IMG/VR virus record: IMGVR_UViG_3300044971_001666
Location: 1-63,879 of that record
Direction: 5' to 3' (one strand)
From: a virus
DNA length: 63,879 nt
Part shown: one piece after another, positions 1-63,879 of the stretch
Layout: the number at the start of each line of letters is the position of its first letter
Numbering within the stretch: position 1 is the first letter of the stretch
Made by a program: the position numbers and the translations under genes
The notes under the pieces: generated by a model
The model's input: only the letters and a program-made list of their open reading frames with translations
What the model was told of the DNA's origin: nothing
The model's database searches: none

Positions 1-78
1 TTTTTTCGAGTGAGCTATACAGTTGAATAGTTGCAGCGCAAAAATACCAGTATATAATAGTGTATAATAAATTGGACA

Positions 79-140
79 GTTAGAAGAGTGTGTTGTTGGT
101 TGTTAGTTAATTCTAACATACAAGTTAGACACATCTAACA
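79..140. repeat. TGTTAGA/TCTAACA repeat cluster (iteron- or operator-like)
   Basis: GTTAGA at 79-84, TGTTAG at 101-106, TTCTAACA at 111-118, GTTAGA at 124-129 and TCTAACA at 134-140 give five half-sites in 62 nt. They form two small inverted repeats, one with a 6-nt loop (101-118) and one reading GTTAGA-CACA-TCTAAC (124-139). Repeats of this kind bind initiators or repressors; the binding protein is unknown. Confidence 0.55.
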
Positions 141-218
141 TTTATATTTTACTAGTATAACAAATAATTTAGGATTATAAAACATATTACTATTACTAAT
201 CAAACAACATATAAACCT

Positions 219-254
219 TTTACCTTTGTGAAACGAACATAACACAAAGGTAAA
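219..254. repeat. Perfect 12-bp inverted repeat with 12-nt loop
   Basis: TTTACCTTTGTG (219-230) and its exact reverse complement (243-254) are separated by 12 nt. Each arm includes TACCTTTG, which fits the Bacteroidota -7 consensus TAnnTTTG on opposite strands, but neither has a TTG at the right distance. It could be an operator, an origin hairpin or a terminator-like structure. Confidence 0.55.
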
Positions 255-664
255 TTTATATATATATACGTTGTAATGATGTTTTAAATAGTTTCCTTGC
301 CTTACATTCACTTTACAAATATTATTTATTAGAAGCAAAGCAAAGCAGCAAGAAAAATAAATTTAACCCGCACGACTAACGTTAGGGGGGGAGTATCTTT
401 TTATTTGTATCGGTTTGCGCTGTGAGGTAGTGGTAGCCAATCACACCTACCCGACATATAATTTCGTTAATAACAGCCAATGAGATTACCCTCGTATATA
501 ATTTATTATTACTTACTAAACCATACTTAAAAAACAATCATGTTCAAAAGACTATAACTTTAGTTCATTGAAAATCAAACCATTCCGCATAAACTATTCA
601 GTCATATAATAATCTATATTTTATTACTAAAAGTATTCATATCTTTGAACCGCAATAATTAACT

Positions 665-1201
665 ATGAGTAAACACACCCCTAACGTATTGAAAGAAGCT
701 AAATCACCTTTTATAGAAGGATTAGTAATACCTATGTATTTGAGAAGCCATGTAGAGGAAACAGTTTCGTTGGATAAGATAAAGATAGGAAATGGAGTTA
801 TAACTGAAACAGGAAAGGTAACGAAGACTACTAAAGGTTATCCCGTTGAGAAGGATAGGAGTATTCATTTATACTATGAGAATAGTGGTGAAGATTTAAG
901 AATAGTGTATGCTTCAATATCTAAAGAGGGTCGTTGTCTTTTTGATTACATCATGTTTCACTGCTTGAGGGAGAATAAAATGTTATTCTATATAGACACG
1001 AAAGACTTCATGGATAAGTACATGATAAAATCTAGGACAACGGTATGGAATAGTAAGAACGATTTAGTTAAACTAGGTTTGATTGCAGCTACTTCGGTTC
1101 AGGGTTGGTATTGGATAAATCCTAAATATGTGTTCAGAGGATTTAGAAGCAAGTTGAAAGAGTTGGAAGGGAATTTAAGTTACTATAAAAAAGAAAGCTA
1201 G
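665..1201 (+). CDS. RepL-like replication/maintenance protein
   Basis: A 178 aa protein. The C-terminal half looks like a winged helix: a helix around the LFDYIMFHCL segment, a middle region (YMIKSRTTVWNS) resembling a recognition helix, and a WYWINPKYVFRG ending that resembles the 'NP..ifkG' wing of RepL-type plasmid replication proteins. That resemblance is from memory of the family. It is the first gene after the repeat-rich non-coding region, which fits an initiator or regulator acting on it. It could instead be a MarR-like transcription factor. The ATG lies 18 nt after a TATCTTTG box. Confidence 0.5.
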   Translation: MSKHTPNVLKEAKSPFIEGLVIPMYLRSHVEETVSLDKIKIGNGVITETGKVTKTTKGYPVEKDRSIHLYYENSGEDLRIVYASISKEGRCLFDYIMFHCLRENKMLFYIDTKDFMDKYMIKSRTTVWNSKNDLVKLGLIAATSVQGWYWINPKYVFRGFRSKLKELEGNLSYYKKES

Positions 1202-1204
1202 ATT

Positions 1205-1549
1205 ATGATAGAAATAAAATTCCGAGCGTGGAGCGCAGAAAGCACAGACGAGAACGATAATCCTATTTTTGAAATGATAGAAGCAGATTCACTTGCAATA
1301 TCTAATTACGATTTATTGTGTGAGCAACTTAAAGACACAGAAAACTTTAAGCTAATGCAATTTACGTGTATGCTAGATAAGAACGGAGTAGAAATCTATC
1401 TTGGCGACATTGTTAAAACTAAGAAACGAGTAGGCGTAGTAAAGTTTAGTAATGGCGGTTACAATATAGACGGTTGGGCTTTATCTTTTTATTCAGAACA
1501 CCACGAAGTTATTGGGAATATTTATCAAAATTCAAATTTAATCAAATAA
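1205..1549 (+). CDS. YopX family protein
   Basis: A 114 aa protein with the YopX pattern: N-terminal KFRAW, central LMQFTCMLDKNGVEIYLGDIV, and C-terminal EVIGNIYQN. YopX proteins are common in phages of Firmicutes and Bacteroidota and have no firmly known role. It starts 4 nt after the RepL-like stop, so the two are probably co-transcribed. A second YopX copy lies at 61164-61562 on the other strand. Confidence 0.85.
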   Translation: MIEIKFRAWSAESTDENDNPIFEMIEADSLAISNYDLLCEQLKDTENFKLMQFTCMLDKNGVEIYLGDIVKTKKRVGVVKFSNGGYNIDGWALSFYSEHHEVIGNIYQNSNLIK

Positions 1550-1553
1550 ATAT

Positions 1554-1736
1554 ATGAAAAGAATACTATGTTGGTTTAGGAGTTTCAAGACTTTAGAAAC
1601 AGTAAAAGAAGCACAAGATTTAGAATTACACTTTAGGCGCAATATCTTTGGCGATGAAATAAACCATATCAACTGCCGAAGTTTATGGAATGATAAATAT
1701 TGGAATATGTATAGATGTAATGAACTTAAAAAATAA
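1554..1736 (+). CDS. Small phage protein, 60 aa
   Basis: A basic protein rich in W, R and C (HINCRSLWNDKYWNMYRC). The spaced Cys, Trp and Tyr recall small Bacteroidota phage proteins that may bind metal, but no family was recognised. The TAA overlaps the next ATG (TAATG), so it is translationally coupled with the following gene. Confidence 0.6.
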   Translation: MKRILCWFRSFKTLETVKEAQDLELHFRRNIFGDEINHINCRSLWNDKYWNMYRCNELKK

Positions 1737-1954
1737 TGGCTGACTACTATTTAGAAGAAACCGAACTTACAGAAAAACTGTTCAACTTAGACGAGATACT
1801 TAAATTTCAGCTAGAAAACGATGTTCAGATAATTCGTGGCGAAGATTATCAGTACGTCTGTTACATTAACGGAAAAGGTTATTCAACTGCATTGACACCT
1901 ATGTTTGCTTTAGTGAGTGGGATAAAACAATTTAAGAAATTAATTACTAAATAA
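1736..1954 (+). CDS. Small acidic hypothetical protein, 72 aa
   Basis: ATG overlaps the previous stop codon. Acidic N-terminus (YYLEETELTEKLFNLDE) and a basic C-terminus. No family was recognised. It is last in the small early-type operon before the tail-fibre genes. Confidence 0.6.
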   Translation: MADYYLEETELTEKLFNLDEILKFQLENDVQIIRGEDYQYVCYINGKGYSTALTPMFALVSGIKQFKKLITK

Positions 1955-1968
1955 ATTATATTCGCACT

Positions 1969-2787
1969 ATGGAATTTTCTTTAGAACTAGATAAATCAGA
2001 TGGTGAAAGCCTATCATTCTTAGATGAAACGAGTATATATGCAAGTGTGAAAGGTACGAGGTTTGTGTTTCAGAAAGATATTACTTCGATTAGTGGAGAA
2101 GTTATAGTAGGTGGAACTTTAGAAGCCTTTTATAAATACATCAAGACAAGTGGTAGTTCACAAGTTTATGACGGTAAGACAATCGGGGTGGGGGGTATCT
2201 TTATTCCTAGAGCCGATACGACTGTATTGAGTGGGGATACCTTTGAGTTCTTAAACGCAACTGTAAAACCATTAGGGTATTTACCTAGTTTAACTCCCTT
2301 GACAATAGTTCCTAGCGACTTGTATTTGACTGATACAATATTCCCTAATGATGTTTACGCTTTACAATACGAAACTTATGCAGATACAACACCTAGTACC
2401 TTAACGACAGTAGTTGATGAAAGTCAGTATATGGTAGTAGGAGCAGGGACTTGTGTTTATAACGGGAACACTTATTACGAGAACGAAGTCTTTATAGCTA
2501 CTACTAATGGGGTAGTAAGTTTTACAGGAAGTGCTAATTTAAAAGTTCTGTTAGACAGTAGAAATAAATTCTTCACTTTTAATTGGATTCTTACACAATA
2601 TTTCTATCAGTTAGTTTTAGAGAATATTGGAAAATGCTGCGAAGAGAATGAGTTACTAATGAATAAAATTCAATCTAAGTTACTCGCTTTAGAATGGACA
2701 AATTATACACAAGAAATCAGTATCAGTAAATCATTACAAACAATGAATTGGATAGAGGAAAAGATAACTGACTTACAAGATTTATAA
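1969..2787 (+). CDS. Putative tail fibre/baseplate protein (paralogue of 4254-5078)
   Basis: A 272 aa protein rich in beta-prone S/T/G/V residues for about 190 residues, then a helical C-terminal section with a CC pair (ENIGKCCEENELLMNKIQSKLL). The layout matches the gene at 4254-5078: an N-terminal beta domain, a segment resembling 'Y.v..gt..y.g.tY..gEv.i.t', and a helical tail with Cys near NEL. Such proteins are usually fibre or fibre-adaptor subunits. The function is inferred from composition and its place beside the collar gene. Confidence 0.5.
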   Translation: MEFSLELDKSDGESLSFLDETSIYASVKGTRFVFQKDITSISGEVIVGGTLEAFYKYIKTSGSSQVYDGKTIGVGGIFIPRADTTVLSGDTFEFLNATVKPLGYLPSLTPLTIVPSDLYLTDTIFPNDVYALQYETYADTTPSTLTTVVDESQYMVVGAGTCVYNGNTYYENEVFIATTNGVVSFTGSANLKVLLDSRNKFFTFNWILTQYFYQLVLENIGKCCEENELLMNKIQSKLLALEWTNYTQEISISKSLQTMNWIEEKITDLQDL

Positions 2788-2799
2788 TCTAATAGACTT

Positions 2800-3111
2800 A
2801 TGAGAGATGAAGCACAAATATTAACCGTAATTCTAAATGCCAAAGCGTTTTTTACCAAAGAGGTTCAGAATATAGCAACTATTTTAGAAACTAGACTACT
2901 GAATGAGGGTGAGCAGTTAGCTGAAAAAGAACTCCAATCTTTGAGTATAGCAATTCAATCAATCGAGAACGGTTACTTGACTTTAGCCCAAAAGAATACG
3001 ATGGCAGACTATATTATGCAGCAAAGTTGGTACATAGACTTATTGCTTGGACAAAGTTATGTAGAAAATAATTATACAGTAGGAAATGATTATGTTGTTT
3101 TTAGTCAATAA
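2800..3111 (+). CDS. Small helical hypothetical protein, 103 aa
   Basis: Predominantly helical with Q/E/L-rich segments, ending in a short aromatic stretch. It lies between two tail-fibre genes with 12 and 17 nt gaps, so it may be a fibre-assembly or adaptor protein; this is context only. Confidence 0.5.
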   Translation: MRDEAQILTVILNAKAFFTKEVQNIATILETRLLNEGEQLAEKELQSLSIAIQSIENGYLTLAQKNTMADYIMQQSWYIDLLLGQSYVENNYTVGNDYVVFSQ

Positions 3112-3128
3112 ATAACTATTTTTGTAAA

Positions 3129-4244
3129 GTGGATGCAGTAGAACTTTTATTCAGAATTGCCAAAGGAGAACCTTTAACAGATTTAGAATTAGATGATAAT
3201 TTTAGAAAGCTAAAAACTGCTGTAAACTTCTTGCTAGAAGAATCGGAAACTCCAATCTCAACAGCCATTAGGGGTGAGATAAAACTTTTTAGTGGGGCTA
3301 GTCTTCCAACGGGGTATCTTTGGTGTAATGGGGCAGCAGTAAGTAGAACAACTTATGCTAGTTTATTTGCAATTACAGGGACAAAATTTGGCGTAGGGAA
3401 CGGAACAACAACTTTTAATCTACCCGATTTTAGGGGAGCAAGTCCAATGGGTTCAAATCCAATGGGAGCATCCACAAAAGTAGGTATATCCACAAGAACC
3501 GATGGTGCAATAGTAGGTGCGGAAACAGCAAATGCAAACCACAACCATACAGCTAGTGGCTTATTAGCAATAGAACCATTGAGTTATACGCCAAGTGGAA
3601 CAGTAGTGGTAGCTAACTATACGGGGAATATAACACCGAGTATTACTACTACAATTGCCCCCGTAGTATTATCAACAACGCCAATAGGAACAGTAGCAGT
3701 AGCTAATTATAGTGGTAGTGTAACACCAACAATAACAGTTGCTTCCGTAGTATTGTCAACAACACCTACGGGTTCAATAGAATCAACAACAACCCTTACA
3801 GCAGCAGAAGTATCAATAGATGTAGATGGAGAAACGTGTGTCAGTGTAAGTATAGCAGAAGCTACCGAGAGTGTAATGGATTGCGTAGAACTTACTATAA
3901 GCACAGACAAGATAATAGCTGCAATAGAAGCAACAACGACTTCGGTATTTACAGGAGATGCCGATGATTTGGCACATACTCACACCGCAACATCAAGCGC
4001 AGTAAGTTTGAATCATGGACACACCGCAACATTTACAGGAACTTCTGATGATTTGGCACACTCGCATACAGCAACATCTAGTTCTAGTACAATTAGTTTA
4101 AATCATGGGCATTCAGCAACCTTTACAGGAGCAAATGTTAGTTTTATACCCGAAGGCACAGCAGAAATAACCGTTGACTCAGAAGCATTAGCAGTTTCAA
4201 CAATTCAACCAAGTCAAGTTTGTAATTTCATTATTAAGTATTAG
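3129..4244 (+). CDS. Tail collar-domain fibre protein
   Basis: A 371 aa protein. Residues about 1-45 form a leucine-rich N-terminal attachment part. Residues about 47-110 carry the phage Tail Collar pattern: GEIKLFSG, LPTGYLWCNGAAVSR, YASLFAITGTKFG, FNLPDFRG. The rest is low-complexity beta repeat: two units built on GTV.VANY.G.(I/V)TP.I, then His-rich units (DDLAHTHTATSS, LNHGHTATFTG and variants) that may bind metal in a trimer. The start appears to be GTG. It is probably a receptor-binding fibre. Confidence 0.8.
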   Translation: MDAVELLFRIAKGEPLTDLELDDNFRKLKTAVNFLLEESETPISTAIRGEIKLFSGASLPTGYLWCNGAAVSRTTYASLFAITGTKFGVGNGTTTFNLPDFRGASPMGSNPMGASTKVGISTRTDGAIVGAETANANHNHTASGLLAIEPLSYTPSGTVVVANYTGNITPSITTTIAPVVLSTTPIGTVAVANYSGSVTPTITVASVVLSTTPTGSIESTTTLTAAEVSIDVDGETCVSVSIAEATESVMDCVELTISTDKIIAAIEATTTSVFTGDADDLAHTHTATSSAVSLNHGHTATFTGTSDDLAHSHTATSSSSTISLNHGHSATFTGANVSFIPEGTAEITVDSEALAVSTIQPSQVCNFIIKY

Positions 4245-4253
4245 ATTTGAAGC

Positions 4254-5078
4254 ATGGCAACAGAGTTAGAAATATTAGTAACACAAGATTTTGCAACAGG
4301 AGATGTTGTAAGAATTGACGACATCACAGCGAATTACACGTCAGTTATAAACGCTACAAGATTTTTATTCTCAAATTACAGCAAAGACTTATTGGTAGAT
4401 ACCGATGTTACAAAATGTATCAGTAACGTAGAGTATGAAGTAACGGGGAGTGGGGCAAATACAGTAGTTGTAGATACCAAAACTTTTGTTTTAGGAGATG
4501 TGTTTACCTTAATGATAGACGCAACACCCGTAATAGGAAGTGGATTAAAATTAGCCGAAACAGGGAGAGTAGTAAGTTTCAGTACCTTTTTACCAACCGA
4601 CCTATATAAAGAATTTAGCCCTAGTGAGTTTGGAGTAAACGACTTAGTGTTTAATGATAGTTCTTTCAAATGTACTTACGAAGTATTCGATACAGCAGTA
4701 ACCGCAGGTGCAGGAATTGCTGCGGGAACATACATTGTAAAAACAGGAACAGCAGTAATCGGAGCAGCAACTTATAGGGCGGGAGAGGTGATAATTAAAA
4801 CTTCAACCTTTACTCTAGCAAGTGGAACTATCTATTTACTAGATGAAAGTCAAGAATTTGTATTTCCATTGTATTACAACGCCTTACTAGCAAGAAACGA
4901 CATAGCTAATGCCTATGTAAGACAAGGCTGTAATTGTAAAAACGAATTAGAATTAAAGCTATTTAAAATAGATAACATTTTAGAAGCAATAAGATATAAC
5001 TTTGAGGAAGTAATCAATTTAGATTATAGCGGAACTCAAACAATGCTTGACCAAATAATAGAAATTTCAACTGAATAA
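4254..5078 (+). CDS. Putative tail fibre protein (paralogue of 1969-2787)
   Basis: A 274 aa protein with a beta-prone N-terminal two-thirds including GTYIVKTGTAVIGAATYRAG, followed by a helical tail (QGCNCKNELELKLFKIDNILEAI) with two Cys next to NEL, as in the paralogue upstream. It starts 9 nt after the collar gene. The duplication flanking the collar gene suggests an adhesin module that evolves by copying. Confidence 0.5.
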   Translation: MATELEILVTQDFATGDVVRIDDITANYTSVINATRFLFSNYSKDLLVDTDVTKCISNVEYEVTGSGANTVVVDTKTFVLGDVFTLMIDATPVIGSGLKLAETGRVVSFSTFLPTDLYKEFSPSEFGVNDLVFNDSSFKCTYEVFDTAVTAGAGIAAGTYIVKTGTAVIGAATYRAGEVIIKTSTFTLASGTIYLLDESQEFVFPLYYNALLARNDIANAYVRQGCNCKNELELKLFKIDNILEAIRYNFEEVINLDYSGTQTMLDQIIEISTE

Positions 5079-5101
5079 TATTCAAAAATAAAATATAAAT
5101 T

Positions 5102-5599
5102 ATGGAAAGAGGCTCATTAGAAACTATAAAACTTGTAAAGAATTTACAAAACTTAAATCCAATATTACAAGATTTAATGACAATAAATGACGAAATAAAC
5201 GATTTTATTGAAGTTAAAACATATAGTCCAATTTGGACAGGAGCAGGATTAACTTATTCTTCTAACCCTGCAACTGGTTCTTATGTAAAAATAGGAAGAT
5301 TAGTACATTTTACTATAAATATAATTTGTACTAATGTAACTAATTTTGGAACAGGACAGTATTCACTAACACTTCCATTTATTCCTTCTGTTCAATATGC
5401 TTTTAGAGATGGACAAATTTTTGATGATTCGGCTAATCAGCATTATAGAATATTAGGGGAAGGTGTTCCCGCAACAACTACTATGCTTTTATGGTATGGT
5501 GGTACAACTAATGATTTAGCATTTAAGTTTAATACTCCCGTAAATCCACTTGCTGTTGCAGATGATTGGTATGTTTCGGGAACATATATTATTGAATAA
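5102..5599 (+). CDS. Putative receptor-binding/fibre tip protein, 165 aa
   Basis: Residues about 1-38 are helical (coiled-coil-like). Residues 40-165 are a beta-rich module beginning YSPIWTGAGLTYSSNP and containing GSYVKIGRLVHFTINI, a pattern typical of phage fibre tip domains. It follows the fibre paralogue by 23 nt. The receptor-binding role is inferred. Confidence 0.55.
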   Translation: MERGSLETIKLVKNLQNLNPILQDLMTINDEINDFIEVKTYSPIWTGAGLTYSSNPATGSYVKIGRLVHFTINIICTNVTNFGTGQYSLTLPFIPSVQYAFRDGQIFDDSANQHYRILGEGVPATTTMLLWYGGTTNDLAFKFNTPVNPLAVADDWYVSGTYIIE

Positions 5600-5602
5600 A
5601 AT

Positions 5603-5827
5603 ATGATTAGGCAACAAGCAGAATTTGACGAACAATTATTAATAGTAAAGAGAAAGATTACTACTGAATATTACTTGATTGCCAACAAAAGGAAAAAGGG
5701 CAAAATAAAAGACATTCCTCTTAATGTAAAAATCAATTTGATTGGAATATTAGAGGACAATGAACTAGGAGATTTTTTAACAGATTTACAAAAAAACACA
5801 ATTTTAGACAAACTTATATGGGACTAA
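5603..5827 (+). CDS. Small hypothetical protein, 74 aa
   Basis: Basic in the middle (ANKRKKGKIKDIPLN), otherwise helical. It overlaps the next gene by 10 nt. No family was recognised. Confidence 0.5.
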   Translation: MIRQQAEFDEQLLIVKRKITTEYYLIANKRKKGKIKDIPLNVKINLIGILEDNELGDFLTDLQKNTILDKLIWD

Positions 5828-6195
5828 AAACATTATTTACACAAGCGTTTCCGCAGAAATTGAAAGATTATTATGATGCGAAAATTTCAGCGTTAGAGTT
5901 TAATAAAGCAAACACAGCAACGGGAGCAGATTCGGTTACTTTAAACACAACAAGTGGAGTAGCTATTTTTACAGATAATTGTGAAATAGCCCCCTCTTGG
6001 ATAGAATATTTAATAAACAATTCACTAATAACAAGCAGTTCTTTAGTTAGTGTGAACGTCCAAATCGGAACCACTGGAGGGTACTGTTCTTTAGTTAATG
6101 TAAATTGTTCACTTGGGCTTATTACAGTAGCAATAAACGATGGTTTTACAGGAAGTGCGACAAACCCAATAGTAACTTTTACAATCTTAGGGTAG
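5818..6195 (+). CDS. Small putative fibre/virion protein, 125 aa
   Basis: A short helical N-terminus (FPQKLKDYYDAKISALEFNKA) precedes a T/S/G-rich beta region that includes GVAIFTDNCEIAPSWIEYLI. The helix-then-beta layout resembles the gene at 5102-5599, so it may be another fibre component. Start overlaps the preceding stop. Confidence 0.5.
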   Translation: MGLKTLFTQAFPQKLKDYYDAKISALEFNKANTATGADSVTLNTTSGVAIFTDNCEIAPSWIEYLINNSLITSSSLVSVNVQIGTTGGYCSLVNVNCSLGLITVAINDGFTGSATNPIVTFTILG

Positions 6196-6199
6196 TGAA

Positions 6200-6454
6200 A
6201 TGAACAACAAGGATTACTTTTTAGGCAAAGGGAAAATATCTAAGAATAAAAAGTTTGTAAATATTTCTATAAACAAAACTAAGTTCGATAAACTTCATGC
6301 TGACGAAAAGGATTTAATACACTTAACAATAGGAGAAATAAAAGACACCGATGAAAGTTCGGAGTTTACACACTATGTCGGTCTTGACCGAATAAAACAA
6401 AAGTTAAAGGAAAATGACATTACAAGATACAATAAACTACTTAACCTCCCATAA
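6200..6454 (+). CDS. Small hypothetical protein, 84 aa
   Basis: A charged, mostly basic protein (GKGKISKNKKFVNISINKTKFDKL) with an acidic middle. Its 3' end overlaps the next gene by 41 nt. No family was recognised. Confidence 0.5.
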   Translation: MNNKDYFLGKGKISKNKKFVNISINKTKFDKLHADEKDLIHLTIGEIKDTDESSEFTHYVGLDRIKQKLKENDITRYNKLLNLP

Positions 6455-6782
6455 GGACAGTAAAGTAAAAGAAGGCGGAGAATTACTTAAACAAGTATTC
6501 GAGAACCCTTATTTAGAAACATTCATTACGTTAAAAGAAACAATAGCGTTTTGGAACAAGGAGATTAAGGAGAAAAAGCCATCAATATTTATTGAAGTAG
6601 TTGATATGGGTGAGAAGATTGCCTATGTAGATAATTTCAAAAACCCCTCTAGTTATATGGGTGATATCGGAAAGCTAATTAAATCAATGGAAGAAATCAA
6701 AAAACATTTACTTCCTAGTGAGTTAATTCAAGCAGACGAACACAAGCCTAAACAAATGGAAGAAATCATGTTAAGAAAATAG
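6414..6782 (+). CDS. Hypothetical protein upstream of TerL (possible small terminase)
   Basis: A 122 aa, mostly helical protein ending 1 nt before TerL. A small terminase subunit is often encoded here and has about this size, but no helix-turn-helix was recognised, so the role is a positional guess. The 41-nt overlap with the preceding gene suggests tight coupling; an internal start would shorten the protein. Confidence 0.45.
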   Translation: MTLQDTINYLTSHKDSKVKEGGELLKQVFENPYLETFITLKETIAFWNKEIKEKKPSIFIEVVDMGEKIAYVDNFKNPSSYMGDIGKLIKSMEEIKKHLLPSELIQADEHKPKQMEEIMLRK

Positions 6783-6783
6783 T

Positions 6784-9700
6784 ATGATAGGCGAACCTCT
6801 AATAATAAAGATTGGTGAAGAAAAAGTAGATGGAGGAGTTGTTTATTATTACGAAACACCTCCAATGCCACAGCTTTCTACTATGCTTAACTTTGGACTT
6901 GACACTAAAGACCAAAAGTTTAATCGTACAGAAATACCTGAATGTTTTGGAGATTTAAACGACTTAGGAAACACTAAGATTATTCGTGATGAAGACGGGA
7001 ACGCTTTACTTAATAAAGAACAGCAAGATTTTGTTATTCAAGAAAGAGATAGGATTATAGACGGTTGTTGGTATTTAATTAAAGGCAAACCAATTTATTT
7101 TACTGGCGACAATTACTTCTACCTAAACTATTGGTGGATTGGAGCAGAGAACGAAGATGGTTATCCTGATTTTAGATATGCTGATTGTAAATATTTTTAT
7201 TTCGCTGACATAGTAGATAAAGATTCCGATGTATTCGGTGGTTTATTCGTTACGGGCAGGCGTTTTGGTAAAGCATTGTGTTTAGAAACAGATATTCCAA
7301 CACCTAATGGTTGGGTAAAAATGAAAGACTTGAATCTTGGCGACATGGTATTTGGAAGCGATGGATTACCAACTAAGGTAACTTTTGTTTCTGATGTAAT
7401 GGAAGACAGAACTTGCTATAACGTAAAACTGTCTGATGGAAGTATTATAAAAGCTGACGCAGACCATAATTGGCTTGTTAGCGGAAGACAAGAAAAAAGA
7501 AAAAATACAGGAGGAAAAGTTCTTACAACACAACAAATAGTTGACGAAGGTGTACTAAAAACAAGACATGACGGAAAATTTGAATCAAGATATTCTATTG
7601 TAAATGCAAAACCCGTTCAATACGAGAAAAGAGAACTAAAAATACCGCCTTATATACTTGGTATTTGGCTTGGTGACGGTGCTTCTGACTATACAAAACT
7701 TACTAATGTTGACCAACCGATAATTGATAGATGGATTGAGTACGGTAAAAGTATTGGACTTTCTTTGAAAATGGATGGTGGTATTACCTATATGCTTACG
7801 GGCGGTAGAGATGATAATAATGCAGTTTTTAAAGGACAGAATACTTTATTGAACTATTTTAGAGAGTACAACTTAATCAAGAATAAGCACATTCCACAAG
7901 ACTACATGATTTCATGCGAAGAAGATAGAATGGAATTATTGAGAGGATTGTTTGATTCAGATGGATATGTTAGTAAAAACGGAGTAACTTATTCGATAAC
8001 TCAAAAACGTAAAGTATTATGTGAGCAAATATTAGAATTAGCGTCTAGTTTAGGCTACAAAGCTACTCTTACAGAAAAATATGTAAAATATTGCGACACT
8101 ACTTATTATATAGTAACATTTGGGACTAGAGATAGAACGCCTTTTACGTTACCGAGAAGATTAGAAGTAGTTAAAGAAAGACTAAAAGTAGCTAATGGTG
8201 GTTGGAGATTAGACCATAGATATATTGTTGAAATTGAAAAGTGCAAAACAGTACCCGTTAAATGTATTCAAGTAGATAATGCCGACCATACCTACCTTTG
8301 TACTAGAAACTATGTAGTTACTCATAATACAGAAAAAGAGTTGTGTCGTGTTTACCGAAAAGCAATAACAAGCCAAAACAAGATATTTGCCTTAATGTCT
8401 TTAACCAAAGACGAAGCAAAAGAGAACCTATTTGCTAAAATAGTGAGGAGTTGGGATGTAATGTTTGAGTTTTTTAAACCTAAACATAGCGGAACAACAA
8501 GACCTACCGAAAGTTTAGTGTTTTCAAGACCTCCACGCTCGTCAAAAAAGGAAAGAATAAAGCAAAAAGAGCAAACCTTTTTAAATAACGTAATTGGAAC
8601 AAGGTCAACAAAAATTGCAGCCTTGCAAGGGAAAAAACCATTCTATACATTCTTAGACGAGGGCGCAACCATTGATGAAATGGACTTAACTAAATTTTGG
8701 AGTACATCAAAACAAGCCTTAGCTTTAGGTGGTGGAAAGAAAATTATAGGAAAGGTGATGATGCCTTGTACGTTAGAGGAAATGAACCCTAAATCGGGCG
8801 AAAGGTATTATACACTTTGGAAGCAGTCAAACGTAAATCAACTAACCCTTAATGGAAGAACAAGTAGTGGACTAATAAGATACTTGAAGCCTTATTGGGA
8901 AGGATTAGAAGGATTTATTGATGAATATGGATTTGACCTAAAAGAAGCAGCAATTAAGTTTGTAGAAAACGAATATCAATCATTTTTAGACAAAGGAGAA
9001 CTTGACGAAGCTGTACGATACAGAAGACAGTTTCCAAGAAACGCCAACGATGCCTTTAATATAGAAACAGGAACAGGAATTGAAGAAGATTGTAAAATGA
9101 TACTTCAAGACGTGCTAGAAAAAGCTAATGATGGGTTATTTCCCGAAAGACCTTGTGAAATTTACGAAGTAGATGGTGAAGTAAGGACTAGAAATTCCAA
9201 GCCGACCAAAGATTGTCTATACATTATTGAAGAACCCGAAGAAAACACCGAGTATGTAATAGGAATAGACGGTACAGCAACCGATAAAGCAAGTAGTGGC
9301 ACAGACCCCAAGAATAAGAAGTCAGATTTTGCCATTGTAGTAACAAAAAAGCTAAAAATAGGTGGAAGAAGTTACTGCGAAGTAGCCTATATCTCACGAA
9401 TACCCGTAAATAAAGACGATATGTTTAGAATATCTTTCCTTCTTTACAAGTATTATAACGTATTTGGAAATTGCAAAGTAAGCCCCGAAGCAAATGCGGG
9501 AAATATAAGTCCAATATTCTCATATTTTACTAATAGAGGAGCAAAAAGAGCATTAATTCAAGAGCCTAAGTACGTTGGAACAGACAGTAAAGAAGTAATG
9601 TCAAGATATGGATTTGTGAGAACGGGGAAAATGAAAGAAGCGCAAATTTACCTATTAAATATTCAGATTAGACTATTTGGACACCATTTTAGGTCAAAAA

Positions 9701-9909
9701 GATTAATAGAAAACATCATAAAAACGGGCGTAGAGAACACCGATTTAAGTGATGCGTTCCAAGCAGCCCTAGTAGGTTGGGGAAATTTCGGAAACATAGA
9801 ACACAAAGAAGCAGTAAACAACGACAGATACAGACAGTTGAGAGCGAATAGAATTTTCAACCAACAAACAGGACAATGGGAAAAAGTAGAAGTTAAAAAA
9901 TCAGCATAA
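6784..9909 (+). CDS. terL: Terminase large subunit interrupted by an intein
   Basis: The DNA-packaging motor ATPase and nuclease, 1041 codons. N-terminal part 1-163 ends in GRRFGK, and T516 after the intein completes the Walker A motif GRRFGKT. The Walker B-like motif is TFLDEGA (D625, E626). The C-terminal nuclease domain has VIGIDGTA (D829) and further acidic residues. Removing residues 164-515 gives a 689 aa terminase, a normal size for podoviruses of this type. The intein disrupts the ATP-binding loop, so the precursor should be inactive until spliced. ATG overlaps the previous gene's end region (1-nt gap). Confidence 0.93.
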   Translation: MIGEPLIIKIGEEKVDGGVVYYYETPPMPQLSTMLNFGLDTKDQKFNRTEIPECFGDLNDLGNTKIIRDEDGNALLNKEQQDFVIQERDRIIDGCWYLIKGKPIYFTGDNYFYLNYWWIGAENEDGYPDFRYADCKYFYFADIVDKDSDVFGGLFVTGRRFGKALCLETDIPTPNGWVKMKDLNLGDMVFGSDGLPTKVTFVSDVMEDRTCYNVKLSDGSIIKADADHNWLVSGRQEKRKNTGGKVLTTQQIVDEGVLKTRHDGKFESRYSIVNAKPVQYEKRELKIPPYILGIWLGDGASDYTKLTNVDQPIIDRWIEYGKSIGLSLKMDGGITYMLTGGRDDNNAVFKGQNTLLNYFREYNLIKNKHIPQDYMISCEEDRMELLRGLFDSDGYVSKNGVTYSITQKRKVLCEQILELASSLGYKATLTEKYVKYCDTTYYIVTFGTRDRTPFTLPRRLEVVKERLKVANGGWRLDHRYIVEIEKCKTVPVKCIQVDNADHTYLCTRNYVVTHNTEKELCRVYRKAITSQNKIFALMSLTKDEAKENLFAKIVRSWDVMFEFFKPKHSGTTRPTESLVFSRPPRSSKKERIKQKEQTFLNNVIGTRSTKIAALQGKKPFYTFLDEGATIDEMDLTKFWSTSKQALALGGGKKIIGKVMMPCTLEEMNPKSGERYYTLWKQSNVNQLTLNGRTSSGLIRYLKPYWEGLEGFIDEYGFDLKEAAIKFVENEYQSFLDKGELDEAVRYRRQFPRNANDAFNIETGTGIEEDCKMILQDVLEKANDGLFPERPCEIYEVDGEVRTRNSKPTKDCLYIIEEPEENTEYVIGIDGTATDKASSGTDPKNKKSDFAIVVTKKLKIGGRSYCEVAYISRIPVNKDDMFRISFLLYKYYNVFGNCKVSPEANAGNISPIFSYFTNRGAKRALIQEPKYVGTDSKEVMSRYGFVRTGKMKEAQIYLLNIQIRLFGHHFRSKRLIENIIKTGVENTDLSDAFQAALVGWGNFGNIEHKEAVNNDRYRQLRANRIFNQQTGQWEKVEVKKSA
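7273..8328 (+). other. Class 3-type intein with LAGLIDADG endonuclease in TerL Walker A
   Basis: In-frame 352-residue insertion (TerL residues 164-515). It starts with Ala rather than Cys or Ser (ALCLETDIPTPNGWVKM) and ends VVTHN, followed by T516. The class 3 triplet is present: W230 two residues after block B His228, C494 in block F (VKCIQVDNADH), and T513 in block G just before H514-N515. Between the splicing blocks lie two LAGLIDADG-type motifs, LGIWLGDG (292-299) and LLRGLFDSDG (385-394), so a homing endonuclease is likely active or recently active. Confidence 0.92.
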
Positions 9910-9912
9910 ATC

Positions 9913-10476
9913 ATGGCAAAAGAATATCAAACAAATTACTTTGAAAACAAGTGGCACGCTAGAAGTAATATTAACGCAAAGAAATCAATTCGTACAGAAA
10001 TTGACCAAAACAGACTATTTATGTATGTGGTTCGCCACGCTATTAAATATCTGAAAGAAGTAAAAGGATATAAAAGTTTAGAAGCAATTTCCCAAGCGGG
10101 TTCAAATATTCCAAACTACAAAGTTCCAAGTGCAGCTTTTTTTAGTATGGCAATGGAAAACAGATTAGACTATTTGGTTTCAGAAATAGGAATTTTCAGA
10201 TTTTTTACCATGATGCAAGTGCCTATGATTGAGATTATGGGTGCAGCAGCAAAAGATTATGCCGAAGAATGTTTAATTAAATACAAATTTGTACTAGAGG
10301 GATATTCGCCAATAACAGAGTGTGAACAACCGATGCCACATATAGATTGGTTAGTTCAGCGAGGTTCAAATCCATTTATAAAGCAAGGTAGATTACATTA
10401 CAGCTATTATATGACACCTTTAAAAATAAAAGACCCCGATGCGGGCGCAATGCCAAGAACAAATTCAAACAAATAA
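9913..10476 (+). CDS. Hypothetical virion-module protein, 187 aa
   Basis: It starts 3 nt after TerL. Mostly helical and basic at the N-terminus. No domain was recognised. Its position between terminase and portal suggests a packaging or head-related role, but this is context only. Confidence 0.6.
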   Translation: MAKEYQTNYFENKWHARSNINAKKSIRTEIDQNRLFMYVVRHAIKYLKEVKGYKSLEAISQAGSNIPNYKVPSAAFFSMAMENRLDYLVSEIGIFRFFTMMQVPMIEIMGAAAKDYAEECLIKYKFVLEGYSPITECEQPMPHIDWLVQRGSNPFIKQGRLHYSYYMTPLKIKDPDAGAMPRTNSNK

Positions 10477-10489
10477 CTTTGTAAAGAAA

Positions 10490-10520
10490 TTTGTAAAGAA
10501 TAAAATAACAATTATATTTG
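10490..10520 (+). promoter_or_regulatory. Strong Bacteroidota-type promoter
   Basis: TTTG at 10490-10493, a 19-nt spacer, then TATATTTG at 10513-10520, a full match to TTTG-N19-TAnnTTTG. No ORF follows before the terminator at 10582, so it should drive a short RNA. Confidence 0.75.
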
Positions 10521-10526
10521 CAATAC

Positions 10527-10610
10527 AGATTACCTCATAAGTTTAGCGACTTGTTTCCTGTTTTGTTATTTTCATCAAGAAGAGCCTACTAGAGATAGTG
10601 GGCTTTTTTT
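10527..10610 (+). ncRNA. Orphan small RNA candidate (about 84 nt)
   Basis: Bounded by the promoter above and a rho-independent terminator. There is no reading frame of useful length and no start codon followed by a sensible ORF. Its exact 5' end is estimated from the -7 box. It lies between the TerL-adjacent gene and the separately promoted KilA-N gene. It could instead be a leader that reads through into the KilA-N gene. Confidence 0.5.
10582..10610 (+). terminator. Rho-independent terminator
   Basis: GCCTACTA (10584-10591), GAGA loop, TAGTGGGC (10596-10603), 8 bp with one G-T pair, then seven T. Confidence 0.85.
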
Positions 10611-10635
10611 GTGGATAATTATTTTAAAATAATAC

Positions 10636-10667
10636 TTGCTTATAAAAGTATAATAGTGCTATATTTG
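10636..10667 (+). promoter_or_regulatory. Promoter for the KilA-N gene
   Basis: TTG at 10636-10638, 21-nt spacer, TATATTTG at 10660-10667. The predicted start of transcription is about 10 nt before the ATG at 10684, leaving a very short leader. Confidence 0.7.
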
Positions 10668-10683
10668 TACCCAATATACAGAT

Positions 10684-11355
10684 ATGTTAAAAACAAACAA
10701 TTTAATGCAGCGTGATTTTGATGGAGTTTCAATTTCACAAAGAACAAAAGATAGTTACTTTAATGCAACTGAACTTTTGAATGTTTACAATTCTAATTCC
10801 GACAAACAAAAAACAATAAAAGATTTTTGGGGCAACAAAGGAACAGATGATTTTATGACATCGCTTGTAAATCAGCTAAATAACGAAGCAAAATTAAATG
10901 GGGCTTTTTCCCCCTATTTAGAATCAGACCTATTTTCAGCAAAAAAAGGTAGGGGTGGACAAACTTATATGCACCCTTATTTATTTGTAAAGTTTGCAAT
11001 GTGGCTTAGTACAGATTTTGAAGTAAAGGTTATTAAATGGGTTTATGATAACCTAATTGATTTTAGAATACAAGCGGGCGACCATTATAAGGATATGTGC
11101 GCTACAATTCAAGAAAGATACAATGAATTTTATGGCAGTTCAAAAATAGACCCTTTGGTTTTCGCAAATGAAGCAACATATTTAAACGAACTTGTTTTTG
11201 GTTGCAATTCTACTAAAAGGAGAAACGATGCAACTGAAATAGAATTAGACCTTATGAATAAACTTCAATTAGCTAATATAAAGCTAATAAAAAGTGGGCT
11301 TGGCAAAGATAAAAGAAGAAATCAATTGCGAATATTCGCAGAACTATACAAATAA
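10684..11355 (+). CDS. KilA-N domain protein
   Basis: A 223 aa protein. Residues about 5-120 form a KilA-N DNA-binding domain: ISQRTKDSYFNATELLNVYN, FW..K, GRGGQTYMHPYLFVKFAMWLS and KVIKWVYDNLIDFR. The C-terminal 100 residues are helical and basic. KilA-N proteins occur in phages and large viruses as DNA-binding regulators of uncertain target. It has its own promoter and sits among structural genes, like a moron. Confidence 0.88.
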   Translation: MLKTNNLMQRDFDGVSISQRTKDSYFNATELLNVYNSNSDKQKTIKDFWGNKGTDDFMTSLVNQLNNEAKLNGAFSPYLESDLFSAKKGRGGQTYMHPYLFVKFAMWLSTDFEVKVIKWVYDNLIDFRIQAGDHYKDMCATIQERYNEFYGSSKIDPLVFANEATYLNELVFGCNSTKRRNDATEIELDLMNKLQLANIKLIKSGLGKDKRRNQLRIFAELYK

Positions 11356-11360
11356 AAATT

Positions 11361-11570
11361 ATGATAACAGAAAACGAAAGAATAGAATCTTTTGAGAAAG
11401 ATTTAGTAGAACTGCTTAAAAAGCATTGTGCAGAAATAACTTTGCTTGACACTAAAGGAAATGGTGATGAACAGCTTTATGTTATAATGGATATGGTTTA
11501 CGCCCCAAATAGCGATGAAATACTAAAAGAGTATGCTACAATCAATTATATTAAAGGAGTTAGACCATAA
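11361..11570 (+). CDS. Small hypothetical protein, 69 aa
   Basis: Acidic and helical, 5 nt after the KilA-N gene, so probably in its transcript. No family was recognised. Confidence 0.5.
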   Translation: MITENERIESFEKDLVELLKKHCAEITLLDTKGNGDEQLYVIMDMVYAPNSDEILKEYATINYIKGVRP

Positions 11571-11604
11571 ATAACAAACTAGGAATAGAAATAACAGAAT
11601 AGAT

Positions 11605-11904
11605 ATGGAAAATTACAGAATAATAGTAGAAACAGAATTAAGTGGAAAACAATGGTTTTATGTGCAAAAAAAATGTTTATTTGTTTTTTGGCAATATTTT
11701 TATGTGGTAAGAGGGTGTAAAATTGGTTATCAGAATTTAGAACAAGCAATTATATATATGAACAGCCTAATAGCAGAAAAAGAACAAGAAAAACAAAGAA
11801 GTGTTGTAAAAACAGAAGTTATAAAACTTGAAACGATTGAACTCCCTAGTGAGAATATGGATTATATTATTGGGATAGATTGTTATTTAGAAAAGGAAGA
11901 GTAA
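11605..11904 (+). CDS. Small hypothetical protein, 99 aa
   Basis: Aromatic-rich N-terminal half (KQWFYVQKKCLFVFWQYFYVV) that may be a beta sheet or membrane-proximal segment, followed by an acidic helical half. No family was recognised. The stop is directly followed by the next ATG. Confidence 0.5.
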   Translation: MENYRIIVETELSGKQWFYVQKKCLFVFWQYFYVVRGCKIGYQNLEQAIIYMNSLIAEKEQEKQRSVVKTEVIKLETIELPSENMDYIIGIDCYLEKEE

Positions 11905-11906
11905 CT

Positions 11907-12248
11907 ATGACTAGCAAAGTAAAACTTGAAAAAATACTATCATTCAAAAACGGAGTAAAAAAAGACGGTAAAGAATGGCAAGCATTAGAAGTATTTGTAT
12001 CATACGAAACCTACGGAAGAACAGTTGAAGTTATACTTAGTTTTAACGGTAAATCTGATATAGGTAGAGTACACCAATACCCAATTGGAACTATATTCAA
12101 TACTGAAATGATACCTAAAACCGTACTATACGAAAGCGGTAAATCCTTTACACAAGTATTTGGCTGGGGAAGTTTTACCGAAACAAACATAGAAAACTTC
12201 AACGACATACGAAGCAAAGAAATAGACAATCAATGGGCTACTCCATAA
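11907..12248 (+). CDS. Small hypothetical protein, 113 aa
   Basis: I chose the ATG 2 nt after the preceding stop, rather than an upstream TTG inside that gene. Beta-rich with many charged residues (KVKLEKILSFKNGVKKDGKEW and a later GKSFTQVFGWGSF). The pattern loosely recalls small nucleic-acid-binding folds, but no family was recognised. A terminator follows. Confidence 0.55.
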   Translation: MTSKVKLEKILSFKNGVKKDGKEWQALEVFVSYETYGRTVEVILSFNGKSDIGRVHQYPIGTIFNTEMIPKTVLYESGKSFTQVFGWGSFTETNIENFNDIRSKEIDNQWATP

Positions 12249-12254
12249 CAACCA

Positions 12255-12285
12255 AAAACCCTTGCTAAAAATAGTGAGGGTTTTT
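12255..12285 (+). terminator. Rho-independent terminator
   Basis: AACCCTTGCTA and TAGTGAGGGTT form an 11-bp stem with two G-T pairs around an AAAA loop, followed by T-rich sequence. Confidence 0.8.
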
Positions 12286-12299
12286 CTTTTAAGTTTATA

Positions 12300-12307
12300 T
12301 ATATTTG
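12300..12307 (+). promoter_or_regulatory. -7 box for the portal gene
   Basis: TATATTTG lies 20 nt upstream of the GTG start of the portal gene and right after a terminator. No TTG is visible at the expected -33 distance. Confidence 0.45.
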
Positions 12308-12326
12308 TAACATAAAAAACTAAATT

Positions 12327-14435
12327 GTGATTACGAATATTTCAAATTTAAAACCAAAAGACTTTGGAGTTGAAAAAGACAAAGCATGGTACGAGCAATA
12401 CGCAAGATATGTTGGTACAAAATACAATCACGCAATACCTCTTTTTTATAGTGTTGGAAATGTACCGACAGACCCTTTAAATAGACCTACTCAATGGGCT
12501 TCACGAACAATGAAGTTACTAGCATATTTGTTTGCGGAACAAAATAATGGTGTTTATGATTATATGTCAATGGATGAAAACAATAATCCATTACCTATAA
12601 AACTACTGAACACGAATATTATTTACACGTTAGTAAAGCATATTAACGGAACAATGGCGAGTAATATTTCTACTCTTCCCGATTCAATATTTGCTAGGTC
12701 GTTAGATAGTGATTACATATCATACAAGAAAACTCTATTCAATTTATCTAAGATGAAAATTGACTTCAACTATGTTTTTGAAAAAGCACAAGAGCAAGGA
12801 ATGGAGTTTTTGCCACTTGGCGACAAAGAATTTAAGAACGAAGAAGAACTTAGAAAATACCTAGAAGAAACCGTTCAGAATAAAATGGAGCGTTTCTTTA
12901 CCGCTTGGGCTAAAGATTGGCTATACAAAACAGACTACACTAATTGGGTAGCAGAATTGTTTAGATACTTAGTTCCTACCTACTTTAACCGAGTAGAATT
13001 ATATGTAGAAAATTGGAATGTAAAAGTAAAGGTTCACAAACCACAGAATTGTATTTGGGACAATAGCTTCGATGACGAGAACGGTAAGAAGCAAAGATTT
13101 CAAGGCGTTATCGAAGAATTTACAATACCCGCATTAAAAACAGCATATCCCGAACTTACAAAAGAACAGCTAGACCAATTAGACAGTTTATCTAAAGAAA
13201 ATACAAGTGGATTCAATCAATCTTATGGAACGACAGATAATATTGTATGGTATGACAAAAATCAGCAATCAGTATCAGTTTTAAAAGCAAGATGGATTAG
13301 TTTAGATAAAGAAAATGAAAGCACATGGTATCAATGCGACCTAATTGCTAACCTATTTGCTTTAAGATGCAAGCCATGTGAAAACATGACTAAAACAGCA
13401 CAAGGATATTTAGGCACACCATTTATTGACTTTATTCCCGACTTGATTAATGGTAGAAGCAGAAGTCCAGTAGATAGGTCAATGGATTTAGTGGATAAAA
13501 TTAGGGCTTACGAAGGTAAAATTGACTTAATGGTTCACAGAATAAAAGGTGCTGTAACAACATTATTTGCTGATAAAATCCCCGAAGGAATGGATGCAAT
13601 TAGTTTAGCGCAAGATATTAATAATGGTGTAGTAGTATTAGAAGGCGTTACGGGAGATGATTATTCTGAAAACGACAAAAGAACCTATGCTTTTAAAGTA
13701 GAACAGATTGGAATAGATTATAATTCGTACCAATCATTACGAGCAGAAGTAGAATTATTTAAAAACGAAATCAGAGATATTTTCAGCATTCCAAGAGTAG
13801 CACTAGGAAGCCAAAAAGGAATAATTGGACAAGGTGTTCAAGAAAATTCGATAGCGCAATCAACATTTGGTATCACCCCTCTTTATGATGGATTTGGACA
13901 ATACCTAAATACTATTATTCATGCAGCTTGTGAGATTAGAAAAAACCTAATTTTAATAGCCGAAGATACAGACGAAATGCGAGAAACATTACGAATTACT
14001 AAGCGTGAGTACGACATTTTTGAGTTGACAAAAGACATGGCATTGGTAGATTTAAATGTTTACCTAGATAATAAAGATGCTATTACTGAAAAACAACGTG
14101 CCGAATACTTAATAATATTTGAAAGAGAAGCGTCAATCCCTAACAGTTTTGTAGATGCCGAAGTAGCAGCCGAAGCAATGGCAGCACAAACAAATACTGA
14201 AATGCGAAACATATTAAGGTATAAGAAACGTATTTGGGAAGAAAAACAAGCAGCAGCAGCCAAAGCACAGCAAGAAGCAGCATCACAACAAGCGCAAATG
14301 CAACAAGCAGCAATGCAACAAATGACACAAACTCAAAATGCGGGTAAATTAGCTAATACGCAAATGAAAGGCGACATAGACTTAGAGAAAACCGCAATGG
14401 AAATACAAGCGGATAATATGCAACCAACTCAATAG
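12327..14435 (+). CDS. Putative portal protein
   Basis: A 702 aa protein starting with GTG. The size, position (terminase upstream; scaffold and capsid downstream) and composition fit a podovirus portal: a mixed alpha/beta body, a central section with RSPVDRSMDLVDKIRAYEGKIDLMV, and an Ala/Gln-rich C-terminal tail (residues about 640-690) like portal barrel or crown extensions. It would form the dodecameric vertex for packaging and tail attachment. No motif is diagnostic, so the call is mainly context. Confidence 0.75.
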   Translation: MITNISNLKPKDFGVEKDKAWYEQYARYVGTKYNHAIPLFYSVGNVPTDPLNRPTQWASRTMKLLAYLFAEQNNGVYDYMSMDENNNPLPIKLLNTNIIYTLVKHINGTMASNISTLPDSIFARSLDSDYISYKKTLFNLSKMKIDFNYVFEKAQEQGMEFLPLGDKEFKNEEELRKYLEETVQNKMERFFTAWAKDWLYKTDYTNWVAELFRYLVPTYFNRVELYVENWNVKVKVHKPQNCIWDNSFDDENGKKQRFQGVIEEFTIPALKTAYPELTKEQLDQLDSLSKENTSGFNQSYGTTDNIVWYDKNQQSVSVLKARWISLDKENESTWYQCDLIANLFALRCKPCENMTKTAQGYLGTPFIDFIPDLINGRSRSPVDRSMDLVDKIRAYEGKIDLMVHRIKGAVTTLFADKIPEGMDAISLAQDINNGVVVLEGVTGDDYSENDKRTYAFKVEQIGIDYNSYQSLRAEVELFKNEIRDIFSIPRVALGSQKGIIGQGVQENSIAQSTFGITPLYDGFGQYLNTIIHAACEIRKNLILIAEDTDEMRETLRITKREYDIFELTKDMALVDLNVYLDNKDAITEKQRAEYLIIFEREASIPNSFVDAEVAAEAMAAQTNTEMRNILRYKKRIWEEKQAAAAKAQQEAASQQAQMQQAAMQQMTQTQNAGKLANTQMKGDIDLEKTAMEIQADNMQPTQ

Positions 14436-14470
14436 AAAAAAGCCCTAGTTATAATTAGCTAGGGCTTTTT
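14436..14470. terminator. Bidirectional terminator
   Basis: AAAAAGCCCTAG and CTAGGGCTTTTT form a perfect 12-bp stem with A and T tracts on the two sides. It ends the portal transcript on the plus strand and the three-gene operon on the minus strand. The last minus-strand gene's stop codon lies inside it. Confidence 0.9.
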
Positions 14471-14617
14471 GTTTCTAAGTGAAGACACTAAAGTGTGAAT
14501 CGTTTTAAACGAATTAGCATTATTTTTTTCTAACACCTTTCTGTAAAACTCTTTTTCTTCTTCGGTAGGAGTGTATTTCGGTTTTACGTCAGTCCACTTT
14601 ATTGTTTTCTTTTCCAT
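14459..14617 (-). CDS. Small hypothetical protein, 52 aa
   Basis: Minus-strand ORF starting ATG at 14617. It begins MEKKTIKWTDVKPKYTPTEE and ends ...SLRNKKP. Its start overlaps the end of the preceding gene by 29 nt and its stop lies in the terminator. Charged and helical; no family was recognised. Confidence 0.55.
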   Translation of the reverse strand: MEKKTIKWTDVKPKYTPTEEEKEFYRKVLEKNNANSFKTIHTLVSSLRNKKP

Positions 14618-14993
14618 TTTCTTTATCAATAAACTCGTTTATCTTATCTTTTAAATTTTCAACTTCAACAGCACCTCTACCGTAATCCCCACGCATTGTA
14701 AATCCATTATTTCCATTAAGGTAAATTGATTTGCTTCGGGCATCAAAAGCATCAAAGATACAAAGGTGTGTTTCGGCATTAGGTTTTATCTTTCGTTTTG
14801 GTAGCGCAGCAATAAATAGAGTATTCCTATCATAGCCTTTTTCTTTAACCATTTCGTTCAATACACTCATATCTAATTTGATTTGAGCGCATACTCCCAT
14901 ACCGTTTTGAATAAGGCGAACATAAATGCCATGTGCTATTTCCCACTTCTTAGGGTCAAAGGTTGGGTCAAACTTTTCTTCGTTATTTTCCAT
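14589..14993 (-). CDS. Hypothetical protein, 134 aa
   Basis: I use the ATG at 14993 (MENNEEKFD...), not an upstream TTG. Mixed alpha/beta with VCAQIKLDMSVLNEMVKEKG and GNNGFTMRGDYGRGA. No family was recognised. It overlaps both neighbours in a compact minus-strand operon opposed to the structural genes. Confidence 0.6.
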   Translation of the reverse strand: MENNEEKFDPTFDPKKWEIAHGIYVRLIQNGMGVCAQIKLDMSVLNEMVKEKGYDRNTLFIAALPKRKIKPNAETHLCIFDAFDARSKSIYLNGNNGFTMRGDYGRGAVEVENLKDKINEFIDKENGKENNKVD

Positions 14994-15156
14994 CTGTATC
15001 AATGAATTTTTTAACAGCCATAATTATAAACTGACTTTGCGAAGTACATCCCATGTCTTTCATTTTTTTCCAAGCCTTACTTGATAAGTCGGCAGCAAAA
15101 TAAGAGTGCCACGAAAAAAGGTGCGTTCTTTTTGGTAGTGATTTTTTTAGTTCCAT
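14983..15156 (-). CDS. Small ribbon-helix-helix-like protein, 57 aa
   Basis: Begins MELKKSLPKRTHLFSWHSYF. The C-terminal half (KKMKDMGCTSQSQFIIMAVK) looks like the two helices of an Arc/MetJ-type fold, with the usual 'S.sqFI..Av' second helix. It is the first gene of a divergent mini-operon and sits just below an operator-like palindrome, which fits an autorepressor. Function is inferred. Confidence 0.55.
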   Translation of the reverse strand: MELKKSLPKRTHLFSWHSYFAADLSSKAWKKMKDMGCTSQSQFIIMAVKKFIDTDGK

Positions 15157-15160
15157 GATG

Positions 15161-15200
15161 CAAATATAAGTAGTTTATGATAAACTACAATACACTACAA
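15161..15200 (-). promoter_or_regulatory. Minus-strand promoter with operator-like palindrome
   Basis: On the minus strand: TTG (15188-15190), 19-nt spacer, TATATTTG (15161-15168). Between the boxes lies the inverted repeat GTAGTTTA-TGA-TAAACTAC (about 15170-15188), followed by two direct copies of ACTACAAT. A protein bound there would block the promoter. Confidence 0.7.
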
Positions 15201-15253
15201 TAAATATATTTTAATTTATAGTATTAATTTTGAATCAAGAAAATGTTCTAACT

Positions 15254-16270
15254 ATGACAGAAAATACACAAGAAGGCGATAAATCAGCCTTAGACACGCT
15301 AATTGAAGCACACACAATTTCGGAAAACGAAACCCCCGAAACTACCGAAACACCTACTCCGCAAGAAAACGTAGAAACCAAAGAAATTATTGAAGAAAAG
15401 CCTTTAGCTGAAAAGCCTAAAGAAACTAAGGTTGAAGAAAAAAAGCCTACCGAAAAGACAATTTTTGATGTATTCCAAGAGGATAAATCAGAAAAAAAAG
15501 AAGTAGAAATTGATTACAAAAAGCTGTATGAGGAAACTCAAAGCAAGTTAAAAAAGTTCGATAACCCAGTTATTGATAGTTTAGCCGAAGTAATGAATGA
15601 CCCTAACTTTGACGTAGAAAAGTTCTTTGAGAATTATAAGCCAAAAGATTTTAAGGATATTCCCTTAGAAGACTTATGGAAAATGAAAACAAAATCAGAT
15701 TCAAATTCAGACTTTACTGACGAAGAATTAGACGAATTGTGGAAAGAAGAATTTTACGCAATTTCAGATAGTTCGGCAAAGCAAAAGATGTTAAAAGATA
15801 AGCTGATTAGTGAGTTAAAGCCAAAGGTAGATTTAGGTAAAGAACCCGAATATATTACAGGTTTGAAACAATCGGCAGCCGAAAGAAGAAAAGCAGAGCA
15901 AGAAAACGCTGAAAGAGTGAATAGTATAGTGGAAAGCACAATGGCAAGTGTTGATAAGTTTTTAGGATTGACTGTGATAGGTGATTTAAAAGTAACACCA
16001 GAACACGTTCAAGCAATGAAAGCAGCACTTGACCCAAAGAGTAACCACTATTTAAATGAAGATGGCACATTTAATCAAAACAAGATTGCACAAGAAAGAA
16101 TGTTTGCGATTTTGATGCCTGATATTTTGGAGCAACACGAAAAGATTGTTAAAGCGAATACCAAGAAAGAAGTATTCAGACCAAATGCAAATGAAAGTAA
16201 CGAAAACTTTCAGCAAGACAGTACAGACGAAGGGCAAAAAATGTATGATGCCCTAATTCCAAAAAATTAA
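15254..16270 (+). CDS. Putative scaffolding protein
   Basis: I use the ATG at 15254 (338 aa) rather than an upstream TTG at 15230. The protein is highly acidic and Glu/Lys-rich, low complexity for about 110 residues (TPTPQENVETKEIIEEKPLA), then coiled-coil-like. This composition and the position directly before the capsid gene are typical of head scaffolds. A TAATTTTG box (15225-15232) lies upstream. Confidence 0.75.
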   Translation: MTENTQEGDKSALDTLIEAHTISENETPETTETPTPQENVETKEIIEEKPLAEKPKETKVEEKKPTEKTIFDVFQEDKSEKKEVEIDYKKLYEETQSKLKKFDNPVIDSLAEVMNDPNFDVEKFFENYKPKDFKDIPLEDLWKMKTKSDSNSDFTDEELDELWKEEFYAISDSSAKQKMLKDKLISELKPKVDLGKEPEYITGLKQSAAERRKAEQENAERVNSIVESTMASVDKFLGLTVIGDLKVTPEHVQAMKAALDPKSNHYLNEDGTFNQNKIAQERMFAILMPDILEQHEKIVKANTKKEVFRPNANESNENFQQDSTDEGQKMYDALIPKN

Positions 16271-16293
16271 TCAACTATAAAAAAAACCAAAAA

Positions 16294-17622
16294 ATGTCAA
16301 ATCCAAAAATCTATGCCCCAAGCGGGCAAAACATTTTAAATGTAATTGAAAGCACAAACGTAGGCAAACGATTCGTTGAGCCATTCGTTATTGAGCAGTT
16401 CAAGCAATTCCACACTATATCGAAGATTGCTTCGGTTTTAGGTAGCCCCGAAGCTACAAAAAGTGGTAAAAGAAAAGTAGAAATTCCACAACAAGGAAAC
16501 ACATATCCTGTTGCTGCAATTGCTCAAAGAAGTTTAAGTGGTGTTATTTTGACTTTAACATGGTCAGACCCACAAGCTACTCCATTTAGACTTGACGAAG
16601 CTGTTGAGTTTGAAAGCGGAACTGTTGCAATTTGTAATGGTACAATCGAAGGAACAGCAACATTCTTACATCAATCATCAGTAGATGGTAGCACATCATT
16701 TGCTGCAACAGACGCAGTAGCGGGTGAAGAAGTAAGTTCAAGAGGTGTTCAAGTTAAGCAAGGTTCAACTAAAATTGGAACAGAACGTAAGATTGCAGAG
16801 TTCGCAATGAACTACAACTACATTCCCGAAACTGTTGAAACAGGTGCATTTAACTATGCAGAGGTTACAGAAGACGATATTACCTACTTAGAAAAAGGCT
16901 ATTTCGTACACGCTCAAGTTTATGGTGCAATGCAAAGAGCAGCAGAAAGTTTCGCAGTAAACCAATACGCTTCACAACGTAGTTATAAAAATGATATTTA
17001 TATGGCTGCGGGTTTTGAACAACAAATTGGTTTAGGTGGCGGTGTTGTAGATTACTACACAGGCGATTTAAGCGAAAATGTTTTGACTTCGTTCATTGAC
17101 AAGTTGAAAGCAAACGGTGGTGGTTCAAGTAAATTTGCTGTATTAGCAGGTTTTGATGCAATCGGAATGTTCCAAAGATTTGTAGGTCGTGCTTTGTTAT
17201 TATACACAGGTAAAGACAATACAATCGGTGGAATGACTGTAAAAGGTATCAATGTTTACCATTTTGCTTACAACGGAATCGAAATTGATTTAATTGAAGA
17301 GCCAATGTTCTCAAATCAAAATATGTTTACTGTGTCAAGTGCTGCTTCGGTTGCAAACAGACAAGCAAGAAAAATGTTTTGGTTTAGCTTAGAGCCAGTT
17401 ACTTTAGCTAATGGCAAAGGAACTGTACCATTCTTAAAATCATACAAGTATGGTGAAATGGGAATGGAAATGATGGTTTTTCAAGGTATCATCAACAAAG
17501 ACGGTGCATTAGATATCAAAAATGCGAAAACAGAATCGAAAGAAACTCGTGTTCACATGATGTATAACAAAATGTTCCAATTAATGAACGCTTCTCAATG
17601 TGGGGTACTAATCGGTAACTAA
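16294..17622 (+). CDS. Putative major capsid protein
   Basis: A 442 aa protein with mixed beta/alpha composition, a long central helix region (HAQVYGAMQRAAESFAVNQY) like the HK97 spine, and conserved-looking LEPVTLANGKGTVPFLKSYK near the end. It follows the scaffold by 23 nt. The call rests on gene order, size and composition; no unique capsid motif can be named. Confidence 0.75.
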   Translation: MSNPKIYAPSGQNILNVIESTNVGKRFVEPFVIEQFKQFHTISKIASVLGSPEATKSGKRKVEIPQQGNTYPVAAIAQRSLSGVILTLTWSDPQATPFRLDEAVEFESGTVAICNGTIEGTATFLHQSSVDGSTSFAATDAVAGEEVSSRGVQVKQGSTKIGTERKIAEFAMNYNYIPETVETGAFNYAEVTEDDITYLEKGYFVHAQVYGAMQRAAESFAVNQYASQRSYKNDIYMAAGFEQQIGLGGGVVDYYTGDLSENVLTSFIDKLKANGGGSSKFAVLAGFDAIGMFQRFVGRALLLYTGKDNTIGGMTVKGINVYHFAYNGIEIDLIEEPMFSNQNMFTVSSAASVANRQARKMFWFSLEPVTLANGKGTVPFLKSYKYGEMGMEMMVFQGIINKDGALDIKNAKTESKETRVHMMYNKMFQLMNASQCGVLIGN

Positions 17623-17654
17623 TTTTAAACAATTAAAAAAAATAAATAAATAAA

Positions 17655-18932
17655 ATGAATTTAGTATATAATACAATTAGTGCCAATGGCGCAGATGTAA
17701 GCATAAACGGGAAGATTATTACCGTTTCAAATGCAGCAGATGGAACAAGTGCTACGTTTAACGCAGCAGGGCTTCCTAGCATAATTAAAAGACAACGTAA
17801 AGTAACAGGCGTAAGCAGAGTAGTTACTTTAACACCAACAGCAGCAGCAGCAAAAGTTTACACTGTAAAAATCAGAGCAACAAATGTTCTTGACGGTGGA
17901 ACTCAAGTATTCTCGTACAGCTATGCTTCTGATTTAGTAACTGCGCCAAGTGCAACTGTAATTTGTACTGCCTTAGAAGCAGCTATTAATGCAGACACTA
18001 GAATCTCGGTTACAGCAAGTGGCACAGCTACTTTGATTTTAACGGGTGATGTTGGATATTGGGATTTCAGTGTTCAATCAGTAGGAACAGGCGTATTAAC
18101 TGCAACAGTTGATGGCGGTTCGGTAACAAGTGGTTGGATTGCAAATACAATTCAAGTAGCAACAGGTACGCCAACAGATGCAGCGACTTCTTATACTGTT
18201 AAAATAGTAATGGATAACGCCTTGACGGGAGTTTCTCAAGAAGAATTTTTCTATACTGCACCTCAAGTAACAGACGCAACAGGAACAGTAACAGCCTTAA
18301 AAGCATTAATTAATGCAGATACAAGGTCAACTGTAACAGCAAGCGGTACTGCTACTTTAATTTTAACAGCTAAAAGTGGTTACTATACTTTCACTCCAAC
18401 AAGTGTAGGTGTAGGCACAATAACTTGGGCTGCCACAACAGCAACCGAAGCAGCAGTAATTGGTCAAGGATTAGGTTCTTACTTAATCAATAGCCAATTT
18501 AACGATAGTAACATTGTATCGGGTACAAGCTACACTTCGTTCTTTATTCCAATTGAAACAGAAAAAGCATTAGGCGGTAATGATTTGAAAAAACAAACAT
18601 TATTCTTATCAATATTTGTTTCAGAAAGTGCAACAAATTACGAAAGTTTTGCGGGTGCATACGGGACATTGACACAAGCAGTACAAGGTATCAATGCAAC
18701 ATGGGCAGCAGCAGCAGGAACAGCAGCAGTAACCACAATTACAGGCGCAATTGCTTTAGCGGGCGGTAGCACATTTGGTGGCGAGAACATAAGAACAGGA
18801 GATGTTATTTACTACACAGCGGGAACTTACTACCCTGTGGAAGCAATAACAACTACCTTAGCGGGTGTTTCTGCTAACAAAGTAGCGGTAACAGCAGCAG
18901 CGTTTAGCAAAGTGTTGTTACGCAGAATTTAA
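17655..18932 (+). CDS. Head-associated protein with a tandem-duplicated domain
   Basis: A 425 aa protein containing two related units of about 85 residues. Each begins YTVKI and includes 'A..L.AAINADTR.(S/T)VTASGTATLILT' followed by a GY aromatic segment and T/V-rich strands. Small residues dominate (A/T/G/S). Duplicated beta domains next to the capsid gene suggest a decoration or head-fibre protein. A terminator follows. Confidence 0.6.
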   Translation: MNLVYNTISANGADVSINGKIITVSNAADGTSATFNAAGLPSIIKRQRKVTGVSRVVTLTPTAAAAKVYTVKIRATNVLDGGTQVFSYSYASDLVTAPSATVICTALEAAINADTRISVTASGTATLILTGDVGYWDFSVQSVGTGVLTATVDGGSVTSGWIANTIQVATGTPTDAATSYTVKIVMDNALTGVSQEEFFYTAPQVTDATGTVTALKALINADTRSTVTASGTATLILTAKSGYYTFTPTSVGVGTITWAATTATEAAVIGQGLGSYLINSQFNDSNIVSGTSYTSFFIPIETEKALGGNDLKKQTLFLSIFVSESATNYESFAGAYGTLTQAVQGINATWAAAAGTAAVTTITGAIALAGGSTFGGENIRTGDVIYYTAGTYYPVEAITTTLAGVSANKVAVTAAAFSKVLLRRI

Positions 18933-18960
18933 GAAGTTTTCTTTCATAGGTTCATAGATT

Positions 18961-18992
18961 AAAAGCTGTTCAGAAATGGGCAGCTTTTTTTT
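18961..18992 (+). terminator. Rho-independent terminator
   Basis: AAAGCTGTTC and GGGCAGCTTT pair around AGAAAT, with a run of eight T. It ends the capsid transcript. Confidence 0.8.
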
Positions 18993-19006
18993 GTGAAAAA
19001 ATGTGT

Positions 19007-19014
19007 TACTTTTG
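19007..19014 (+). promoter_or_regulatory. -7 box upstream of the GNAT-like gene
   Basis: TACTTTTG, 17 nt before the ATG at 19032 and just after the terminator. A TTG occurs at 18991-18993, but the spacing is short (13 nt), so the -33 element is uncertain. Confidence 0.4.
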
Positions 19015-19031
19015 AAGAAAGAAATAACACT

Positions 19032-19520
19032 ATGAAAAAAATACACAAAGAACTTTGCGACAATTGGTTTGAAACCATAAAAGAATGTTATGTTGGCGAT
19101 GATGATTTAATTAACAAATATCATATTTTAGCCCCAACAACAATTGAACTTGCCACAGCAAACACAGTACAAGTACTTGTAAATGCGGGTATGACAAACA
19201 AATATACTTTGTATTCAGTATTTTGGAAAGGCGAGTTAATGGGGTATTACGGAATAGAAATAGCAGTAGTAGCGCAAGGTAAAGTTCCGATGCTAACAGG
19301 CTTTTGTATAAAAAAACAATTCAGAAGCAAAGAAATGAAGAAAAAGTTTTTCGATATAGTTCGTGAGCATTTTGTAGAGAAAAGAATACTCACAGCAATC
19401 TACGATAAAAATACTAGAGCATTAAGTTTTATTAGTAAAAACGGTGGCGAAGTAATACACAAAGCAAACCTTTTAGTAGATGGAATTGGGTACGCTGATT
19501 TTCACTTGGTAACATTCTAA
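19032..19520 (+). CDS. GNAT-like acetyltransferase-fold protein
   Basis: I use the ATG at 19032 (162 aa), because an upstream in-frame start would precede the predicted promoter box. A beta strand (YTLYSVFWKGELMGYYGIEI), a 'GFCIKKQFRSKEMKKKFFDIV' segment resembling the acetyl-CoA loop region, and ALSFISKNGGEVI near the C-terminus give a GNAT-like layout. GNAT-fold proteins occur among podovirus virion genes. The canonical Q/RxxGxG/A motif is poor, so it may be catalytically inactive. Confidence 0.55.
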   Translation: MKKIHKELCDNWFETIKECYVGDDDLINKYHILAPTTIELATANTVQVLVNAGMTNKYTLYSVFWKGELMGYYGIEIAVVAQGKVPMLTGFCIKKQFRSKEMKKKFFDIVREHFVEKRILTAIYDKNTRALSFISKNGGEVIHKANLLVDGIGYADFHLVTF

Positions 19521-19587
19521 AAATAAATATTGAATAATGTTTCATTTTTTATTTAAATTGCAAACAAATATAAAAACCATTATTATT

Positions 19588-20385
19588 ATGCCACTAACAA
19601 TAGCAGCAATTGGAGGAGCAGTAAACTTAGGTGTAACAGCATTTAGGGGAATGAACGCTTCGCAAGAAAAGAATAGACAACAAGCACGTTTAGACACGCT
19701 TTCGGCTACTGCTTTGCCAAAGTTTAAAGTGTCAGACGAAATAAATAGTATTTATGGTCAAGCATCAAGCGAAGCATTGAATCCAATGGGGTTTAGTGGT
19801 GCTGAAAAAAATGCTTTCAACCAAAACATATCACAAAATTACAACACTCAATTTTACAATGCTGTAAACAGAACGGGTGGACAAACGGGAAGATTTGCAA
19901 ACGCTGTATTGAGTGGAAATAACATAAATGCTATGAACACCTTTGCAAGTAATGACGCTTCATTAGCAAGGCAAAATAGAATGGCTGCATTATCAAGAAT
20001 GATGAGTGGAGCAAATACAATTCAAGGAGTTGAAAACGCAAATAGCCAAGCTGAAATACAAAGACGATTAATGACCGAACAAGCATTAGGAGGCGCAGTA
20101 GCACAACAAAACCAAAACATTGACCAAGCGTGGAAGTCAGTTGGAGATTTGGGTGCTATGGGTGCGGGTTACGCTTTAAGCGGATATGGTGGTGTAGATA
20201 AAGTTAAAAAAATTGATACAAGTGGAAACATATTTAATGGGAATTATGGTTTTAGTAAACCAAAAGGACAATTTGATAACTTAAAAATAGTAGTGCCTTC
20301 AACTACAAATAAAGTGCAAAATCCATTTTCATTCCCGAATATACAAGACATGACATATAATGCTAAAACAGGGAGGTACGAATAA
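19588..20385 (+). CDS. Putative internal virion/ejection protein, 265 aa
   Basis: The ATG at 19588 (MPLTIAAIGGAVNLG) is preferred over one 17 codons upstream. A small-residue hydrophobic N-terminal helix is followed by Q/N/A-rich helical sequence and another Gly/Ala-rich segment (AMGAGYALSGYGG). This resembles T7 gp14-type ejection proteins in composition and position. The stop overlaps the next ATG. Confidence 0.6.
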   Translation: MPLTIAAIGGAVNLGVTAFRGMNASQEKNRQQARLDTLSATALPKFKVSDEINSIYGQASSEALNPMGFSGAEKNAFNQNISQNYNTQFYNAVNRTGGQTGRFANAVLSGNNINAMNTFASNDASLARQNRMAALSRMMSGANTIQGVENANSQAEIQRRLMTEQALGGAVAQQNQNIDQAWKSVGDLGAMGAGYALSGYGGVDKVKKIDTSGNIFNGNYGFSKPKGQFDNLKIVVPSTTNKVQNPFSFPNIQDMTYNAKTGRYE

Positions 20386-21911
20386 TGCCAGTAAGTTTAG
20401 GACAAGCAATAAGCGGTAAGTACGCTCAAAATTACGATAGCACAACGCCTTTACTAAAAGGTTTTCAAATAGGCGCACAAAAAAGGCAGAACAGCGAAGT
20501 TGCTAGAGCAAGGAAAGAAGCTGCACAACAAAAACAGAACGCCAACTTTTTAAAACAAGTAAGTGGTTCTATTCTTGTAAAAGGAATTGATGACGTAGAT
20601 AGAGCAGCTTATCAAGAAGCGGTAAGTGGAATATTTTCAGAAGCGCAGAAATTAGGCGAAAGTGGCGACCCTGATAGCTACGTTGGTAGAATGAAATTAC
20701 TAGGTCAAATACCTATCATTAATCAAAACTTCCAAGCTAGAGGAAAAGCATTAGAAGATATGCGAGTAGCGTACAATAAAGGAGAATTAGGCGCACAAGA
20801 TAGTGAAGTGTTTGCTGAAATGCAAAGAGTGGGCGACCCTCGTAAACTTAAAGGGACACCAAATAAACTGTTCGGAAGCGCATCAATTACAGACGATGGA
20901 ATGATGGTTAAAAGCCCTTACAACAAAGTAAATGTAAACAAAGAAGTTGATGTTTATTTAGGAGATTTAAGCAAACAAAACATTGGAATATTAGCATCTA
21001 AATACGGAACAATGTATGAGAATATTAAAGGTATTCCAAGCGACCAAGCACAGCTAAAACAATTATTTGGTGCTGAATACAAAAATCTTCAAGGAGTTAA
21101 AACAATGGAAGATTTAGCTGCATCTGTTTGGGAAAGCAATCAAAACTTACAATACACTTACTTAGACAATAATCGTAAAGACTTATTAGAAAAGTTTGAA
21201 AAAGACGGATTGCCAATAAACCAAAACCCTAAAGCAATGGAATATGCAAGGGCAAAGTTTATAGACGAGCAAAAGAACCGAGCCAAAGCAGAAATGAAGT
21301 TGGAAGGAATTAAGCAAGTTAGTAATGGTAGGAATAATAATTACGGAAGTTCTTTCACTAATTTTGGAGGAGGTATTATAAGTAACGGAATTAGGATACA
21401 GCCTAGTTCAACAGAAGAAAATGTATATGTTATTGATAAGCCAAACGAAAAAGGTAAAGAAACAGAAGTTTTAAAAGCAACATTTTTTGAAGGTAAAGAC
21501 GTAAAACCATTTGATAAAATTGATTCTTACATAAGAGTTGGAGATGATAAATATATTGTAAAAGGAATATATGATAAAAATCCAACACAAGTATTTGGAC
21601 TAACAAGACAACAAATAAACACAGCAACAGGAATTGGTGAAGATGCTTTGGCTGCTGCTAAAATTGCTTTTGATGCTGACAAAGAAGAAGCGTTACGCCA
21701 AGATTACGTTAAACTAAGAAAATCATTAGGTGATACTAGAGATTATTCTACATTATTTAATGGTGATAATGAAGGGCAACCAACATATAAAAACAAGTGG
21801 AAGGACTATCAATCAAAAGACTTTCCAAAAAAAGGAACACCAACTAATACAAAACCAATAGCACCTAAAAAAGGTAAAAACAGTACAGGATTTGACCCTA
21901 ACGGAAAATAA
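20385..21911 (+). CDS. Putative internal virion protein, 508 aa
   Basis: A charged helical protein with an N-terminal KRQNSEVARARKEAAQQKQ coiled-coil segment, a central beta-prone stretch and a Lys-rich C-terminus. It lies between the 265 aa ejection candidate and the 4390 aa giant protein, with overlapping or 2-nt junctions, so the three are probably made and packaged together. Confidence 0.6.
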   Translation: MPVSLGQAISGKYAQNYDSTTPLLKGFQIGAQKRQNSEVARARKEAAQQKQNANFLKQVSGSILVKGIDDVDRAAYQEAVSGIFSEAQKLGESGDPDSYVGRMKLLGQIPIINQNFQARGKALEDMRVAYNKGELGAQDSEVFAEMQRVGDPRKLKGTPNKLFGSASITDDGMMVKSPYNKVNVNKEVDVYLGDLSKQNIGILASKYGTMYENIKGIPSDQAQLKQLFGAEYKNLQGVKTMEDLAASVWESNQNLQYTYLDNNRKDLLEKFEKDGLPINQNPKAMEYARAKFIDEQKNRAKAEMKLEGIKQVSNGRNNNYGSSFTNFGGGIISNGIRIQPSSTEENVYVIDKPNEKGKETEVLKATFFEGKDVKPFDKIDSYIRVGDDKYIVKGIYDKNPTQVFGLTRQQINTATGIGEDALAAAKIAFDADKEEALRQDYVKLRKSLGDTRDYSTLFNGDNEGQPTYKNKWKDYQSKDFPKKGTPTNTKPIAPKKGKNSTGFDPNGK

Positions 21912-21913
21912 AT

Positions 21914-24900
21914 ATGCCAGTAGAAAAAGATTATATAGGAGGATTACATGGTTATCTTAAAGAAAACTTTGGAGATGATTTTAAATTAACCACAGAGCAG
22001 TTTAAGTCAAAACTATCTACTGATAGTGCTTATGCTAATCAATTACATGGATATTTAAAAGAAAACTTTGGGGAAGGATTTAAATTAGATATAGCAGACT
22101 TTCAGAATAAGGTAGGATATATTGACCCATCAAAAAAAAAACAAAATTCTTCACCAAACTTCGCAACTACTTTACAAGAAGCTATCACTCCTTTACCAAG
22201 TGGTGTTCAAAAGCCATTAGAATCGAGTTCGCCATTAGCGTCAAATTTAAAGTCGGTAGCGACAGAGAAACCGATTGATGCTAAAACTGCGCTTTTGCAA
22301 AAGGCTAATCAAGAGCAAAATCTATCTAATCCATTAGAAGGAACTACTCAAACTGATGTTTTTATAGAAGAAAATAGAAAGCCAACAGTCTTAAATATGG
22401 CTAAATCTATTAATAATAAATCTCAAGAAAGAGTAAAAGTATTAACAGAACGAGTTGGATTACTTAAAGGAATAAAAGACTTTGAAGCGCAGATACCTAA
22501 AATTCAAGAAAGCGCACAGCAATTATCTGATATAGTTAAAGACCCAACACAACCTATTACTTCAAGACAAGCAGCGCAAGAACAATTAAAGCTATATCAA
22601 GACCAGTTTGACCAATTTGAAAATGCTGTAAATAATTATAAAGGATTGATTGATAAAGAAAAATCAATTATTACCGATATTCATAAAGACGAAGATTTAA
22701 GGCAAAAAGGACTAGAACGAGATTATAACAGTATAACAGCTTTTGTTGACGCAATAAAGTCGTCAACGATAAAAGTAGGTGCGGGAGGTGCGGGAATGTT
22801 TAATACACTAGGGCTAAGTGGCGACCCCGAAGATACTAATTCGGAAAACAATGAGCAAGTTCAGAATGAAGTAAGAAATAATGTTCAGACCATTAAAAAA
22901 TTTGGCGAAAGTCTAGTTACTCAAGAAACCCCTAAAAACTTTGAAAAAATATTTGAAGGAGATTTTAGTACAAAAAAATTGAAATACATTTTAGCGCAAG
23001 GAATAGGTCAAACTATTCCAACAGTAGCAGCAGGATTTTTAGGAGGTGCGGGCGGTGCTACCATTGCGGGTGCGGGTTTAGGATTTATCGAAAGTAAAGA
23101 TATGTTTAAGGCTGCGGGACTGAACGAAAAACAATCTGATTGGGCTGCTTTTGGACTAGCAATTCCTTTGGGCGCACTAGATGAATATGGTATTTCGGAC
23201 ATTATTACAAAGCCAATTGGCAAGTTAATTTTAAAAGAAACCACCGAAGACGTAATAAAAACACTTGCTAAAAAAGAACTTACAAACGAAGCTATTTTTG
23301 AAACCGTAAAGAAAACTTTAGGCGAAAAAATAAAAGAATATAGTATTGATGTAGCTAAAGCGGGTTGGAAAGAACCATTAACAGAAATGGAACAAGCCCT
23401 TTTAAGTGAGGGTGCAAAGCAAGCCACAGAAGAAATTACGGGCAAAGATAGTAACGCTAATCAAACACTATCTGAATATTTTAAACAAACTGCTTTAAAA
23501 ATAGCAGAAGAAGGTGTTTATGGATTAGCGGGTGGAGTAGGATTATCGGCAGTTACTAGCGCAATCCAAAACAGAACTACTCCAAGTGCTTATCAAAGAG
23601 CAATGGAATTAAAGAACCCCGAACTTTTACAAGACTTTACCGAACAACTAGATTCAGAAGTACAAAGCGGTAGATTAACAACCGAACAAGCGCAAATAGC
23701 CTTAGAAAACGTAAAGAAAATTCAAGAACTTGACGGTAAAATACCTAATACAATAAAGGATATTGATAAAAGAAGTATGGCTGCTTCATTAGTTGGGGTA
23801 AAAGACGAACTTAAACTAGAAATTGAAGGTAAAGACGAAACTTTAGTACAACCACTAAAAGACGAGATAAAAAATATTGACCAAACCTTATTAGACATAG
23901 CGCAAAACAAACCAATAGAGGAGATAGAAAACGGATTAAATGAACAAGAAACAAGTATGTCGGAAATCCCGACTAACCAAGAACAGAAGATTGAAACACC
24001 TCAAGAAACTAAAACCACTACTACACCAAGCAGCGATAATAGTAGTGAAGTGGCAGCACTTGGTAGTGTAGAAGTGCCTAAAACGCTATCCCAATTAAAA
24101 ATAAGTGATGAAATAACTCAAACTTTAGAAAATAAGTTAAAAGGGTTAGAATCAGAAAGAACAAATAAACTTATTGAAAACAAAGGGAAAGGTAAATTTG
24201 ATGATAGATTAAAAGACGAGATTGAAGAAGTAAAAAGAAATATTTATAAAAGAGAAAATGAATTAGCATCAAGGAGAAATTCTGACTTAGAAAGTAAAAT
24301 TAAAGATGGCTCTCTATTGAAATTAATTTCAGAAAATAAAATAACTGCCGAAGATGCAAGAGGATTGATTATAGAATCGGGAATGGAAATTCCATCTGAA
24401 ATTCAATCTATTGTAGATAAAAATAAACAAGACAAAAAAGAAAACAAGCAATCAATTATTGAAAGAGATACCGACTTTTTAGGAAACGAGAAAGAAGCGT
24501 ATATGGTTAATAATGACAAGGCAAATGGAATTAGAACTCAAGAAGATATTGACTACTATAAGGCAAATGTAAAAAGAGCAATAGAATCGGGTAAATACGA
24601 AAAATCTGTAAAAGAAGGAAGAATGACTGCTAATGATGCAAGAATTATTGTTGAAAGTTATGGGCTAAAAGTACCAAAAACATTAGAAACTTTATTAAAA
24701 ACAGAACAAACCAATGAACCTACACCAATCGAAGCAACTATTCCTACAAGCAATAAAGGAACACAAACAGCAGAACCCACTAAGCAAGATGGTGAAGCAA
24801 AGGTTGAAAGTAAACCAATAGCTTTACCGAAAGAAAATGATGTAGTAACTTTAGAAGTACCAAACAGATTGCCTATAAAAATGGCATTTAAAGATGGTGT

Positions 24901-27900
24901 TTGGAAACAAAAAATAGGAAACGAATTTACAGAAGTAGCAAAATCAGTACAAGATAATGCACAAGCAAAGTTTGACGAACAAAATAAAACCCAATTAGAA
25001 AATGGAATTAATAAAACGGAATCGAAGGAATCAAAGCCCATCACTATTCAGAGAGGAAAAGAGGCTGACAAAGAAGGAGCAAATGCAAATGCTCGTAATG
25101 AAGCAAAAAGAGAGGAAATTAAATCAGCCTTTAAAAAGCTAAGAGATGAAGGATTGCTTAAAACGGCAGATAAAACATTAATAGGTAAGGCTAAAAGAGT
25201 TTTAGGCATTAAATCTGCGCCTATGTCTGACGCTGAAATTGATGTTCAAATGGCATTGATAGACGCTATGGCTGATGTTTGGAAGAAAACAACTGGCAAG
25301 GATAACTTTTACGAAACATTTATTGCAGACGTTAAAAAAGGGAACTTAGCTGAACTGCAAAAAATTGGCGGTGTGTTATTTCAAGATACAGAAAACACAA
25401 AAAGACCAACAACAAGGGTTACGCTTGCTGTTTTTGACGCAACTCAATTTGAAAAAATGAAAGGGCAGCAAGTAGCACCACAAGCTATTTCTGATTTAGT
25501 AAAAGGTCGTGGAAAACAAATTGAGAAAGATATTATTAACATGGTTCTTGGATATGATAAATATAAAGGACAAAAACGTATTTCTTTTGACGAATTTAGA
25601 AGTGATGTAGAAACACAAATAATGAAGTTAGAAAAAATCCGCACAGATTCTTACGCTAATTATGGTTATGACAACTTGGGCGATAATGAAAACTACGGAG
25701 AAAGAGAAACTGTAATATTTAATTCGCCTATTGAACATGGAGAAAAAGGACATTTTAGCGGTGATTTTACAACGGAAGGGTTAGACAAAACAGAGTGGGA
25801 ATTAAAGCAAATCCCTAATACAGACAAGTGGGCTGCAATGGATAAAAATATGCCTTCTAACGTAACAGCAGATAACGTTGCAGAATATGTTGGAACAGCA
25901 GGAGAAAAAGCAGAGGTAGAAAAGTGGATTGCCGATAGAGATAAAGAAAGTATTGGAGGTCTTAATAAAGGACTATTTGGACATATTAGAAAATGGTTTA
26001 ATAAGAGTGATGGAATATTTCATATAGCCGAACTACAATCTGATTATTATCAGAAAAATAAAGCAAGTGATTTATTAAAACCCGAAGTAGGACAAGATGA
26101 AATTGATGCTTACATGAACAAAAACGTGTGGCAGCCAATGGATAGAGAAATTTCAAGAAAAATAAAAGAACAATTTGGAATTACTGTTAAGAAGTTTGAT
26201 GATAAGTTTATTGCCTACGATAAAGAAGGTAGACCATTAAGCGAAGTAGAATTAAAAGAAGAACCGTTAGTTGGACTAAATGTAGGCGACTTTGAAGAAA
26301 ATGCAGTTGTAGTTTATGCACTTAAAAGCCTATCAGAACGTAGGGTTAATGATGAAAAATTAGAAAATGGAACATATAAAGGTACTCTTAATACGTCAAA
26401 AGATGGCGGAAAAATTGATACTGTTATTTTAAATACTGAAAAAGAAGTAGAGGATTTCGCCAAAGCAAATGATGGAAGACTTAATGGCTCAGAAGATAGT
26501 TATAATGTTATAAGAGAAAACTACCACGAAGAAAGAAAAAAACTAAGACAAACCGAAGAACAAAAATTTATACAAAAGCGTCAAGCAGAGTTAGAAAAAA
26601 CAAAACCAACTAATATACAGCTTAAACAATTTGTAGCTTCACAGAAAGTACATGAATTGAGGTTGCTAAGAGAAGCAATTAAAATGGCAGCAGACGAAGG
26701 TGCTGAAACAGTAAGATTTCCTGACCAATATACACTTGCTGTTATTGAGGGATATACTGATGCAACAGGACAAGGTAACACGCCATACGAAGTAGTTAAT
26801 GGAGATTCTGATAGATTATATGAAGGCGACATGATTGATTATGGTGGAGAAAATATGACTGTTGTAGAACAAAACAGAGATACAATAACAGTTGTTCCAA
26901 GTGATGAAGTTTCAATTTACAATCTTTACGATTTAATTAATGACGAAACAGATGATAGAGTTAGAGAAATAGAATATGAAGCAAAACGTCATTTTGGGGA
27001 TATGGAAGCTATTACAAAAGAAGATGTAGAAAGCTATGAACCTGACGAATGGATGGGAGCAGAAGCAAAATCATTATTAGAGGAATATTTTGAGCAAAAT
27101 GAAGAAGAAGAAACTGTAAGTTGGAAAGAAATAAAAAATGGATTATACGATAGTATAAATTCAAATTATAGCGAAATGAGTGTTGATGATATTCTTGGTT
27201 GGAGTGGAACTGTATGGCAAGATGGTGATACTATTTATGCAATTGAGGGTAGAAACTATGAAACATTTAATCAGCCCGATGGGTACGAAGAATCTTCAAC
27301 AAAAGAAGATTACTACGATAATTTAAGTAGCGACCAAAAAACAGTAGTTGATAAATACGGAGAATTAGGCAAGCAATTTGAAAAAATGCGCCCCGATGCA
27401 AGACTTATTCAAGACGAAAATGGAATGGGATGGTACGAAACAACTATAACAGAAGAAGACAAGAATAACCCTATTGTAGCATTTCAAGAAGAAGGTGGAA
27501 AAGTAAAAGGTGCTATTGACTTTACTAATAATAACAAAGCTACACTATATGTTTTTGATGGAGCAGATATATCTACACTTGCACATGAAATGAGCGGACA
27601 TTTAGGGCGTAGAGTGTTAGAAAAATTAGCAGAAGCAAGCCCCGAATTTGCTAAAAAATACGAAGCAGTTAAAAAATGGGCAGGAGTAAAAGATGTTTGG
27701 ACTACAAAAGCAGAAGAAAAATTTGCAAGAGGATTTGAAAGATATTTAAGAGATGGCGTAGCCCCAACAAAAGCATTAAAAGAAGTTTTTAGTAAACTGA
27801 AAGAATGGCTTAGTGGTATTTATAAAATTATAAAGGGCAGTTCAATTGATGTAAAATTAACTAACGATGTAAGAAATGTATTTGATTCATTATTAGGCAA

Positions 27901-30900
27901 AGAACAAGTAGAACAAAAGCCTACAACAGCCGAAAAAGTAGCTAAAGCCGAAAAAAGCATTAACGACATTCGTAACAAACTAAAAGAAAAATTCAAAGTA
28001 AACTTACCCGAAGGAACACAAACCAAAGGATTTACAATGAACGAATTAATTGATGTAATAGCTGATACTGCAATACAAATAGCTAAAACAGGAATTGAAA
28101 TAAACGAAGCAATAAAACAAGCTATTCAATATTTAAAAGAAGAAGGCGATTTAGAAGACTTTGACGAAACCGAAATTTTTGATAAAGCCAAAGAAGCGGT
28201 AAGTACCACCGAAGCAGCAATAGTAAAAGACCCTATTTTAAAGCGTATAAACAAAGCATTTTTAAAGATAGGTACTGAAATACTTGACAATGCCGAAGCG
28301 TTAATGGCTAAAGCAGCAAGCATAGTTGGCGATGTAAGGAAAAACGTAACAGCAGGATTTGAAACAAGGGATGGCAAACCTATTGGCTTCACTTACGATA
28401 CAGACCAAGTAGCAAGAGAAAGGTTTGACTTCTCTAAATTAAAACAAATAGGCAAAGGAAGTGACAGAACTGTTTTTGATTTAGGTAATGGAAGAGTGCT
28501 TAAAGTTGCTCATACAGCAAGAGGATTAGAGCAAAATATTTACGAAGGAGATTACCTTTTAAAAGGGATTATTCCAGAAGTTTTTGAAAGAGGGCTTAAT
28601 TATGTTGTTGTAGAAAACACTCCAAGACTAAAAGCAGCCGACAAAGTAATTACTTACGACTACGAAACAGGCGAAGAAAATGGCACAACAACAGCAGGAG
28701 ATATGTTAAGGCAGCTAGGTCAGTTTAATCAGTCGCATTTTGAAAAGCATAATGATAACCTACTTAGAATACTTGGAAAGTTTGGATTTAGCGATATAAT
28801 GTCTTATGACGTTTTGTTTGGCGATTTTACTGCAATAAGAAATTGGGGGTATAAAGACGGAATGGCGGTGCATTTAGACGGAGGTACTTTTGGTGGCGTA
28901 AGAATGCTCACTAATCATAAAAATAAAGCACCTTTAAGCGACCCAGAATTTAGGGAGATTTACAATAAGAGTAAGCAGTTAAAAAAACAATTTGGAGATA
29001 CTGATAAAAACACTAGGTTCAATATTACAATGCCTAATGGTAGCCAAGTAACGGTTAAGCCATTTGAATCAAATAGCGAGGATAAAAACAACGCCCTTAT
29101 AAGAGAAAACAATATAGAAGGCAAGTTACTTAACAAGCAAGAATCGGAAAGTCTTCAAAAGGAAATTGAATCTAAATACCAAATAGAAGGTCAGCCTAAA
29201 TTTGGACAAGAAAATGAAGATATTAGAACAAATTTATTTAACTACGAAAATCCGATAGCAGAAAAAGATGTAAATGGAGTTAATTTAAGAATTGCAGAAG
29301 GATTAATAGAGGGAGAAAAATTTTCTGGCAATAGAAAAAAAACCTTTTTACTGTACGCAGATGGTAAAATAGTTGGTAAGTTTTATTCTGTTGAAGATGC
29401 TAAAAAAGTTGTAAAGTTTATTGAGCAAAATCTAATTAATCAAAAAACACTACTCCCACAAGGTCAACCCTTATTTCAATTAAACGACAAAGGAGAAATA
29501 CTTGGCTTTACTCATAACGGTAAAATATACTTAAACGGAGAAAAAATAACAGCTAATACCACAATGGAAGAGGCTGGACATATTTGGATTAATTGGGCTA
29601 AAGAAAACCGTTCAGACTTATACAAACAAGGCATTGAGAAGGTATTAGGAAGCAAATATTTAATCGAAGTAAACAATAACCCTAACTACCAAGCAGAAGC
29701 CCTTAAAGCAGGGGAAAAAGGCAGCGAAGCGTATAATGCTTATATGCAAGAAGAAGCATTAGCAAAAGCAATAGCTGATAATGGTGCTAAGTTTATTACA
29801 GAAACAAGAAAAGCTAATTTCAGAGAGTGGGTAACTGCAATGTGGAAAGAAGTTGTAAAAGCCTTCGGAATACAGAACTTATCACCTAATCAAGTTAAAA
29901 AACTAACTTTAGAGCAATTTGCTAAAATGGCTGCTGCCGATGTGTTCAAGAAAGAATCGGTTATGACTGATAAGGAGAAAGCAACTGCTAAAGTAGAAAT
30001 ATTAGACGCTGACCAAAAAATGTTAGTTGACGATATTACCATTGCTGAAAATGACGAAGAAACTATACAAGGCGTAAAAGGCTTTATAGATTCTATGAAT
30101 AGAGCAAAAGGGCTTACTCAAGAAGAGAAAGACGCAATGAATGAGCGTTTGGGTAGGAACTATGAAGTATTATCAAATGAAAAACTTGAACTAATTGGTA
30201 AAACTATTATTGAAGAATTAGGTGGACTAGACAAGGCATTATTAGAAGCGCAAAACGCTAAATCTGATTTATTGCCTTACATGAAAACCTTTATTCTAGG
30301 TCAAGCAATACTTGAGAATAAGAAATTAGAACAAAACGCTGCAACCCAAGAAGCCAAAAATAAATATGCCGACATTCAAATAGATTTGTTTGATAAACTA
30401 GACAACCTTTCAAGGGATTTTGGTAGAGCAATTCAATACTTAAATAAACTTTACAGCAAAAGCGCATTAGCGGTAACTAGAAAAGCTAAAAAGATTTTAG
30501 CTGATAGAAATGGTGCGAACCAAATTGAAGCCGAACAAGCAGCCGATAAAATAGAAGCAGCAATATTTGAAGATGATAATACAGATTCAGCAAACGAAGC
30601 CTTACAAGACCTTTTAAATAACGAAAAGGAAAAAGTAAAAGAGTTAGAAGCTGCTTACGAAAAACTTAAAAAACAAATTGCTAATCCAACCGAACCAAGA
30701 CCTAATAATCCTAAAAGAGATTTAGGCTCAAGTAAGGATAAAAAAGCAACTATAAAAAGACTTAAAGAAACCAAGTACAATGCGAATAGACAAAACATAA
30801 TTCCTATTGCACCTCCTAAACTAATGGAAGATTTAAATGATTTGACATTAGAATACATGGAAGAAGGATTTTATGATTTTGAGGACATTCAGAAAAAACT

Positions 30901-33900
30901 TAAAAAAGATTTAGGTGGATTACACTCTGATTATTACGCAGAAGCATACGAACAATCGAAAGAAAAAGCAGTAAGTAAAGGAGTAAAAGAAAGCGAATTT
31001 ACACCAACCGAGCAAGTAAATACTATTTTAGATAAGCAACGTGAAACAAGTGATGCTGCTAAACTAGCGAAAGCAAGCGAGAGGTTAGCGAAAGCACAAA
31101 TTGAAAAGGTAAAACAAGCACTATCAACAGATGCTAATAAAAAATCGTTCAAGGAAAGACTTAAAAACCTAATACCTAAATCGGGAAACATTTGGCTTAA
31201 ATATCAAGAAAGCAATGTAAATTCATTGGTAGCTAAACTAAATGCAACTGCAAGTAAAAATGAATCTCCTTTATTGGCTGAATTTTCAAAATTGGTTACT
31301 CAAAATATAAACGAGAAACTAAATGAGTTAATGCCTAAAGGAAACAATGTAAGCCAAGAAAAAAATAAATCGTTAGAACTTGCTGACATTATTAAGAACG
31401 AAGAAAAGTTTGCAGAAATTTACGAAAAGGCACTTACTAAAATTAAGGAACAAAATAAAGATAACCCAAAAGCAATTTCTTTATTAGAAAACCTTTTAGA
31501 ACAAAACGACTTAGGAAAACCATTTAGCAAAAAAGCTATCTCAAATGCTATTGAACAAAAAATAAAACAAACCAAACAAAGCATTGACGATGTAATTATC
31601 GAAGGAGAAGAAAGTATATTAGCATTTAAACAAAAGATTGTAGATAGTATTTTAAAAGATGCCGAACTAGACACAGAAGTAGAAGCGGAAATTAAAGATA
31701 GGATTGAGTTTGAAGTTGATAATTTGTTCAACACACAAGCAAAAAATCACTACAAAACCACAGCGCAAAGAATTGTTAATGATGCTAAGTCAATGGCAGA
31801 TTTACCTACTACTAAAAAAGAAGCAAAGGTAATAAGCCAATTAATTAGTAAAGTAGCTTCAATGGCAAAGGATACCATGATAAACAAAAAACAAGTGGTT
31901 GGTAAAACACCACTTGAATTAATGGAATTTGCTTTAAAAAATGCTGAAATAGGTAGAAAAATATTTACAGAAGCACAAAAAGAAGTTCAAGACATTATAA
32001 AGAATGACGAAAACTTAACAGCCCAAGAAAAAGCTGATTTAAAACAGTTTTTAGAAAATTATCAAAAGTCAATATTTGATGCGCTTCTTACCAATAAAAA
32101 TAAGGACTTAATAATAAAAGAAGCCCTAGTAAAATTAGGTTACGCAACACAAGATAGTAAAGGAAATATAGTAGCTGATTTAGGGAAAATTGCATTAAGC
32201 AAAAACACTCCTAAAGAAGCAATTGAAAAAGTTAAAGAAGCGATAAGTAATGAGTTAGGTTTAGACCCTAGCGAAATTGACGACTTACTAGCTGCTTTAG
32301 AAACAAGATTTAATGAACTTATTCAAGCTAAAAAAGAAGCTAAAATAAACGCTGTTGTAAAAGCAAACGATAGATACAAAGCAGCTACACAATTTTCAAA
32401 CAAAGCTAGGAAAGATAAAATACGTTCACTAATTGAACTTTACAATGCGGGTGGTTTAACAAACGATAAGATTTTAGAAAAAATGGCTCGTGATTTAGGT
32501 ATTATAGCCTTTACGGATAACGACCAAAAGATTATTGAAGACTTGTTACAGCGTATTGATAATGCGGGTTTAGGTTTTGTTAGTGCGGGTTTAGAAGAAG
32601 AACTACAAGCATACTTTGAACATATAGGCGGTACTTTTGCCATGAAAGAAATGTTTGAGCGTTGGAGAGCAAGATTACTTTCGGGCTTTATTACAACGGG
32701 CAAAAACTTAACAGGCTTCTTTGATACGGGCTTTATGATTGGACACCAATTAATAGATTCCAATATGAACATGGGTTTGTTGAAAGGTAATGTTGACTTA
32801 AATATTTTAAAAGTAATTAGACAAGCCAATAGAATTGGAGGAACACTAGCCTTAGAAAGTTTAGTAAATGGAAGTGTTGATAACGGAAGTGCTTTTGCCG
32901 AACAAACTGGTCAAAAAGAAGGAACACCAAGCGTAAGGTTTTTAGAATTTCAAAAATATCACAACTATTGGACACCTGATTTACCCGTAACCGTAAAAGG
33001 CGTAACATTTAACTTAAACCCAATAAACGCCTTAAAGAAAAACGAAAAATACGTTCAAAGGGTTTTAGGTGCAACTGATAGTGTAAACCATACTATTTTG
33101 CAAGAAATGAAATCATACACTTTTATAAAAAGAGTGGTAATGAGAGGTAGCCCCGAAATGAGTGCGAAAGAGGCTGCGAAAGTGGCTTATGAAATTATGT
33201 ATTACTTAGACATTACAGAAGCAACAATAGCTGCATCTGAAATGTATAAAGAACAAGGTTTAGACATAGATAAAAACAAAAGAGCTTTTAATAAACTGGT
33301 TTACAAACTAGCACAAGACCATACTTTATTTAGGGCTTTAAGAAAAGCGACTGATGAATTTAAAAAATCAAACATTGAATATACTTCAAAAAGCGGGAAA
33401 CTAAAATTAAACAGAAGAATAAATGAGATTGCTCAACAAACAAGAGCAGACGATGTTATAAAAGCTGCTACTGAATTTGCTTCGAGATATACTTATAAAC
33501 AATCTGATATGGGTGTGTTTCCTTTAGTAGCCAACTTAATTAAATATGTAAAAGACGTATTTCCATTAATGGCAGCAAGGATTAGAAAGAATGCAAAAGG
33601 CACAGCGTATTCAAAACAAGCTAATAAAATAGCAAATGGTATTGAAATAAGTGGAGAACTATTATTTACAAGTACAATGCCTTTTATAAATGGTGTGGCG
33701 AATATTCTTGAAAAAGGATTAGAGTTTAACCCTATTTACGGTGGAATAAAATCAGCAACTTACTTAGGACTAGCTTTAAATGCTAATAACAAAAAAGATA
33801 CAACAAAAGCAAGAGAACTTTCAGCAAAAAGCGGTGAAGTTATTTACAGAGTAGCGGTTGGAATGTTATTAATGGCACTTTTACAATCACTAGCAGACGA

Positions 33901-35086
33901 TGACGAAGCAGACGATGAAAAAGCAATTTACGGACAAGGAGATAAGAACTTTAATAGAAACAAAGTTATAGAAACTGTTCGCCCTCAAAATACCATAAGA
34001 ATAGGTGGGCGTGATATTTCATTCGATTTCTTTGGAACACTAGCAACTGAAATAAAAATACAGTCAATTGCAATGGACTTAAAAAGATACGCTGATAAAG
34101 AAATTACTAATACTCAATATATGGGTATGGTTTATAATCAAATTATAAGTTCATCATTCACAAAAGGACTTTCGGATATTGCAACCGCAGCTTCAAGTAC
34201 AGCCCAAACAGGTAAATTAGCTACTTATTTTGAGAAAAAAACAGCCGAGCTATCTACTAGAGTAGTTTTACCATTTACAAGTTTTGCTAGACAAGCGGGG
34301 CAAGTAGCAGAACCCGAAGCTAAAAAAGCAATTGGTTTAAAAGAAAATATAATTAAACAAGCGGGCGTTGGTGGTTGGCTGTTAAACAGACCGAACCTAG
34401 ATTATAGAGGAAGAACTTACGATACGGGCGAACTTTATACAAGTAGTGCTAGTGGCGCAATGAATTTATTTGGAAGTAGAGTAAATAAAGACCCTATTGA
34501 TATTTGGGTTTTAAAAGCTGCAAACAATAATTTAGGAGTTAGCGACATCAAAAAAGATAGTGATAAATTTTATTTAGTTGACAATCCCGATGGAACTTCT
34601 CGCCCAATGACTGACGAAGAAACTTATGATGTTTCAGCAGAAGCAGCTAGAATATTTAATGGTTTATTGGTTGACTACTATAATAAAGAAAAGAACAATC
34701 CTATTACTAAAACAAGTCAAGAGCAAGTTGCGAAAGATTTAAGCGAAAGACATAACGAAGCTAAAAAAGCATCGTTTAGAAAATTATTTAAAGGCAGTAA
34801 AAACGAGGACAAATATTTAGAAGATAAATTTGATTGGCTTAAAAAAGACGAAGGCAAAGAAACTGAAATCAAAAGAGCAGCCGATGATATTGCTAATAAA
34901 GTTAGTGAAGAAACAAAAGCATTGCGTGATAGATTACCTAAAGACAAATACGACAAACAAATATTTTTAGCTAAAATGCTTCGCTCAATAGTAAACAAAA
35001 CTACCACCTTAAAACAATGGAAAGAAGCGGGCATTATTGAAAGCGTAGAGAAAGAAGGACAAGAGATATTGAAATTGTCAAAATAA
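21914..35086 (+). CDS. Giant polyvalent virion protein, 4390 aa
   Basis: One uninterrupted 13.2 kb ORF. Seen in order: two N-terminal repeats containing LHGYLKENFG (residues about 6-25 and 36-55); a Gly/Ala-rich hydrophobic stretch (about 361-390); a segment with HIAELQSDYYQ near 1360; an HEMSGH zinc-protease-like motif (1891-1896); a kinase-like region (about 2170-2330) with Gly loop GKGSDRTVF, VLKVAH lysine (K2197) and HLDGG (2320-2324); an EEAGHIW segment (2552); long coiled coils; a C-terminal hydrophobic helix (about 3978-3995). It resembles phage polyvalent proteins packaged in the head and injected early. No polymerase DxDGD motif was found. Confidence 0.85.
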   Translation: MPVEKDYIGGLHGYLKENFGDDFKLTTEQFKSKLSTDSAYANQLHGYLKENFGEGFKLDIADFQNKVGYIDPSKKKQNSSPNFATTLQEAITPLPSGVQKPLESSSPLASNLKSVATEKPIDAKTALLQKANQEQNLSNPLEGTTQTDVFIEENRKPTVLNMAKSINNKSQERVKVLTERVGLLKGIKDFEAQIPKIQESAQQLSDIVKDPTQPITSRQAAQEQLKLYQDQFDQFENAVNNYKGLIDKEKSIITDIHKDEDLRQKGLERDYNSITAFVDAIKSSTIKVGAGGAGMFNTLGLSGDPEDTNSENNEQVQNEVRNNVQTIKKFGESLVTQETPKNFEKIFEGDFSTKKLKYILAQGIGQTIPTVAAGFLGGAGGATIAGAGLGFIESKDMFKAAGLNEKQSDWAAFGLAIPLGALDEYGISDIITKPIGKLILKETTEDVIKTLAKKELTNEAIFETVKKTLGEKIKEYSIDVAKAGWKEPLTEMEQALLSEGAKQATEEITGKDSNANQTLSEYFKQTALKIAEEGVYGLAGGVGLSAVTSAIQNRTTPSAYQRAMELKNPELLQDFTEQLDSEVQSGRLTTEQAQIALENVKKIQELDGKIPNTIKDIDKRSMAASLVGVKDELKLEIEGKDETLVQPLKDEIKNIDQTLLDIAQNKPIEEIENGLNEQETSMSEIPTNQEQKIETPQETKTTTTPSSDNSSEVAALGSVEVPKTLSQLKISDEITQTLENKLKGLESERTNKLIENKGKGKFDDRLKDEIEEVKRNIYKRENELASRRNSDLESKIKDGSLLKLISENKITAEDARGLIIESGMEIPSEIQSIVDKNKQDKKENKQSIIERDTDFLGNEKEAYMVNNDKANGIRTQEDIDYYKANVKRAIESGKYEKSVKEGRMTANDARIIVESYGLKVPKTLETLLKTEQTNEPTPIEATIPTSNKGTQTAEPTKQDGEAKVESKPIALPKENDVVTLEVPNRLPIKMAFKDGVWKQKIGNEFTEVAKSVQDNAQAKFDEQNKTQLENGINKTESKESKPITIQRGKEADKEGANANARNEAKREEIKSAFKKLRDEGLLKTADKTLIGKAKRVLGIKSAPMSDAEIDVQMALIDAMADVWKKTTGKDNFYETFIADVKKGNLAELQKIGGVLFQDTENTKRPTTRVTLAVFDATQFEKMKGQQVAPQAISDLVKGRGKQIEKDIINMVLGYDKYKGQKRISFDEFRSDVETQIMKLEKIRTDSYANYGYDNLGDNENYGERETVIFNSPIEHGEKGHFSGDFTTEGLDKTEWELKQIPNTDKWAAMDKNMPSNVTADNVAEYVGTAGEKAEVEKWIADRDKESIGGLNKGLFGHIRKWFNKSDGIFHIAELQSDYYQKNKASDLLKPEVGQDEIDAYMNKNVWQPMDREISRKIKEQFGITVKKFDDKFIAYDKEGRPLSEVELKEEPLVGLNVGDFEENAVVVYALKSLSERRVNDEKLENGTYKGTLNTSKDGGKIDTVILNTEKEVEDFAKANDGRLNGSEDSYNVIRENYHEERKKLRQTEEQKFIQKRQAELEKTKPTNIQLKQFVASQKVHELRLLREAIKMAADEGAETVRFPDQYTLAVIEGYTDATGQGNTPYEVVNGDSDRLYEGDMIDYGGENMTVVEQNRDTITVVPSDEVSIYNLYDLINDETDDRVREIEYEAKRHFGDMEAITKEDVESYEPDEWMGAEAKSLLEEYFEQNEEEETVSWKEIKNGLYDSINSNYSEMSVDDILGWSGTVWQDGDTIYAIEGRNYETFNQPDGYEESSTKEDYYDNLSSDQKTVVDKYGELGKQFEKMRPDARLIQDENGMGWYETTITEEDKNNPIVAFQEEGGKVKGAIDFTNNNKATLYVFDGADISTLAHEMSGHLGRRVLEKLAEASPEFAKKYEAVKKWAGVKDVWTTKAEEKFARGFERYLRDGVAPTKALKEVFSKLKEWLSGIYKIIKGSSIDVKLTNDVRNVFDSLLGKEQVEQKPTTAEKVAKAEKSINDIRNKLKEKFKVNLPEGTQTKGFTMNELIDVIADTAIQIAKTGIEINEAIKQAIQYLKEEGDLEDFDETEIFDKAKEAVSTTEAAIVKDPILKRINKAFLKIGTEILDNAEALMAKAASIVGDVRKNVTAGFETRDGKPIGFTYDTDQVARERFDFSKLKQIGKGSDRTVFDLGNGRVLKVAHTARGLEQNIYEGDYLLKGIIPEVFERGLNYVVVENTPRLKAADKVITYDYETGEENGTTTAGDMLRQLGQFNQSHFEKHNDNLLRILGKFGFSDIMSYDVLFGDFTAIRNWGYKDGMAVHLDGGTFGGVRMLTNHKNKAPLSDPEFREIYNKSKQLKKQFGDTDKNTRFNITMPNGSQVTVKPFESNSEDKNNALIRENNIEGKLLNKQESESLQKEIESKYQIEGQPKFGQENEDIRTNLFNYENPIAEKDVNGVNLRIAEGLIEGEKFSGNRKKTFLLYADGKIVGKFYSVEDAKKVVKFIEQNLINQKTLLPQGQPLFQLNDKGEILGFTHNGKIYLNGEKITANTTMEEAGHIWINWAKENRSDLYKQGIEKVLGSKYLIEVNNNPNYQAEALKAGEKGSEAYNAYMQEEALAKAIADNGAKFITETRKANFREWVTAMWKEVVKAFGIQNLSPNQVKKLTLEQFAKMAAADVFKKESVMTDKEKATAKVEILDADQKMLVDDITIAENDEETIQGVKGFIDSMNRAKGLTQEEKDAMNERLGRNYEVLSNEKLELIGKTIIEELGGLDKALLEAQNAKSDLLPYMKTFILGQAILENKKLEQNAATQEAKNKYADIQIDLFDKLDNLSRDFGRAIQYLNKLYSKSALAVTRKAKKILADRNGANQIEAEQAADKIEAAIFEDDNTDSANEALQDLLNNEKEKVKELEAAYEKLKKQIANPTEPRPNNPKRDLGSSKDKKATIKRLKETKYNANRQNIIPIAPPKLMEDLNDLTLEYMEEGFYDFEDIQKKLKKDLGGLHSDYYAEAYEQSKEKAVSKGVKESEFTPTEQVNTILDKQRETSDAAKLAKASERLAKAQIEKVKQALSTDANKKSFKERLKNLIPKSGNIWLKYQESNVNSLVAKLNATASKNESPLLAEFSKLVTQNINEKLNELMPKGNNVSQEKNKSLELADIIKNEEKFAEIYEKALTKIKEQNKDNPKAISLLENLLEQNDLGKPFSKKAISNAIEQKIKQTKQSIDDVIIEGEESILAFKQKIVDSILKDAELDTEVEAEIKDRIEFEVDNLFNTQAKNHYKTTAQRIVNDAKSMADLPTTKKEAKVISQLISKVASMAKDTMINKKQVVGKTPLELMEFALKNAEIGRKIFTEAQKEVQDIIKNDENLTAQEKADLKQFLENYQKSIFDALLTNKNKDLIIKEALVKLGYATQDSKGNIVADLGKIALSKNTPKEAIEKVKEAISNELGLDPSEIDDLLAALETRFNELIQAKKEAKINAVVKANDRYKAATQFSNKARKDKIRSLIELYNAGGLTNDKILEKMARDLGIIAFTDNDQKIIEDLLQRIDNAGLGFVSAGLEEELQAYFEHIGGTFAMKEMFERWRARLLSGFITTGKNLTGFFDTGFMIGHQLIDSNMNMGLLKGNVDLNILKVIRQANRIGGTLALESLVNGSVDNGSAFAEQTGQKEGTPSVRFLEFQKYHNYWTPDLPVTVKGVTFNLNPINALKKNEKYVQRVLGATDSVNHTILQEMKSYTFIKRVVMRGSPEMSAKEAAKVAYEIMYYLDITEATIAASEMYKEQGLDIDKNKRAFNKLVYKLAQDHTLFRALRKATDEFKKSNIEYTSKSGKLKLNRRINEIAQQTRADDVIKAATEFASRYTYKQSDMGVFPLVANLIKYVKDVFPLMAARIRKNAKGTAYSKQANKIANGIEISGELLFTSTMPFINGVANILEKGLEFNPIYGGIKSATYLGLALNANNKKDTTKARELSAKSGEVIYRVAVGMLLMALLQSLADDDEADDEKAIYGQGDKNFNRNKVIETVRPQNTIRIGGRDISFDFFGTLATEIKIQSIAMDLKRYADKEITNTQYMGMVYNQIISSSFTKGLSDIATAASSTAQTGKLATYFEKKTAELSTRVVLPFTSFARQAGQVAEPEAKKAIGLKENIIKQAGVGGWLLNRPNLDYRGRTYDTGELYTSSASGAMNLFGSRVNKDPIDIWVLKAANNNLGVSDIKKDSDKFYLVDNPDGTSRPMTDEETYDVSAEAARIFNGLLVDYYNKEKNNPITKTSQEQVAKDLSERHNEAKKASFRKLFKGSKNEDKYLEDKFDWLKKDEGKETEIKRAADDIANKVSEETKALRDRLPKDKYDKQIFLAKMLRSIVNKTTTLKQWKEAGIIESVEKEGQEILKLSK

Positions 35087-35098
35087 TACATATATTTG
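35069..35098 (+). promoter_or_regulatory. Promoter for the 385 aa gene
   Basis: TTG at 35069-35071, 19-nt spacer, TATATTTG at 35091-35098, overlapping the end of the giant gene. The ATG of the next gene is at 35128. Confidence 0.7.
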
Positions 35099-35127
35099 AA
35101 ACGTCAAGAAAAACGACATAAAAAACA

Positions 35128-36285
35128 ATGAGAACATACAGACTGTATTACACACAGAGAAACCGTAAAGGTGCAATTTTAGATGGAAGTTGCCAAAGAA
35201 AAGATGGACAGTATTATACTATCCTTACAACGGGTGAAATTAAAAAAGGAGTAGAACATACTCGAAAAGTAGGCGAAATTTGGAACTTTAAACTTTCAAC
35301 ATATTTGCAAATCCCTTCACTAGATAAAGTGGATAAATTCTCTTGGGGTTTAATTCACGTTCCCGAAGCCCACGACATTGCCAAAATGGATAATGAAGTG
35401 GAAAGAAATCAAGCTGTAAAAATGCAGAACTTAGTTAAGTTTGTTAAATTACACCCATTAGTTGCAGAGTATCATTCAGTAACAAAAGAGCAGTTAAACA
35501 TAAACTTTAGCGTAGGACTTACAAGAGGAATTAACTTTGTATTGGTTGACGAAACAGCAATTGAAGAAAAAGCGTTTAATACTAATCGTGAGCAAACAAA
35601 AGCAATTTTATCATTAGACGAAATCTATGACAATTGTTTAGAAGAAAAAGACTTTACAGAACTTGTAGATATTTGCTTTGGACTAAACTTAGCTATTAAA
35701 CCACAGCTAAACGAACCAATGGTGAACTATAATAAAGCAAAAGAATTTATCAACCATTCACCAAAAAGATTTGTTGACTTTGTTTCAAAGAAAAACGAAA
35801 GCCAATATCTAATTGTGTTTAGGAAAGCAATTACAGAACTAAAAAAAGGCAGTAATCCAATTATTACTTTCAAAAACGGTAACTACTATTTTGGAGAACA
35901 AATAATTGGTAAAGACGAAACAGAAGTAATCTACTTCTTCAAAACCAATACTAAGGTATTCGATTACCTTTTAGCAGCAACACAAGGAAAACTTACAAGC
36001 GAAGAAGTGTCCGATAAAATAGACATTGAATTAGGCACACAAGAAAGTGGACACGTTGAAGAAAAAGCGGTAATTGAAACTAATACAGATATTGTAGAGG
36101 AAATTACTCAAGCAGTAGATAAGTGTATTGAACGCTTAGAAAAACATAAAGGCAAGGCAACTTTCGATAATCTTAAAGACAAGATAAAAGTTGAAGCAAA
36201 CGCTTACAATGAAACTGAAAAAATAATGTTCATTGATGTTTTTAACGCTAAAACTAAACTCAAAAATATAGAGTTTTCTTTATAA
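35128..36285 (+). CDS. Hypothetical protein, 385 aa
   Basis: Beta-prone N-terminus (MRTYRLYYTQRNRKGAILDG), helical and acidic C-terminal third. It has its own promoter and terminator, so it can be expressed independently of the ejection genes, perhaps earlier. No family was recognised. Confidence 0.65.
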   Translation: MRTYRLYYTQRNRKGAILDGSCQRKDGQYYTILTTGEIKKGVEHTRKVGEIWNFKLSTYLQIPSLDKVDKFSWGLIHVPEAHDIAKMDNEVERNQAVKMQNLVKFVKLHPLVAEYHSVTKEQLNINFSVGLTRGINFVLVDETAIEEKAFNTNREQTKAILSLDEIYDNCLEEKDFTELVDICFGLNLAIKPQLNEPMVNYNKAKEFINHSPKRFVDFVSKKNESQYLIVFRKAITELKKGSNPIITFKNGNYYFGEQIIGKDETEVIYFFKTNTKVFDYLLAATQGKLTSEEVSDKIDIELGTQESGHVEEKAVIETNTDIVEEITQAVDKCIERLEKHKGKATFDNLKDKIKVEANAYNETEKIMFIDVFNAKTKLKNIEFSL

Positions 36286-36296
36286 CACTCACACAG

Positions 36297-36329
36297 AAAG
36301 CCCTAGATTTAACCATTTAGGGCTTTTTT
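36297..36329 (+). terminator. Rho-independent terminator
   Basis: AAAGCCCTA and TAGGGCTTT form a 9-bp stem followed by a T run. It resembles the terminators after the portal gene and at 39727. Confidence 0.8.
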
Positions 36330-36445
36330 AAAACATTTATAATCCAAGTATATCGGTAATAATTTAAAGGTTTGAGGTAGGTAAGTAAAAATGTTACCCC
36401 TACCCCTAAAGAAGTAACACTCTTACTCAAAATGTCTATCGTATA

Positions 36446-36634
36446 ATGAACTCAATAGGAATCGGTTTTGGCTTTAAAAGGAAAATGTTACATCCATGCT
36501 TTAAATTTAAAAGAAATAATTTGGTAATCGTAATTAGCGAATGGTATAAAACCTCGCCACAGACCAATGGAAGCGTTTTTGAAGTAGGCGTAAAAAAAGC
36601 CTTAAAGGGTAGGACTTTAAAGCTTTCGGTTTAA
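36446..36634 (+). CDS. Possible small basic protein, 62 aa
   Basis: A basic, aromatic-rich ORF (IGFGFKRKMLHPCFKFKRNN). Its 3' end lies within one arm of the inverted repeat at 36605-36681, and no promoter was seen, so it may not be a gene. The surrounding 450 nt otherwise hold only repeats and a terminator. Confidence 0.35.
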   Translation: MNSIGIGFGFKRKMLHPCFKFKRNNLVIVISEWYKTSPQTNGSVFEVGVKKALKGRTLKLSV

Positions 36635-36681
36635 TTGCTCAAACCTTGTAATGTAATATCTTGTGTTTTAGTCCTACCCTT
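36605..36681. repeat. Perfect 12-bp inverted repeat
   Basis: AAGGGTAGGACT (36605-36616) and AGTCCTACCCTT (36670-36681), separated by 53 nt. A weaker GGTAGG/CCTACC pair lies upstream near 36373-36403. Possibly a regulatory or recombination site. Confidence 0.55.
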
Positions 36682-36735
36682 AACAACACAGCAAATATAA
36701 TATTTATTTTAAACAATGCAAATAAAAAATACACT

Positions 36736-37239
36736 ATGTCGAAATTATTCGTAAAACCACAACGACCTAAAAGAAAAAAGAAGCTAAACATAATCTTCAA
36801 TCTATTCTCGTTTTGCCCTTTAGAAGATGCAGATTACAATTGTTTTATTTCGTTCAGATATTACCAAAGAAAAAATGAAGAGTTTTTTGCTTGGGGATAC
36901 ACAATAAAATCAAAGAATGAAATTATTAAACAAGATAGAAGCCAAGTACACTATCACGAAGGAATTAGTGAGTTTTCGCTTACATATACAGCAATTAGTA
37001 GAATATTTGATTATTTTATTTCAAACGATTTAGTAGAAGCGAAAATTAATTTATTCTCCGAAAGCCCATTAGTGTTTGACCAAATGGCGGGGAATGTAAA
37101 GATAAACCCAAAAGCCTATTGCGCTGACTTAGCTTGGGAGATACAAGATAAAATGGTAGAGTTTTACAATTTAAGGCTAAACTTTATAACAAGAACATCA
37201 AATATTGACAATTATAACTATATTCACGAATTAGTTTAA
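36736..37239 (+). CDS. Hypothetical protein, 167 aa
   Basis: The ATG at 36736 (MSKLFVKPQRPKRKKK) is preferred over an upstream start running through the inverted repeat. Very basic N-terminus followed by a mixed alpha/beta body (ADYNCFISFRYYQRKNEEFF). The stop overlaps the convergent gene's stop by 3-4 nt. No family was recognised. Confidence 0.55.
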   Translation: MSKLFVKPQRPKRKKKLNIIFNLFSFCPLEDADYNCFISFRYYQRKNEEFFAWGYTIKSKNEIIKQDRSQVHYHEGISEFSLTYTAISRIFDYFISNDLVEAKINLFSESPLVFDQMAGNVKINPKAYCADLAWEIQDKMVEFYNLRLNFITRTSNIDNYNYIHELV

Positions 37240-37436
37240 AGTACCTCTATTTCGTTTCTCACTTGGTCAAGATAGTTATTATACCCATCTGAATTAAGCG
37301 GGTTTTCTCTAGCGAAAGCTACTGCGCTTAAAGCACATTTCTTAGCTATTAGTGATTTGTTTACCGAACTTTTTACCATTGGTAAATAAGTAGAATACAA
37401 TTCTTTGGCTTTTTGTTTGGGGAATGTTATAATCAT
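37236..37436 (-). CDS. Small hypothetical protein, 66 aa
   Basis: Helical, with MIITFPKQKAKELYSTYLPM at the N-terminus. The layout resembles small proteins of Bacteroidota phages with a conserved 'KkcAl.aV' segment (AKKCALSAV here). The start abuts the stop of the 190 aa gene upstream. Confidence 0.55.
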   Translation of the reverse strand: MIITFPKQKAKELYSTYLPMVKSSVNKSLIAKKCALSAVAFARENPLNSDGYNNYLDQVRNEIEVL

Positions 37437-38008
37437 TAGTTTAGTTCTTTGATTTGTTTTAGTAAGTACTTTGAAATAGCTATTATGCGTTGAAATTCTG
37501 CTGCTGTTGCGTAGTGCCTATTATATTCAGCATTGTTTAAGTCGCCTTCTCTTTTTGCAATATCTTTTTCAATAAACTCAACAACCTTTTGCTTAAAGTC
37601 TTTTTCGGTTGGTTCTTCTTTTGGTAGTGGTTCATAAACTGCTTCCCATGTTTCTACTATTTCTTTAGGCATAAAATAAGTATTGCTTACCTCATCATCA
37701 TCATTTTTTGTACTGTAAGCAGTATAGCCATTATGATATTCGCCCTCTTTAAAATAAAGTTCGCCCTCTTTTATGTTTCCGCCAAACAAATCAAACGGTG
37801 CTTTATACCCAATTAGCTTTCCTTTTTCTTCGGGTGCGTTCCATTGGTTGAATAGAATTTGCGCTTTTTCTTTGCTTTGTTTACCTTTTAAATTATTCCA
37901 AATTTTAGGCAAAGTGTCCATAACCAAATATTCTGCAAGTTCTGTTAAACTCAAATTCTTTGCTTTGGTTTCTTTCAACCATGTTTCTAGTTCTGTTTTT
38001 TGTACCAT
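37436..38008 (-). CDS. Hypothetical protein, 190 aa
   Basis: Acidic and helical at both ends with a beta-prone middle. The C-terminal 40 residues (NNAEYNRHYATAAEFQRIIAI) resemble the helical segment of small phage proteins. Followed by the 66 aa gene with touching ends. Confidence 0.55.
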   Translation of the reverse strand: MVQKTELETWLKETKAKNLSLTELAEYLVMDTLPKIWNNLKGKQSKEKAQILFNQWNAPEEKGKLIGYKAPFDLFGGNIKEGELYFKEGEYHNGYTAYSTKNDDDEVSNTYFMPKEIVETWEAVYEPLPKEEPTEKDFKQKVVEFIEKDIAKREGDLNNAEYNRHYATAAEFQRIIAISKYLLKQIKELN

Positions 38009-38069
38009 GTTTTTATTATTATATTTCTTAAAATCTCGTAGGCTATTATGCCAAGTGCTAGGTTTAGTA

Positions 38070-38753
38070 TCATGCTTTTATGTGTTGGTAAATAGTTTTA
38101 AGCGTATAATTAATGCTGTTTTCATTCAGCTTCACCTTAATATCTTTTGCAGCCATTCCATTTTTAGCATAGGCTTTGATTAGTTCTACTCCGATTGGTG
38201 AAGTAGGTTTGTAGGTACGGTTTTTTGCAACTAGAGCCATTTGTTTTTTAGCATACTCTTTATCTTGCATAAGAGGACTACCTAGAGAAGTAATTGTATT
38301 CCCTTTTTTGGTAACGTAAACCTTATCTTTTTTAAGTCTATTTTTTATAGAGTTCAATCCATTAACGGTTCTTTCGGAAATCATTTCACGCTCCCTTTGT
38401 GCCATAGCTGCAAATAAATTTATTGTAAAGCCATCACATTCAGGCATATCCGAACATATAAACTTAACCTTACTTTCCATGAGTGAACTAATAAAGTAAA
38501 CATTTCTCGAAAGTCTATCCAGTTTAGCCACAACTAAAGTAGCGTTATGTAGCTTACACATATTTATAGCTTCTAAAAGCATGGGTCTATTATTCTTTTT
38601 GCCCGATTCTATTTCGGTAAAAGACTTAATTACAATACCACTATCTGTTATCTGCTTCACAGCCTTTTCTTGCGCTTCTAAACCAAGTCCGCTTTGACCC
38701 TGTTCTTTAGTAGAAACTCTTTTATAAGCCACATATTTTTCATCGTTTTGCAT
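38070..38753 (-). CDS. Serine recombinase (resolvase/invertase type)
   Basis: A 227 aa protein. Residues about 7-140 form the serine recombinase catalytic domain: YKRVSTKEQG with nucleophile Ser14, AKLDRLSRN with the catalytic Arg residues, and FAAMAQREREMISERT. The C-terminus (ELIKAYAKNGMAAKDIKVKL) is a resolvase-type helix-turn-helix. At this size it acts as a resolvase or invertase rather than a large serine integrase. A TAACTTTG box reads towards it at 38765-38758. It lies 2 kb from the first cassette array. Confidence 0.92.
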   Translation of the reverse strand: MQNDEKYVAYKRVSTKEQGQSGLGLEAQEKAVKQITDSGIVIKSFTEIESGKKNNRPMLLEAINMCKLHNATLVVAKLDRLSRNVYFISSLMESKVKFICSDMPECDGFTINLFAAMAQREREMISERTVNGLNSIKNRLKKDKVYVTKKGNTITSLGSPLMQDKEYAKKQMALVAKNRTYKPTSPIGVELIKAYAKNGMAAKDIKVKLNENSINYTLKTIYQHIKA

Positions 38754-38866
38754 GGTTCAAAGTTAAATTCTTACTTTGTATTTCCTAAATAATTATTCTA
38801 ACAAAAGAAAAACGCATTGATATTCAGATTAATAAAATTTATTTTAGAATGTTTAAGTAATACTAC

Positions 38867-38896
38867 TTGTAATTACGTTTGGTAATATTATTTTTG
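38867..38896 (+). promoter_or_regulatory. Promoter for 38921-39720 operon
   Basis: TTG at 38867-38869, 19-nt spacer, TATTTTTG at 38889-38896, 24 nt before the ATG. Confidence 0.65.
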
Positions 38897-38920
38897 CTTG
38901 ACCAAAAAGAAATAAATAAA

Positions 38921-39175
38921 ATGAAACAATCAAAACTAACCGAAGAAACGAAAGTAATCTTGTTGCACAATGACAACCAAGAGAAACTAGCTGAACTAGC
39001 AAAAGAGTTCGGAATAAAAGCTGTAAGCATGATTAAGAACATCAAACAAGATAGTAGATTACTAACACAGCCTTGTTATTTAACAGCAATAAAGAAACAC
39101 TTCAAGCTGCCTAATAAAATGGTGCTTACAGAAGATTTTATCATACAAGACGCTTACCTTAGCAAACATAACTAA
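38921..39175 (+). CDS. Small hypothetical protein, 84 aa
   Basis: The ATG at 38921 (MKQSKLTEETKVILLHNDNQ) is preferred since an upstream start lies within the promoter. The segment QEKLAELAKEFGIKAVSMIK looks like a helix-turn-helix, so this could be a small DNA-binding regulator. First gene of a three-gene operon. Confidence 0.6.
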   Translation: MKQSKLTEETKVILLHNDNQEKLAELAKEFGIKAVSMIKNIKQDSRLLTQPCYLTAIKKHFKLPNKMVLTEDFIIQDAYLSKHN

Positions 39176-39192
39176 CATAAAAACAAAAAATA

Positions 39193-39408
39193 ATGAGTAC
39201 AATACTATTTGAATGCGATGTTACAGAGTTTGACATCGTTCCCGAAAAAAAGAACAATGAAAACTGCTTTGCGATAAACGACAAAGCCCTAGTAATTAAC
39301 TTCATGGACACAAGAAGTTCAAAACACGGAGAAATTATGGTGCAATCAGAAATTGAGCGAAAAGATGCTCTTGAACTTGCTAAACTAATTATTTTAAAAT
39401 ACAGTTAG
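39193..39408 (+). CDS. Small hypothetical protein, 71 aa
   Basis: Mixed beta/alpha (EFDIVPEKKNNENCFAINDK). It ends directly at the next ATG. No family was recognised. Confidence 0.55.
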   Translation: MSTILFECDVTEFDIVPEKKNNENCFAINDKALVINFMDTRSSKHGEIMVQSEIERKDALELAKLIILKYS

Positions 39409-39720
39409 ATGGAAAATACATTTACAGAAGAAGAAATGTGTAAGTTCTTATCAGAAAAGATTGGGATATACTTTTTAGATATGAATAGCGTGGTTGTAGA
39501 TACCCAAAAAGTATTCAATGAGTTTCTCGCTGAAAGAAAAAGAGAAAAAGACTTAAAGGCTAATTTAATTAAGACAGACGAGAAAATGATAATACTAAAA
39601 GACTTATTGCGCTACGAAAAGGAAATAATAAGCAGCCCAATAAGGTTTAATGGAGTTTCCGTAGAACATATACGACAAGTATTTGCTAGGTATGGAACAA
39701 TTGAAGATATAAAGTTTTAA
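39409..39720 (+). CDS. Small hypothetical protein, 103 aa
   Basis: Helical and charged. Last gene of the operon, followed by a two-way terminator. No family was recognised. Confidence 0.55.
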   Translation: MENTFTEEEMCKFLSEKIGIYFLDMNSVVVDTQKVFNEFLAERKREKDLKANLIKTDEKMIILKDLLRYEKEIISSPIRFNGVSVEHIRQVFARYGTIEDIKF

Positions 39721-39726
39721 ACCAAA

Positions 39727-39758
39727 AAAGCCCTACTAAAATTAATTAGTGGGGCTTT
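39727..39758. terminator. Terminator between convergent genes
   Basis: AAAGCCCTACTAA and TTAGTGGGGCTTT form a 13-bp stem with one G-T pair. It is A-rich on the left and T-rich on the right, so it probably works in both directions. Confidence 0.8.
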
Positions 39759-39763
39759 CCTTA

Positions 39764-39979
39764 TTAGTTCATGTCGTTTTCTTTCCAATAATCAAAAGCA
39801 TCGGGCATCGGAGCAGCTTTATCTTCTTTAGTAGTGTCTGTTTTATGATAACGCTTTTCTGCTTCGCTCTCACTTTCTGCAATCCATTGGGTTAGTGTTA
39901 TAGCAGCCCTAACTATGTTCGTAGAATCGAATAGTTGCTTTACTGCTTTTAGGGTTTTAATGTCGTAATTATTGCTCAT
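39764..39979 (-). CDS. Small hypothetical protein, 71 aa
   Basis: Helical, with a KTLKAVKQLFDSTNIVRAAI segment and an acidic tail. It follows the SSB-like gene by 27 nt on the minus strand and probably shares its transcript. Confidence 0.5.
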   Translation of the reverse strand: MSNNYDIKTLKAVKQLFDSTNIVRAAITLTQWIAESESEAEKRYHKTDTTKEDKAAPMPDAFDYWKENDMN

Positions 39980-40006
39980 TGTTATATTGTTGATTATCAG
40001 TTAGTT

Positions 40007-40405
40007 CTAAAAAGGCAACGAATCGTTTCCATCATCTTCTACTTCGCTAAAACTAGGCTCTCCTTTTGCTAGTGGTCTTTCTAATGGCGCAGAAGGAGTG
40101 CTTTGCGTAGGTGCTGAATTACTGTTAGCAGCCCATACATTCCAAGCGATAAGGTTTGTAAAATACTTTCCTTGCCACTCTCTCGAAACTGGCTCATACT
40201 TAACGGTACATACCGAACCTAAACTTGGAGTTTTAACTTTATCGCTTTTGATTTCAAATGCAATCTTCTTAGGATATTCACCATTCGTTTCAATGACAAA
40301 CACTCGTTTAACACCCTCACCTTTTTGAGTTTGGTATCTTTCTTCGGGTAAAACTGCGATAACCGTTCCAATCGCTTCGGGGCTTTTCTTTTCTTCTGCT
40401 GACAT
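40007..40405 (-). CDS. DUF3127-like single-strand DNA-binding protein
   Basis: A 132 aa protein with an OB-fold-like N-terminal 90 residues (GTVIAVLPEERYQTQKGEG, FVIETNGEYPKKIAFEI, SREWQGKYFTNLIAW), a disordered P/S linker, and an acidic tail ending DDGNDSLPF. The tail matches the partner-binding tip of SSB proteins. It should coat single-stranded DNA in phage replication and recruit enzymes. Confidence 0.8.
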   Translation of the reverse strand: MSAEEKKSPEAIGTVIAVLPEERYQTQKGEGVKRVFVIETNGEYPKKIAFEIKSDKVKTPSLGSVCTVKYEPVSREWQGKYFTNLIAWNVWAANSNSAPTQSTPSAPLERPLAKGEPSFSEVEDDGNDSLPF

Positions 40406-40480
40406 ATTCTTCGTTTAATTATATTACAAATTAACTACATTGTAATAAATAATGCAAGAAATATTTTATTTATTTTTTAC

Positions 40481-40511
40481 TTGTTTATTAAAGACATAAC
40501 AATTACTTTTG
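40481..40511 (+). promoter_or_regulatory. Promoter for the ribbon-helix-helix gene and cassette array
   Basis: TTG at 40481-40483, 20-nt spacer, TACTTTTG at 40504-40511. It points towards 40537 and, with no strong terminator seen before 41583, could also transcribe the first cassette. Confidence 0.7.
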
Positions 40512-40536
40512 TAGTATATAAATTATTACAATCAAA

Positions 40537-40677
40537 ATGATTAAGGAAAAAGACATAGTAATAAGAGTAGAACCCGAATTTAAAAAGACGCTGCAACAAA
40601 AGGCTAAATTACTAGGTCTTAGTTTATCTTCTTTCGTTAGGTCTGTTTTAGTAAAGGAATTGAAAAACAATAAATAA
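40537..40677 (+). CDS. Ribbon-helix-helix protein, 46 aa
   Basis: Sequence pattern: basic beta strand IVIRVEPEFKKTLQQKAKLL, then GLSLSSFVRSVLVKEL. This is the CopG/Arc layout ('L..kA...G.s.s.fiR..l...l'). Probably a small repressor or antitoxin-like protein; no toxin was recognised beside it. It is the last phage-type gene before the cassette array. Confidence 0.75.
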   Translation: MIKEKDIVIRVEPEFKKTLQQKAKLLGLSLSSFVRSVLVKELKNNK

Positions 40678-40699
40678 AATGAAAAATAAATTGTCAAAG

Positions 40700-40747
40700 C
40701 GAAACGAGAAGCCCGCCTTTTGCTTATGTGCTGTTATATGAAGTGCC
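40700..40747 (+). repeat. Left-edge half attC (L' and R' boxes)
   Basis: CCCGCCTTTTGCTTATGTGC, one T, then GTTATATG (40733-40740). It matches the right half of the attC at 41760-41788 in order and spacing, but no left half precedes it. This marks the left edge of the cassette array. Recombination point is expected at G40733/T40734. Confidence 0.75.
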
Positions 40748-40808
40748 GACTTATTTACGATAAAGCCCAATTGGAACACTAAACAGAAAAACAAAAAGAA
40801 AAAAAGCG

Positions 40809-41072
40809 ATGGGAAATTTAAAACAAAAATTAAGTAAATACCAAAATCCAACTTTGATAAACGGGACTATTTATTACAATGTTCCTGAAAATGTATTGGA
40901 TAATTTAGAAAACGACAAGTGGGAACACTTTACGGATAAAAAATACCCTGAAAATGATTGTGATATTGTTGTTTTTAGCAACAAGAAACACAAATATTAC
41001 ATTGAACATACGGATAGTGAATTTTGGGAAAGATGTATTAATAGAAACTATATAAAATGGATGAAATTATGA
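40809..41072 (+). CDS. Cassette A gene 1: hypothetical protein, 87 aa
   Basis: Aromatic and charged (ENDKWEHFTDKKYPENDCDI). The stop TGA overlaps the next ATG (ATGA). No family was recognised. It starts 75 nt into the cassette. Confidence 0.55.
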   Translation: MGNLKQKLSKYQNPTLINGTIYYNVPENVLDNLENDKWEHFTDKKYPENDCDIVVFSNKKHKYYIEHTDSEFWERCINRNYIKWMKL

Positions 41073-41323
41073 AACAACAAACAGCAGTAGAATGGTTAGT
41101 AGAACAACTAACTCCTTCAATATCGTTACAACAAAAACATATTGATGAATTAAAAGAGAAAGCTAAAGAAATGGAGAAAGGTCAAATAGTTGATGCAGGG
41201 GTTTTTACATTTCAACTAACTGATAAAACGCCTTACGGAATGGAATATCTAAGCAAACTTGATAATGCAATTTCAAATGCGGTGTATTATTATGATGAAA
41301 CTTATAACAAACAAAATAAATAA
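41069..41323 (+). CDS. Cassette A gene 2: small phage-type protein, 84 aa
   Basis: The ATG at 41069 (MKQQTAVEWLVEQL) overlaps the previous stop and is preferred over one four codons upstream. The 'TAVEWLVEQL...' beginning is one I associate with small phage genes of Bacteroidota. Helical; function unknown. Confidence 0.6.
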   Translation: MKQQTAVEWLVEQLTPSISLQQKHIDELKEKAKEMEKGQIVDAGVFTFQLTDKTPYGMEYLSKLDNAISNAVYYYDETYNKQNK

Positions 41324-41324
41324 A

Positions 41325-41582
41325 ATGGAAACAAGTAAAGAATTAAAAACACCTACACAACACATGATGATATGGGTGTTGCAAAACTTTGAAAAAGAGT
41401 TGGAAAACGATATTGATAAAGACAAGTCGCTTGATGAAATATTTGATGAAACACTAACTTTTGAGCAACGAAAAATGAAAGAGTTTTTTGTAGCAGGAAT
41501 ATTTAAAGGTAAACAGAATATAGATTTTGACTTAGATGAAGAATTTAAAAAGTTTTACTCAAAATTATTCCCCGAAGAATAA
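41325..41582 (+). CDS. Cassette A gene 3: hypothetical protein, 85 aa
   Basis: The ATG at 41325 (METSKELKTPTQ) directly follows the previous stop; an upstream in-frame start inside gene 2 is less likely. Acidic, helical. It ends just before the attC region. Confidence 0.55.
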   Translation: METSKELKTPTQHMMIWVLQNFEKELENDIDKDKSLDEIFDETLTFEQRKMKEFFVAGIFKGKQNIDFDLDEEFKKFYSKLFPEE

Positions 41583-41654
41583 AAGTGCGGTGGCTTTTTT
41601 CTTTTTGTTTTTCCTTCACGGAACTTCAATTGGAAACGGTAAGCAAGGCATTTC

Positions 41655-41788
41655 ATATAACGTTTTGCAGCTACCAGAAGGGCGGGATTTTAACAACAAA
41701 ATAAATTTAAAAAGATGAATTATAATTTAACCACAAATGCTTCTAACGAAGCCGAAAGCCCCGCCTTTTTGGTAGGTGCTGTTAGCAG
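41655..41788 (+). repeat. attC site between cassettes A and B
   Basis: First box ATATAAC (41655-41661), 5-nt spacer GTTTT, arm 41667-41686, a loop of about 73 nt, arm 41760-41779, 1-nt spacer T, then GTTAGCAG. The two 20-nt arms differ at three positions. Total about 134 nt, at the long end of the attC range. The crossover is expected at G41781/T41782. Confidence 0.8.
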
Positions 41789-42705
41789 TAGTGCCTTTCT
41801 CGAATTAAAATAAAACTTCTGGGCGGAGTTATAAAACCCAATAAAAACAAAATGAATAATTTAAAAAATGAACCAATGGTGAAGCATAGTAACCAAGTTC
41901 ACACAACAACAGATTACTTTCTATTTAACCCAATAGAAGGTAACAGAAACAAAAACTTGTTACACATTAACAGATTAAAAAAATCAATGGCAGAAAACTA
42001 TTTATTTACGGTTATTATCGTAAATGAAAAGCATGAAATTATTGATGGGCAACACAGGTTTGATGTAATTCAAGATTTAAAACTACCGTTGAATTATATT
42101 ATTTGTAAAGGTTATGGATTAAACGAAGTTCACATTTTAAACCAAAACTCTAAAACATGGAACGCTGATGACTATTTAACTGGATATTGCCAGTTAGGTT
42201 ATGAGCATTACATTGAGTATGCAAAGTTTAAATCTAAATTTGGATTTGGGCATAATGAATGTATGCTATTGCTTGGCGGGTCTGATACGGGACATTCAAT
42301 AAAAGAGTTCTATTGTGGTGAATTTAAGATAAAGGATTACAATAAAGCACTTGAAAAAGCCACAAAAATAACAATGATAGGAAAGTATTATGATGGCTAT
42401 AAAAAATCTTCTTTTGTTAGAACTATCGCTCAAATTTTAGATAAGCCTGTTTTTGATTTTACTCAATTTATGCAGAAATTAAGAATACAGCCAACGGCAT
42501 TGCAGGACTGTTCAAATAACGAACAATACAAGCTATTGATTGAGGAAATTTACAATTACAGAACAAGAGAAAAGGTTAATCTTAGATACTAGTTTAATTG
42601 CGGGGTGTCAGTCGGCTTGCGGGTCGGCTGGCATTACTGCTAACGGGTCGCAGATACACGCTGTGAGCGTTGGATTGAGGGAGGGAAAATAGCGTGTATG
42701 TGCTG
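41782..42705 (+). mobile_element. Integron-type cassette B
   Basis: It begins TTAGCAGTAGTGCC (with G41781); its own attC starts with GGCATTACTGCTAAC (42630-42644), matching the inverse complement at 14 of 15 positions. About 924 nt, one gene on the same strand (ParB-like), attC at the end. Confidence 0.84.
41852..42592 (+). CDS. Cassette B gene: ParB/Srx-like nuclease-domain protein
   Basis: A 246 aa protein. Residues about 15-90 hold a ParB N-terminal-like fold: RLKKSMAENYLFTVIIVNEK then EIIDGQHRFDVIQDL, with the ParB 'DGqHR' motif, followed by LNEVHILNQNSKTW. The rest is helical. Such proteins bind DNA or NTP in phage defence, replication or partition settings; the exact role is unknown. 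A second ATG eight codons in (MVKHSN) is possible. Confidence 0.8.
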   Translation: MNNLKNEPMVKHSNQVHTTTDYFLFNPIEGNRNKNLLHINRLKKSMAENYLFTVIIVNEKHEIIDGQHRFDVIQDLKLPLNYIICKGYGLNEVHILNQNSKTWNADDYLTGYCQLGYEHYIEYAKFKSKFGFGHNECMLLLGGSDTGHSIKEFYCGEFKIKDYNKALEKATKITMIGKYYDGYKKSSFVRTIAQILDKPVFDFTQFMQKLRIQPTALQDCSNNEQYKLLIEEIYNYRTREKVNLRY

Positions 42706-42713
42706 TTATACGC
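42638..42713 (+). repeat. attC site between cassettes B and C
   Basis: First box TGCTAAC (42638-42644), 5-nt spacer GGGTC, arm GCAGATACACGCT (42650-42662), 28-nt loop, arm AGCGTGTATGTGC (42691-42703), 1-nt spacer T, GTTATACGC (42705-42713). The arms pair at 12 of 13 positions; the mismatch is at the fourth base, as in the attC before it. About 76 nt. Crossover expected at G42705/T42706. Confidence 0.85.
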
Positions 42714-43062
42714 TGCCTTTATTACTAATTTAATTTAAAAACAAAAATATGAACGCAAAAGAAAAAGCAAAAGAGTTAATCGAAAAATATCAAAAAATTG
42801 ATATTGAAATAGGTGGTCAATATGATGGCTACCTTACAATGAAAATACACGATGCCAAACAATGTGCTTTGATAGCAGTTGAAGAAATACTAAATGCAAG
42901 ACCATTAGACCCTAATTATGTAGATTGGGATGATTGTGGGGCAGCACACCAATATTGGTATGAAGCACAAAAAGAGGAAGCACTTGAATTTTGGAATAAT
43001 GTCAAATCGGAGTTGCAGTCTTTGTAAGGTTGCGTATAACTACTGTATAACTGCAACAAAAA
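42706..43062 (+). mobile_element. Cassette C with truncated attC
   Basis: It begins TTATACGCTGCC (with G42705) and ends with GGTTGCGTATAAC (43028-43040), the inverse complement at 11 of 13 positions. After that box only TACTG and a short AACTGCAACAAAAAGG follow, with no matching second arm or GTTA box, so the attC is cut short. This is the right edge of the array; the exact end is uncertain. Confidence 0.7.
42749..43027 (+). CDS. Cassette C gene: small hypothetical protein, 92 aa
   Basis: It begins MNAKEKAKELIEKYQ and has KQCALIAVEEILN, a pattern I associate with small Bacteroidota phage or prophage proteins. The rest is acidic and aromatic (YVDWDDCGAAHQYWYEAQKE). It ends just before the truncated attC box. 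Function unknown. Confidence 0.7.
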   Translation: MNAKEKAKELIEKYQKIDIEIGGQYDGYLTMKIHDAKQCALIAVEEILNARPLDPNYVDWDDCGAAHQYWYEAQKEEALEFWNNVKSELQSL

Positions 43063-43074
43063 GGATAAATAAAT

Positions 43075-43305
43075 ATGAGAGTATCAGTAAGTTATATAGT
43101 TGTTTGGCAAGTTGTAATTAATGGAATTGAAACACCTTATAAGTTCACAAAAGACGGTATTTGTATTAATACCCAACGATGCAAAATATTAAAAAAAGTA
43201 TCAAAAAATTCAACAATAGGATATAATTTTCATTCAAAATTTTACCCACTTTTAAAAGTTAAATTACTAATGCAAAAAATAAAAATAAATAAATTACCAT
43301 TTTAA
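43075..43305 (+). CDS. Small basic hypothetical protein, 76 aa
   Basis: Beta-prone N-terminus (MRVSVSYIVVWQVVINGIE), then very Lys-rich. First gene after the cassette array; it is followed by the next ATG 2 nt after its stop. No family was recognised. Confidence 0.5.
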   Translation: MRVSVSYIVVWQVVINGIETPYKFTKDGICINTQRCKILKKVSKNSTIGYNFHSKFYPLLKVKLLMQKIKINKLPF

Positions 43306-43307
43306 AC

Positions 43308-43475
43308 ATGAGCGAAATAGACAATTATTGCAGTATAAAAGACTTTGCCTTATCCAAAGGTGTTACCACACAAGCTATTTATCGTCAAATAAAGCGAGAT
43401 AGTTTAAAAGAGGAAAAGTTTAGGAAATTGACAATAAAAAAAATAGGTTTAACAACAATAGTTAAAGTAAAATAA
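43308..43475 (+). CDS. Small helix-turn-helix protein, 55 aa
   Basis: CSIKDFALSKGVTTQAIYRQ reads as a helix-turn-helix of the MerR/excisionase type ('s..efA...gvt.q.iy..ik'). Basic overall. Possibly an excisionase-like or regulatory protein for the local operon. It begins 2 nt after the preceding stop. Confidence 0.65.
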   Translation: MSEIDNYCSIKDFALSKGVTTQAIYRQIKRDSLKEEKFRKLTIKKIGLTTIVKVK

Positions 43476-43476
43476 C

Positions 43477-43785
43477 ATGAAATCACAAGCACCAATAGAC
43501 GAGTTAGAAGTAAAAGCAAAGTTGGAGAAATCGCTAAGTGAAATGGGCGTGATGTGTTATATTATCAGTAAGCATAATCAAGAGTACCTAGACAGTATTT
43601 ACGGAATGAGAAAACTAATGATTAGCAAGGAATTTTCGGTGATGAATAGACTTAGAATAGCTAATCAAGATTTTGTTACTAAAACCGATAAATCACTAAA
43701 AAAAGCTAACTTAGACATATCTAAGATTGAGGAATTAGTTACAGATATGCTCGAAAAAATAGAACTTGAATTTAAAAAATTATAA
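43477..43785 (+). CDS. Hypothetical helical protein, 102 aa
   Basis: Helical, charged, coiled-coil-like C-terminal half. It begins 1 nt after the previous stop. No family was recognised. Confidence 0.55.
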   Translation: MKSQAPIDELEVKAKLEKSLSEMGVMCYIISKHNQEYLDSIYGMRKLMISKEFSVMNRLRIANQDFVTKTDKSLKKANLDISKIEELVTDMLEKIELEFKKL

Positions 43786-43788
43786 TAA

Positions 43789-43995
43789 GTGAAGAAACTA
43801 GATTCCGTAGAAATCCGTAGAGCAGAATTAGTAGCAATCATTAACGAAAAATGGGCTGACAAAAACAAACCTAAAGAAGTAATTGTTGAGCCTAAAAAAT
43901 GGACTAAGGAAAAGCTAGAAACTACCGACATTTCCGTAGAAAAAGTTAAAGAACAACCGAAAACAAAGACTAAAGTGCAAACAGAATTATTTTAA
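43789..43995 (+). CDS. Small hypothetical protein, 68 aa
   Basis: GTG start 3 nt after the preceding stop. Strongly Lys/Glu/Pro rich (NKPKEVIVEPKKWTKEKLE), probably disordered. No family was recognised. Confidence 0.5.
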   Translation: MKKLDSVEIRRAELVAIINEKWADKNKPKEVIVEPKKWTKEKLETTDISVEKVKEQPKTKTKVQTELF

Positions 43996-44000
43996 AAGTT

Positions 44001-44324
44001 ATGGAAGTAAAGTGGACAGAAAGATACTCATTTGACGATTATCCTGACGAGCGAAATAGATGGGCTAGAGTAGGGTATGCGGGATTATTTAATAAGGATG
44101 GTACTCCTAAATTTGATAAAAAATTAGATACTTGGAAATATTTTGAAATAGCATGGATTAGCCAAGTAAGTTTTATTCATTCAGAAACTAAGCAAATGAC
44201 TAAAACTTATGTAGTTTCGTACAGATTTCCTAATTACGGTAAACTAAGTTTTAGCGACATAGATGATGCTAAAAAAGAAGTTGAGAACCAATTGAAGATA
44301 TTTTTAGAAATAATGAATAAATGA
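44001..44324 (+). CDS. Hypothetical protein, 107 aa
   Basis: Aromatic-rich alpha/beta protein (WTERYSFDDYPDERNRWARV). The ATGA overlap with the next gene suggests coupling to the NinG-like gene. Confidence 0.55.
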   Translation: MEVKWTERYSFDDYPDERNRWARVGYAGLFNKDGTPKFDKKLDTWKYFEIAWISQVSFIHSETKQMTKTYVVSYRFPNYGKLSFSDIDDAKKEVENQLKIFLEIMNK

Positions 44325-44989
44325 TAAAAGTCAAGCCTAAAAAACCAAAAGCACCAAACCAAAACCCCGATTGCAAAAAATGTGGTAAGCCATTTAAGCG
44401 ATATAAAACAACTAAATCAATTTGTGATGAATGTATTTTTAAAGCAATTGATTACGGTAAAGAAAACCCTCAAAAAGTTTCACAAACCGCAATTAAACAA
44501 GCTAAGAGTGCATTTAAAAAAGAAGTTATTAGAGATACAGCATGGTATTTAAAAAAACTACAAGACGAGGTAAATTTAATTGCAAGGCTAATTGATAAAG
44601 ATTGCGTATGTATTAGTAGTTTGCGCCCAATGGCATCAGAAGAAATTCATGGAGGACATCGTTGGAATACAGCCGATTATAAAGCAATAAGGTTTAATTT
44701 ATTTAATATCCACTCACAATCATTGTCGGACAACCACTTTAAAAGTGGAAATGCTGACGGATACGTTAAAGGATTGAATATAATGTACGGAAAAGAATAC
44801 GCTGACATGGTTCAAGACTTACCAAATCAATACAATGAAATTAAACACATGAGAACTGACTTAGAGCAGTTTTATAGAGCAGCGCAAGGGGTAACTAAGT
44901 TTTTAAAACTAGAAAATAAAACCTATACACCAAGTGAACGAATTGAGTTGAGAGGGAAGCTAAATAAAATGATAGGAATTTTTGACTAA
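44321..44989 (+). CDS. NinG-like recombination protein
   Basis: A 222 aa protein matching lambda NinG. Near the N-terminus lies a CKKCGKPF...CDEC zinc-finger-like cluster, then a central 'DKDCVCISS' and the signature GGHRWNTADYKAIRFNLFNI, HSQSLSDNHFKSGN and YVKGLNIMYG. NinG (Rap) is a Holliday-junction endonuclease acting in lambda recombination. Here it ends the small-gene block before the tail genes. Confidence 0.88.
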   Translation: MIKVKPKKPKAPNQNPDCKKCGKPFKRYKTTKSICDECIFKAIDYGKENPQKVSQTAIKQAKSAFKKEVIRDTAWYLKKLQDEVNLIARLIDKDCVCISSLRPMASEEIHGGHRWNTADYKAIRFNLFNIHSQSLSDNHFKSGNADGYVKGLNIMYGKEYADMVQDLPNQYNEIKHMRTDLEQFYRAAQGVTKFLKLENKTYTPSERIELRGKLNKMIGIFD

Positions 44990-44994
44990 CTTTG
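44987..44994 (+). promoter_or_regulatory. -7 box before the adaptor genes
   Basis: TAACTTTG overlaps the NinG-like stop region, about 50 nt before the adaptor ATG at 45046. No matching TTG at the expected distance. Confidence 0.35.
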
Positions 44995-45045
44995 CTAAAA
45001 AATAAATTTTTACAATCAATATAAATAATTTAACTTGCAAACATT

Positions 45046-45663
45046 ATGTATGGAGTTGATATTGATAGCAAATTTGAAACACTATTAGACGAGAATTATA
45101 GTGGATATTGGGATACAGCCGATAAGAACATATTTTTTGCAACTGCAATCAATACTGTTACAACTGACTTAATTAAGAAATTTCAGTCAAATAATGTTGA
45201 TTTAACAAGGCTAATGCCTTTACTTCAAAAAAGCACACCAATAGCTTCACCCGCTTCAAACGTAATTGATATTTCAAAAGCAAGTTCGGATATTCCTAAC
45301 TTAAAGCAAGTATTAATAGTTGAACCAACATTTAACTCTCCACAAAGAACAGTAAGAACAACACCCGTTTCTTACGCTGATTTCGGTGCTATTTATAGTA
45401 AAGGAACTGTTCGTTACCCAAAATACATATTAAGTGCTAACGGTATTGATATTTACCCAAAAACACCCGCTATTACAACTTGTACCGTTTGGTATGTTAG
45501 CGAACCTGTTTATATTGACGTAGCTGATAACGCAACAGTTATTCCATACACAGATGAAATGGTAGAATTAATTATCAAAGCAGCAATTATAGAAGCCACT
45601 AAGAGTACAAGGGAGTTTTCTATGTCAGGAATTGAACAACAAGCATTAACTAGAGAATTATAA
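45046..45663 (+). CDS. Putative head-tail adaptor (ring) protein 1
   Basis: A 205 aa protein. Helical N-terminus and a beta middle (VRTTPVSYADFGAIYSKGTV and later PKYILSANGIDIYPKTP). Together with the two following genes of similar size and the 1342 aa protein, it fits the ring-protein set of crAss-like tails. The call is by order and size. Confidence 0.5.
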   Translation: MYGVDIDSKFETLLDENYSGYWDTADKNIFFATAINTVTTDLIKKFQSNNVDLTRLMPLLQKSTPIASPASNVIDISKASSDIPNLKQVLIVEPTFNSPQRTVRTTPVSYADFGAIYSKGTVRYPKYILSANGIDIYPKTPAITTCTVWYVSEPVYIDVADNATVIPYTDEMVELIIKAAIIEATKSTREFSMSGIEQQALTREL

Positions 45664-46331
45664 TGTTATTAGATGAAATCACAGAAAGAATAGTAAGGGC
45701 TTGTCAAGGCGGAAAAGCCAAAGACGAAACCGAAATAGATTTTGAATACGTTGAAAGTAAAGTCCCAAAATGGCGACAAGCTGCAATGTCTATCCTATAT
45801 AATGGAAGTAGAGAACAGGCAGCAAATAGTTTTATTTCGCCCGATTGGTATCAAACAGTAACCGTTTCGATACCTAGCGGACAAAGCAATAATAACAAAT
45901 CATACATTACAGCAACAGTTCCAAGTGTTATTAGAATAAACAGCAATACAGATGGATTTGTTTTTGTTGGAGATGATGACGATACAGTTTCATTTATTAG
46001 AATTAGTTCACCAAGCTACGCTAGTGATTTAATGAGTAGAGGTGATTTAAGTGAAGATGTAATTGGATTTATAGTTATAGCAAATGATATTAGATTTTAC
46101 GGGAACAAACAACTTGAAACATTTACCATTCAAGCAATACTGTCTAATCCATTAGACGACACAAACTTTGATATTGATAACGACCCATACCCTGTAAGCG
46201 AAGACGTAATTTCAGTAATGGAAAGAATTGCAATGCAAGAATTATTACAAGAGCAAAACACACCCGAAGATTTAATTAATGATGGTGTAGATACAAAAGA
46301 TAGAAGAATAAATAAAGCCAACATAGTATGA
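45663..46331 (+). CDS. Putative head-tail adaptor (ring) protein 2
   Basis: A 222 aa protein, start overlapping the previous stop by one base. Basic helical N-terminus (ITERIVRACQGGKAKDETEI), a beta-rich middle and an acidic tail. The role is inferred from position. Confidence 0.5.
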   Translation: MLLDEITERIVRACQGGKAKDETEIDFEYVESKVPKWRQAAMSILYNGSREQAANSFISPDWYQTVTVSIPSGQSNNNKSYITATVPSVIRINSNTDGFVFVGDDDDTVSFIRISSPSYASDLMSRGDLSEDVIGFIVIANDIRFYGNKQLETFTIQAILSNPLDDTNFDIDNDPYPVSEDVISVMERIAMQELLQEQNTPEDLINDGVDTKDRRINKANIV

Positions 46332-47026
46332 GTATAGCAATTGGAGAAGAAACATCAATAGAATCGGTACTTACAAGCGTTAAGGAAGAGTTGGAATTAA
46401 CCAACACCACTACTCAAGACTTTTATTTACGCAGACTAATTAAAGAAACTGAACGCAACATATTTTCGCTTGACCAAACTATTCAAAACAGCGAAATTTT
46501 AGATATTACGAACAATATGGCGAAATTACCATGCGAGTTTGTAATGTTTAATATTGCGGGCGGAATTAGATTTATAGGCGTGGACAACTTGCCTTATGGA
46601 GAATATATAAGACCGACAAATATTAGAAGACCATTTTTTACCAATAATGCTAATTACGGTTGGAGTACAGTTCAGCAAAACAAAAACTGTTTACATTTTG
46701 ACGGTTATTATAATGGAATAGAAAACTCGTTACCTAGTAACAAGGTAGAGATTAGCGGGCTGTTTTTAAGAAAGAACGACTTAGGAGGTATGTATATTCC
46801 TTTACTTCACGAAAGACCTTTAATAGATTCAGTTTGTTATAAATTTATACGCTCAAGAATAAACAATAGGCAATACGGATTTATTTTAGCCCAAATGGAA
46901 GATTATAAAAGAGCAGCAAGTTGGGGAATAAAAGCAGTAACAGCAAAAAGCAAAATGCTAGATGCAAATCAAAAACAAATATTAGCACAAGTTTGGAATC
47001 AATTACTACCGAATGGCACAAGATAA
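46328..47026 (+). CDS. Putative head-tail adaptor (ring) protein 3
   Basis: A 232 aa protein, overlapping the previous gene by 4 nt and the next by 14 nt. Mixed alpha/beta with aromatic segments. Such tight overlap fits subunits needed together for tail assembly. Confidence 0.5.
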   Translation: MSIAIGEETSIESVLTSVKEELELTNTTTQDFYLRRLIKETERNIFSLDQTIQNSEILDITNNMAKLPCEFVMFNIAGGIRFIGVDNLPYGEYIRPTNIRRPFFTNNANYGWSTVQQNKNCLHFDGYYNGIENSLPSNKVEISGLFLRKNDLGGMYIPLLHERPLIDSVCYKFIRSRINNRQYGFILAQMEDYKRAASWGIKAVTAKSKMLDANQKQILAQVWNQLLPNGTR

Positions 47027-50000
47027 CGACATAGTACAAAATATAAATACCTTTAAAGGAGGTATGAATAAAGATTTGGCGCAAGAAAATATTCCAAACG
47101 AACAATACCTTGACGCTAATGATATAAAAGTAACATCAGACGAAGAAAACAATATAGTTCGTATTGGAGGGGCTAATTCTATGCTAACATTTTCTTTGCC
47201 TAATAGTAAAACAAATAATACAAACCAAATTTTTTCTGCAAGACTAGATGTATCTGCAATAAACATAGACCATACTTTTACTGCTTATGGACTAATTTAT
47301 GGGGCGTTTTCAAGCATGGGAGCGACACAAGAACTAAGGGCGATTGACTTGCAAGCACAAATAGAATCTGCGACTACTTTTACTGTTGATATAGTAAGTA
47401 TTTCAGACGGTATGGCAAATTGTTTAATGTATGTAGCAGGGGAATTTCAAACCTTAGTTTTAACTTTAAAAATTGGAAGTGGTGCAACCAAAACAATGGT
47501 TGTATTACAAGAAAACTACAATTATATAGGTGCTAGTTATGCTGATGTAGTTTGTGCTAAAGCAATAGGCGATGACTTGTTTATGCTTGTAGATATAAAT
47601 GGAACAGGAATGATTGCAGTAGCTAAAAAAGACGAAGCAAACAACACTTGGACTACTACAAGACTACTTCAAACCACTAAATTAAACTTTGACAAAAACA
47701 ATGTTACCTTTTTAAAACTAGAACAAAATAACAGTTACATAAATTTATATTGGGTAGATGGCTCTGATAAACCTAGATGTTTTAGTATTTTAAAACAAGA
47801 CACTTGGGTTACAGATAGCGCATTAAGATATTCAATAACTGATTTTGTTACTGGAAATTTAGAAGCGTTGTATCAATACGGAACAGTTGAGCAACAAACC
47901 TCACTACAAGTATTTAACAATCAAACTAGAGTTACTGATGTAGTAGTAAATGATACTGCGGGGTTTTTTACGGTAGGTAATAAACAGCTTGGTATCAGAT
48001 ACAAAATAGGCGGTAGCTATACAGAAACAAGCCTTTTAACCAACCCGTTTCCAATATTTTTAAGAGAGCAAACAGATTTTGAAGGTGGTGGTGGAACTCC
48101 AAACACCGATACTACTAAATCATTGACTATTACCATTGATAAAGCAAAAGATAATTTATATCAGTATTTTCAAGTAGTAGTAATAGACCAAATCGGATTA
48201 TCAAAAAGCGCATTTGTATTAGGAGATTTCCCAATATTGGGGGAAACTTTTTCTATGACTGTTTTAGGAAATGAAAATAAGCAGTTTTTAGATATAAATG
48301 AATTATTGGTTGTTTCGCCAATTATACAGACAGCGCACCTAAACGAAATAATGGAGAATAAATATTTCTTAGGTAGAGTTGAAACAGCTAGTAGTTATTA
48401 TCCTGACATAGCTGAATGGGTTGAAAATACAGTTTTTGCAAGCGGAAATATTAGCATAGTAGCAACGGAAATTGATGCTGTGGGTGGAATTGATGTTACT
48501 GATGATATTATTCCTGATAGAGAATATTACAACGTATCAAATTGTTTAAACACTGTTGGTTATATGTATAATGAACTATACAGATTTGGGCTAAAAGTTT
48601 ACTTTAAAAGCGGAGTAGTTCAAACTTACTTTGGTGCGGACATAAAAATAGAAGCTGATATTACAAGTAAATTAGGTAATTTAACAAATGCTGCGGGTAC
48701 AAAAGTTTATGTTTACTCACCAAGAATAAATTCAATAAATTTTGGGACTGCGCCTAGTATAGATGGGATTTCGTTTTCCGATGCAGTAGAAACAGTAGAG
48801 GTAGTTAGGCAAGAATGTATTAACGACATTATTGATACGGGTTATTCATTAGTTTCTTTTGATAAGTTTGGTGCGGGTTCGCCTACTATAATATATCATG
48901 TGCTTGGCAATCCTTTTATAAACACCTTTAACTTAAATAGTGGAGGAACAAATGGAAGTGGTAAAAGTCAAAATGGGATTGATTACAATAAAGCAATATT
49001 TGTTTCTTGGGGTCAAATAATTTCAAATGTAAAAATAAACAAAGATATGTTTATTAGGAACTTTGGACAGCCTACTAAGTATAATCTTTATTCTGTTTCA
49101 TCCCCTTGGACAACAGACCAACAAAAGCAAGAGTTTACTGGCTTCTTCAAAACAGTACCCGCACCCGAAATAAGAACAATGAATAACGGTAATTATGTTG
49201 CAAATCAAGGGCAGTATAAAATAGATAATACTAATTATATAACTAACCAATCCGATGTTTCAAGCAACGTAACAGTTCCTTATTTAGATTACAACAACAA
49301 TGTATTGGGTTTTGTTTTTACAACAGAAGCGGGTCAAGAAATTAACTACATAAACACAAACCTTGATTACTTAGACGGTCTTTTTGTTTATAGTAACTAT
49401 GTTTATTGTGGAATGTATTGTCAGTTTTATAGAGGATTAGATAATACTAGATATGGCAGTAAATATAACGGACAGTATTTTAGCACAGGAACTTTTATTG
49501 ACGTGTCAAGCGCATCTGTAACAAACAAAGTGTTTTGGGGTGGTGATGTTTACACTCAAAAGAATTTCCATAAAATGAACTTTGGGAATGTAACCCAAAA
49601 CAAAGACAGAGGTGTAGGGTATTATACACAAAATAGAATAAACACCCAACTTTGCTATACTAATAGTGCAACGCAAAAAACATATCCACTAAATACTAAG
49701 GTACTTAACGAATGGCTTATACAAGATGGCGAAGCAGACCTTAGACTTTACGATGGAAGTTTCACAAACTTAAATACTTTACGAACCTCACAAGCATTTA
49801 ACCCAAATATTCCCGAAGTAACAGATTACTTTTCAACAGTATTTTGGAGTGAACAAAAACTAGAAGGTGATTTATCAGACCCTTACCGAGTTTTTAAATT
49901 CTCGAATCAAAAAGCCTTTGAAATGTCAGATGGCATTTTAACAGGAATATATAGAATAAGAGAAGTTTTAGCTATTATTCAAGAAAGAGGTTTTAAAGTA

Positions 50001-51041
50001 CAGCCAATTAGCCCAAATGTAGCAATACAAGGACAAGATGTTTCTGATATTATATTAGGAACGGGAACTGTTATGGGAACAAAAGAGATGTCTATTTCTC
50101 GTAATGGGGCGAAGTACAAAACATCAAGCACTTGGTATTTATCAAAAAGCGGTACTGAATATATAGCTTTTTACGATAGTGATAACAAAAAGATAATTCG
50201 TTACGGAGTAGATGGAATAAAACAGATTTCAGAAACAAACTTTGTAGCAAACTTTTTACTAAATAATACAAGATATTTAGATGGCGAATATTCAATGTAT
50301 GTAGGCTACAACCCTTATACAGACGAAGTATTATTTATTGCAAAAGCTGACTTAGGTTCAGTTTATAATGGTGCAAGTAATTATACTGCGGGTCAAATAG
50401 CATGGCAAAAAGCTAGAGATAATACGAGTAACTTTGATTACGATGATAGTAAATATTATTTCCAAGCACTAATTAACAATACCAATGTTGCCCTAAATTA
50501 CACTGGTTCAACTTTCAATACTTGGAAAGAATACAGAAACTCAAATTTTATGTTAGCATTTAACGAGAAGTGGAATATGTTCTCAACTTTCTATACTTTT
50601 AAGCCTAGAATAACCGCCCCTTATTTAAATAAAATGATTGGATTTTTCCCTTTCACACAAGGAGGGGTAGCAGGAACTAGATTATTAGAATACGATAATG
50701 GAAATGATGCAACCTATATTCAAGGTGTTACAAAATATCCTATGGTAGAAATTTCAATAGCAAAAGAACCAAACATATTTAAAAGATTTTTAAAGAGTTG
50801 GATAAATATTGAAGACGGAGTGCCAAATAGAGTTATTACAACAACCGACAATGGAACTGCTGCAAACATTACAAGTTTCACTGAAAGACGAGATAGAGTT
50901 TTGTTTAATATTTTAAAAGATTTTTACGGAACGGGAAAAAGAGTGGGCGGTAATAAAATCAAACTAAAATTATATTTTTTATTTAATCAAAAAATACATA
51001 ATTTTGTAAGCACAATAATTTTAAAATTTAGGAAGCCATGA
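47013..51041 (+). CDS. Tail hub/stabilisation (muzzle-like) protein, 1342 aa
   Basis: The N-terminus has INTFKGGMNKDLAQENIP, then EQYLDANDIKVTSDEENN, which resembles the beginning of crAss-like tail stabilisation or muzzle proteins and P22-type tail hub proteins ('f.GG.n.d......p..qy.da.N......'). The rest is a long beta-rich body with many aromatic, Gly and Asn residues. It would form the wide lower tail structure. Similarity is recalled, not computed. Confidence 0.65.
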   Translation: MAQDNDIVQNINTFKGGMNKDLAQENIPNEQYLDANDIKVTSDEENNIVRIGGANSMLTFSLPNSKTNNTNQIFSARLDVSAINIDHTFTAYGLIYGAFSSMGATQELRAIDLQAQIESATTFTVDIVSISDGMANCLMYVAGEFQTLVLTLKIGSGATKTMVVLQENYNYIGASYADVVCAKAIGDDLFMLVDINGTGMIAVAKKDEANNTWTTTRLLQTTKLNFDKNNVTFLKLEQNNSYINLYWVDGSDKPRCFSILKQDTWVTDSALRYSITDFVTGNLEALYQYGTVEQQTSLQVFNNQTRVTDVVVNDTAGFFTVGNKQLGIRYKIGGSYTETSLLTNPFPIFLREQTDFEGGGGTPNTDTTKSLTITIDKAKDNLYQYFQVVVIDQIGLSKSAFVLGDFPILGETFSMTVLGNENKQFLDINELLVVSPIIQTAHLNEIMENKYFLGRVETASSYYPDIAEWVENTVFASGNISIVATEIDAVGGIDVTDDIIPDREYYNVSNCLNTVGYMYNELYRFGLKVYFKSGVVQTYFGADIKIEADITSKLGNLTNAAGTKVYVYSPRINSINFGTAPSIDGISFSDAVETVEVVRQECINDIIDTGYSLVSFDKFGAGSPTIIYHVLGNPFINTFNLNSGGTNGSGKSQNGIDYNKAIFVSWGQIISNVKINKDMFIRNFGQPTKYNLYSVSSPWTTDQQKQEFTGFFKTVPAPEIRTMNNGNYVANQGQYKIDNTNYITNQSDVSSNVTVPYLDYNNNVLGFVFTTEAGQEINYINTNLDYLDGLFVYSNYVYCGMYCQFYRGLDNTRYGSKYNGQYFSTGTFIDVSSASVTNKVFWGGDVYTQKNFHKMNFGNVTQNKDRGVGYYTQNRINTQLCYTNSATQKTYPLNTKVLNEWLIQDGEADLRLYDGSFTNLNTLRTSQAFNPNIPEVTDYFSTVFWSEQKLEGDLSDPYRVFKFSNQKAFEMSDGILTGIYRIREVLAIIQERGFKVQPISPNVAIQGQDVSDIILGTGTVMGTKEMSISRNGAKYKTSSTWYLSKSGTEYIAFYDSDNKKIIRYGVDGIKQISETNFVANFLLNNTRYLDGEYSMYVGYNPYTDEVLFIAKADLGSVYNGASNYTAGQIAWQKARDNTSNFDYDDSKYYFQALINNTNVALNYTGSTFNTWKEYRNSNFMLAFNEKWNMFSTFYTFKPRITAPYLNKMIGFFPFTQGGVAGTRLLEYDNGNDATYIQGVTKYPMVEISIAKEPNIFKRFLKSWINIEDGVPNRVITTTDNGTAANITSFTERRDRVLFNILKDFYGTGKRVGGNKIKLKLYFLFNQKIHNFVSTIILKFRKP

Positions 51042-51361
51042 AAATAGATGACCCAAATCAAGTAAACTACTTTATAAACCAACAAAATAGTATAAACATG
51101 GGTGGCGAAATAAACCCTATAATCAGCAATGTTGCACCAACTTCGGCAACAGTACCAAAAGGTTCTTATATCTATGCGATTAAAGCTGACGGTGCTGCAA
51201 ACTTAGTTTTAAGTGGGATTTCTGACCCTAATGCTGACGCATATACGCTTACGGGCGGGAATGTTACAATTCTAGCGGGTGATGTTTTTTATATTCCTTG
51301 CAGCACATTTGTAATAGTTAGCGGAAAATACATAGCTTACTTACGCTCAAAAAGTTTATAA
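51038..51361 (+). CDS. Small virion or fibre-associated protein, 107 aa
   Basis: Overlaps the tail hub gene by 4 nt. The N-terminal third is helical, and the rest is a small beta domain (GSYIYAIKADGAANLVLSGI). Possibly a fibre base or head-fibre protein. Confidence 0.5.
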   Translation: MKIDDPNQVNYFINQQNSINMGGEINPIISNVAPTSATVPKGSYIYAIKADGAANLVLSGISDPNADAYTLTGGNVTILAGDVFYIPCSTFVIVSGKYIAYLRSKSL

Positions 51362-51363
51362 TT

Positions 51364-52197
51364 ATGCTAGGGCTAGGATTAGGACTTAATAGAGGTGGAT
51401 ATAAAAAAGCGATTGACCCAGCAGCAGCAGCATTTATAGCAGCAGCGGGAATAACAGACCCTACGCAACAAGCAGCGGTTATTTATTTAACCGATAGTTT
51501 GAAAGGTAATAATAAAGCCCAAAACGCAAGTGGTATTGACTTCTTTAGCGGGTGCTATGCTATTTATCCATTGGTAGGTAGTGCAGCGACACCGCATAGA
51601 TATAATTTGCGAGATGTAGCAACGTTTCTAATTGCTTATGGTGGTACTGTTACACATAATGCAAATGGTATAACTGGAAATGGTGTGAATGGCTTTGGTG
51701 ATACTGGTTTCAGTCCTTTAAATAATGGCTTGCCTTTAGATGATGCAGGAATAGCAGTTTATACACGAACAAGCGCAAATTTAGGAGCTGAATTGGGCGC
51801 AAGTGATGCAGGTATAACTAATGCTTTATTACTACAAACAAGGGCAGGAGGTTTTGCAAATACCAATGTGAACAGTACATCATTTGCAGCTGTTGCCGAA
51901 GCTAGTGGTACTGGTTTTTTTACAGCTGTTAGAAGAAATGCAACAAGTATGCAAATTTATAAGAATGGTGCAAGTATTTTATTAAAAACTAGCAGTGCAG
52001 GAAGTTCGGGAAGAACAGCCAACAACTTGTATCTAATGTGCAATAATGTGAATAGTGTTCCAATTTCTTATAGTGGAAAAAACATTGCTTTTGCTTTGAT
52101 TTTTACAGCAACAAATGCTACATTTACAAATGCAAACATGGCTACACTTTACAATATAATTCAGCAGTATCAAACTTTATTAAGTCGCCAAGTATGA
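51364..52197 (+). CDS. Putative tail fibre protein, 277 aa
   Basis: An N-terminal segment with AAAAFIAAAGITDPTQQAAV followed by KGNNKAQNASGIDFFSGCYA, then a beta-rich body like a concanavalin-type fibre domain (FFTAVRRNATSMQIYKNGAS). I recognise this start as one common in fibre or tail proteins of Bacteroidota phages. Receptor binding is inferred. Confidence 0.65.
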   Translation: MLGLGLGLNRGGYKKAIDPAAAAFIAAAGITDPTQQAAVIYLTDSLKGNNKAQNASGIDFFSGCYAIYPLVGSAATPHRYNLRDVATFLIAYGGTVTHNANGITGNGVNGFGDTGFSPLNNGLPLDDAGIAVYTRTSANLGAELGASDAGITNALLLQTRAGGFANTNVNSTSFAAVAEASGTGFFTAVRRNATSMQIYKNGASILLKTSSAGSSGRTANNLYLMCNNVNSVPISYSGKNIAFALIFTATNATFTNANMATLYNIIQQYQTLLSRQV

Positions 52198-52382
52198 TAG
52201 GTTATAAACTAACAAAAACAAAAGCATTAACACTAATTGGACAAACATTTGATGGTGTAAGTATGTTTAATCCCATTGAAATAAATGGGCAATGGCTAAT
52301 CTTTGAGGGTGAAGTAAACGAATGCACCAATGAAGATTTTATATGGGTTAAAAATTTAACAACAATAGAAATAAATATATAA
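52194..52382 (+). CDS. Small hypothetical protein, 62 aa
   Basis: Start overlaps the previous stop (ATGATAG). Beta-prone, ending in FIWVKNLTTIEINI. Possibly a fibre chaperone or a lysis-cluster gene; nothing specific. Confidence 0.5.
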   Translation: MIGYKLTKTKALTLIGQTFDGVSMFNPIEINGQWLIFEGEVNECTNEDFIWVKNLTTIEINI

Positions 52383-52547
52383 ATGAATAAAAACATTTCT
52401 CTTTTTATAGAAAATTTTTTAGTCTGGGGTGGTGTAATTACTGCTTATGCTATGGCTATTTTACCATTAGTTCAGGTAATAGCTGGGTTAGCTGCATTTG
52501 CCTTTTCACTTTTATCGATTATCAAATTTATAAAAGAGTGGAAATGA
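52383..52547 (+). CDS. Small membrane protein, 54 aa (holin-like)
   Basis: Begins MNKNISLFIENFLVWGGVIT. Two hydrophobic stretches form one or two membrane helices (GGVITAYAMAILPLVQVI and AGLAAFAFSLLSIIKFI), with a short charged end (KEWK). It starts right at the previous stop and overlaps the next start. Size and layout fit a small holin or antiholin. Confidence 0.55.
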   Translation: MNKNISLFIENFLVWGGVITAYAMAILPLVQVIAGLAAFAFSLLSIIKFIKEWK

Positions 52548-53131
52548 TGCTAATAATTAAAAAAGGGCAGCACGTTTGCTTTAATGATGAAGTATGGTTT
52601 ACGTTTGGTAAAAATATTAAAGCCTCTTATATCTTTACAGAAGAAACAATCTATGATTTAAAAAACAACGACCAATATGATTGGTGTAAATTGTTTGGCT
52701 TTACAGATTGCTTGTTACCAAGATTTAGAGTATTAAATACAGAAGATGTTAGGGTTAATACTTGTGATTTTAAAATTAAAATATTAAATAGAGTAGTGGC
52801 TTTCTTTAGACCTGTTCATTGGCAATCAGCTAGATTTGTTTGGAGGTACAATACAGAAAAGCAAGTGTTTGAAAGTACAAGCTATTGTTATGTAAAAGGA
52901 GTTAGGACTTATGATAATAATATTTTTGAAATAAGTCTAAATAATAGAATAGACTTTTGGATTTATAAACAAGCTAAAGATTATCAGTTTATTGTTGAGA
53001 AAGAAAGTAAAATGATATTTGATAAGGTAGAAGAAGCAAAACAAAAAACAAAGCCTTATGGTTATTACTTAGGTTTCTTTTTTGGAGGGAATCAATTAGT
53101 ACCGAATGATATTAAAATAGAAAAGTTATAA
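52544..53131 (+). CDS. Hypothetical protein, 195 aa
   Basis: The ATG at 52544 overlaps the preceding stop (ATGA). Many aromatic residues (Y, F, W) in a beta-rich protein, with a Lys-rich C-terminus. It lies among lysis genes. No family was recognised. Confidence 0.55.
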   Translation: MMLIIKKGQHVCFNDEVWFTFGKNIKASYIFTEETIYDLKNNDQYDWCKLFGFTDCLLPRFRVLNTEDVRVNTCDFKIKILNRVVAFFRPVHWQSARFVWRYNTEKQVFESTSYCYVKGVRTYDNNIFEISLNNRIDFWIYKQAKDYQFIVEKESKMIFDKVEEAKQKTKPYGYYLGFFFGGNQLVPNDIKIEKL

Positions 53132-53133
53132 GC

Positions 53134-53373
53134 ATGAAGAATTTATCCATAAAAAACTACGAAAAGCCAACACCAAAATTTTGGAAGTACATAGCCGATT
53201 TTGGATTATTAATGATACCAACAGTTCAATTGGTTTTAGGCGGTGCGCCCGAAGGCACATTTACATCAACTCAATCTTGGGCGATAAGTAGTATTGTTTC
53301 TGTTGCTGCGGTAGCATTTAAATTTTTAACTAAGTTAATGGGAGGGAAAGAAGATGAAAATAACGAAATCTAG
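53134..53373 (+). CDS. Putative holin, 79 aa
   Basis: Two membrane segments: FWKYIADFGLLMIPTVQLVL and WAISSIVSVAAVAFKFLTKL, with a short charged tail (GGKEDENNEI). It overlaps the lysozyme start by 20 nt. This is the usual holin-endolysin arrangement. Confidence 0.75.
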   Translation: MKNLSIKNYEKPTPKFWKYIADFGLLMIPTVQLVLGGAPEGTFTSTQSWAISSIVSVAAVAFKFLTKLMGGKEDENNEI

Positions 53374-53815
53374 CAATAATTTAATTGAACTTATAAAAGA
53401 GTTTGAAGGATTTAGTGCAGTACCTTATATTTGTCCTGCGGGGGTATGTACGATTGCTTATGGAAGTACAAGATATAGTGATGGTCGCAAAGTATCAATG
53501 ACTGATAATAGGATAACAGTTGAAGCGGGAGTACAGTTATTGAAACAAACTTTAACTCAATACGAATTAGCGGTAGATGCTTATTGTAGAGATGATATTA
53601 ACCAAAATCAATTTGACGCACTTGTTGACTTCGCATATAACTGCGGTAATGGCAATTTAAAGTCTAGCACACTTTTAAAGAAAGTAAATGCTAATCCAAA
53701 CGACCCTACTATTGCAGCCGAATTTGCGAGGTGGAATAAAGGTGGGAATAAAGTATTAGCGGGCTTGACAAGACGTAGGGCTGCGGAGTATAAACTTTAT
53801 AGTAAACCATGCTAA
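53354..53815 (+). CDS. Endolysin, GH24 lysozyme
   Basis: A 153 aa muramidase. Catalytic triad spacing E-8-C-5-T is present: E18, C27, T33 (FEGFSAVPYICPAGVCTIAY), followed by GST. It also has NQNQFDALVDFAYNCG and LAGLTRRRAAEYKLY, typical of the family. No N-terminal membrane anchor, so release should depend on a holin. Confidence 0.93.
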   Translation: MKITKSSNNLIELIKEFEGFSAVPYICPAGVCTIAYGSTRYSDGRKVSMTDNRITVEAGVQLLKQTLTQYELAVDAYCRDDINQNQFDALVDFAYNCGNGNLKSSTLLKKVNANPNDPTIAAEFARWNKGGNKVLAGLTRRRAAEYKLYSKPC

Positions 53816-53875
53816 AAGACATTCTAGCAATATTGATTTCGATTGGATATTGTTTATTATTTAATTAAAAAGAAC

Positions 53876-53983
53876 ATGATTGATTATTCTAAATTTACGA
53901 AACAAGACCTAGTTTCAATAGCTGAATTTAATAAAATAATTAAAAATTACATAAAAATAGTTAAACTTTTAGGAGAAAAATAG
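53876..53983 (+). CDS. Possible small protein, 35 aa
   Basis: A short ORF beginning MIDYSKFTKQDLVSIAEFNK, lysine-rich, ending at the i-spanin start. The compact spacing favours a gene, but the length is too short to be sure. Confidence 0.35.
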   Translation: MIDYSKFTKQDLVSIAEFNKIIKNYIKIVKLLGEK

Positions 53984-53984
53984 T

Positions 53985-54293
53985 ATGACATATAAAGATT
54001 TCTGGATAACAATAGCAATAGTATCGGTACTCTCCTTTATTATTGGAATACAGCTTTGTAGGTACAATCACAAAGAACAGATACCAATAATTTACGACTT
54101 AGAATACTTAACTGATAGTATTTTGGCAGCAAACAAACATTCAGATTCGATAATAGTAAAAATAGAAAAAGAAATAAAATATGAAAAAGGAAAACTTATT
54201 GAAAGGTTTGTTTTTATTGATAGCTTGTCTTTCGATTCAGCTTATAGCTTATGGCAACAATCCGCCCGATTCTATAAACCATACGCTAATTAA
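53985..54293 (+). CDS. Rz-like inner-membrane spanin, 102 aa
   Basis: One N-terminal membrane helix (WITIAIVSVLSFIIGIQL), then a charged helical periplasmic part (EYLTDSILAANKHSDSIIVK) with coiled-coil character. It lies after the lysozyme and overlaps the next gene by 113 nt in another frame, as in Rz/Rz1 arrangements. Confidence 0.65.
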   Translation: MTYKDFWITIAIVSVLSFIIGIQLCRYNHKEQIPIIYDLEYLTDSILAANKHSDSIIVKIEKEIKYEKGKLIERFVFIDSLSFDSAYSLWQQSARFYKPYAN

Positions 54294-54552
54294 CAACTCA
54301 ATCAAATGCTTTGAAGAAGTTAAGGTACTAGGCAGTAGAATAAATAAAACCGACAGCATAAACCTAGAGTTAAAGAAGAAAATAGGCAACCTTGAATTTT
54401 TATCCGACACATTACTTACCTCAAATAAAAGTCTGATAAAAATAAATAACGATAATAAATCAGTAATAGAAACCAAAAACAAATGGATAAAAAGTTTGGC
54501 TTATGCTGTAACTTTTGAAACTATACTTTTAGTGATATTGCTCATAAAATAA
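54181..54552 (+). CDS. Putative spanin: lipobox plus C-terminal membrane helix, 123 aa
   Basis: The N-terminus MKKENLLKGLFLLIAC has a signal peptide with lipobox LIAC (Cys16). The middle is a charged helical segment. The C-terminus (SLAYAVTFETILLVILLIK) is a membrane helix. A lipid-anchored N-terminus and a membrane helix at the other end is the unimolecular spanin layout (like T1 gp11, about 130 aa). It starts inside the Rz-like gene in a different frame. Both spanin types in one phage would be unusual, so one may have another role. Confidence 0.6.
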   Translation: MKKENLLKGLFLLIACLSIQLIAYGNNPPDSINHTLINNSIKCFEEVKVLGSRINKTDSINLELKKKIGNLEFLSDTLLTSNKSLIKINNDNKSVIETKNKWIKSLAYAVTFETILLVILLIK

Positions 54553-54623
54553 TTAGGCTAACGGTTTTTATAAGTAATTGCAAGTGCTTATAATTAATGT
54601 CTATCATGGCAGCACTAATTAAA

Positions 54624-54655
54624 ACACCCCTAACGTGATTGTCGGGGGTTTTTTA
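54624..54655 (+). terminator. Terminator after the lysis genes
   Basis: CACCCCTAACG and GTCGGGGG pair imperfectly around TGATT, followed by a TTTTTT run. It lies between convergent operons. Confidence 0.65.
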
Positions 54656-54817
54656 TTTTGGTCTATTAATTATAAAATATAAATAACTATCGTATCGTAT
54701 CTCGCATCTCCATTGAAAGTATTTCGGAAACAATAAGTAAAAAAATGACATAAATAAATTACATCTTCCCGCTTCATAAGTCATGGCTTGCTCTTTTGTT
54801 ATCATTGGTGTTTTCAT
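54653..54817 (-). CDS. Small hypothetical protein, 54 aa
   Basis: Begins MKTPMITKEQAMTYEAGRCN, then aromatic and hydrophobic (FMSFFYLLFPKYF) and basic. It starts 1 nt after the upstream gene's stop on the minus strand and ends at the convergent terminator. Last gene of the replication operon. Confidence 0.55.
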   Translation of the reverse strand: MKTPMITKEQAMTYEAGRCNLFMSFFYLLFPKYFQWRCEIRYDSYLYFIINRPK

Positions 54818-54818
54818 T

Positions 54819-55214
54819 TTAAAAGTTGTTTAGTTTTTCGTTTATTTCTATTTGTTTTTCTAATTCTTGTATTTTTTCAGCAAATTTTATTTGGTCTTTT
54901 TGCAGCGTTAAACACTTTTGGTTTAAAACTAAATTCTCGTAATTAAACTTAGCGAAAACTTTTGCATTAAACTGTTGCATTTTGTAAAGTATTTCTAAAT
55001 GCTTTACAGCGTTTTCTTTTTGCTTGCCTTGTGATTGTATAGCTTTAACCTCAAACGCTTCTATAAACTCATTAAACTCCCAAAATTCAAGGTATAATTC
55101 TTCATTCTTCTTATTTGAACCAAACAATGCAAAGTAAATGTTTATTTTTTCAAGCATTTCTTTATACTCGGCTGTTCGGATTTTTTCGATTTCTTTGTAT
55201 TCGTTGTATGTCAT
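54819..55214 (-). CDS. Coiled-coil protein, 131 aa
   Basis: Almost wholly helical with heptad-like Leu/Ile spacing, ending in KIQELEKQIEINEKLNNF. It is placed 2 nt after the ATPase gene. No family was recognised. Confidence 0.6.
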   Translation of the reverse strand: MTYNEYKEIEKIRTAEYKEMLEKINIYFALFGSNKKNEELYLEFWEFNEFIEAFEVKAIQSQGKQKENAVKHLEILYKMQQFNAKVFAKFNYENLVLNQKCLTLQKDQIKFAEKIQELEKQIEINEKLNNF

Positions 55215-55216
55215 GG

Positions 55217-56230
55217 TTAAAAGGGAGGATTTAGCGGTGGTTCGTCTTGAAACGGGTTATCTAGGTTTATTGTTGATTGTATTGGCTGTTCTTTTATTTG
55301 TTCTATAAAATTACTTTCACTAACATTTGCTTTTTGGGCTTCTCCCGCATAGTACATTTGCCCTCTTATTGTTTCGTAAGCTCGACTTCTTCTCCAATTA
55401 AATCCAAATTTACCAATAATTGATTTTGCAACTCCAATTGTATCAGGTTTAACTTTGCTGAAATACACGTCAAAGTCTTCGTATTCTTTATTTGGTCTAT
55501 CAACTGTAATAATGGTTTTGCCGTTAGCTAACCAGCCACCTCCCTTAATATCATCAGCATCAGGCAATCTGCGTTTACTTTTATCACTATCAGTTTGCTT
55601 TTCTCTTTCCGTTTTTATTGAATGTGCAATAGTCATAAAATGTTTACAAGCTGATTCTGCTAATTCATTACGAAAACTTAAAATGTAATCATTGTATTGG
55701 TCTTCTCTACCAAATTCTTTTATTGGGTGAAATAAATTTTTCCAACTATCAATAAAACAGCTTTGAATACTTCCATTTTCATCTCTATATTCTGCTGCAA
55801 ATTCCCAAATCATTTGTGGTGTCATTGGTTTTTTATAGTCTTTTTTCTCAATAACTAAAAAATGGTGGTCAATCCAACTAGCTGCTGCAATTATTTCGTG
55901 TTCTTGAATTGAATTATTATAACCTCTAAAACTTCTTCTATAATATTTTATCAGTAGTTTCCTTCTAATTTCTTTGTAGCTTCCAATATCAGGAACATAA
56001 AGCAAGTGTCTAAATCCAAATTGTTCAGATTGATAAAAAAGTATCTCTAAAGCGAACTCAGTTTTGCCCGAACCTCCGTGTCCTGTAATGTCTGTTACGC
56101 CATCATAAGCAAATTGAAATGTGCCAACTAAACTTTCAAAACCCGAATAGTTTAAACCCGCACCACCCGTTTTGTGGTATTCAATAAAAGAATCACGCCT
56201 TTCATTGTAATTTACAATTTTTACGTTCAT
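55217..56230 (-). CDS. RecA-fold ATPase (putative replicative helicase)
   Basis: A 337 aa protein. Walker A GHGGSGKTEFALEILF (about residues 48-63), Walker B region SCFIDSWKNL, a later DADDIKGGGWLANGKTIITV resembling the RecA/DnaB L-loop and strand region. It overlaps the DnaD-like gene upstream by 4 nt. Such pairs commonly act as phage replication initiator/loader and helicase. It could also be a KaiC/RadA-type ATPase. Confidence 0.75.
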   Translation of the reverse strand: MNVKIVNYNERRDSFIEYHKTGGAGLNYSGFESLVGTFQFAYDGVTDITGHGGSGKTEFALEILFYQSEQFGFRHLLYVPDIGSYKEIRRKLLIKYYRRSFRGYNNSIQEHEIIAAASWIDHHFLVIEKKDYKKPMTPQMIWEFAAEYRDENGSIQSCFIDSWKNLFHPIKEFGREDQYNDYILSFRNELAESACKHFMTIAHSIKTEREKQTDSDKSKRRLPDADDIKGGGWLANGKTIITVDRPNKEYEDFDVYFSKVKPDTIGVAKSIIGKFGFNWRRSRAYETIRGQMYYAGEAQKANVSESNFIEQIKEQPIQSTINLDNPFQDEPPLNPPF

Positions 56231-56892
56231 GGGTGTCTATCGTTCCATGCCTTTTCACGTTCTTTTATTTCACGTTCTCTTCTTTCTTCTGATGTTTCGG
56301 TCGCTCTTTCTATTGTAATTAAATTTACAGATAATATTTCATTTTCCCAACTTCTATTATTTAGATAAGTTTTAGGGTTTTTTCTAAATTGAACATCAGG
56401 TGTTGACAATACATATTTTGGTACATGAATAAATATTTGCTCAATATCTTTTTTAGATAGTTTTTTAAATTTAGCCAAACATTCTTTCTTGTCAGCTTTT
56501 TTATTATACAATTCCCAAAACTTTTCAAAGTCAGAATCAATCAATATATTACTTATTACTTTACTATTTATATTAGGTTGGAGGGTTGCTTCGAGGGTAT
56601 CTTTAACCCCCCTAGTAGGGGTGCTTGGAGGGTTTGTTTTATAACTACCATGTAAATCAGCACTTTTAGTACCACCTTCTTTACCTTTATATCTAGCTTG
56701 TATAACAAAGTCCATTGTCTTGCGATAGGCTTCAAAATACTTTTTTACAATTTTTGTTTTAATTGTGAGAGTTTTTTTTGAATAATAGCGAGAAACATTA
56801 GCCAAAAATTCGTCTAAATGCTTTTCATTTTCAAAAAATTCTTCTGCAATTGTAATGTCTTGTTCGGTTATTTTGGAGTAATTCTCAATCAT
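56227..56892 (-). CDS. DnaD-like replication protein
   Basis: A 221 aa protein. The N-terminal part is helical; the C-terminal part has FEKFWELYNKKADKKECLAKF and then KNPKTYLNNRSWENE, resembling the DnaD-like and phage replication-initiation pattern ('Fw..Yp.K..k..a...wk' and 'k....L..r.W'). It is coupled to the ATPase downstream, so a helicase loader role is likely. Confidence 0.65.
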   Translation of the reverse strand: MIENYSKITEQDITIAEEFFENEKHLDEFLANVSRYYSKKTLTIKTKIVKKYFEAYRKTMDFVIQARYKGKEGGTKSADLHGSYKTNPPSTPTRGVKDTLEATLQPNINSKVISNILIDSDFEKFWELYNKKADKKECLAKFKKLSKKDIEQIFIHVPKYVLSTPDVQFRKNPKTYLNNRSWENEILSVNLITIERATETSEERREREIKEREKAWNDRHP

Positions 56893-56894
56893 AA

Positions 56895-57083
56895 CTAATC
56901 CTCCAAAAAAGATATTTGTTTGCGAATTTCTTTTGCTAATTTAATAGCTTCGTATCTGTTTAAGTTAATTTGATGTGAAGTAGAACGAACCTCTTTTGTT
57001 TTAATCACAAGTTCTTTCTGCCATGTAGAAACTATCAAAGTAGTATCTGTGTGGTCGCATTTAAATTTTATTTCTATTGCCAT
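56895..57083 (-). CDS. Small hypothetical protein, 62 aa
   Basis: The ATG at 57083 (MAIEIKFKCDHTDTTLIVS) is preferred over a TTG six codons upstream. Small alpha/beta protein. It is the first gene after the structured RNA on the minus strand and could be controlled by read-through of its terminator. Confidence 0.6.
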   Translation of the reverse strand: MAIEIKFKCDHTDTTLIVSTWQKELVIKTKEVRSTSHQINLNRYEAIKLAKEIRKQISFLED

Positions 57084-57123
57084 AAGTTTATAATTAGTCA
57101 AGCACCAATTACGCTATAAAAAA

Positions 57124-57229
57124 CAAAAAAACCCCCAATCGGTCAGAGTAACGAAAGGGGGTTCGATTAGTTGTGATACTAATTTTTTGTAATATCTGTT
57201 ATCGCTCTGACCCAAAAACAGATATTTGT
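57124..57229 (-). ncRNA. Structured RNA with three hairpins and complementary loops
   Basis: It has its own promoter (57236-57266) and terminator. Reading 5' to 3' on the minus strand: hairpin 1 has a perfect 10-bp stem (57226-57217 with 57200-57191); hairpin 2 has a 6-bp stem (57183-57178 with 57171-57166); hairpin 3 is the terminator, AACCCCC (57163-57157) with GGGGGTT (57136-57130), followed by a T run. The loop of hairpin 1 contains GGTCAGAG (57212-57205) and the loop of hairpin 3 contains CTCTGACC (57148-57141), perfect 8-nt complements. No ORF. It could be a regulatory RNA or an attenuator for the genes below it. Confidence 0.72.
57130..57163 (-). terminator. Terminator hairpin of the structured RNA
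   Basis: On the minus strand AACCCCC pairs with GGGGGTT over 7 bp around a 20-nt loop, followed by TTTTTG. The loop is long for a simple terminator, which fits an added role in loop pairing. Confidence 0.75.
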
Positions 57230-57235
57230 ATGCAG

Positions 57236-57266
57236 CAAAGATACTAAAATTTACCTAACTGCCAAA
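57236..57266 (-). promoter_or_regulatory. Promoter of the structured RNA
   Basis: On the minus strand: TTTG (57266-57263), 19-nt spacer, TATCTTTG (57243-57236), a full consensus match. It lies just after the stop of the DnaA-like gene. Confidence 0.75.
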
Positions 57267-57267
57267 T

Positions 57268-57657
57268 TTATTTTAAATTTCTCAACCTATTGAATCTTTC
57301 GTTTACTTTTAACCATTCCTTATAACGAGGGTCTTTAAATTTTATATCTTCTAAGTTATCAATTTGAACGCAACCAGATATGACGGTAGTGTGATTAAAC
57401 TGCTGCTTAAATAATAAACCAATTTGATATAGAGATAAGTGCGTATATCTTCTGCATAATTTCCAAAAACAGTACCTAGCAAATGTTAAATTTCTCTTCC
57501 TAGATTTCCAATCATAATCTTCAAATTCTAATCCTAGTTCTATTGCTATTGAATCTTTTATTATTTCAATTATTTGCGGTGATGTATGGTCTTTTTTAGG
57601 CATACGGGGTATATGTACGTTTCTAAAAATATTAAATGTTGGTGTAAGTGCTTTCAT
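57268..57657 (-). CDS. DnaA domain IV-like protein
   Basis: A 129 aa protein. Residues about 45-115 follow the DnaA C-terminal DNA-binding signature: SRKRNLTFARYCFWKLCRRY, THLSLYQIGLLFKQQFNHTT, VISGCVQI ('R......aR....l.......sl..Ig..f...hHtTV......i'). It lacks the DnaA AAA+ domain. It could recognise DnaA boxes in the host or phage origin, either recruiting or competing with DnaA. It overlaps the gene upstream by 4 nt. Confidence 0.88.
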   Translation of the reverse strand: MKALTPTFNIFRNVHIPRMPKKDHTSPQIIEIIKDSIAIELGLEFEDYDWKSRKRNLTFARYCFWKLCRRYTHLSLYQIGLLFKQQFNHTTVISGCVQIDNLEDIKFKDPRYKEWLKVNERFNRLRNLK

Positions 57658-58016
57658 GCTAGTTTTTCTTTATAATGGTTAATAATTTTTTCGGTGGTAC
57701 TTTCGTAAAACGCTTTGAAATCAGAATTGCTTCCACCGTTTTGTTGGTGTAGTAAAAACAATACACTTCTTAGTCTTTGTGATTGCGATTTGTTGTTAAT
57801 TTCTTTATCAATAGCATCTAACTGAACTAAGTCGTTTTCTTCGATTACATTCTTTTCAGTAAAATATAATGCACCAATCTTACCATGTAGCTGACTTATT
57901 GCAATCATTTCGTTTTGGCGAATTTCGGCTGTTGAGAATGTAATTGTAAAAGATTTGTCTTTTCTAGGTCTGTAACTTTCAAGGCAGACTGGCAGCATTA
58001 TTTTTACTTCTTCCAT
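57654..58016 (-). CDS. Hypothetical protein, 120 aa
   Basis: Begins MEEVKIMLPVCLESYRPRKD. Resembles small phage proteins found beside recombination genes: a beta N-terminus (FTITFSTAEIRQNEMIAI) and a helical C-terminus. No firm family. Confidence 0.55.
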   Translation of the reverse strand: MEEVKIMLPVCLESYRPRKDKSFTITFSTAEIRQNEMIAISQLHGKIGALYFTEKNVIEENDLVQLDAIDKEINNKSQSQRLRSVLFLLHQQNGGSNSDFKAFYESTTEKIINHYKEKLA

Positions 58017-58028
58017 GATAATAATTAT

Positions 58029-58499
58029 CTATTTGAATGTTACCTTTACTGTGGTTGTACTAGTTTTGCTAGGGGGAAAAATTTCAACTATTTCTCCACT
58101 ATCTTCATCTACAACTGTCATAGGTGCTTTTAGTGCTTTTAAGAATGTTTCTCGGTCTTTTACTTTCTCTTTGGCATAATCTAAGGAAACACATAAATCA
58201 TTATAAACACTATCGTTACACTTGCTGTAATCGTATTTAGTTCCCGCTTCTGTTATAGAAAATTCAGTCCCTTTAATTATAGCGTTTTTTTCGTATTGTG
58301 AAATTTCGTCAATAGTGGTTGAAATAAGAGTTGGCTTTATTTGTTCAAATATCTTTTCCATAGCTTTTTGGAAACGTAAAAGTTCGCTACCTACTATTTG
58401 TCCGTTATTCAAACCATCTTCAAGTTGTTTTGCAAAAATAGCTATTTGGTCTTTTGTTTCGGGTAGTAATCTCACCGTACTCATTGCTGTTTCTATCAT
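58029..58499 (-). CDS. Hypothetical protein, 156 aa
   Basis: Begins MIETAMSTVRLLPETKDQIA. Mostly helical, with acidic C-terminal DEDSGEIVEIFPPSKT. A similar gene placement beside ERF or RecT is common in phages; no function is known. Confidence 0.6.
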   Translation of the reverse strand: MIETAMSTVRLLPETKDQIAIFAKQLEDGLNNGQIVGSELLRFQKAMEKIFEQIKPTLISTTIDEISQYEKNAIIKGTEFSITEAGTKYDYSKCNDSVYNDLCVSLDYAKEKVKDRETFLKALKAPMTVVDEDSGEIVEIFPPSKTSTTTVKVTFK

Positions 58500-58501
58500 A
58501 A

Positions 58502-59170
58502 TTATATTGCTTCGCTAATTAGTTTTTCTTTTACCTCTACTGTTAAACTGTATTTCTTTTCAATGTCGGTAATCTTATTACCTTCTCTTAGCCATTTTAA
58601 GGCAGCAGCATATTCGGGTGTATTTGCATTTAAAGATGGTTTTTGTTTAGGTGCTGCGGGTGGTGGTGTTTTTGGTGGTGGTGGAGTAGGTGGTACTTCT
58701 TCCTTTTTTCTATCAGGGTTATCAATATCATCTTCATCAGTAGCAATGTGAAAATATTTAAGTAAGAAATATCTTTCCCCATAAGTCAGTGCGCTGCCAA
58801 CTCCTTTATCGAAATCGTTCATCCCGTTAGCACCAAAAAGGTTTTCGTCTTTTTCGCCCGTTTCAGAATCTACCCAAGTAAATTTCATCATTACTTTTGA
58901 AAGTATTTCAATTTTAGGCTTACCGTTCCATTCTTTTGTTTCTTGGTTTTGAAATAACGAAACTTTGTAATCGGTTTTTTGGTTTTCTATGGAAATAATT
59001 TCTTGCTTTAAGAGTAGCCCTAAATCATTCATCAAAGGCTTAATTTCTCCTAAAACTTTGTCGCCCGTTACATACTTGTAACCCATAGCTGTCTTGTCTT
59101 TACCTAATCCATTTATTTTCTTTTGAATAGTAAGTAATTTTTGGTAAATATTTAGTTTTTGTTCGCTCAT
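58502..59170 (-). CDS. erf: ERF family single-strand annealing recombinase
   Basis: A 222 aa protein. Residues about 1-150 match ERF: IYQKLLTIQKKINGLGKDKT, YVTGDKVLGEIKPLMNDLGL, and the signature FGANGMNDFDKGVGSALTYG followed by ERYFLLKYFHIATDEDDID. ERF anneals complementary single strands during phage recombination. A Pro-rich linker (about 158-175, EVPPTPPPPKTPP) joins it to a short helical C-terminus. Confidence 0.9.
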   Translation of the reverse strand: MSEQKLNIYQKLLTIQKKINGLGKDKTAMGYKYVTGDKVLGEIKPLMNDLGLLLKQEIISIENQKTDYKVSLFQNQETKEWNGKPKIEILSKVMMKFTWVDSETGEKDENLFGANGMNDFDKGVGSALTYGERYFLLKYFHIATDEDDIDNPDRKKEEVPPTPPPPKTPPPAAPKQKPSLNANTPEYAAALKWLREGNKITDIEKKYSLTVEVKEKLISEAI

Positions 59171-59171
59171 T

Positions 59172-59408
59172 TTATTTGTGATTTACTGCTGTTAATTCTG
59201 AAATATTATACAATGAAAACATTTGTTGGGAGTGTAATCCCGCTTGTTTCCACGCTTCTTTTGCTTCACCAAGTTTGATATAATCTTCTTCGGTGCATGA
59301 TTCTTTATTAGTTTCACGTTTATAATGGTCGTATATTAATTTTTGGTCGTTAGTTGCTTGTACTGCTGCTCGGACTATTGCGAACTCTGCTTCTCTTTCG
59401 GGTTTCAT
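59172..59408 (-). CDS. Small hypothetical protein, 78 aa
   Basis: Begins MKPEREAEFAIVRAAVQATN. Helical and charged, 2 nt from both neighbours. No family was recognised. Confidence 0.55.
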   Translation of the reverse strand: MKPEREAEFAIVRAAVQATNDQKLIYDHYKRETNKESCTEEDYIKLGEAKEAWKQAGLHSQQMFSLYNISELTAVNHK

Positions 59409-59410
59409 AG

Positions 59411-60484
59411 TTAAATGTTTTCAACTTGTGTTTTAGCCCAAGCTTTGAAAGCGTCAAACTTATCTGAAATTAGTTTTGCAGTTTCGTTACCTTCTTCAAT
59501 ATAGGTTCTATTTATTTCAAAACTATCAACCCAAACTTGTAGTTTCTTTTTAATAGGTGCTTTAGCTAACTTTTCAGCTTCTTTCTTAGCTTTTTCTTCG
59601 GCTGCAATCTTTTGTTCGTAAGCATCATTTTCGGATTTTTGTTTAGCTTCCAACTCTGCTTCTAGCTTTTCTTTTGCTTCACGTTCAGCATTAAATTTTT
59701 CTCTTTCAATAGCTGCTAATCTTACTGTTTCTGCGTTAATTGCTTCTTGTTCTTTACGAATAATCTCTTCACGCTCCGCTTTTTCTTTAGCAGCCTTTTC
59801 TTTTTCAATCCTAAGTTCTTCTTCTTTAGCTAATCTTTCGGCAGCAATTTGTTTTTCACGTTCTTCTGCTTCTGCTTTAAGCCTTTCATTTTCAACTCGG
59901 ATTCTTTCGTTTTCGATTCTTTCGTTTTCCTCGTCAATCAGTCTTTGTGCTTCTGCTAATTTAGCTGCTTCGATTTTATCTTCGTGTTCTTTTTTCTTAG
60001 CAGCATAAAACGCTTCCCAAACATCATCTTGCATATTACCTAAATCCATTCTTTCAGCGTTTTCTACATACCCTGAAATTAGGTTTACTCGCAATGATTG
60101 AACTTTTGCAATACGTTCTCTCTCTAAAATTTCTTGACGCTTTTCGATTTGCTCTAACGCTTCTTCCATGCGGTTATTTACTTCTAACTCACGCTTTTTA
60201 ATAGCATCTACAAACTGACCGCCACGAAGATAAAATTCTTTATTCGTTTCGTGCCACTTAACAATACCTTTTGTTCGGTTGTCTTTGATAAGTTTTCTTA
60301 ACTCTGATGCACGTTTAGCGGTTTTAGGGTCGTCTATGTCTAAGGTAATTATTTCTGCATACTGCTCGCTTAGAATTACTCTTTCGGCTAAAATTTGCGA
60401 CAATCCTTTTGTAATGTTTGACGCTGTTTCTTCTGTTAAACCGAACTCTGTCGGATTGATTTTTACGATTTCTGTGTTTTCCAT
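59411..60484 (-). CDS. Long coiled-coil protein beside the ERF gene, 357 aa
   Basis: The N-terminal 130 residues are helical (including KGIVKWHETNKEFYLRGGQF), and residues about 150-300 are a very charged A/E/K/R coiled coil. Similar proteins (DUF1351-like in layout) are encoded beside recombinases in many phages. It may be a partner of the annealase. Confidence 0.65.
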   Translation of the reverse strand: MENTEIVKINPTEFGLTEETASNITKGLSQILAERVILSEQYAEIITLDIDDPKTAKRASELRKLIKDNRTKGIVKWHETNKEFYLRGGQFVDAIKKRELEVNNRMEEALEQIEKRQEILERERIAKVQSLRVNLISGYVENAERMDLGNMQDDVWEAFYAAKKKEHEDKIEAAKLAEAQRLIDEENERIENERIRVENERLKAEAEEREKQIAAERLAKEEELRIEKEKAAKEKAEREEIIRKEQEAINAETVRLAAIEREKFNAEREAKEKLEAELEAKQKSENDAYEQKIAAEEKAKKEAEKLAKAPIKKKLQVWVDSFEINRTYIEEGNETAKLISDKFDAFKAWAKTQVENI

Positions 60485-60493
60485 TTTATTTTT

Positions 60494-60844
60494 TTATCCT
60501 GTTATTGTTACTACTTTAAAAATTCTTTCCATATCTAAACACGCTTGACGGTAATTTAGAAATATTTGTTTGTGCTTCATTCTCGCCACAGCTTCTCCAA
60601 TTGTTACCACTATTATAGGTGAATCGGTATCGTGTATCTCGTAAACTTCTGTACGCTTATACAACTCAATTTTCCTATCTTTTAGTCCTTCAATTTCCAT
60701 GTGATAGGATTTGACTAAAACCAAGTCAGTAGGCTTTTCTTGCGGAATATTGCGGTTCATAAGTAGCTTGTATAGTATTATTCCAAACCAAACTACAACG
60801 CTTCCTATGGCTGCGATAATTGTGTATAGCGCTAATTTTTCCAT
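60494..60844 (-). CDS. Small membrane protein, 116 aa
   Basis: One N-terminal membrane helix (YTIIAAIGSVVVWFGIILYK), then a cytoplasmic or periplasmic alpha/beta part. No family was recognised. It is unusual in a replication operon. Confidence 0.6.
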   Translation of the reverse strand: MEKLALYTIIAAIGSVVVWFGIILYKLLMNRNIPQEKPTDLVLVKSYHMEIEGLKDRKIELYKRTEVYEIHDTDSPIIVVTIGEAVARMKHKQIFLNYRQACLDMERIFKVVTITG

Positions 60845-60845
60845 G

Positions 60846-61073
60846 TTATTCCGTCCAATATGTTACGGTAACATCAATACTTGCACCCATTTCAAATGCG
60901 ATTTTATCTCCAATATAACCACGATAAATATTAATCATTGTATCGCTGCTTATTTGTTTTGATTCTTCCTTAATAACATCAACTTTATATTGAAGTATTA
61001 CTGCGGGATTGGTAGAAAAAAATACACTATTATCTCCAAATCCTTTTTCTACTGATTTTATTTTATTTTCCAT
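60846..61073 (-). CDS. Small hypothetical protein, 75 aa
   Basis: Begins MENKIKSVEKGFGDNSVFFS, beta-prone middle, ends with VTVTYWTE. Its stop is 1 nt before the membrane-protein start. No family was recognised. Confidence 0.5.
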   Translation of the reverse strand: MENKIKSVEKGFGDNSVFFSTNPAVILQYKVDVIKEESKQISSDTMINIYRGYIGDKIAFEMGASIDVTVTYWTE

Positions 61074-61077
61074 ATTT

Positions 61078-61161
61078 TTATCTAATTATTGTTTGAACTA
61101 TGTAAAACATAAACACAGCTAATATAGCGATGTATCCTAAAATTTGCAATGCTTTTTTCAT
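61078..61161 (-). CDS. Possible single-helix membrane peptide, 27 aa
   Basis: A tiny ORF, MKKALQILGYIAILAV followed by FMFYIVQTIIR, with a positive N-terminus and one hydrophobic helix. It fills the gap between its neighbours tightly, which supports it, but the length is too short to be sure. Confidence 0.4.
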   Translation of the reverse strand: MKKALQILGYIAILAVFMFYIVQTIIR

Positions 61162-61163
61162 AG

Positions 61164-61562
61164 TTATTGTTCGTTTAAAAGTTCGGGATTTTCGTAAATA
61201 TTACCAACAACAATACAACTATCTGTAAGGTAGCTGTCAAATGGAATGATTTTATTATGTGATTTTATTTCAGCATGAAAAGCAGCGTGAATTTCATCTC
61301 CATAATCATTGCAATTTTTGTTGATATAATATACTTTGCAAGTTAGTCTTTCTCCAACCTTCATAATATCGCCATCATAAATAGGATTTCCTTTTCTATC
61401 TGACACGCCAGTAAATTGCATTAATTCAAAATGCTCAATATTTTTTGGCTCGTTTAAATTGTCTTCGTAATCTATTTCTTCGGTATCTAGCAATAACATA
61501 GTAACTTTTACCATTTGTTTGTACTGCTTATCCCACGCTCTAAATTTTGGTATGTTTTTCAT
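61164..61562 (-). CDS. YopX family protein
   Basis: A 132 aa protein: KFRAWDKQYKQMVKV at the start, ELMQFTGVSDRKGNPIYDGD in the middle, and CIVVGNIYENPELL at the end, the full YopX pattern. Function is unknown. A second copy lies at 1205-1549. Confidence 0.88.
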   Translation of the reverse strand: MKNIPKFRAWDKQYKQMVKVTMLLLDTEEIDYEDNLNEPKNIEHFELMQFTGVSDRKGNPIYDGDIMKVGERLTCKVYYINKNCNDYGDEIHAAFHAEIKSHNKIIPFDSYLTDSCIVVGNIYENPELLNEQ

Positions 61563-61726
61563 TATTCAATAGGGGTTTTTTGTGATTTAATTAATTTAAC
61601 TTGACTAGCTATGTAGTCAATACACTTTTCGTAAATACGAGGGTCAACTCTTCGTGCTATACGCTTTGTTGGTAATTCGTTTTTGTTGCGCCCTAGTTTT
61701 GTTTTGGGGGTTGGTTTATTTTTCAT
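61562..61726 (-). CDS. Small basic protein, 54 aa
   Basis: Begins MKNKPTPKTKLGRNKNELPT and continues KRIARRVDPRIYEKCIDYIA. The pattern 'k.i.vRv...iy..c...i' resembles short ribbon-helix-helix-like proteins. Its stop overlaps the YopX start (TAATG). A small DNA-binding protein is possible. Confidence 0.6.
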   Translation of the reverse strand: MKNKPTPKTKLGRNKNELPTKRIARRVDPRIYEKCIDYIASQVKLIKSQKTPIE

Positions 61727-61728
61727 GT

Positions 61729-62019
61729 TTAAAAAGGTAATATTTGTATGTTTTTTATAAAAGTTTCTATTTTGTTTTTTCTATTTGCTTTTAGCCATGT
61801 TAAACTTTTTGGCTTAGTGTTTATCTTAGCGACCTTACATCTACCACTCATATAGGTTGATACTGGTTTTAAATTGCTGTTTATTTTCTTGTAAACCTCA
61901 TTGCCACTAAAAACATAATCTGTGTTCGGTAAATAATGAGTTATAATTACAAAATCACAACTCATTATTCTTTCTGTCGGTATAGCCGAAATGCTTGTTA
62001 TTGTTGGTTGTATTACCAT
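61729..62019 (-). CDS. Hypothetical protein, 96 aa
   Basis: Begins MVIQPTITSISAIPTERIMS, contains YVFSGNEVYKKINSNLKP and a basic C-terminus. The ATG is 5 nt from the attC remnant of the cassette array upstream, so the array abuts this gene's start. First phage-backbone gene of the minus-strand operon within the window. Confidence 0.6.
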   Translation of the reverse strand: MVIQPTITSISAIPTERIMSCDFVIITHYLPNTDYVFSGNEVYKKINSNLKPVSTYMSGRCKVAKINTKPKSLTWLKANRKNKIETFIKNIQILPF

Positions 62020-62024
62020 GTTGT

Positions 62025-62055
62025 TTCGCCAATCTACGAGTTACTTGCAAGTGGG
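62025..62055 (-). repeat. Right-edge half attC (R'' and L'' boxes) of cassette D
   Basis: On the minus strand: CCCACTTGCAAGTAAC (62055-62040), 5-nt spacer TCGTA, then ATTGGCGAA (62033-62025). The nine-base arm matches the arm of the complete attC next door, but the second half is missing. This is the array's border with the phage operon. Confidence 0.75.
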
Positions 62056-63275
62056 CGGACGTGTTCTATATTAAGCATTCGTTTCAAAACTTTTTAAAAA
62101 ATTAGCCCCACCCGCTTCGGTTTTTTCAAAACCGTTTAGTTTAGACAGCCATTGCTCATAAATTTCATCCGCTATCCTTGCAGTCATTATAGGTGGCACA
62201 CTCATTCCAACCAAATAAATCACTTTGTTTGTTTTAAAATCATAGTCCATTGGATAGCTACCCGCTTTTTTTATTGCATCATCTGAAATATGTTGTGGTG
62301 TTTCAAAATCTATAAATTTGCCATTAGCTGTTATGGTATTTAAACTGCTGTTATGTTTTACCAGTATTGCATTAAAATCAGATAACAAACCACGTTCCCT
62401 TGCATTTATATCACCCAAATTTGTATCACTATCTATTTTTTTGCCCCATAGCATTTGTTGGTGTTCTGTTAATGGCTTGCCTAATTTGTCGGCAAATTCA
62501 CCATAAAAAATTTCGGGTTCTTTAAATGTCAATTCCAATTTTGGAACTACTGTAAACATATCAGCATTATACAAAAAAGGTTCTGCCAAATCCTTTCTCA
62601 TTGCAACAAAAAACACTCTTTCTCTGCGTTGTGGCACACCCATTTTTGAAGCATCCAGTAACCAATGTTGGCAGTAATAACCAGCCAAATCAAATTCCCT
62701 ATAAATTTGCCTTACATATTGCTTTGCTTCACCTAATAACAATCCTTTTACATTTTCAGCTACTACCACTTTTGGTTGCAGTTTTTTAGCCAAATCGATA
62801 AAATCAAAAAACAAAGTGTCCAATACTTGTTCAGCTTGTCCCTCTCTAAATACTTTGTCTTTGCCCCAATCTTTTTCACGATTACCTGCCATTGAAAAAC
62901 TGCTACAAGGTGGCGAACCATCCAAAATATCTAAATTGTAAAGTTCATCAGGCAAATCAGTTCTTAATTTAAAGGTCTGTATTGGCTCTAAATAAGCATA
63001 TTTTGGATTATGGTTAGCTTTGTATGCTTCAATCATTTTCGGGTCAATCTCATTGCACCCTAATACATCAAATCCAGCTAATTTATAACCCATTGTTGAT
63101 CCACCGCCACAAGCAAAACAACTAAATACTTTGCCTTTGTCTTTTGTAAATACTGCATCTTTTAAAGTCCAGTTGTAATTGTAAGTTTTTTTTGCCATCG
63201 CTTCGCTAATTTTTTAAAAAGTTTTGTTTAGTATTTCAATTAAAGTTTTGTGCTGAAAATCCCACCAGCAAGTAA
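62040..63275 (-). mobile_element. Integron-type cassette D (DNA methyltransferase)
   Basis: On the minus strand it begins TTACTTGCTGGTGGG (with G at 63276) and ends with CCCACTTGCAAGTAAC (62055-62040), the inverse complement at 14 of 16 positions. About 1236 nt, one gene in the same direction. Its own attC is cut short after the first half. Confidence 0.82.
62071..63198 (-). CDS. dcm: Cytosine-5 DNA methyltransferase
   Basis: A 375 aa C5 methyltransferase. Motif I FSCFACGGGSTMGYK with CNEIDP after it; motif IV LDGSPPCSSFSMAG with the catalytic Cys in PPC; motif VI VVAENVKG; motif VIII PQRRERVFFVA; C-terminal motifs IX-X (GMSVPPIMTARIADEI). No restriction enzyme is beside it, so it may act as an orphan protecting phage DNA. 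Its location in an integron-type cassette suggests recent gain. Confidence 0.95.
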   Translation of the reverse strand: MAKKTYNYNWTLKDAVFTKDKGKVFSCFACGGGSTMGYKLAGFDVLGCNEIDPKMIEAYKANHNPKYAYLEPIQTFKLRTDLPDELYNLDILDGSPPCSSFSMAGNREKDWGKDKVFREGQAEQVLDTLFFDFIDLAKKLQPKVVVAENVKGLLLGEAKQYVRQIYREFDLAGYYCQHWLLDASKMGVPQRRERVFFVAMRKDLAEPFLYNADMFTVVPKLELTFKEPEIFYGEFADKLGKPLTEHQQMLWGKKIDSDTNLGDINARERGLLSDFNAILVKHNSSLNTITANGKFIDFETPQHISDDAIKKAGSYPMDYDFKTNKVIYLVGMSVPPIMTARIADEIYEQWLSKLNGFEKTEAGGANFLKSFETNA

Positions 63276-63361
63276 CAAGGCATTGGCAAAAGCGGCTGAC
63301 AAGTTCCTGCATAAATCAAGCGGTTTCCAAGCCGCCTTCGCCAATGCCCAACCGTTAGCGG
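63270..63361 (-). repeat. attC site between cassettes E and D
   Basis: On the minus strand: first box CCGCTAAC (63361-63354), 5-nt spacer GGTTG, arm of 18 nt (63348-63331), loop of 34 nt, arm (63296-63279), spacer TT, then GTTACTT (63276-63270). Arms pair at 16 of 18 positions. About 92 nt. Crossover expected at 63276/63275. Confidence 0.85.
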
Positions 63362-63796
63362 TCATTCTAAACCGACACCCGATACAATCCTTTTTCATTG
63401 GGTTTTAAATCTACATTAAAGATAAATGACGACTTCCCAGTTTTTAATAAATCGAAAGTATCATCAAAGAAATTCATTAAATCCTTTGACGAAAAACGCA
63501 ATGTATGTGGGTCTTTTCGTTTTAAAATAAACGCATCATCTTCATCATCTTTTAAGACATAAGCCGTTTTTGCTTTTTGATTAAATCCAAACATTAAACC
63601 ATCATTATCATCAACATTTAAAGCCTTTGCGACAATATCGCTAACAATAAACCGACCGTTTTTTAACTCCAGTTTTATTACTGGTTTTTTAAATGTTCTC
63701 AATTGTGAATGAGAACTTCGCTTTACAAATACTATTTCTTCCATTTTTTGATATATTTTTATATTAATTTATGAGATAAAAAGAACGAACCGCTAA
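63354..63796 (-). mobile_element. Integron-type cassette E
   Basis: On the minus strand it begins TTAGCGGTTCGTTC (with G at 63797), carries a 125 aa gene in the same direction, and its attC begins GAATGACCGCTAAC (63367-63354). The two ends share nine exact bases plus a partly matching extension. The gene's stop codon lies in the attC's first box, as is usual for compact cassettes. Confidence 0.8.
63367..63744 (-). CDS. Cassette E gene: hypothetical protein, 125 aa
   Basis: Begins MEEIVFVKRSSHSQLRTFKK. A beta-prone middle with FIVSDIVAKALNVDDNDGLM and a C-terminal FIFNVDLKPNEKGLYRV. The 'vs..va..l.v...d...F' section recalls SpoVT/AbrB-like or other small DNA-binding beta folds, but this is uncertain. 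The stop overlaps the attC first box. Confidence 0.65.
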   Translation of the reverse strand: MEEIVFVKRSSHSQLRTFKKPVIKLELKNGRFIVSDIVAKALNVDDNDGLMFGFNQKAKTAYVLKDDEDDAFILKRKDPHTLRFSSKDLMNFFDDTFDLLKTGKSSFIFNVDLKPNEKGLYRVSV

Positions 63797-63879
63797 CACG
63801 GGTTTGGCAAAAGTGGGCAGAAACATTCTGCTAAAATTGAACATCATACAAGCCCACCTTCGCCAAGCCCGAAAACGTT
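63783..63879 (-). repeat. attC site at the window's right edge
   Basis: On the minus strand: AAC (63879-63877, the box runs off the window), 5-nt spacer GTTTT, arm of 20 nt (63871-63852), loop of 33 nt, arm (63818-63799), 1-nt spacer T, then GTTAGCGG (63797-63790). Arms pair at 17 of 20 positions. The window stops inside the first box, so at least one more cassette or another boundary lies beyond. Confidence 0.85.

Follow-up and report, generated by a model that had tools for sequence, protein, structure and literature searches.

Two cassette arrays in a phage genome

The window analysed here is the whole of the viral record IMGVR_UViG_3300044971_001666 (63,879 nucleotides), which carries two arrays of integron-like gene cassettes. 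Array 1 consists of three cassettes, A to C, with two attC-like hairpins between them and an attI-like entry site at the right edge. Hairpins were scored with the covariance model R1, which was trained on 35 bacterial attC sites and contains zero phage sequence. The features of array 1 are the following:

40679–40741: leader ORF at the truncated distal attC, MKNKLSKRNEKPAFCLCAVI
40712–40736: truncated distal attC, left of cassette A, a single half, CCCGCCTTTTGCTTATGTGCTGTTA
40733–41661 (+): cassette A body, arms GTTATATGAAGTGCC and GGCATTTCATATAAC, 14/15 paired
40809–41072, 41057–41323 and 41259–41582: cassette A genes
41658–41784 (−): attC 1, 127 nt, R1 91 bits, E 1e-19
41715–41813 (+): leader ORF from the attC 1 loop, in frame across the GTT, MNYNLTTNASNEAESPAFLVGAVSSSAFLELK
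41781–42644 (+): cassette B body, arms GTTAGCAGTAGTGCC and GGCATTACTGCTAAC, 14/15 paired
41852–42592: cassette B gene, ParB-like, 246 aa, phrog_12305 E 1e-29
42641–42708 (−): attC 2, short form of 68 nt, R1 E 2e-7
42705–43040 (+): cassette C body, arms GTTATACGCTGCC and GGTTGCGTATAAC
42749–43027: cassette C gene, 92 aa, phrog_21441, function unassigned
43036–43057 (−): attI-like entry site, GTTGCAGTTATACAGTAG followed by TTAT, G of the GTT at 43040

Pfam and PHROG searches with the cassette A genes returned no match under E 0.01, and no partner half for the truncated distal attC was found upstream of it. Just within both ends of cassette A lies a perfect 19-nt inverted repeat, GAAAAACAAAAAGAAAAAA (40786–40804 and 41595–41613). 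Cassette B has a relative with identical arms in the related locus L160, and the arms of cassette C (GTTATACGC and GCGTATAAC, at 42705 and 43040) pair perfectly. In the window, the leader of attC 1 is merely an upstream ORF of 32 codons.

Array 2 lies at the right end of the record (62040–63879), contains two cassettes and has the strand opposite to that of array 1:

62023–62044 (+): attI-like entry site, GTTTCGCCAATCTACGAG followed by TTAC, G of the GTT at 62040
62040–63276 (−): C5 DNA methyltransferase cassette, gene at 62071–63198, PF00145 E 2e-42
63273–63357 (+): attC, R1 E 1e-9
63354–63798 (−): cassette with a 125-aa ORF (63367–63744), function unassigned, start and end GTTAGCGGT and ACCGCTAAC
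63795–63879 (+): last attC, within which the record ends, R1 E 3e-10

A previous sequence-only reading of this DNA had proposed three integron-type cassettes in array 1. The three start and end arm pairs on which it relied are present (A at 40733/41661, B at 41781/42644, C at 42705/43040), and the R1 scores of the two sites of the array (E 1e-19 and 2e-7) bear out the presence of integron-type cassettes in a phage rather than background. The edges that it gave to the array were correct as far as the pairs are concerned, but the left site is half an attC, the right edge at 43040 is attI-like and a second array is present at 62040–63879. Its main argument, that the arm pairs by themselves demand recombination, stands only in part: the pairs exist, but five pairs with at least 13/15 matches per strand were observed compared with 0–4 in Markov shuffles of the window, so that arm complementarity as sole proof was discarded as too weak. 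Array 1 is far beyond chance because GTGCTGTTA, of which there are only three occurrences in the window, marks the three cassette starts, because of the sites found by the covariance model, and because arms also match in other loci, as described below.

Outside the arrays lies a serine recombinase gene (38070–38753, minus strand; PF00239 E 5e-23), and the record yielded no further site-specific recombinase. A search for relatives through the NinG gene was abandoned, as it led to two loci only, one of them a 99.99% identical contig, L001, which starts at window position 43104, 64 nt to the right of the array 1 attI. The assembly breaks at the arrays, at the start of this contig and at the end of the record inside an attC, suggest cassette variation within the population.

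The attC family

Exactly four attC-like hairpins are detected by R1 in the window, two per array, with the next match at E 0.08. The model gave 0 matches in 360 kb of random windows taken from array-bearing genomes, and a search of the window at the Rfam gathering thresholds gave no match. attC 1 (41661–41781) was first met again in the cultured Flavobacterium phage hemulen6-1, and the pattern CCCGCCTTTTNNNNNNGTGCTGTTA, which three sites share, matches at least 120 genome-contig stretches, nearly all with Bacteroidota titles, as well as 54 viral contigs. Across these loci, the approximately 120-bp element is near-constant, while the sequences flanking it on both sides are unrelated.

On the canonical strand, the sites are laid out as YAAC-A-L''-...-L'-AAAAC-GTTR. 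In 35 diverse bacterial sites, two-sided changes are seen in 19 out of 19 pairs of the L stem, and the covariation score of the stem in bacterial sites is 0.760, versus 0.155 for shuffled and 0.08–0.10 for slid alignments. The folding R''/R' and L''/L' feature is therefore present, as a covarying stem plus an invariant A.C mismatch. The loops of bacterial attC sites, of about 60 nt in alignment A1, carry degenerate TTNGTGCT units that are repeated in many sites.

The cassette arms are complementary over approximately 15 nt. Between neighbouring sites of other loci, arms match at no fewer than 11 of 16 positions in 122 out of 157 cassettes, compared with 7.6% for shuffled partners. In 106 of these 122, arm position 11 is mismatched as A.C on the canonical strand, and the opposite strand has a G.T pair there. 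Three sites were compared for folding on both strands. The other strand has lower z values than the canonical one for attC 1 (−2.7 versus −0.9) and for the site at 63273–63357 (−4.3 versus −3.7), and both strands of attC 2 fold about equally. The asymmetry at position 11 and the strand-dependent folding may together amount to a built-in strand choice, as in integrons. R' is conserved as GTTR alone and its positions 5–7 are free, so that the classical GTTRRRY / RYYYAAC core is absent. The earlier reading is incomplete in this respect: the sites differ from the classical IntI type, with an R' of GTTR rather than GTTRRRY and 15 nt of pairing, and a classical IntI is not their likely enzyme.

The hairpin might also be regarded as a MITE or REP-like transposable element, inserted beside genes, which would fit the near-identical 120-bp elements found between unrelated sequences throughout the phylum. 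Such an element is hardly credible here, since each cassette has its own arms, which pair over its full length, the unit gained or lost comprises the hairpin plus a gene, and the elements stand head-to-tail 3' of integrases. A MITE or inverted-repeat transposon was rejected, as the arms differ for every cassette and the units join directly at the core.

A linked integrase and its attI in Bacteroidota

Sites of this attC family were found in 146 of 297 Bacteroidota genomes and in one of 249 control genomes. The controls were drawn from the phylum to which G328 (MAG title Methylococcaceae) belongs, and the only match among them is G328 itself, with one site on a 5-kb contig that probably represents contamination. 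Another MAG, G326 (titled Limnohabitans), has 81 attC sites but was unusable as a non-Bacteroidota control because its phylum draw gives the same Bacteroidota genomes. The titles of both MAGs are at odds with these findings.

A tight integrase family, called as present at E ≤ 1e-60, occurs in 79 of the 297 Bacteroidota genomes. attC sites are present in 71 of the 79 genomes with the integrase versus 75 of the 218 without it (Fisher 1e-18, in a test that ignores phylogeny), the latter implying that other enzymes or decayed arrays exist. The density of sites is 51 per 474 kb around the integrases versus 0 per 360 kb in random windows, and 35 of the 36 sites with an orientation share one polarity and a location 3' of the integrase. 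A bacterial attI motif, TATANNNNAGTTR, is found about 100 nt past the integrase stop codon, and the first cassette starts at its GTTR. A profile made of 16 attI sites from bacterial integrase loci only reaches a score of at least 10 in 26 of 30 new independent integrase loci and in 0 of 30 upstream controls. Moreover, L260, L261, L264, L267, L271, L274, L275, L280, L283 and L284 each show a match between the arm at attI and the end of the first cassette detected.

With regard to the enzyme, all 29 array-bearing genomes (29/29) have tyrosine recombinases that resemble TIGR02249 and remain under its cut-off, and these proteins do not have the model region 180–238, which is the place of the IntI additional domain. 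The host candidate integrase, whose match breaks at model positions 178–238, obtains 192 bits with TIGR02249, against a cut-off of 265, and scores similarly with the XerA, XerD and XerC models. The L227 integrase, which served as query, has an extra N-terminal region and the domains Phage_int_SAM_4 and Phage_integrase, and is about equidistant from the XerA, XerD, XerC and IntI models. The likely enzyme is thus a tyrosine recombinase that lacks the IntI additional domain; its gene is followed on the 3' side by attI, and the array runs in the same direction. At locus L236, whose integrase is of another subtype, three different attCs (955–1074, 5965–6085 and 13257–13376, oriented) are each followed by the same GTTGAACTGACACCCTAT, as though a further type of entry or end module were repeated there.

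These data bear on the possibility of a classical CALIN, that is, attC cassettes derived from an ordinary IntI integron and moved by a host IntI. Integrase-less attC clusters are known in virulent phages, and IntI1 has been reported to recombine phage attCs, among them that of a Bacteroidota phage, P12002L of Polaribacter (PMC9892861). Nevertheless, this origin appears improbable for the arrays described here. Salinibacter ruber was the only case of a complete integron in Bacteroidetes in the genome-wide IntegronFinder 2 survey (PMC9024848), no match in the 29 array-bearing genomes reaches the TIGR02249 cut-off, R' is GTTR rather than GTTRRRY with arms that pair over 15 nt, and P12002L itself gives only a weak match with R1 (E 3.5e-4).

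attI-like sites in phages

When the bacterial attI profile is applied to the window, 43040 (−) ranks first and 62040 (+) second among 127,716 positions. This top rank indicates that the right edge of array 1 is attI-like and not an attC, and the right end at 43040 is the entry site. attI sites with matching arms are found in other viral arrays too (L130, L146, L156 and L169), and a search of the Lillamyvirus arrays returned moderate scores only, the highest of them close to the left edge of the array, around position 2048.

TIGR02249 and PF00589, both of which match 14 out of 14 control genomes, gave 0 matches in the window. The absence of an integron integrase, as claimed from the sequence alone, is in line with this, and a cellular enzyme must indeed be inferred, there being no tyrosine recombinase in the phage. 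With four attC sites by R1 (at least two being needed) and no integron integrase, the window falls under the definition of a phage CALIN. The phage presumably borrows the host enzyme to move its cassettes.

Cassette gain and loss in related phages

Locus L160 shares with the window the right flank of array 1 (window 43035–43311, 97.5%) and cassette C (96%). Its extra cassettes sit exactly at the attI junction of window position 43040, between cassette C and the flank, and comprise an attC, a 79-aa cassette, an attC with a DNA methyltransferase gene in its loop, and a 29-bp minicassette. The junction reads YAAC/TACTG in both L160 and the window, and only GTATAAC is common at the junction. In the stretch L160:2918–3756, the attC loop encloses the whole DNA methyltransferase gene (209 aa, 3001–3630), after which comes the minicassette, GTTATAGCATCGTTTTAATGTGCTATAAC.

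In the Lillamyvirus isolates, which are cultured Flavobacterium phages, R1 detects between 10 and 14 strong sites in each phage. A single 439-bp cassette distinguishes sniff9-1 from sniff9-2, whose flanks are 99.96 and 100% identical. The junction is within CGTTAT, and the sequence places the cut no finer than these six nucleotides; the flanking attCs are 57% alike, compared with 59% for random attC pairs. Breakpoints lie at most 25 nt from an attC end in 28 out of 42 cases, which are not independent, the expectation being 8.4%. Sequence comparison, of L160 with the window and among Lillamyvirus, thus points to exchange of whole cassettes at the core and confirms at this level that the cassettes are real and mobile. 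That the block would show cassette gain and loss rather than form a fixed backbone had been anticipated, and both the L160 extras at 43040 and the 439-bp difference agree with it.

Homologous-recombination mosaicism between repeated hairpins, without a site-specific enzyme, could produce differences of this kind, given that phage genomes are mosaic and that the similarity of some attCs between phages reaches about 95%. It is, however, very improbable as an explanation, since the sniff9-1 and sniff9-2 attCs are no more alike than random ones and join in the 6-nt CGTTAT, L160 and the window share only GTATAAC, and the cassette-specific arms and attI sites would be left unexplained.

According to the gene tables, a cassette-borne methyltransferase is present in hemulen, sniff and snork and absent from lillamy9-1 and morran9-1. 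The low plating of lillamy9-1 and morran9-1 on strain LMO6 rose after passage there and was tied to a missing methyltransferase in the paper on the isolates, which mentions no cassettes or integrons (PMC7077304). The cassette methyltransferase may correspond to the gene of Table S13 in that paper.

Inverted cassettes and start codons in the attC loop

The main ORF has the canonical orientation relative to attC in 84 of 87 bacterial cassettes and the opposite one in 25 of 27 viral cassettes (p 1e-19), that is, the attC follows the gene in bacteria (84:3) and precedes it in phages (25:2), with the reservation that the viral sample was fetched by one site pattern and includes near-duplicates, so that these counts are not fully independent. 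Both arrays of the window are of the viral, inverted type. A shared orientation of gene and site, which had been assumed initially, was overturned by the integrase loci. Exchange takes place at the right end in canonical orientation, so that a phage unit comprises the hairpin and the gene after it, as is borne out by L160 and sniff. The polarity first proposed for array 1, a gene and then its hairpin, consequently has to be turned around, the attC strand being opposite to the genes and the unit consisting of the hairpin and the next gene.

An ATG in the loop that is in frame with the GTT and open across it occurs in 43 of 75 viral versus 23 of 213 genomic sites (p 6e-15). If any frame is considered, the loop ORF extends more than 90 nt into the cassette in 38 viral sites. 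These ORFs give unrelated proteins one type of start, such as MNDNLTTNASNEAESPAFLVGAV or MMQKTLFENENLIEPLNPAFCIGAV, and the MMQKTLFENENLIEPLNPAFCIGAV leader precedes several methyltransferases.

Proposed mechanism and relation to known systems

The phage very probably carries two enzyme-less, integron-like platforms of a Bacteroidota cassette system, for which a host-encoded tyrosine recombinase would act as the integrase. This reading is built on what could be established at the sequence level, namely the structure of the sites and their covariation, the attI sites, the exact gain and loss of cassettes, the absence of a tyrosine recombinase from the phage, and the linkage of integrase, attI and array in the hosts. 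The linked host integrase would be the enzyme, acting on phage DNA within the infected cell. It would prefer the bottom strand, as what pairs as G.T on one strand becomes an A.C mismatch on the opposite one.

Each platform consists of an attI-like site and then cassettes, each of which combines a single attC hairpin with one gene or a few. The host integrase would bind the folded single-stranded attC and exchange strands in the C-G-T-T-R core, so that cassettes may circulate among host arrays, phages and attI. With the phage gene inverted relative to attC, the attC lies upstream of its own gene, and in about half of the sites a loop ATG opens a frame that crosses the recombination site toward or into the gene. 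The array would thereby form a polycistronic series of swappable small accessory genes, such as those for DNA methyltransferases and ParB-like proteins, under phage transcription. In broader terms, these sites probably belong to an unrecognised class of Bacteroidota integron with a non-IntI integrase, together with a separate phage pool of inverted cassettes in which the hairpin doubles as a translation start and N-terminal leader, and swaps by the host enzyme would re-equip the phage, for instance with anti-restriction methyltransferases.

The system resembles integrons (IntI, attI and attC, e.g. the sedentary chromosomal ones of Vibrio) in its tandem cassettes of a gene and a folding attC, an attI entry site next to a tyrosine recombinase gene, a GTT core at which exchange takes place and, for two of the three sites compared, better folding of one strand. 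It differs from them in a Bacteroidota integrase that has no IntI additional domain and scores under the IntI cut-off, in an attI 3' of the integrase gene with the array codirectional with the integrase, in an R' of GTTR only with about 15 nt of complementarity and a conserved G.T/A.C at position 11, and in phage cassettes that carry the gene inverted. The phage attC clusters of Qi et al. 2023, which came from classical attC models, are similar in that virulent phages harbour several attC-flanked cassettes, often with DNA methyltransferases, and no integrase (PMC9892861). The phage arrays described here have attI sites too, a Bacteroidota-specific attC, inverted cassettes and turnover among near-identical isolates. 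Riemerella anatipestifer has been reported to take up aph(3')-IVb independently of homology, together with fixed segments of 27 nt (5') and 140 nt (3'), and the authors noted an attC-like fold (PMC13148043). By these lengths, the segments would fit a cassette of the Bacteroidota system.

No description of a Bacteroidota-wide integron was found in the open-access literature searched. Within that scope, the Bacteroidota system and the inverted phage cassettes seem to be new, whereas phage cassette arrays themselves had already been described (PMC9892861).

In surveys, Bacteroidota figure as a phylum with almost no integrons (PMC9024848), whereas the attC family is present in about half and the linked, tight integrase family in about a quarter of the 297 genomes sampled. 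Such a spread would place the Bacteroidota system among the most widely distributed integron-like systems. Two questions become testable on the phage side, namely the source of swappable anti-defence genes in phages and how cassettes are made, the latter because the same hairpin is found on opposite sides of the gene in phage and bacterial cassettes. For the phylum as a whole, the system would fill a gap as a route by which accessory and resistance genes spread.
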